Positions 1 through 20,158 of a stretch of 20,158 bases of DNA are shown here, piece after piece. Within the stretch, counting starts at the first letter, position 1. Each line of letters begins with the position of its first letter. The notes under the pieces were generated by a model, which saw nothing but the letters and a program-made list of their open reading frames with translations, was not told the DNA's origin and did not search any database. A program made the translations under genes and the position numbers. Origin of the DNA: a virus. The stretch is taken from IMG/VR virus record IMGVR_UViG_3300042691_009400, positions 1 through 20,158 of that record. One strand, written 5' to 3'.

Positions 1-3000
1 CCGGCTGACCGAGCCGGGTCAGGTCGCGGTCGATGCTCGTGGCAATGCGAGTCATGACCTTGTTCAAGAGCCGCAGTTGCACTAGTTGCGGGTCTTGCTG
101 CTGGTTGAACAAGTCGAGCACGATCTGCTGACCTTCCTGCGTCCGCACGTCGGCGGTCTGCACCTGACGCGGGCCGAGGGTGTTCAGCTCGGCGAGGCGT
201 TGCTGCTGGCGGTCGAACTCGGCAGCGTCAGCCTTAGCCCGCTCTTCGGCGAGCTTCCGCTGCTCCTCAAAGGCCGCTTTCTGACGCTCGGCAACTTCCT
301 GCTGTTGCTGGGCTGCGGCCCGCTGCTGCTCCTTCTGTCGGTCTTCGTCAGCCTTGGCGGCTTCGGCAATAGCCCTCTCGTTCGCCTTGACAGCCTCGGC
401 CCGAGCCTTTTCGGCGTCGTCGATGTTCTTCAACTCCTGGTCGAAGAGTTCCTTCTGCCGAGCCACCTCCGCGTCGAACGCTTCCTTGTTCAGGATGCCG
501 TCGCGGGCCTGCTCTTGGGCAGCGGCGATGCCCTCTTGCAGCCGCGCCGCAGCCTCAGCACCGGCATTGCCGAACTCTTCTGCCTTCGTGATCGTCTGGC
601 CGATAGCCCTGTCAACGTCCTCGAACGCTCTGGCGAAGCCTTCGCCGAAGCCCTGCTCCGAAGCCTGCTGCTGATCCTCAAGCCGGGACTGCAACTGGTC
701 GAGTTGGGCGAGACGCGCGGCGGCAGCGTCAGCCTCCGCTTGGTTGCTGGCCTCACGAGCCGCGAGCAAGTCAGCGGTCGCCTGGGCCTGCTGCTCTTGC
801 ACGGCGATGATGTCCTGCTCGACTTGCGTCTGCTCTTGGCCGGCAGCCAGCAACTCGTCAACCCGCGCCCGCTGGTCTTCAAGCCGCTGCCTTTCGGCGT
901 CTGCTGCGGCTGCCGACCCGTCCGCGATGGACTGCTGCTGGTTGCGGATCTCCTCCAGTTGGCGAATCCGCTCTTCGCCGTTGGCAACCGCCTGCTCATC
1001 GCCGCCCTCGCCAGCCGCCGCCACCTCTTCGCGAACGCGGGCAATCTCGCGCTCCACCGCCAAAACTTGATCGGCTGCCTGCGCCCGATCCGCGTCGCCG
1101 CCGAACTCCCGCTGAATGCGTGCCTGCTCTAGAAGCTGGTCGGCTACCTGACGGTCAGCCTCTGCCTTTCGCTCCGCTTCGTCGGCAGCCTTGCGGGTCT
1201 CCTCTTGGACGATGCGAAGCGCTTCGATCTGGCGTTCGTACTCAGCCGTCGCGTTGGCAACGCCACGGGCGTACTGCTCGCCGTTCAACTCGTTGGCGTC
1301 CGCCTGTTCCTTCAGGTCTTCCAACGCCTGCTGGAACTCAAAGGCGGCATCGAAGCCAGCCTGCCCGAACTCGCCAGCCTTTTCGATGGCACCGTCGAGC
1401 GAGTTGTTTCCAGCTTCCACCGCCCGCTGCAAATCCTCGTACGCCTTCTTTTGCTCAGCCGTCATCTCGACGGCAGCGGTAGCGACTTGCTCCACCTTTT
1501 CGGAGGTCTGCGATGCGGTTTCTTCGACACCGAAAAACGTCTCGGCAAAGAAGTCTTTCACCGACAAGATCAGGTCGTTGATCGGGCCGAACGCTTGGGT
1601 GATCGACTGACTCACGAAGTCGAGGGCTTGGCTGACGCCACGGGCCGCAGCCGCGAACGGCTCCAGTGCCGCTGAGATGAGGTTCAGCACGACGCTCGTC
1701 ACTTGCCCGACCGTGTTGACAAGCACGCCAAGAACGCTCGTGAACGGCGAGAGAATGTCCAAGATGTTCCCGAGCACCCGACCGAACGAAGCGATGGACG
1801 GGGCCAACGCTTCCGCAATGGACTGCGCCACGCCGGTGAATGGCGTGAGCAACTCGCGTCCGAACCCGAGGATGCTCCGCTGCACGTCCTCGAACGCACC
1901 GTCAAGCTCTAGCAGTCGGTCGGCTTCTAGCTGGCTGATCGCACCACCGAACCGGCGGATGGCTTGCGTTGATCCTTCGATCTCGCCGAACGCGCGCACG
2001 AGGCTCTCGCCGCCGCGACCGAGAACCTCGATCTGCAACTGTGCCTGCCTCGCCGGCTCGGGGATTTCTGCCAGAGCTTCGGCCACGCGGGACGCGAACT
2101 CGGTCGGGTCGTTCTGCCCTTGCTGGATTTCTTCAAGAGAAAACCCAAGCTGCTGCAAGGCGTTGAACGTCTCGCCGCTACCCTGAGCCGCTTCTGAAAG
2201 CCTCGCCCCGAATCGCTGCACGCCGGTCGCCAGAGCCTCGACGCTGACGCCCGCGCGCGTCGCGGCCTCTTCGAGCACCTGAATCGTCTGGAAGTCTACG
2301 CCCGCCTGCCGAGCCGCGAACGAAAGCTCCTCAACCCTGCCCGTGAGTTGCGTGAGCCCCTGAGCCACCGCCGTCGCCGCAGCCCCGAACCCAGCCACGC
2401 CAGCCACGGCAAGCGTGAACGGGTTCACAAGCCCTGCCACCGACGCCCCGATGCTGCTGAGCCCTTGCGACAGCCCGCCGCCGAACACACGGGCGAGCCC
2501 CTCGCCGGCGGAAGAAAGCCCCGAGAGTCGCCCTGAGATATTGCCAATCGGGCCGGGCAGGGCAGACAGCACGCCGGATAGTTCGTTGAACTTGAGCGTG
2601 CCCGCGTCGCCTGCCGAGTCGGACGCCGCCGCGTACTTGTTCGCCTCGATTGTCGCCTTGGCGAAGGCGTCGGCAGATCGCTGGAGAGCATCGCTGTATT
2701 GCTGTTCGTCAAGCAGCCCTGCCTCTCTGAGCCGATTCAACTCGGCAACCGACTGCTCGTAGGATTTGTTGGCTCTCTGCTCTTTCGTTAGCCCGGCTTC
2801 AATAATCTCTGCGGCACGCGAAACAGCCGCCGCGCGCTCCTTCTCGGCATCGGCGGCAACTCTTGCGGCAGCCGCAGCCTCTTCAGCAAGTTGCGTGTCA
2901 AATGCCTTGGCAGCGATACGCTCTGATTCGGCAAGAGCTTCCGCTCGCTGCCTAGCCGCCTCTGTGGCTTGCCTGTTGATTCCAAGAGCCTCGATGGCAG

Positions 3001-3607
3001 CAGCGTTGTACGTCTCTTGGTCAATCAGTCCTGCCTGGAAAAGATCGTTGTACTTTCCGAGTTCCGCAGCCTGGCGTTCCTGTTCTGCGCGGAACCGGCG
3101 AATGACTGCCTCCGCTTCCGCAGTGCGGTCAGCGAGTTCCTTCACGGCCGCCGCTGCCTTGGCGTTTTCGCCAGACAGTTCTGCTCTGGCCCTCGCAGCA
3201 GTCTCAGCGCTGATCGCGCCTTGCGATTCCAGCTTAGAGATGCGATCAAGTTCGGAGGCTAAGCGTTCACCGTCCGTGAAATACTGGGCGGTAACGCGAG
3301 CGCCTTCGCGGAACGCTTCGGACGCTTCTTTCGCGGCATCCGACAATGACTGAAATTCGGCCGCGAACTGTCTTGCGTCAATCTGCCCAGTTCGGAGGGC
3401 AGATTGCAAAAAACCGAGGTCGGTTGCAAACCGCTGCTGCGCTTGCACGGCCCCTGCGGTCGCATCACCGAACGTCTTAAACACTGCCGTGACGTTCGCC
3501 GCTTCACGATCCAACTGCTGCAACGCCCGCTCCACAGGCGTAAGGCTCTGCCGAACGCCGGTCGCGTCCGCAGAAATCTTCATCGCCAGTGAGAGCACGT
3601 TCGCCAT
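1..3607 (-). CDS. Tail tape measure protein (C-terminus cut by window edge)
   Basis: The frame beginning at the ATG at 3607 stays open for 1202 codons to the left edge, so the C-terminus is missing. The product is the scaffold that sets tail length and is later ejected with the DNA. It has the expected make-up: an N-terminal helical part rich in Ala, Glu and Gln; a Gly/Ala-rich hydrophobic segment at about residues 385-420; a second hydrophobic stretch at about 613-652; then long coiled coil of Gln/Glu/Ala/Arg from about 690 to 1150. A short helical-hairpin motif (Leu, Gly or Asn, Ile/Leu, acidic, Glu/Gln, Tyr/Phe, Ala) recurs near residues 70, 125, 190, 292, 770 and 1035. The start overlaps the stop of the tail chaperone by one base (TGATG), so translation is probably coupled. 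By eye, codons for the first 280 residues are less GC-rich than the rest, which suggests mosaic origin. Family assignment rests on length, composition and position after G/G-T. Confidence 0.93.
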   Translation of the reverse strand, partial: MANVLSLAMKISADATGVRQSLTPVERALQQLDREAANVTAVFKTFGDATAGAVQAQQRFATDLGFLQSALRTGQIDARQFAAEFQSLSDAAKEASEAFREGARVTAQYFTDGERLASELDRISKLESQGAISAETAARARAELSGENAKAAAAVKELADRTAEAEAVIRRFRAEQERQAAELGKYNDLFQAGLIDQETYNAAAIEALGINRQATEAARQRAEALAESERIAAKAFDTQLAEEAAAAARVAADAEKERAAAVSRAAEIIEAGLTKEQRANKSYEQSVAELNRLREAGLLDEQQYSDALQRSADAFAKATIEANKYAAASDSAGDAGTLKFNELSGVLSALPGPIGNISGRLSGLSSAGEGLARVFGGGLSQGLSSIGASVAGLVNPFTLAVAGVAGFGAAATAVAQGLTQLTGRVEELSFAARQAGVDFQTIQVLEEAATRAGVSVEALATGVQRFGARLSEAAQGSGETFNALQQLGFSLEEIQQGQNDPTEFASRVAEALAEIPEPARQAQLQIEVLGRGGESLVRAFGEIEGSTQAIRRFGGAISQLEADRLLELDGAFEDVQRSILGFGRELLTPFTGVAQSIAEALAPSIASFGRVLGNILDILSPFTSVLGVLVNTVGQVTSVVLNLISAALEPFAAAARGVSQALDFVSQSITQAFGPINDLILSVKDFFAETFFGVEETASQTSEKVEQVATAAVEMTAEQKKAYEDLQRAVEAGNNSLDGAIEKAGEFGQAGFDAAFEFQQALEDLKEQADANELNGEQYARGVANATAEYERQIEALRIVQEETRKAADEAERKAEADRQVADQLLEQARIQREFGGDADRAQAADQVLAVEREIARVREEVAAAGEGGDEQAVANGEERIRQLEEIRNQQQSIADGSAAAADAERQRLEDQRARVDELLAAGQEQTQVEQDIIAVQEQQAQATADLLAAREASNQAEADAAAARLAQLDQLQSRLEDQQQASEQGFGEGFARAFEDVDRAIGQTITKAEEFGNAGAEAAARLQEGIAAAQEQARDGILNKEAFDAEVARQKELFDQELKNIDDAEKARAEAVKANERAIAEAAKADEDRQKEQQRAAAQQQQEVAERQKAAFEEQRKLAEERAKADAAEFDRQQQRLAELNTLGPRQVQTADVRTQEGQQIVLDLFNQQQDPQLVQLRLLNKVMTRIATSIDRDLTRLGQP

Positions 3608-4277
3608 CAGTCGAATCCAAGCTGCTTTTTCAAATCCAAAATCACGTCGCGGGCCTGCGCCTCGTGCTGCGGGGCTTCTTCGACCGGGATGAAGTCGCTC
3701 GCTCGCGGTGCCTTGCCCTTCTCGCTGTACGGTGCCAGGATCGCCGAGACAGTCAGGCCCGTTTCGGCCCAACTGTCAGGGATCGCGTGGTAGTACCGCG
3801 TGAAAGCCATCCACTCGCCAAGCTCACGAGACGACATTCGCCGCTCGATCTCGCCTACCGTCATGCCAAGATGTCCCGCCAGACGAAACAGGAATCGCCT
3901 CGTCGGGCGGATGTTCAGTTTTTTGCCAGTTCCTCCACGTCGCTTTCGCTCATCGCGTTGTGCTTCATCGCCTTGTCGAACAACTTCGACACGACCTTCG
4001 CCGACTTGCCCGCCAGCTTCTCGATGCCAGCGTCGTCGAACAGCCGCTCGCCGGTCTCGGGATGGCAGAGGCAACGGGCGAGGAACTTCGTGCGGAAATT
4101 GTCGATGCCCGTCTCCCGCTTGCCGATCCACTCCCGCTCGTAGGCATCACGCTCGCCGACCGTCATCACGCGGATGCCGAGGGTCATGTTGCCCCACTCC
4201 TTGACCGTGACCTTCAGGATGCCGAGGTCTTCGGCGGCGAGGATTTGTGCTGCGAGTTCTTCAACTGTCAGTGCCAT
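3607..4277 (-). CDS. Tail assembly chaperone G-T fusion made by -1 frameshift
   Basis: Zero-frame translation from the ATG at 4277 meets the slippery heptamer A AAA AAC at 3924-3918, directly before the TGA at 3917-3915. A -1 shift there continues with CTG at 3918 to the TGA at 3609-3607, giving about 223 residues: the 120-residue G protein plus a T domain of about 103 residues. The T domain contains MTVGEIERRM followed by SSRELGEWMAF and a PDSW turn, the pattern of DUF4035/gpT-type chaperones. In lambda and most long-tailed phages such a minor fusion product binds both tape measure and tube protein during tail assembly and is absent from the virion. The T frame has no good start of its own near the junction; the open frame extending upstream to 4131 in this register is a shadow of G. 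The frameshift is inferred from sequence, not measured. Confidence 0.88.
3915..4277 (-). CDS. Tail assembly chaperone G
   Basis: A 120-residue protein starting MALTVEELAA and ending EELAKN. It is the zero-frame product of the G/G-T pair and should be far more abundant than the fusion. It is mixed alpha and acidic, carries a KEWGNMTLGIRVMTVGERDAYE segment typical of small tail-chaperone subunits, and lies between the tube genes and the tape measure, as in lambda and HK97. The ATG at 4277 is chosen over a longer frame (to 4328) because AAGGAG at 4290-4285 sits 7 nt upstream and because the upstream gene stops at 4282. The last codons, GCA AAA AAC TGA, form the frameshift site. The protein family is divergent, so identity comes mainly from gene order plus the slippery site. 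Confidence 0.88.
   Translation of the reverse strand: MALTVEELAAQILAAEDLGILKVTVKEWGNMTLGIRVMTVGERDAYEREWIGKRETGIDNFRTKFLARCLCHPETGERLFDDAGIEKLAGKSAKVVSKLFDKAMKHNAMSESDVEELAKN
3918..3924 (-). other. Slippery heptamer A AAA AAC for -1 frameshifting
   Basis: On the minus strand the codons read GCA AAA AAC TGA, a canonical X XXY YYZ site with the zero-frame stop immediately after. The -1 frame is open downstream and encodes a recognisable T-type chaperone domain. This arrangement is conserved in tailed phages even where the proteins are not. I did not identify a clear downstream stimulatory structure by eye. Confidence 0.87.
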
Positions 4278-4281
4278 GCTC

Positions 4282-4632
4282 TTACTCCTTGACGATGCGC
4301 CAGATGCCCTTGAACCGGTACACGTCATTCACCTTGGCACTGATGTCAAGCGTCTGGCAGATGGCTTTCGTGGTGAGCGTGAGCCCGCCGCCGGAGAAGG
4401 AGAGAAGCCCCTTCATGCCGTACTGGCTCAGGCTCATCGCCGAGGTCGTGGCTGCCGTCGAGAGGCTCGCCAGTTCGACGGTGCCCATATCCATCGCCCA
4501 CGCACCGGAGGTCGCGGCGGCAGAGCCACGCGCGAGCGGCAGCGATCCGCCCGCGCCGACGCGGAACTCGGTCACTTCACCGATAGCCGTTCCGCGCCAG
4601 TTGACGGTCACCCCGGTGCAATAGCCAGCCAT
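4282..4632 (-). CDS. Tail protein, tube-like (second of two)
   Basis: A 116-residue, beta-rich protein with many Gly, Ser and Thr and few charged residues, ending in YRFKGIWRIVKE. It lies between the other tube-like gene and chaperone G, exactly where long-tailed phages keep tube subunits. The ATG at 4632 has a strong GGAGG at 4643-4639, 6 nt upstream. The segment DMGTVELASLS resembles the strand before the long loop in small tail tube proteins, but I see no diagnostic motif. It may be the main tube protein, a second tube-fold subunit or a tail-tip adaptor; order alone cannot separate these. The next gene starts 4 nt beyond the stop, so both are one transcriptional unit. Confidence 0.68.
   Translation of the reverse strand: MAGYCTGVTVNWRGTAIGEVTEFRVGAGGSLPLARGSAAATSGAWAMDMGTVELASLSTAATTSAMSLSQYGMKGLLSFSGGGLTLTTKAICQTLDISAKVNDVYRFKGIWRIVKE
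4285..4290 (-). promoter_or_regulatory. Ribosome binding site of chaperone G
   Basis: AAGGAG lies within the last codons of the preceding tail gene, 7 nt before the ATG at 4277. It decides the start of G. Confidence 0.8.
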
Positions 4633-4653
4633 GACGGGCCTCCGTCAGGGCGA

Positions 4654-5043
4654 CTAGCGGGCAATACGGATCGTCGCCTGACCCCGGATCGCGTCGTTTG
4701 TCGCCAGCGTAAGCGTGCTGGAATTGACCGTGTAGGCCACGGCCGTCGCAAAGAATGCCGTGCCGCCGATGGAGATTTGGCAAGTTCCGGTCGAAGCGTC
4801 AGCGATGATGTCGCGGCCGAGGTAGTTGAACTGCACCGAACGACCCGTGTCGGACGTGCTGCCCTTGAGCGGACGGTCAACGGTCGCAAGCTGCGCACCC
4901 GTGGTCAGCCCCAGGTGCGAAACGTCAATCTTCTCTTCGTCAGCCGTCGGGTCGTTGTACGTAATGACGATGTTCGTGACCGTGTAGAACGTCGCGCCCA
5001 GGCGAAGCGTTGTCCCGGTTCCATCATGCGGCGTAGCTGACAT
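4654..5043 (-). CDS. Major tail tube protein (probable)
   Basis: A 129-residue protein, rich in Thr, Ser and Val with alternating hydrophobic strands, as expected for the tail tube beta-barrel that stacks in rings around the tape measure. The DEEKIDVSHLG segment is the characteristic strand-loop of lambda gpV-like and TP901-1-like tube subunits. It directly follows the tail terminator gene, the usual order. AGGAG at 5058-5054 stands 10 nt before the ATG at 5043 and overlaps the TAG stop of the preceding gene. At 129 residues it is short for a tube protein and lacks the extra Ig-like domain of lambda gpV. It could exchange roles with the 116-residue neighbour downstream. Confidence 0.72.
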   Translation of the reverse strand: MSATPHDGTGTTLRLGATFYTVTNIVITYNDPTADEEKIDVSHLGLTTGAQLATVDRPLKGSTSDTGRSVQFNYLGRDIIADASTGTCQISIGGTAFFATAVAYTVNSSTLTLATNDAIRGQATIRIAR

Positions 5044-5056
5044 TTCTACGATTCTC

Positions 5057-5476
5057 CTAGTTCTCGACCCACATCACGGAATACGTTTGAGTGACGCTGT
5101 AGACCGGCGGCATCTCGCCGCCCGCCAACTGAATGAAGCCGTCCGCCTCGTTCGTCAGGCTGACGTTCTTCACTACCACCGATTCTGCCTCCCCGGTGCC
5201 GAATCCATCCAGAACGAGGCGGCACTTGTCCGCGAGGTCTCTTACTGCCTCGTACGTGGTCGCGTAGCAGTCCACCGTCAGGATCACGGTGGGCGTGCCC
5301 ATCGGCCCGGCGAGGGTGTGTTCCCGCTGGACGCCCGACCGCCGCCACGTCACGAACGGCAGATCCGCCGTCGCCGGGGCGATGACGGGATAAACCCGCG
5401 TGCCGACCAGGGCCGCCACGTCGGCATCGGCGATCAGAGCGGAGCGGCAGACTTGCTCGGGGCTTTTGAGCGGCAT
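5057..5476 (-). CDS. Tail terminator / DUF3168-type tail completion protein
   Basis: A 139-residue protein matching the DUF3168 pattern: an N-terminal helix followed by ADVAALVGTRVYP, a LPFVTWRRSG strand, VILTVDCYATTYE in the middle, then a helix with a conserved aspartate (LADKCRLVLDGFG) and a C-terminal strand YSVMWVEN. Proteins of this family (lambda gpU-like) cap the growing tail and form the interface to the head connector. The start at 5476 gives the whole domain. No good Shine-Dalgarno sequence is visible before it; instead a short GC hairpin (5492-5506) lies in the 37-nt gap after the preceding gene. A longer overlapping frame (5046-5483) is Arg/Gly-rich noise and was discarded. Confidence 0.85.
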   Translation of the reverse strand: MPLKSPEQVCRSALIADADVAALVGTRVYPVIAPATADLPFVTWRRSGVQREHTLAGPMGTPTVILTVDCYATTYEAVRDLADKCRLVLDGFGTGEAESVVVKNVSLTNEADGFIQLAGGEMPPVYSVTQTYSVMWVEN

Positions 5477-5491
5477 GGGCCACTATGCCAC

Positions 5492-5506
5492 GCCCTGCGG
5501 CAGGGC
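5492..5506 (-). other. Small GC-rich stem-loop
   Basis: GCCCTG and CAGGGC form a perfect 6-bp stem with a 3-nt loop between the gp10-like gene and the tail terminator gene. No T-tract follows, so it is not a usual intrinsic terminator; it may affect mRNA processing or simply be incidental. Confidence 0.35.
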
Positions 5507-5513
5507 TTGCAGC

Positions 5514-6341
5514 CTAGCCGGGGCCGAGGGTGTCCGTTCCGGTGACCGACCCTTCGTTGCGGAACCGCAGTGCCGCCCACGCCTGCCCCAGCGTCAGCGA
5601 GAGTTCCCGCTGGAGGTACTCGGCAACTTGGGCCTGCGTCTGATCCCATGCGGTCTGTACGGGAGGGCGACCGGATTCACCGCCCGCTGGCATGGCAGGG
5701 ATGACGATGGGCTGGCTTGATTTCCTGAAAAATGCTTTCGGGTACGCGGGGTCGGTCTGCACTCGGCCGTCGCCTCCAACGCCGCCCAGAATCTTGAACG
5801 GTCCCAGCCGGTTGAAGCTCGACGCAATGTAGGTTGGCTTCAGTTCGTCAACGTCGTGCAGGACGCCACGCCCTCGGACGGTCTCCGTGATTACCTTCCC
5901 GTTCCGTTTTCGCGTCCGAACGAACGGCTTAGTAGGGCTTCGGCGTTCGTATGATCTCGCCTTAGCCTGAGTGATTCGGCGTTCTTTCGTCCCGAATTCC
6001 AACCACCACTGATGGAACGCCCGGTCAGGGCCAGCCAGCACCGTGCCGCCAGCCGCGCTGCTGGCGTCGCCAACCGCCGCCCGGTTGTAGCCAATCAGCC
6101 CGACAGCGACGCCCGTCTGCTTGTACTTGACGACCTTGTAGTTGACTGCCCGCCGCAGATTGCCGGTCGGCCCGATAGGCGTCACCTCACGCAGCCGCAG
6201 GAACGCGGGCCAAATCGCCTTCTCAATCGCCTCGCCCAGCACCTCGGCGGCTTCCGCCTTGGGAAAGAACGCCCGAATATTGTCACGGAGCGACCGCAGC
6301 TCCTCGGTGTTGATGTTCAGTTGGATGCCAGCGACAGCCAT
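5514..6341 (-). CDS. HK97 gp10-like head-tail/tail completion protein, long form
   Basis: A 275-residue protein. Its first 125 residues fit the HK97 gp10 family: an early helix, TPIGPTGNLRRAVNYK at about residues 54-69, a strand with VAVGLIGYNR, and the hallmark FHQWWLEFGTKER at 109-121. Family members sit at the neck and complete the tail before head joining (lambda gpZ role). The remaining 150 residues are unusual: a basic SYERRSPTKPFVRTRKR stretch, a Gly/Pro-rich part with a repeated PAMPAGGESGRPPV character, and a C-terminal helix. Typical members have 110-170 residues, so this is an extended version. It starts 2 nt after the stop of the stopper gene. Identity is confident for the N-terminal part, unknown for the extension. 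Confidence 0.85.
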   Translation of the reverse strand: MAVAGIQLNINTEELRSLRDNIRAFFPKAEAAEVLGEAIEKAIWPAFLRLREVTPIGPTGNLRRAVNYKVVKYKQTGVAVGLIGYNRAAVGDASSAAGGTVLAGPDRAFHQWWLEFGTKERRITQAKARSYERRSPTKPFVRTRKRNGKVITETVRGRGVLHDVDELKPTYIASSFNRLGPFKILGGVGGDGRVQTDPAYPKAFFRKSSQPIVIPAMPAGGESGRPPVQTAWDQTQAQVAEYLQRELSLTLGQAWAALRFRNEGSVTGTDTLGPG

Positions 6342-6343
6342 AG

Positions 6344-6661
6344 CTACACCGTCTCCTGGCAGAGCAGTTCATGCTCGCTGCGGTTCTCCCGCTCCAGAAT
6401 TGAGATGATCTCGAACGTGCGGCCACGCCACGAAATCCGCATCTGCTGCGTCAGCCCGGTCAGATACCGCATCCGCACGCGGTGCGAAATCTCGGTCTGC
6501 TGCTGACCGGCGAGCAGGAACTCCCGAGCCGTCACGCCTTGGACGCTGGCCCACACGGTTGCGAACGTCGTGTCGTAGACCGGCACCGACTCGCCCATCG
6601 CGTTCTTGTTTTCGCGGTAGGCCAGCACGGTGATCCGCTCGCGGAGGTCGCCCGCCTTCAT
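6344..6661 (-). CDS. Head closure / stopper protein (phage head-tail joining family)
   Basis: A 105-residue protein starting MKAGDLRERITVL, the opening strand of the SPP1 gp16/HK97 gp7-like head-tail joining family. It continues with NAMGESVPVYDTTFATVWASV, another conserved feature, and ends in beta strands (MRISWRGRTFEIISI). It forms the ring below the connector that closes the filled head and receives the tail. The ATG at 6661 overlaps the TGA of the preceding gene by one base (TGATG), indicating coupled translation. Position between connector and gp10-like protein agrees with the usual neck order. Confidence 0.87.
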   Translation of the reverse strand: MKAGDLRERITVLAYRENKNAMGESVPVYDTTFATVWASVQGVTAREFLLAGQQQTEISHRVRMRYLTGLTQQMRISWRGRTFEIISILERENRSEHELLCQETV

Positions 6662-7107
6662 CAGACGATGCTCCCCTCGCCCACGATGACGATCTTGTAC
6701 GTGGCCCCCACAGTCGAGGCGACGAACAGGCTGGACGCCGTCGTGCCCGCCGCAGTCGGGTTCGTGGCGAGCAGCACGCCCCCAGGCGGCACGCTGCCCG
6801 TGTAGGCTCCGGTCACGGTGAGCGTGCGGGTCGCGTCGGTGTTCTCGATGTAGAGCACCTTTGCCGCCGTAAAGGCAATCGTCACGCTCGCCCCGTCGCG
6901 AGTGTCCGCCAGCGACGAAAGCTGAAACGTATCGGTGCCTGCCGACGTGCGGGCATCGCTGTAGATCACCTGGGCTTGATTCGCCCCGTCGCCGTCGCTC
7001 AACGCACGGAAGTATTCCGCCTTCGTCACGCGGGTGTTCGTGGCGATGTCGGCGGTGTCGGTCTCAATCCCGACGATGCGGCAGAGGATCTCGGCTGACA
7101 GGCTCAT
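6661..7107 (-). CDS. Beta-rich structural protein of the neck region, unknown function
   Basis: A 148-residue protein with a short helical N-terminus (MSLSAEILCRIVGIETDTAD) followed by an almost entirely beta Thr/Ala/Val-rich body (for example VLYIENTDATRTLTVTGAYTG). I chose the ATG at 7107, which gives an ATGA overlap with the connector gene; an in-frame start 5 codons earlier has no better support. The fold looks like a small beta-sandwich, as in decoration or neck-whisker proteins, and it lies between connector and stopper, where such extra genes are common. I recognise no family. It is real because it is coupled on both sides and its frame keeps protein-like composition. Confidence 0.75.
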   Translation of the reverse strand: MSLSAEILCRIVGIETDTADIATNTRVTKAEYFRALSDGDGANQAQVIYSDARTSAGTDTFQLSSLADTRDGASVTIAFTAAKVLYIENTDATRTLTVTGAYTGSVPPGGVLLATNPTAAGTTASSLFVASTVGATYKIVIVGEGSIV

Positions 7108-7685
7108 GTGTATGACCCCCACGACACGCTATCGAGCAGCCGCATCGCCGCTGCGGGCATCTGCCCGTCGCCACGCTTCTCATACAGTTCGTGAACGCAC
7201 ATGAGAATCGCCGACTTGACCCGCTGCGGCACGCTGGCGGCATCGCCGTAGCCTGCCCACCACGAGACCGTGACCGAGTTCTGGTCGAGCAAGTGCGAGG
7301 GCCACGAGCCACCGTAGAGGTTGCGGATGACGCCCGGCGTCGAGTCGCGGTCCACCCGGTAGCTCGATGCCGAGAGCGTGGCCGTGCCGCCCGCCTCGCC
7401 CGTGACGTAGGTGATCGTGACCGCCGTGGCTGTGCCCGAGGCGATCATCGGCGGGCGGGGCAGCTCGATCTCTAGAGGGAAGGCGTCAAGCCGCATCACA
7501 AGCTGCTGCGTCACGAGAGCCCGGTCGATGTAGTCCTCGACCCACTCGCGGGCGGTCGTGATGTAGCTCTGAATCAGAGCATCGTCGGCGGTCGTATCGA
7601 CGCGGCAGTGGTTCTTCGCCTCGCTCAGCGTCACCGGCTCCACCGCCGGGGCGGTCGCACGTCTCAGGCTGCGGTAGCGTCTCAT
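7104..7685 (-). CDS. Head-tail connector protein (gp6 / phiE125 gp8 family)
   Basis: A 193-residue protein. The segment PVTLSEAKNHCRVD followed by DDALIQSYITTAREWVEDYIDRALV at residues 18-58 is the signature of phiE125 gp8/HK97 gp6-type adaptors: an SEAK motif, an acidic pair before a long helix, then beta strands and a C-terminal helix (RVKSAILMCVHELYEKRG). These form a 12- or 13-fold ring bound to the portal after packaging. It shares ATGA overlaps with both neighbours, so it is co-translated with them. Size fits the family. Confidence 0.9.
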   Translation of the reverse strand: MRRYRSLRRATAPAVEPVTLSEAKNHCRVDTTADDALIQSYITTAREWVEDYIDRALVTQQLVMRLDAFPLEIELPRPPMIASGTATAVTITYVTGEAGGTATLSASSYRVDRDSTPGVIRNLYGGSWPSHLLDQNSVTVSWWAGYGDAASVPQRVKSAILMCVHELYEKRGDGQMPAAAMRLLDSVSWGSYT

Positions 7686-7882
7686 TTGCGTCGCCTCCTG
7701 GGCGTGAGGTCAGCCGACTCGGCCACCGGCTCCACGCTCGCCGTCTCGATCAAGTCCTGCTGTGCGTTCCGCTCCTCGACCGCGTACTCCCACGCGATGA
7801 GGCTTTGAGCCTGCCGCTCGGGAAGGTCGATCACCTGACCCGCCTTGTAGGCACCGTGTGCCCTCGTCAAACGTATTTTCAT
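7682..7882 (-). CDS. Small phage head-module protein, unknown function
   Basis: A 66-residue protein. The N-terminal half (MKIRLTRAHGAYKAGQVIDL) reads as two or three beta strands with a conserved-looking YKAGQVIDLPE turn, then a helix with SLIAWEYAVE; the C-terminal 25 residues are low in order and end in RRRRK. Short proteins of this type are frequent between capsid and connector genes of HK97-like phages, but no function is known to me. ATGA overlaps on both sides tie it into the operon. Confidence 0.72.
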   Translation of the reverse strand: MKIRLTRAHGAYKAGQVIDLPERQAQSLIAWEYAVEERNAQQDLIETASVEPVAESADLTPRRRRK

Positions 7883-8616
7883 TCGTCACCTACCTTCCAT
7901 GCAGACTTCGGCGGCTTCCGCGTCTCCTGCCACTCGTTGCAATACTGAAACACCGGCTGACCGAGTTCCTGGCTGGGCCATGTGATGACGTACTCGCCGT
8001 GACCGATGCAGACCCGGGGCGTGATGTAGAGGCGATTGCCGCACGCCTTGAAGCCCTTCCAGAATGCAATGTCAGAGTCGGTTCTGCCTTCTCCCCACCC
8101 CCCTTGCGGATCGGGCTGCTCGTGGAACCACGGCTTCTTCATCCGCCGCAGGGCAGCGGTCGAGATGATCGTGCAACCGAAGTGCGCGGTGTCCACCTGT
8201 TGCACCGGCTGACTGAACCACTCGCGGGGCACCTGGGTCACGCCGCCGGCTGGCGGATTGTCGAGTGTGTCGAGCAGCGTGAGCATCGGCCTGCCGTCCT
8301 CCCTCTTCGTCTGGAGCGGAGCCAGGGCGTCGCACTGGAACGTCATGGCGAGGGCGAAGAGATGCTCGATGTTCTCCTTCGACACGAAGCTGTCCATGTC
8401 GAGGGTGATGATGTACTCGGTGGTCGGCTCGAACTTCTCCAGCATCCGCGTGAGCACTTGGCTCCAGAACGCACCCTGCCCGAGCGTGGGGCGGATGTGC
8501 AGCGGCATCATCGCCTCGATGAACCCGAACACGTTGATGAGCGGCCCGAAGCGTGGCCCGCTCAGGATCGCCTCGCACCGCACCTCGACCGACGAGCCGC
8601 CGACTTGCACAAGCAT
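7879..8616 (-). CDS. GT-A fold glycosyltransferase in the head gene cluster
   Basis: A 245-residue protein with features of a GT-A (GT2-like) glycosyltransferase: a strand ending in a DxD metal and sugar-nucleotide site (IITLDMDSFV, Asp73 and Asp75), an acceptor-side segment HFGCTIISTAALRRMKKPWF at 145-164, a second acidic motif TDSDIAFWKGFKACG at 179-193, and a final IGHGE histidine near 206. It lacks a signal peptide and membrane segments, so it should act in the cytoplasm. The ATG at 8616 is preferred over an in-frame TTG at 8628 because GGAG at 8626-8623 stands 6 nt upstream. An intrinsic terminator lies directly upstream. Placed between capsid and connector genes, it may glycosylate a virion protein or modify the host surface; donor and acceptor are unknown. 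Confidence 0.82.
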   Translation of the reverse strand: MLVQVGGSSVEVRCEAILSGPRFGPLINVFGFIEAMMPLHIRPTLGQGAFWSQVLTRMLEKFEPTTEYIITLDMDSFVSKENIEHLFALAMTFQCDALAPLQTKREDGRPMLTLLDTLDNPPAGGVTQVPREWFSQPVQQVDTAHFGCTIISTAALRRMKKPWFHEQPDPQGGWGEGRTDSDIAFWKGFKACGNRLYITPRVCIGHGEYVITWPSQELGQPVFQYCNEWQETRKPPKSAWKVGDE

Positions 8617-8622
8617 GAGTGA

Positions 8623-8626
8623 CTCC
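8623..8626 (-). promoter_or_regulatory. Ribosome binding site of the glycosyltransferase gene
   Basis: GGAG stands 6 nt before the ATG at 8616 and follows the terminator T-tract. It decides between the ATG and the in-frame TTG at 8628. Confidence 0.7.
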
Positions 8627-8665
8627 AAAACAGAAAACGGCGGGGAGGCTCACGCCTTCCCCGCC
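8625..8665 (-). terminator. Intrinsic terminator after the capsid and decoration genes
   Basis: On the minus strand a GC-rich stem (8665-8654 with 8649-8639, 11 pairs with one bulged base, 4-nt loop) is followed by the T-rich tract TTTTCTGTTTT. It lies 28 nt past the stop of the beta-rich gene. It probably ends most transcripts of the abundant head proteins while letting some through to the glycosyltransferase and neck genes. Confidence 0.78.
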
Positions 8666-8693
8666 GCTCACTGTGCCTGTCGTGTCAAGCGAC

Positions 8694-9140
8694 TCAGCCG
8701 ATGGCCTGGGTGTTCACACCACGGCCGGCAGCAGTCGTCGGGCCTTCCTCGCCCTGGCTCAGGCGGCACGTCGTCACGACGCCGCACGTCGAAGCCGGGG
8801 TGGCGTACACCGTGAGGTAACGCCGCTTGCCCTTCAGGTCGATGTCGAACCGATGGGCGTAGCCAACATTGCCAGCAGTCGAACCGGCAGCGACCGTGAA
8901 GTCGGTGCCAGCGACGAAGCCGCTGATGTTGGCCTGGCCCGAGCCGGCAACGTCGCTGTGGGCAACCCGCAGCACCGTGGCAGCGGTCGTGGGACCGGCA
9001 GCCGAGGTGAACGGGGAGAACAGAACGTCAATCGACGCATGGTTGAAGCCAAGCGTGTCGATCTCGACCGAGTGGGTCGCGGTCAGTGCAACCGAGGTAT
9101 CGACCCGGTGGACACTCCTCGTAGCAGCAACGTGGTTCAT
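8694..9140 (-). CDS. Beta-rich protein next to major capsid, candidate head decoration protein
   Basis: A 148-residue protein, rich in Ala, Thr, Val and Gly with alternating strand patterns (VDTSVALTATHSVEIDTLGF, then HASIDVLFSPFTSA), and RRYLTVYATP near residue 105. It has no signal peptide and almost no helix-like segments. It lies 35 nt downstream of the major capsid gene and just before a terminator, so it should be expressed at nearly capsid level. This suits a decoration or head-fibre protein, but I see no specific family motif. AGGAG at 9157-9153 is 12 nt before the ATG at 9140, a rather long spacing. Its style resembles the 118-residue protein at 16848-17204. Confidence 0.72.
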   Translation of the reverse strand: MNHVAATRSVHRVDTSVALTATHSVEIDTLGFNHASIDVLFSPFTSAAGPTTAATVLRVAHSDVAGSGQANISGFVAGTDFTVAAGSTAGNVGYAHRFDIDLKGKRRYLTVYATPASTCGVVTTCRLSQGEEGPTTAAGRGVNTQAIG

Positions 9141-9175
9141 GGGATCAGTTTTCTCCTAGGAAGGAAGTGTCAGAA

Positions 9176-10537
9176 TCAGCCGAACCGCAGGGCCACAATC
9201 GGCCCGGCCTTCGTGGTCGAACCAAGGTCATGCACCACCATCGCGTTCCGCGTGGTAGCGAAGGTGAGGGTCTGGTCGAACTCGATGTACCGCTCGGAAG
9301 CGGTGCGGATCGAGACAGCCCGACGCTCGCCGAACGTGGCAGCCTGCGAGAGGTCGCCGAAGAGGCAAGCCACGCCGCCGGTCGTGCCCGTCAGGCGAGA
9401 CTCAAGCGAGTGGACGAGCCGCACCGGATAGCCCAGGAACTGCTCGCCGAAGCCAGCCGCCACGTTGTCGCTCGTGTTGCCGCCCGCGTTGGCAGAGCCG
9501 CCGGGGAGCATGGCGAGCCGCAGCATCGCGGCACCCCAGCCGACCGGCGACACGTACCACGCAGCCTGACGCCGAGCGTAAACCGGCAGCCGCGAGAGCA
9601 CGTCGGTGAAGTTCTTCATCGTCAGGTTGTCGAACGTGGCGTTGCCCGAGGCAGTCACGACCGACGCCGAGTAGGCGGGCTTCACGATCTTCGTGGCGAC
9701 GCCCTCAGTACCGTGGTACTGGCTGGTGCCGTCACCGATGAACCCCGCGTTGTCGAAGGCTTCGGCGAACGCCTGGGCCACCTCGACCGCCATCGCGTCA
9801 GCGAGGTCGATGATCGAGTCTTCAAGCAGCGAATTCGGGACGCGGTTGGCGATGCCCCAAATCTTCGCGTTCAGTTCGATGTTGTCGAACGTCACGTCGC
9901 TCTGGGTCACTTCCACGTTCTCGCCGACCGGGCGAGCGGCGAGGCCACCCGTCCGACGAGCGATGACGAGCGTGTCGCTGTTCATCTGCACCCGGCGAGC
10001 GTACTGCGGGAACGCACCGAACTCCTCGACGAGCCGGATGATCTCGCTGCTCATCTCGGGAGACACGAGCACGCCGCCGAGCGAGTTGACGCCGCCAGCC
10101 TGGGCACGACTCTCGACGCCGTGGTCACGGCACCACCGCCGGGCCTCTTCGTCGCCGAACACGAAACCCTTGACGTGCATACCAGCACGATAGGCAGCCT
10201 CGGCGGAACGGAACGCCACCAGCTTGCCGTGCGACTTCGGCACGGCGTACTCACGCTTCTCCACGGCAGGCTCCTTCGCCTCGGGGGTCTCGATCACCTT
10301 GGCCGGAGCACTGCGCTCCAGCACGGCACGCAGTTCGGCCTCCTTGGCCTGAACGCGCTGCAGAAACTCGATCCGCTCGCGGAGCTTGTCAGCACGCTGT
10401 TCGAGCGAGCGGAGGGACGCCTCCTGCTCCTCGGTCATGGGGGCCGCTTCCTCGCCCTCGGGGGCGTCCTCGGTCATCGCCTCCATCTCGGCGACGACAG
10501 CAGCCAACTCGTCAAGCAGTGCCTTGATCTTGTCCAC
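9176..10537 (-). CDS. Major capsid protein, HK97 fold
   Basis: A 453-residue protein. Residues 1 to about 80 form an acidic coiled coil (delta/scaffold domain, e.g. LRSLEQRADKLRERIEFLQ). A linker leads to a mature shell domain from about residue 140, beginning GGVNSLGGVLVSPEMSSEIIRL, with typical later features WGIANRVPNSLLEDS (spine/E-loop region), AWYVSPVGWGAAMLRLA and FLGYPVRLV. The prohead protease encoded upstream should remove the N-terminal domain. The GTG at 10537 is chosen because AGGAG at 10550-10546 lies 8 nt upstream; the in-frame extension to 10627 has no ribosome binding site and reads like non-coding sequence. There is no separate scaffold gene, as expected for a fused delta domain. 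Confidence 0.95.
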   Translation of the reverse strand: MDKIKALLDELAAVVAEMEAMTEDAPEGEEAAPMTEEQEASLRSLEQRADKLRERIEFLQRVQAKEAELRAVLERSAPAKVIETPEAKEPAVEKREYAVPKSHGKLVAFRSAEAAYRAGMHVKGFVFGDEEARRWCRDHGVESRAQAGGVNSLGGVLVSPEMSSEIIRLVEEFGAFPQYARRVQMNSDTLVIARRTGGLAARPVGENVEVTQSDVTFDNIELNAKIWGIANRVPNSLLEDSIIDLADAMAVEVAQAFAEAFDNAGFIGDGTSQYHGTEGVATKIVKPAYSASVVTASGNATFDNLTMKNFTDVLSRLPVYARRQAAWYVSPVGWGAAMLRLAMLPGGSANAGGNTSDNVAAGFGEQFLGYPVRLVHSLESRLTGTTGGVACLFGDLSQAATFGERRAVSIRTASERYIEFDQTLTFATTRNAMVVHDLGSTTKAGPIVALRFG

Positions 10538-10545
10538 GGCGGAAT

Positions 10546-10550
10546 CTCCT
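10546..10550 (-). promoter_or_regulatory. Ribosome binding site of the major capsid gene
   Basis: AGGAG stands 8 nt before the GTG at 10537. It decides this non-ATG start for what should be the most expressed gene of the window. Confidence 0.8.
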
Positions 10551-10647
10551 AGTGCGATTCGTGGCGACGCGGACGCATCGCCTACGGTCGAACCTAGAAG
10601 CCGTGGGGGGCACCCATGCAGATACAAGGCGTGAGGCAGTAAAGAAC

Positions 10648-10818
10648 TCAGCCCGCCTTCACGCGGCGAATCTCAGACGCGGAGCGAATGTCCTTGTCGG
10701 TGTTGCCGCACCGGCAGCGCAAGTACCGAATTTGGTACATGCCCTGCCGCTGACTCGACGCCACAAGCAGCTTGCCGGTCTTGCAATTCGGGCAAACGTC
10801 GCCTGACTTAGCGGCCAT
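10648..10818 (-). CDS. Small zinc-ribbon protein
   Basis: A 56-residue protein beginning MAAKSGDVCPNCKTGKLL. It has a CPNC pair at residues 9-12 and a second pair CRC at 35-37 followed by Gly-Asn, the layout of a zinc ribbon with C-x2-C and C-x-C knuckles. Between them lies a beta hairpin (LVASSQRQGMYQIRYLRC), and a basic helix ends the protein (SEIRRVKAG). The ATG at 10818 lies 11 bases inside the end of the protease gene, so translation is likely coupled. Small zinc-ribbon proteins are common in phage operons, where they may bind DNA or protein; position between protease and capsid gives no clear clue. No homologue family is recognised. Confidence 0.72.
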   Translation of the reverse strand: MAAKSGDVCPNCKTGKLLVASSQRQGMYQIRYLRCRCGNTDKDIRSASEIRRVKAG

Positions 10819-11473
10819 GCTGCCTCAGAACGTCACGGTAGAAAGCCGCACGATTCGCGGCATATTCGCGGGCTTCGTCGTGCCGCCGCTGCTCCTTGCG
10901 GAAGTGGTCGTATGACCGCTGGGCCACCGTCACGTCGGTGTCGGGGTACGCCGGGAACGTAGTTGGAGAAACATCCAGAAGAGAATCGACCCGCTGGATG
11001 GTTCTGATGCTACGGCCGTCCTCAACAGCCCACGAGTCGCCGCCGCTCGGGACGGTGAAACTGAAAGACGATCCGCGCACGATCTTTGCCCTGATGTTGG
11101 CGGCAAGATCCCGCCCGTAGCTGGTGTCAGGCACGGGGAACTCATACCGCAAACCCACTTCGTCCACCGTCAGCTTCAGCGTGCCGGGATAGCGGGCCAG
11201 CGGGAAGTTTGCGTCGTGATTCCAAAGAGCCCGAGTCTCAAGCGACTTCTTGCGGCCACGTCGCTCGGAGACGATGCCGAACGCACGCGGGTCGATCCGC
11301 TCGATGAAGTCGCCCAGGTCGAGCGAGTTCACGCCGAACTTCGCCGCGTAGCCGACGATGTACTCCCGCTCACTGCCGTCCTCGGCACTGCGGCTCTCGA
11401 CCGCCAGGAGCGGCACCGCCGACTCCACCTCGTCAATCGCCAGACTGCGTCGTTCGATGTTCATCGTTGTCAT
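10808..11473 (-). CDS. Prohead (maturation) protease, HK97 family
   Basis: A 221-residue serine protease of the HK97 gp4 type (MEROPS U35/S78). Diagnostic segments are YIVGYAAKFGV near residue 39, RIDPRAF at 59-65, ALWNHD with the putative catalytic His86, a strand GLRYEFPVPDT, and GSSFSF at 134-139 carrying the putative catalytic serine. It cuts the delta domain off capsid protein within the assembled prohead and then digests itself. The ATG at 11473 forms an ATGA overlap with the portal gene; a second ATG at 11464 (218 residues) has better spacing from the AAGGA sequence and is an equally possible start. Confidence 0.93.
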   Translation of the reverse strand: MTTMNIERRSLAIDEVESAVPLLAVESRSAEDGSEREYIVGYAAKFGVNSLDLGDFIERIDPRAFGIVSERRGRKKSLETRALWNHDANFPLARYPGTLKLTVDEVGLRYEFPVPDTSYGRDLAANIRAKIVRGSSFSFTVPSGGDSWAVEDGRSIRTIQRVDSLLDVSPTTFPAYPDTDVTVAQRSYDHFRKEQRRHDEAREYAANRAAFYRDVLRQHGR

Positions 11474-13275
11474 TCCTTCCGCTTCCTCGGCTTCCGCTTC
11501 GGCTTGTCCTTGTACGCCCGCGCCGCCTCCGGCTGCTCTGTCACCTGGAGGTCGGCCACCTTGACCGCCACCGGCTCGTCAAATTCGTTCTCGTCCCACA
11601 CGCTCACGAGGGCGGCAGGATCGTCGGGCGTCGCGGGCATCTCCACGTCGCCCAGATTCAGCGTGCCTTCGGTCATCACATGATCGACGCGACCCACGCG
11701 CCCATCGGGCAACGCGACCCACATGCCTTCGGCAACGTCAAGCGAGCGACCCGCCGGGGCAGTGGGCATCGGCTCGGTTTGCGGCGGCTGCGCATCGACC
11801 GCTGCTGGTGCGGGCTGACGCTCCACCACCCCGGCAAGAATCGCCGCAATCTGTGCAGTGTTCATACTCGGGAACGCCGCAGCCACCATCGCCGCCGCAC
11901 CCTCGCGACTCACCAGCCCATCGACAACCGACTGAATGATCGCAATGAGCCCCGTGATCTGGGCACCGTTCAGCGACACGTCCGCGACTTGCGGAGCCTC
12001 GGGCTCGGCAGGCTCGCCCGGCGTCGCAGGCACCACCGGCTCGCCAGCCGCAGCGGCAAGCCCGCCCTCGACCGCCTGCCCGTCAATCTCGCTGCCCGGC
12101 TGCTGCTGAGCCAGCACGTCGCCCTCGCTCGGCTGCTCGCCCAGCGTGCCCATGTTCAGCGGGCGGTAGCGAACGTCGCCGCCCTCGACCGGGTCGAGGT
12201 TTTCGTAGTTGCGAATGTCGTTCGTCGAAACGACGCCGATGTCCCACATGGCACGGTAGTACGCCGACCGGCTGGCGGCATCGCCACGCAGCAGCCCACG
12301 CACATCGAACTCGACCAGATAGCGGTCATCGTCTGCGATCAAGTCACGCATGAACGCCGATTCAAACCGACGCAGCCACGGCATGATGCAGTGGGTCACG
12401 AACGCGATGTCGGCCTCGGGCGTCGCGGGGCCGATGCCAAGCAGGTGCCCAGGTACGCGGAACAGCCGGGCGATCTCCTCAAGCTGGTAGCGGCGAAGCT
12501 CGATGAACTGGCTGTCGGTATTGCTCGACTGCGGAATGTCGTAGGGCTTGAGCCCGCCGGTCAGCACCGCCGTGTTGTGGGAATTTCCCACTCCACCATG
12601 CCGCCGGTCCCACTGCGACCGCAACGCCTCGCGGGCCTCCGCGTTCAGTTGCCCTTCGGTCGAGAGTACAAACCCGGGGCGGGCACCGGCCGCAAAGAAG
12701 CGTGCCCCGTGCAACTCGCAAGCCCGGGCTAGTGCGATGGCGTCCTTGCACTCCGCGACGACGCTCATCCCGTTCACGCCGTCATCAGACGGGCCGCGAA
12801 TCTGGAGGATCGCATCCTCGGAATACGGCGTCTCCGTGCCCTTATCTTCTCGGTACTTGTACCGCAGCTTCCCGTTCTCGATCCGCTCCACCTTCATCCG
12901 GCTCGGATGCAGCGGCACGATCTGCCCCGCCTTCAGTTCATCGAAGGCGTCGCCCCACAAGCCGATATGAAACACCGCCTGCTCGCGCCACTCAAAGCTG
13001 GTCTGCCATCCGTTCGGCTGGCTGTGCAGTTGCCGGTAGAGCGGCAGTTCGCGGGCGATCCGCTTCCCGCCCCCAGCCGTCCGCTCCAGCACATGCAGCG
13101 GCAAACCCGCCACCGTCTCGGCGATCACCCGCAGGCAGGCGAACACCTCCGCGACTTGGTGGGCATTGCTCTCGTCAATCCGCACGCCAGCACTCGACCG
13201 GCTCGATGGCTCGTCATCCCACATGCGGGATTCGCCGGGGAGCCAGAGGATGCGGTTGTCGGTTTGGGCGATCAT
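11470..13275 (-). CDS. Portal protein, HK97 family, with long C-terminal extension
   Basis: A 601-residue protein. Residues 1-380 match HK97-type portals: VFACLRVIAETVAGLPLHV at 45-62, FEWREQAVFHIGLWGDAF at 94-111, QFIELRRYQLEEIARLFRVP at 256-275 and the VPGHLLG turn. It forms the dodecameric ring at one vertex through which DNA is packaged and exits. A Pro/Ala/Glu-rich linker (about 380-430) leads to a helical domain LNGAQITGLIAIIQSVV with SREGAAAMV (435-483), a motif known from the C-terminus of several phage portals. After a second Pro-rich linker comes a small beta domain, GMWVALPDGRVGRVDHVM (517-578), and a very basic tail (KDKPKRKPRKRKE). Usual portals have about 400 residues. ATGA overlaps link it to terminase and protease. 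Confidence 0.94.
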   Translation of the reverse strand: MIAQTDNRILWLPGESRMWDDEPSSRSSAGVRIDESNAHQVAEVFACLRVIAETVAGLPLHVLERTAGGGKRIARELPLYRQLHSQPNGWQTSFEWREQAVFHIGLWGDAFDELKAGQIVPLHPSRMKVERIENGKLRYKYREDKGTETPYSEDAILQIRGPSDDGVNGMSVVAECKDAIALARACELHGARFFAAGARPGFVLSTEGQLNAEAREALRSQWDRRHGGVGNSHNTAVLTGGLKPYDIPQSSNTDSQFIELRRYQLEEIARLFRVPGHLLGIGPATPEADIAFVTHCIMPWLRRFESAFMRDLIADDDRYLVEFDVRGLLRGDAASRSAYYRAMWDIGVVSTNDIRNYENLDPVEGGDVRYRPLNMGTLGEQPSEGDVLAQQQPGSEIDGQAVEGGLAAAAGEPVVPATPGEPAEPEAPQVADVSLNGAQITGLIAIIQSVVDGLVSREGAAAMVAAAFPSMNTAQIAAILAGVVERQPAPAAVDAQPPQTEPMPTAPAGRSLDVAEGMWVALPDGRVGRVDHVMTEGTLNLGDVEMPATPDDPAALVSVWDENEFDEPVAVKVADLQVTEQPEAARAYKDKPKRKPRKRKE

Positions 13276-14951
13276 ATGAAGAAGATTTCAGGGTTCGACG
13301 CGGAGTTCGTGACGCTGTTTGCTTCCCATCCGCCGAGCGCGAAGATGCAGGCCACGATGCCGTCGATGCGTCCAGTGCTCTTTTTCTTGACCGGGCGAAC
13401 GTCCTCGAACGCATTCACTTCCGTGCAGACGCAGCCGGCCATCCACGACAGCACAGGGTTCCCGCCATGCCGAATCCGCTTCTGGAGCACAAGCGACTCC
13501 AGCAACTTCGTCGGGCTGCTCATCGAGCGGAAGCCTTGCCCGAATGATTCCACAAACAACCCCGCCCCTTGCAGTTCCACTCCAAGCTGGACGGCCCCCG
13601 TCATATCCATCAGCACACGCTCGACCTTGTGCTTTTTGGCGTATTCCAGCACGTATTCACGGATGACACCGTGATCTATGACGTTCCCGCTGGTCGCCGT
13701 GATGAACCCGGTGTTGACCCAGTGCTGGAACGGCTGGCGGTCGGTTCGCTCGCGTTCCATGATGAGGTCACGCGGAGCCCAGAACATCGCCTCAACGTCG
13801 AACGTGCCATCCTCGCTCGGGAATAGGGCGACGCAAGCCGAGAGGTCGGTGGACTTCGACAAGTCCATCCCGATGATGCACGACTTGCCGGCGAGCGGCT
13901 CGCGCGGGCCTTCCGAGCACGCCGCCCACTTGTCAGGGTCGAGCCACCTGTTCGTGCTTTCTGTCCACACTCCCAAGGAATATCTGAGCCAGCCGTTGAG
14001 CTTTGTGGGCTTGTTCTTCGCCTCGCGGGCGTCCGCAGCAAACGCTTCCTCGGTCATGGTGACGCCCATCCCTGGATTCACCCGCCGCCATGTCGCCGGT
14101 GAGAAATAGTCCTCTGTGCCGTCAGTCTTTGCACCGAAAATCTTGCCGTAGAAGCGGGGATCGTAGTTAGGATCGGCAATCACTTGCTCGGCGTACTCGT
14201 GCTGCTCCCAGCAAATCGTGTCGCGGCGGTCGCCGGCAGTTGAGATCGTCGCAAGGAGCGGCGCAGCTCTGGATCGGCCCGAGTAGCGGAGCGCCTCGAA
14301 AAGACGCCTGTCGGGCCACGCATGCAGTTCGTCGCAAAACACGAACGAGTAACTCGGGCCTTCGGCCGCCCCGGCGTCCCGCGAGATCACCCGCATCGAA
14401 GATCCGGTCGCTTGGCAGACGATGGTCTTTCTGGAATCGACAACTTCCAGCGTCGCCGCCAATTCAGGCGAACGCTTTACCATTGCCGCTGTCTCGTCGA
14501 AAATGATCGCGGCTTGGTTGCGGTCTTTCGCCGCGATGCACCCTAGCTCGCCCTCGCCCTCCATGAGCAGGTGCCAGATCGAGAGAGCCGATAGAAGTGT
14601 CGATTTGCCTTGTCGTCTTGGCCCCCGCAGCGATCACGCCGCAGGGGCCAAGACGCCATTTTTTTTGGGCACCTCAATGTATGACAGCCGATACCTACGC
14701 AGGTTGTCAGGTCCACGCCACCCATACAGGGGCTCAATCACGTCATGCTTATGCCAGTCGAGGAGTTGCATCGGCTCGCCAGCTTTCGCAGTCGGCGAGT
14801 CTTTTGTGTGGCAGCAGACGGATTCAAGGAATCGCACGACTAGGTCGGCGTCCCCTTGATGGTAGGTGAAGCCCTCGACCCACTCAGCCCGGCGTCTTGC
14901 CGGCAGCCTTGAGGGCACGGAACTTTTCGAGCGTGCTTTGCGGCTTGGCAT
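13272..14951 (-). CDS. Terminase large subunit, interrupted in Walker A by a stop-containing insertion
   Basis: This is the packaging motor ATPase and nuclease. The N-terminal part has an adenine-binding region (PMQLLDWHKHDVIEPLYGW) and YIEVPKKNG, the start of Walker A; then 45 nt containing TGA (14636-14634) interrupt it, and GKSTLLSALSIW resumes in the same frame. Downstream everything looks intact: IAAKDRNQAAI, Walker B FVFCDELHAW (Asp at 14333), coupling motif ATISTAG, and the three nuclease aspartates in GMDLSKS (13865), LMDMTGA (13607) and GRIDGIV (13364). Without the insertion the protein would have 543 residues, normal for this family. I take the ATG at 14951 (AAGG upstream), overlapping the small terminase gene by 68 nt; a GTG at 14918 is the alternative. 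The intact remainder argues against old decay. Confidence 0.88.
14607..14657 (-). other. 48-nt hairpin insertion with stop codon between two GGC codons in the terminase gene
   Basis: On the minus strand, codon AAT is followed by GGC (14657-14655), fifteen codons including TGA, then GGC (14609-14607) and AAA TCG ACA. The segment keeps frame. Its core is an 18-bp hairpin (14655-14638 with 14631-14614; 16 Watson-Crick pairs and 2 G-U pairs in the minus-strand RNA) with the TGA in the 6-nt loop. Skipping from GGC to GGC restores VPKKNGKST. Mismatched positions pair as G-U only in the sense RNA. Candidates are a translational bypass element, a palindromic insertion that kills or attenuates the gene, or a sequence artefact. 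Confidence 0.7.
14634..14951 (-). CDS. Terminase large subunit N-terminal fragment as read without recoding
   Basis: Read conventionally from the ATG at 14951, translation ends at the TGA at 14636-14634 after 105 residues, the last ones being VPKKNGVLAPAA. The fragment holds the adenine-binding region and the first half of Walker A only, so it cannot hydrolyse ATP. The next ATG for the remainder, at 14564, lies beyond Walker A, so re-initiation there would give a motor without its P-loop. It is listed because a standard gene finder would report it as a separate small gene. Confidence 0.6.
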   Translation of the reverse strand: MPSRKARSKSSVPSRLPARRRAEWVEGFTYHQGDADLVVRFLESVCCHTKDSPTAKAGEPMQLLDWHKHDVIEPLYGWRGPDNLRRYRLSYIEVPKKNGVLAPAA

Positions 14952-15387
14952 CCGGTTCAACCTTCAATGAGACGCGGGCGGCTGGCGACAGCCCGAAGTC
15001 GGACTCTAGCTGGCGAAGCTGCTGGGATAGCTTGTGGGCAATCGCTACTTCGGGCTTCTGGGCGATGTACTTCACCTGTCCGCCGTCGTTCAGGATGGGG
15101 TACGTATCACCTTCCGCCTTTAGCTTGGCACGGACGGCAAGCCACCATTCATACGTGTCGCAGTAGCGGGCGAGCGACTCGACATCGGCCCGCGTCATCA
15201 CCCGCGTCGCCTGGAGCATCGGCAGCAGTTCGGCCCACCTCGCGGACGCGACTGGCCCGAGGTGCGGCGGCATCGCGATGCCGTCCGTTGGGGGCTGCGG
15301 CTCGTCGGCGTTAATCGGCCGACAACCCGGGTTGCCACGGAGGATCTTTAGCTTCGTCGGTGTCGGCTTAGGTCCGCGTCTTCCCAT
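14884..15387 (-). CDS. Terminase small subunit, P27 family
   Basis: A 167-residue protein with the standard opening MGRRGPKPTPTKLKILRGNPG of P27-type (Terminase_4) small terminases, followed by Pro-rich PPHLGPVASARWAELLPML, a helical core (ADVESLARYCDTYEWWLAV) and LSPAARVSLKVEP near the C-terminus, a conserved segment in this family. It recognises the packaging start site and regulates the large subunit, with which it overlaps by 68 nt. The ATG at 15387 follows the stop of the HNH gene by 3 nt and has no clear ribosome binding site of its own, so its translation probably depends on ribosomes arriving from upstream. Confidence 0.92.
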   Translation of the reverse strand: MGRRGPKPTPTKLKILRGNPGCRPINADEPQPPTDGIAMPPHLGPVASARWAELLPMLQATRVMTRADVESLARYCDTYEWWLAVRAKLKAEGDTYPILNDGGQVKYIAQKPEVAIAHKLSQQLRQLESDFGLSPAARVSLKVEPDAKPQSTLEKFRALKAAGKTPG

Positions 15388-15390
15388 ACA

Positions 15391-16386
15391 TCACGGTGTC
15401 GCAAAGACTGCGATGAGCATCTGCCCGCCGCCTTTTCGGCCCTTCCTGCCGTTGCACTTCCGGCACAGGCACTGCGAGTTGTCAAACGTATTGCCCTTGT
15501 CGGGCACGCCCCACGACAGCGGCACGATATGGTCGTGCTCCGCGTTCCGCTGGCTGGCCCGCCGAGTTCGCTTGTCGAACCTGTGCCTTCCTTTATGGCA
15601 TTTCACCCCGCATTGCTGGCAGACCCAGCCGTCACGCTCGCACACAGCCTCTCGCGTGCAGGCGGGGTCGAATGGCACGTTGAACTGCTTGCATCGCTTT
15701 CGCAGCGAAGTCGCCAGCGAATGACGGCAAGCGGCTTCGATGCCAGACTTTGGCGACGGCCGGCGCGGGCGATTTGTGCCCCAGCGGTGGTCTAGGTAGC
15801 ACTCGCGCGAACAATACTTGCCCTTGTCTTGATGCGGCATCTTGCCGTTGACTGAGCGAGTGAACGACTGACCGCAGCCGACGCAGGTTTTCTCGTGGCT
15901 CGGCTTGCTTGCGATCCAGCAGTCCCACGAGCAGAACCGGCGTTTCTCTGCCTTGTGTGATGCGATCTCGAAAGGCTTTTTGCAATGCTGGCACTGCAAG
16001 CCAGCCCTGTCTCTATGGGCTAGATGGCCGCACTCGGCAGAGCAGAATTTCTGCCGTTGGCGGTCGGAGCGGAACGGCTGGCTGCAATGCTGGCAAGTGC
16101 ATTCGTGTATCAGCGTGTTCCTGCTGAGGCGTCGCAAGGCGTGCTGACGCTGGCTCGCCGCCGACTTGCATTCACTGCACCGGCTTGGAAGCGGCCCTCG
16201 TCGCGGGAGTGTCGGAATCTGCTTGCCGCAGTCTTTGCACGAAGCGGCTTGCCATTGAGAAAGCCGGCGAGATTTCTCTCTGGCAGAGGCCGACTTTTTG
16301 CGGCACGAAGAACAACGCAATGGCCACCGTCGCGCGGGAGGGCGACGCTGAATCTCCACGCCACAGTCAAGGCACGAGCGACACAT
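15391..16386 (-). CDS. HNH endonuclease with five N-terminal zinc modules
   Basis: A 331-residue protein. Two modules of the form C-x2-C...C-x2-C (Cys5/8/25/28 and Cys50/53/70/73) are followed by three of the form C-x2-C...F/Y-C-x3-C (Cys98/101/115/119, 132/135/152/156, 168/171/192/196). The C-terminal HNH domain has CERDGWVCQQCG (Cys256/259), AEHDHIVPLSWG with the catalytic histidine pair (284/286), FDNSQCLC and CRKCNGRKG. HNH nucleases beside terminase can assist cos cleavage (HK97 gp74), but that type is short; the long zinc array suggests sequence-specific DNA binding as in free-standing homing endonucleases. No Shine-Dalgarno sequence precedes the ATG at 16386, and a stop lies 8 codons upstream in frame, so the start is fixed. 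Confidence 0.88.
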   Translation of the reverse strand: MCRSCLDCGVEIQRRPPARRWPLRCSSCRKKSASAREKSRRLSQWQAASCKDCGKQIPTLPRRGPLPSRCSECKSAASQRQHALRRLSRNTLIHECTCQHCSQPFRSDRQRQKFCSAECGHLAHRDRAGLQCQHCKKPFEIASHKAEKRRFCSWDCWIASKPSHEKTCVGCGQSFTRSVNGKMPHQDKGKYCSRECYLDHRWGTNRPRRPSPKSGIEAACRHSLATSLRKRCKQFNVPFDPACTREAVCERDGWVCQQCGVKCHKGRHRFDKRTRRASQRNAEHDHIVPLSWGVPDKGNTFDNSQCLCRKCNGRKGRKGGGQMLIAVFATP

Positions 16387-16417
16387 GCTGCGAGTTTGCC
16401 TGGACTGTCAAGCGTCA

Positions 16418-16506
16418 CCCCTACCCCCGAGCAGTTTGTTGCACGCGGCTGTTCGCGTCATGGCAGCGGGTTTTGCTGGCTAGCCGGATTTTAGTCCCCT
16501 ACCCCC
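16418..16506. repeat. 11-bp direct repeat CCCCTACCCCC in the gap between the HNH genes
   Basis: Two exact copies at 16418-16428 and 16496-16506 (plus-strand reading) bracket 67 bp of gene-free sequence between the two nuclease genes. This could be a remnant of the insertion of the larger HNH gene or a chance repeat in C-rich sequence. Apart from the repeat I see nothing in this 119-bp gap. Confidence 0.45.
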
Positions 16507-16844
16507 TAGCGGTGGGGGTGCTGCGCGTGCGTCCGTGCGGGCTCGGACTCCATCTTTGTCTTCCGGTTGTGGCACCCGTGGCAGAGGCACTGCCCATTGC
16601 TCACCTCGTATCGCAGGTCTGGCCTGACCTTCACGGGAACAACGTGATCCGCGTGAGCCTCGCCCTTCGAGCCGCAGACCCGCGAGCACGCCCGGCATAC
16701 ATAGGCGTCGCGGATGAGCACAGCCTGCCGCCACGCTTGATGCTTGGCGTCGCAGTAGCCGCGAGCCGCAGCGTTGGGCCTGAGTTCCTTGGGGGCAGCA
16801 GCCCGCAGCCTGGGCGACCGGAAGCGTGGTATTCGCTGCGGCAT
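16506..16844 (-). CDS. HNH endonuclease, HK97 gp74-like
   Basis: A 112-residue protein with the short phage HNH layout: RGYCDAKHQAWRQAVLIRD at 28-46, Cys50-x2-Cys53, AHADHVVP with the His-Asp-His core at 64-67, NGQCLC with Asn83, and Cys88-x2-Cys91 before HNRKT. The four cysteines bind a structural zinc. Family members encoded next to terminase genes stimulate specific terminase cleavage during packaging (HK97 gp74); others are homing nucleases. The ATG at 16844 is 3 nt after the stop of the preceding gene. The C-terminal 15 residues are His/Pro/Arg-rich. A hairpin with a 6-bp C/G stem (16501-16519) spans its stop codon. Confidence 0.9.
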   Translation of the reverse strand: MPQRIPRFRSPRLRAAAPKELRPNAAARGYCDAKHQAWRQAVLIRDAYVCRACSRVCGSKGEAHADHVVPVKVRPDLRYEVSNGQCLCHGCHNRKTKMESEPARTHAQHPHR

Positions 16845-16847
16845 CTG

Positions 16848-17204
16848 CTAGCTCTTGAGGCTGACAATCCCTGCCGTGCCGGTGCTGTTCGTCGTGCCCG
16901 AGATGATCTCAAGGTAGGGCACAGCGAACACCTCGTCGGGCAGGGCGTACATGCGACCCACCGCAGTCGAGGGGGCAAGCGTGATCGTGGCTGCTGAGCC
17001 ATCAGTCTTGAACAACTGACGCCACGGGCCATTCTCGCTGGAAGCCCCCCACATCTGGAGCGACACCGATGCCGTGACCATCGTGCCGAACTCGACCACC
17101 CCGCCCGCGAAGTCTTCCATGCGGATCGTGGTGGCGAGGGCGGTGCTCGTGTGCAGGACGATAGGAACGTCACGCGAGCGGCGGCGAATCTTGATCTCTG
17201 ACAT
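16848..17204 (-). CDS. Beta-rich phage protein, unknown function
   Basis: A 118-residue protein with a basic start (MSEIKIRRRSRDVPIVLHTS) followed by a predicted beta-sandwich: FAGGVVEFGTMVTASVSLQMWGASS, a GPWRQLF turn at about 69-75, TITLAPSTAVGRMYALPDEVFAVPYLEIISG, and a Gly/Thr-rich end. The pattern of a strand pair, WG...NGPWRQL turn and PYLEIISG strand looks like a small structural or carbohydrate-binding-like domain, often seen near head genes of environmental phages. AGGAG lies 7 nt before the ATG at 17204. It resembles in style the candidate decoration protein at 8694-9140, but I cannot show homology by eye. Confidence 0.72.
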   Translation of the reverse strand: MSEIKIRRRSRDVPIVLHTSTALATTIRMEDFAGGVVEFGTMVTASVSLQMWGASSENGPWRQLFKTDGSAATITLAPSTAVGRMYALPDEVFAVPYLEIISGTTNSTGTAGIVSLKS

Positions 17205-17248
17205 GGGTCTGCTCCTGGGTAGGCACGGGTCAAGCCCGCGACGCGGCC

Positions 17249-17443
17249 TCAGCCGTCCAGCCTAGGGGCTTCCGCCCGTAGCCTTGCAGCCTCAGCCTCT
17301 AGCTCCTCCAGGCGGCCGGCAGCTTCGAGCAGGGCGGCGCGCTGGAGTCGCACCACCTCGTCAACGTGCTTGAGGTGCACGGAGAGGTAGATGTTGCCGT
17401 GGTAGGCAGCGACCGTTCGCAGCTTGTCGGGGAGCGATGCCAT
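17249..17443 (-). CDS. Small coiled-coil protein
   Basis: A 64-residue protein. The first half is MASLPDKLRTVAAYHGNIYL; the second half is a continuous heptad-like helix rich in Leu, Glu, Ala and Arg (RLQRAALLEAAGRLEELEAE), so an oligomeric coiled coil is likely. No family is recognised. No good ribosome binding site precedes the ATG at 17443. It lies in the operon of short accessory genes between the promoter region and the packaging genes; small helical proteins here could be regulators or assembly factors. Confidence 0.55.
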   Translation of the reverse strand: MASLPDKLRTVAAYHGNIYLSVHLKHVDEVVRLQRAALLEAAGRLEELEAEAARLRAEAPRLDG

Positions 17444-17468
17444 GCCCAGACGGTACGCGGGGCGTCAA

Positions 17469-17500
17469 GCGGCAGCGGCGATCACCCGTGCCGCTGCGGC
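17469..17500. other. GC-rich stem-loop between two small genes
   Basis: Bases 17469-17479 pair with 17490-17500 (one mismatch, eight uninterrupted pairs next to a 10-nt loop). No T-tract follows on either strand, so it is not a typical terminator. Its loop begins GATCAC on the plus strand, the same hexamer as the loop of the terminase hairpin at 14632-14637. Confidence 0.45.
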
Positions 17501-17501
17501 G

Positions 17502-17621
17502 TCACTCCTGCACCTTCGTGCCCATGTCGTACGGATAGCCGTCTTCGGGGTCGTCCGAATACGTGCCCTCGTACTCGTTGTCCCACCAGGGGCTCTTGCT
17601 GTCTGGCAGTTCGTCGCTCAT
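17502..17621 (-). CDS. Very small acidic protein
   Basis: A 39-residue open frame, starting MSDELPDSKSPWWDNEYEG and ending MGTKVQE. It is strongly acidic and rich in Asp, Glu, Tyr and Trp, with no hydrophobic core, so it may be disordered or work as a DNA mimic or adaptor. Support comes from a good GAGG sequence 6 nt before the ATG at 17621 and from its fit into the gap between neighbouring genes. No family is recognised, and such short frames can be spurious. Confidence 0.55.
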   Translation of the reverse strand: MSDELPDSKSPWWDNEYEGTYSDDPEDGYPYDMGTKVQE

Positions 17622-17647
17622 GCGCTTCCTCGCCGCTGTAGCGTCAT

Positions 17648-17743
17648 TCAGACCGGGAAGAACCGATCCAGAAAGTTCCGCAGGGATTCAAAGAAGCAGT
17701 GAACGGCCATTGCGTAGAACATTACCCGCTCCCAGCGATCCAT
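17648..17743 (-). CDS. Very small hydrophobic/amphipathic peptide
   Basis: A 31-residue frame, MDRWERVMFYAMAVHCFFE followed by SLRNFLDRFFPV. It is rich in Phe and could form one amphipathic or membrane-associated helix. Its ATG overlaps the TGA of the preceding gene by one base (TGATG), the same junction type as at 3607, 6661 and 18036, which is the main support. Function unknown; it could also be a chance frame. Confidence 0.42.
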   Translation of the reverse strand: MDRWERVMFYAMAVHCFFESLRNFLDRFFPV

Positions 17744-18036
17744 CACTTCAACTCCAAGCGACTGCTGACTGACTTTCGCCAAAACCGACGATACCAAGGC
17801 CCTCCAGCGTCATCCCCCATCCAAGGCGATTGCTCAACCTCGTAAATCGCCACGTTGTCGAGTGTGCTGAAAGCATCACTGGAAACGAGAATCCACCTTC
17901 GCGGATCGCCTTCCTTGAACTCAACATCAACCTCGAATGAGTATCTATCGGAAGGCGTTACCCACTTTTTGACCCATCCAGTTATGTCAACGTGCTTGTC
18001 AAAGTGACTCACAACGTCGGATATTCCAATCGCCAT
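17743..18036 (-). CDS. Small accessory phage protein, unknown function
   Basis: A 97-residue protein, starting MAIGISDVVSHFDKHVDITGW. It appears alpha/beta with a strand pattern YSFEVDVEF and RRWILVSSDAFSTLDNVAIYEVE, and an aromatic and basic C-terminus (GPWYRRFWRKS). I set the start at 18036 because GGAGG lies 7 nt upstream and because the ATG overlaps the stop of the preceding DUF551 gene (TGATG). By eye its codons are less GC-rich than those of its neighbours, which may mark recent acquisition. No family is recognised. Confidence 0.7.
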   Translation of the reverse strand: MAIGISDVVSHFDKHVDITGWVKKWVTPSDRYSFEVDVEFKEGDPRRWILVSSDAFSTLDNVAIYEVEQSPWMGDDAGGPWYRRFWRKSVSSRLELK

Positions 18037-18581
18037 CACTTCACCTCCGGCGGCTCTAGCCTGTACGGATCGTGATCGACCAAGCATCCAGGGGTTTGGC
18101 CCGATGCGTGCCCTTGGCCTTTAGGCTCCGCGTGCGAGATGACATCCGAGACCGATGACTTCATCGCAGGCGGTTCGGGCAGCGGCATCCAGTGAGCGAT
18201 GCCGCCAGCAGGCTCGCAATCGCCGCACAGCCAATCGCCTCTGGTGGTGCGCCACACCTCAGAGGCACGCGCCGAGCCGGGACGCCATCCGATCACTCGT
18301 TCGTACTCTCCCGGCAGCCGCTCGCTCACCGGAATCCATGCTCCGACTGTCTGCCCGTTGATGACACGCCCTGCCATGCTTTCGGCCAGCCGCTGGCCGG
18401 TGCCCTGAAGCATAATCTCGGCACAGGCACGGGCGGCAATGATTTCGTCTCGACATTCTCGCAGGATCGGCTCACGGTCTGGCTCTTCATCCTGGCAGCG
18501 AGCTGCCGCACACTCGGCAAGGTGGGCATCTATGCGGGCGATGATGTCTTCCACGACTCTCCCTTCGCTCAGTAGCGTCAC
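18036..18581 (-). CDS. DUF551-containing phage protein
   Basis: A 181-residue protein. Residues 82-138 are a DUF551 domain: WIPVSERLPGEYERVIGW, then VWRTTRGDWLCG and GGIAHWMPLPEPP. This domain is common in accessory genes of phages and prophages; its biochemical role is unknown. The first 70 residues are helical and acidic with several cysteines; the last 40 are low-complexity and Pro/Gly/His-rich. I use the GTG at 18581, which forms a GTGA overlap with the upstream gene; a GTG at 18554 is an alternative. Confidence 0.85.
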   Translation of the reverse strand: MTLLSEGRVVEDIIARIDAHLAECAAARCQDEEPDREPILRECRDEIIAARACAEIMLQGTGQRLAESMAGRVINGQTVGAWIPVSERLPGEYERVIGWRPGSARASEVWRTTRGDWLCGDCEPAGGIAHWMPLPEPPAMKSSVSDVISHAEPKGQGHASGQTPGCLVDHDPYRLEPPEVK

Positions 18582-18835
18582 TTCGTCCGTTCCAGCAGCC
18601 CCCGGAGCGTTGCCTCAATCATCTCGCACTCTCGGTCGTCGTTATTCTCGCCGTAAGCGTTCATCGCAGTCTGAATCGCCTCCCGCTCCGCGTCGGTGAG
18701 CGATGGCGAGCGGTAGAGCGGCACGATCATGTGACCACTCTCGGCGGCGTGACGCGGGTAGAGTTCCCAATGCACCTCCGGGTCGGGGTCAAGTCCGTAA
18801 TGCACCGCCCACGCTACCGGCTCGCTGCTATCCAT
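18578..18835 (-). CDS. Common phage hypothetical (EPVAWA...PLYR type)
   Basis: An 85-residue protein whose first half, SSEPVAWAVHYGLDPDPEVHWELYPR followed by MIVPLYRSPSLTDAERE, matches a widespread phage pattern: an EPVAWA start, a PLYR-containing strand and a following LTDAE helix. A C-terminal helix is acidic (RECEMIEATLRGLLERTK). Function unknown. An AGAGGG sequence stands just before the ATG at 18835. It overlaps the DUF551 gene by 4 bases, and the two often occur together in accessory regions. Confidence 0.82.
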   Translation of the reverse strand: MDSSEPVAWAVHYGLDPDPEVHWELYPRHAAESGHMIVPLYRSPSLTDAEREAIQTAMNAYGENNDDRECEMIEATLRGLLERTK

Positions 18836-18871
18836 CGCGTCCCTCTCTGATTTCAGTAGCGCACTTGCCGC

Positions 18872-19093
18872 CTACTTGCGGCCCTTCCTCTTCGGCTTCC
18901 ACCTCGCCGCCGCTCCTGCGTTGGCCTGCTCGCCGATAGCCGGGTTCCCCGGTGGCATATCCGGTGCCTCAACACGCAGGAGCCGAGACAACGCCAGCCG
19001 GATCGCCTCGCTGGGCGTCGTGCCGTGCTTCTGGCAGTAGGCCGCCATTGGCCCCGCGAGCGGGCCAAGGCGGAACGTGATGCGGTCGTTCAT
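18872..19093 (-). CDS. Ribbon-helix-helix DNA-binding protein, candidate regulator
   Basis: A 73-residue protein. RITFRLG (4-10) fits the DNA-contacting strand, LAGPMAAYCQKHG (12-24) helix A, TTPS the turn and EAIRLALSRLLR (29-40) helix B of the CopG/Arc/MetJ fold, which binds DNA as a dimer. The remaining 30 residues are a Pro/Gly linker and a basic tail (KPKRKGRK). It is the second gene after the candidate promoter at 19377-19404, so autoregulation of the operon is plausible. It overlaps the preceding gene by an ATGA. Family by pattern, regulatory role inferred. Confidence 0.75.
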   Translation of the reverse strand: MNDRITFRLGPLAGPMAAYCQKHGTTPSEAIRLALSRLLRVEAPDMPPGNPAIGEQANAGAAARWKPKRKGRK

Positions 19094-19323
19094 TCCTGGT
19101 CGCAGCCGCCGTTGATGTTTTGGCCTTGATCGTCAAGGACGTACCAATCACGGCCAGCGTAGTTCTCGTCCGCGTGATCGTTGGCGAGCTTGTCGGCATC
19201 GGCTGTGTCGATGCGGCGGCTATCAGTGATCCAAAACGTTTCGGCGATTTCCCAAGAGCCGTCCTCGCGAACGAAGGCCACAGAATACTGCCGGTCTATC
19301 GGGTTCTGGGTTTTAGTTGTCAT
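19090..19323 (-). CDS. Small acidic protein, first gene of the leftward operon
   Basis: A 77-residue protein, MTTKTQNPIDRQYSVAFVRE and then DGSWEIAETFWITDS, followed by DTADADKLANDHADENYAGRDWYVLDD. It is acidic with an alpha/beta character: two strands, a helix (ADKLANDHADE) and a last strand (DWYVLD). I recognise no family with certainty; short phage proteins of this layout are frequent. GGGAG lies about 10 nt before the ATG at 19323. It is the first gene after the promoter candidate, with a leader of about 47 nt. Confidence 0.72.
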   Translation of the reverse strand: MTTKTQNPIDRQYSVAFVREDGSWEIAETFWITDSRRIDTADADKLANDHADENYAGRDWYVLDDQGQNINGGCDQE

Positions 19324-19350
19324 CGTCGTGCTTCTCCCGGTTTGAGGCTT

Positions 19351-19365
19351 GCGGCTCGTTGCCGC
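19351..19365 (-). other. Small inverted repeat in the operon leader
   Basis: GCGGC and GCCGC form a 5-bp stem with a 5-nt loop within the predicted 5' leader of the first gene. It could be a weak RNA hairpin or an operator half-site pair; support is only the symmetry and location. Confidence 0.3.
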
Positions 19366-19376
19366 GTCATGCCCTA

Positions 19377-19404
19377 AGTATACCTAACGTCGGACGGAAG
19401 GCAA
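19377..19404 (-). promoter_or_regulatory. Candidate sigma-70 promoter of the leftward operon
   Basis: On the minus strand TTGCCT (19404-19399) and TATACT (19382-19377) are separated by 16 bp. The -10 element matches the consensus at 5 of 6 positions and the -35 at 4 of 6. It is in an AT-richer stretch of an otherwise GC-rich window, about 50 bp upstream of the first gene of the block that runs without a large gap to the terminases. Transcription would start near 19370. Confidence 0.58.
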
Positions 19405-19775
19405 CCCCAACTAAAAGATTTTTGCGGAACCCCGCTTTTCCCGGCAGAAACGAGATTCCCACCCCTGTCGGACAGTTGGCATCGTGAGAATCTGAAGCGG
19501 GGCGGGAGGGACGACGCTCTCTGCGGCGTGTAATGTCAAAGTTCTTCGCAAAAAAACTGCCGGATCATATTGGCAATCCGACGCGATTCGTCTGTTCTCA
19601 AATACGATTCGGGCGTGTATCGCCGGTGCCTGCGGGTCGCGGTGCCGGATTATCGGGCCGGTCGCTGTCGCAAGCTGTCGCCGCCGGCGCGGCGTTGTTG
19701 TCCCGCTCGGGCAGATTCTCGCCCTGGCGGTCGGATTGTCCCGCTCGGTGCAGCCTAGCCTACGAGGCAATCGGG
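19405..19775. other. Gene-free region upstream of the operon promoter
   Basis: No convincing gene is seen on either strand. The long frames here (minus 19411-20091 and plus 19533-20114) have irregular, Arg/Pro/Ser-rich composition and overlap the BPSL0761-like gene. The region contains a 13-bp direct repeat, an AT-rich patch near 19405-19435 and a short GCGG/CCGC symmetry at 19424-19435 flanked by T-runs. It is a reasonable place for regulatory sites or a boundary between modules. Confidence 0.5.
19698..19748. repeat. 13-bp direct repeat TTGTCCCGCTCGG, two copies
   Basis: Exact copies at 19698-19710 and 19736-19748, 38 bp start to start (between three and four DNA helical turns). They lie in the gene-free region upstream of the operon. 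They may be binding sites for a regulator such as the ribbon-helix-helix protein, or a relic of a short duplication. Confidence 0.5.
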
Positions 19776-19997
19776 TCAACGCTCGTCCGCTTCCGCGATC
19801 CGCTTGGCCGTCTCGGGATCGAAGGCGTCGGCCCGGCCCAGGTCGAACCAAAGAGGGTAATGCCGCAGGAGCCGGCGAGCCTCCTCGCGGACGGGCTTCG
19901 GCACGCCCTTGATGCCGCCGTTGTACGGCGAGAGCAGCCGCAGGAGGAAATCCTGCGTGCTCAGGACGGCTCGCGTTCGCTCGTGCGGGAGTGTCAT
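19776..19997 (-). CDS. BPSL0761-family small protein
   Basis: A 73-residue protein starting MTLPHERTRAVLSTQDFLLR, with VPKPVREEARRLLRHYPLWFDL in the middle. The ERTRAVL...FL start and the VREEARRLLRHYP motif are the signature of the BPSL0761 family, short helical proteins of unknown function found across bacteria and their prophages. The ATG at 19997 starts the conserved part; a TTG 15 codons upstream is less likely. It lies on the same strand as the phage genes but is separated from the operon by about 450 bp, so it may be a separate accessory gene. Confidence 0.8.
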   Translation of the reverse strand: MTLPHERTRAVLSTQDFLLRLLSPYNGGIKGVPKPVREEARRLLRHYPLWFDLGRADAFDPETAKRIAEADER

Positions 19998-20041
19998 TTT
20001 CCAGAGTCCAGAATTGCGAAAGCCCGGTCGCAGGCGTTGCA

Positions 20042-20075
20042 AAACCTCTGCCCAAATTCACAACGACCGAGGTTT
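20042..20075. repeat. 7-bp inverted repeat upstream of the BPSL0761-like gene
   Basis: AAACCTC (20042-20048) and GAGGTTT (20069-20075) form a perfect inverted repeat with a 20-bp spacer, 45-78 bp upstream of the gene start. The spacing could suit a dimeric regulator; there is no other support. Confidence 0.3.
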
Positions 20076-20106
20076 CGTAACAGGCCCACACCTACGGTGA
20101 AGAGCG

Positions 20107-20158
20107 TCACTTGAACAGCACGTCCGCCGTGTTCTCTAGAATCGCCACAAGTTGCGGC
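20107..20158 (-). CDS. C-terminal end of an unknown gene (cut by window edge)
   Basis: A frame open from the right edge ends at the TGA at 20109-20107. Its visible end reads PQLVAILENTADVLFK, a plausible amphipathic helix. Too little is present for any identification, and it could be a chance frame. Confidence 0.4.
   Translation of the reverse strand, partial: PQLVAILENTADVLFK

Follow-up and report, generated by a model that had tools for sequence, protein, structure and literature searches.

How can the terminase large subunit (TerL) be made from a gene that is interrupted at its Walker A motif by a hairpin-bearing insert? This question is raised by the minus strand of a 20,158-nt IMG/VR viral contig, the whole of which was analysed (hereafter the window) and which carries on that strand an HK97-type structure and packaging block comprising terminase small subunit, TerL, portal, protease, capsid and head-tail genes. 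From comparison of sequences we conclude that the insert is probably a programmed translational-bypass element, at which a hop between matched codons would give an uninterrupted TerL.

The interrupted terminase gene

Translation of 14960-13272(-) gives ...YIEVPKKNGVLAPAA*SLRGPRRQGKSTLLSAL..., in which frame 0 runs on beyond the end of ORF1 (...YIEVPKKNG) with VLAPAA and then meets a stop, and TerL resumes as ORF2 at KSTLLSAL. The features of the locus are as follows:

14655..14951 (-): TerL ORF1, the N-terminal part, ending at the putative take-off codon; matches phrog_9 180-233
14659..14666 (-): A8 run (CCC AAA AAA AAT GGC), shortly before the take-off codon
14655..14657 (-): putative take-off codon GGC (Gly), its last base being the first base of the stem (sequence, fold)
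14637..14655 (-): 5' hairpin arm, 19 nt (fold; covariation over 18 pairs)
14633..14636 (-): loop UGAU with in-frame UGA at 14636-14634 (translation, fold)
14614..14632 (-): 3' hairpin arm, 19 nt (fold, covariation)
14610..14654 (-): coding gap of 45 nt (hairpin and short spacer), proposed as bypassed
14607..14609 (-): putative landing codon GGC, undecoded in the proposed product (take-off/landing match, parsimony)
13272..14606 (-): TerL ORF2 (KSTLLSAL...; remaining ATPase domain and nuclease; Pfam TerL_ATPase and TerL_nuclease; phrog_9 from 236)

ORF1 starts at the ATG at 14951-14949 or at an alternative start upstream. As the preliminary description had it, GGC stands on both sides of the gap in the same frame (14657-14655 and 14609-14607, separated by 45 nt), with an in-frame TGA (14636-14634) between, and the TerL gene of the window is 48 nt longer by this insert. 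On phrog_9, the PHROG TerL profile, the N-terminal part matches up to 233 and the C-terminal part from 236; the two parts abut, and the insert is therefore the sole extra sequence in TerL. Upstream of the terminase small subunit gene, at 15391-16386 (-), the window also encodes an HNH protein of 331 aa, whose HNH domain is preceded by several Cys-pair (zinc-ribbon-like) repeats and whose homologues occur chiefly in insert-free relatives.

Hairpin alleles and their reading frames

A first pattern, representing the arms of the hairpin, matched 19 other viral contigs, all at the same TerL codon, and further alleles were gathered by searches anchored on the TerL protein and the flanking codons. 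In all, 40 distinct hairpin alleles were collected from more than 40 other IMG/VR contigs and more than 40 IMG datasets, at one Walker A position, so that the insert, which the preliminary description had proposed to seek in other phages, recurs there as the same hairpin at the same place in TerL. The comparison with homologues also yielded 82 distinct insert-free TerL sites, some of them in close relatives. A near-perfect inverted repeat is a typical form of an assembly or amplification artefact (a snap-back palindrome), an explanation refuted by recurrence, with the same hairpin, carrying compensatory changes, found at one codon in contigs of more than 40 datasets, and its probability is practically nil.

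Inserts of this type were sought in other genes across 2.47 Mb of loci and were found in TerL only, at three sites. A search for the hairpin in 84,980 bacterial and archaeal genomes returned 12 matches, all unrelated, with other loops and in other contexts, and named phages gave no DNA match to the element region of the window. A close relative of the TerL is absent from 289 Verrucomicrobiota genomes searched with a partial query, while 398 genomes of the phylum of G005 hold TerL proteins of 27-38% identity only.

Relative to insert-free genes the extra DNA amounts to 46, 47, 48, 49, 50 or 51 nt, corresponding to a coding gap of 43-48 nt and a hop length (gap plus landing codon) of 46-51 nt. 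All three phases are thus represented: 14 alleles are in frame, 22 are at +2 and 4 at +1, and the in-frame state is scattered across the hairpin family. An in-frame stop is missing from half of the alleles (20/40) and is TAG, TGA or TAA in the others; in no allele does a stop directly follow take-off, the next codon always encoding Val, Ala, Ser or Arg. The earlier remark that the stop does not adjoin the take-off codon therefore holds throughout, and the stop itself is dispensable, whereas gene 60 depends on it. In three alleles (L128, L131 and L134) a frame-0 stop in the loop is accompanied by a second stop, past the hairpin, in the frame of ORF2, and a single frameshift therefore cannot join their ORFs.

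These figures bear directly on readthrough of the in-frame TGA (or its decoding as selenocysteine), which would add 16 residues and create a second Walker A-like motif, GPRRQGKST, and which had been regarded as the main rival. It suits the window itself, where the 48-nt insert is in frame and the readthrough peptide ends in GKST, but relatives carry 46, 47, 49 or 50 extra nt, 26 of the 40 alleles are out of frame, and half are free of stops. With all three frames in use and half of the alleles lacking a stop, neither readthrough nor a single frameshift can explain the family; readthrough is refuted for the family as a whole, the rival is largely removed, and we hold it highly improbable. Selenocysteine was rejected on the count of TGA, the first in-frame stop in only four of the 40 alleles.

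Should the hairpin inactivate TerL, damage would be expected elsewhere in the gene, as had been pointed out beforehand. Instead, purifying selection is strong in both ORFs: dN/dS is 0.08-0.29 on either side of the insert between hairpin-bearing phages that differ by dS near 1, and 0.08-0.23 for ORF2 between hairpin-bearing relatives. With both ORFs under purifying selection, the joined protein is presumably made. That TerL is truly split into two chains, or is inactivated by the hairpin in defective or minority genomes, we consider very unlikely; the insert-free alleles of close relatives would allow each carrier lineage to be recent, but these dN/dS values, a nine-row clade made up of hairpin carriers only, and the conservation of position and landing codon all argue otherwise, and ORF2 opens within the P-loop without a start codon there, its first ATG lying 13 codons further on.

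The hairpin, the codon pair and the proposed hop

The hairpin of the window, with the TGA in its loop, begins at the last base of the first GGC, as both fold and translation confirm. Its stem, put at 18 bp in the preliminary description, comprises 19 bp when the last C of that GGC is counted, with a minimum free energy of -49.3 kcal/mol (z -7.4 versus shuffles); the sense strand pairs through both G-U positions, and the antisense strand breaks at both (-43.3 kcal/mol, z -5.6), in line with the claim that the non-Watson-Crick positions pair as G-U in the sense RNA only. Across the family the stem measures 17-20 bp. An alignment of 18 pairs in 29 sequences has standard pairs in 97.7% of its cells, with seven pairs changed on both sides, and a covariation score that none of 500 shuffles reaches (above 500/500), whereas in slid structures the paired share drops to 41-53%. 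Many pairs in the family stems are G-U, the antisense equivalents of which are A-C mismatches. The hairpin is thus selected as sense RNA.

The opposite strand of the window, at 14609-14666 (+), has a T8 run following the hairpin and looks like an intrinsic terminator. A hairpin acting as DNA or as antisense RNA, be it a cruciform, a packaging site or an antisense terminator, would be consistent with this resemblance to a stem followed by a T run and with the strong enrichment of the A8/T8 run beside the hairpin in carriers, but would leave the production of TerL unexplained; moreover, covariation preserves many G-U pairs that can form in sense RNA only, and the inserts at the second and third TerL sites (see below) have no A8/T8 run. 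Such a role is extremely improbable. The antisense terminator in particular was rejected, as the terminator scan did not flag it and the G-U pairs do not fit.

The take-off codon encodes Gly in all alleles but one (L014), where an AAT/AAC pair (Asn) is used, the hairpin lies one codon further upstream without altering the product, NGKST. The landing codon equals the take-off codon at positions 1 and 2 in 31 of 32 distinct alleles; at other offsets within 12 nt a match is seen in 0-3 of the 32, save for two offsets scoring 7 and 11, at which the compared triplet lies in, or borders, the G-rich 3' arm. The wobble base of the landing codon varies, and 26 different 8-nt spacers stand beside it. 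By parsimony, the three positions of the landing codon have undergone 2, 1 and 7 changes, against 6-10 for each of the six preceding spacer positions. Conservation of positions 1 and 2 with a free third base is the pattern predicted by tRNA re-pairing. Matched codons would also arise initially if insertion duplicated 3 bp of the target, yet this does not account for the persistence of positions 1 and 2 as the spacer drifts. A Shine-Dalgarno-like element 5' of the landing codon was examined as well, and the spacer is variable there, with 26 different 8-mers. The sole exception to the match is L018, which has TGC at 1310-1312 (-) where a GGN landing codon is expected, and a hop between matched codons explains every other allele.

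The hop itself and its efficiency we infer from sequence, and the proposed course is the following. The ribosome would decode ...VPKKNG and halt with peptidyl-tRNA-Gly on GGC, against the 17-20 bp hairpin that begins at that codon. The peptidyl-tRNA would then quit the codon, 43-48 nt being passed undecoded, and the same tRNA would re-pair, a few nt 3' of the stem, with a codon matching at least at positions 1 and 2 (GGN). Decoding would restart at AAA (Lys) to give an uninterrupted TerL with VPKKNGKST as its Walker A motif. The GGC-to-GGC bypass restoring VPKKNGKST, first suggested from the window alone, thus gains support from comparative data, namely frame independence and codon match.

Alternatively, a small intron or a processing event might cut the hairpin out of the mRNA, between the two codon copies, before normal translation. 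This would likewise be independent of frame and yield an identical protein, with the conserved hairpin as a possible processing signal. We know of no self-excising bacterial mRNA intron of 43-48 nt, which counts against this explanation, and the ends of the insert have no fixed motif (GGN/GGN, AAT/AAC or CTG/CTG) but are aligned to codons and matched with freedom at the wobble base, features for which a splicing enzyme would have no use. Rfam, furthermore, contains no known RNA family that matches within the window. RNA-level excision is unlikely.

The A8 run just upstream of take-off is present in 29 of 31 hairpin alleles versus 15 of 81 insert-free sites among the protein-search loci (Fisher p 1.3e-13, ignoring relatedness), and is invariant in a small sample of 11 related hairpin-bearing loci. 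Iterated AAA codons slow and slide ribosomes (PMC4363877), and the run may therefore help take-off; that it merely hitch-hikes with the flank is just as possible. The synonymous codons flanking the insert in carriers are AAA AAA AAT before and TCN (Ser) behind, whereas many insert-free relatives have AAG and AGY, and carriers have Gly within a clade whose insert-free members use Ala (NAKST). These differences suggest either that a small cassette moved together with its flanks or that selection acts on those bases. In that large TerL clade (the insert-free members among L022-L101) Ala replaces Gly in the Walker A motif, giving VPKKNAKST, the exceptions being the hairpin carriers and L045.

Apparent mobility, further sites and known systems

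A TerL tree of 113 sequences calls for 13 changes of state in hairpin presence, of which well supported branches force at least ten. Carriers are spread over several deep TerL branches, and close relatives with and without the hairpin occur (L118/L177, L044/L045 and L140/L142); horizontal transfer from one terminase gene to another appears to have carried the element along with a few codons on its flanks. The window has two HNH genes; in a test for a homing cassette, their homologues showed no association with hairpin carriers. In four relatives (L065, L075, L158 and L166) the TerL gene contains inteins that end in ...THN, with STLL following, some two codons away from the site of the hairpin. 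An insert in the P-loop could block intein homing, a speculation that draws on the parallel of mobA and gene 60, the history of which is reviewed in PMC5009743.

Two further sites in TerL carry hairpin inserts. Site 2, between EGL and NIH in L218, has a CTG/CTG pair (Leu), a gap of 47 nt and a 22-bp stem with a UUCG loop. Site 3, between RLW and DALRYGG, is occupied in L218, L226 and L253 by a clear hairpin insert that bears a weak similarity (E 0.012-0.031) to the main family. Over both sites together, the inserts span 972-1026 and 1081-1135 in L218, 1037-1090 in L226 and 1054-1107 in L253. No matched-codon hop restoring the exact protein could be assigned at site 3, where TGG would need to land on CGC, CGA or AGA, none of which matches; a candidate GGC-to-GGC hop of 23-24 nt that leaves eight extra residues would fit. 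Whether we are dealing with a mobile bypass family in phage terminases that can dispense with a stop codon, occupies three sites and rivals inteins for the P-loop, with nothing but a 17-20 bp hairpin and matched codons to set the hop, is in our judgement evenly balanced.

For ribosome hopping the main known examples are gene 60 of phage T4 and the mitochondria of some yeasts, and efficient programmed bypassing in practice from one bacterial-type example, that of gene 60. Against this background the present family offers dozens of natural variants that differ in the length of the gap, in the stem, in the codon pair and in the distance to landing, and insert-free relatives serve as controls. The variants sit in an essential phage gene, and with them comparative and reporter tests can address what governs take-off and landing. 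The family also suggests that phages can harbour mobile bypass elements, and it serves as a warning that terminases of this kind will be annotated as broken by gene finders. A review of 2016 noted that counterparts of bypassing had long been presumed yet were scarce (PMC5009743), and our search of the open-licence literature found no description of the TerL hairpin element.

Suspected bypass in a phage terminase gene has been described for Streptomyces phage Hau3 (PMC5009743); the bypass proposed there is associated with UUA, the gap being much shorter and centred on a UUA codon. The terminase inteins share with the hairpin the P-loop region of TerL, but inteins are removed from the protein, and the hairpin codes for no protein of its own. 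The byp elements of Magnusiomyces/Saprochaete yeast mitochondria are likewise short inserts in coding sequence that are skipped in translation and apparently mobile, with codons often matched and the third position relaxed (PMC5009743); byps, however, are spread over numerous mitochondrial genes and have been described as depending little on mRNA context, whereas the phage element is limited to TerL in the data examined and is conserved in structure and sequence.

The likeness to T4 gene 60 (GGA to GGA, about 47-50 nt) is closest. Here, too, the putative take-off and landing codons are matched Gly codons, the stem-loop begins at the take-off codon, the gap is of similar length (43-48 nt, and 47 nt at site 2, where the loop is likewise UUCG), the downstream ORF lies in an arbitrary frame and insert-free homologues exist. 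In both cases the product belongs to an essential phage gene, and the gene 60 insert is suspected to have spread with homing elements (PMC5009743, PMC11194080). Sliding in gene 60 is processive up to 56 nt (PMC11194080), a range within which the TerL hop length of 46-51 nt falls. The TerL element differs in having no stop directly after take-off and a much longer, GC stem of 17-20 bp. A KKYK-type nascent-peptide signal 25-30 residues upstream, a feature of gene 60, is absent from ORF1 of the window, and the ORF1 peptides of insert-free homologues are similar. The element further occurs in many phage lineages, with variable gap length, and in a terminase rather than a topoisomerase subunit. Judged from the comparisons above, the best reading of the TerL element would be a variant of T4 gene 60-type bypass that has spread horizontally.
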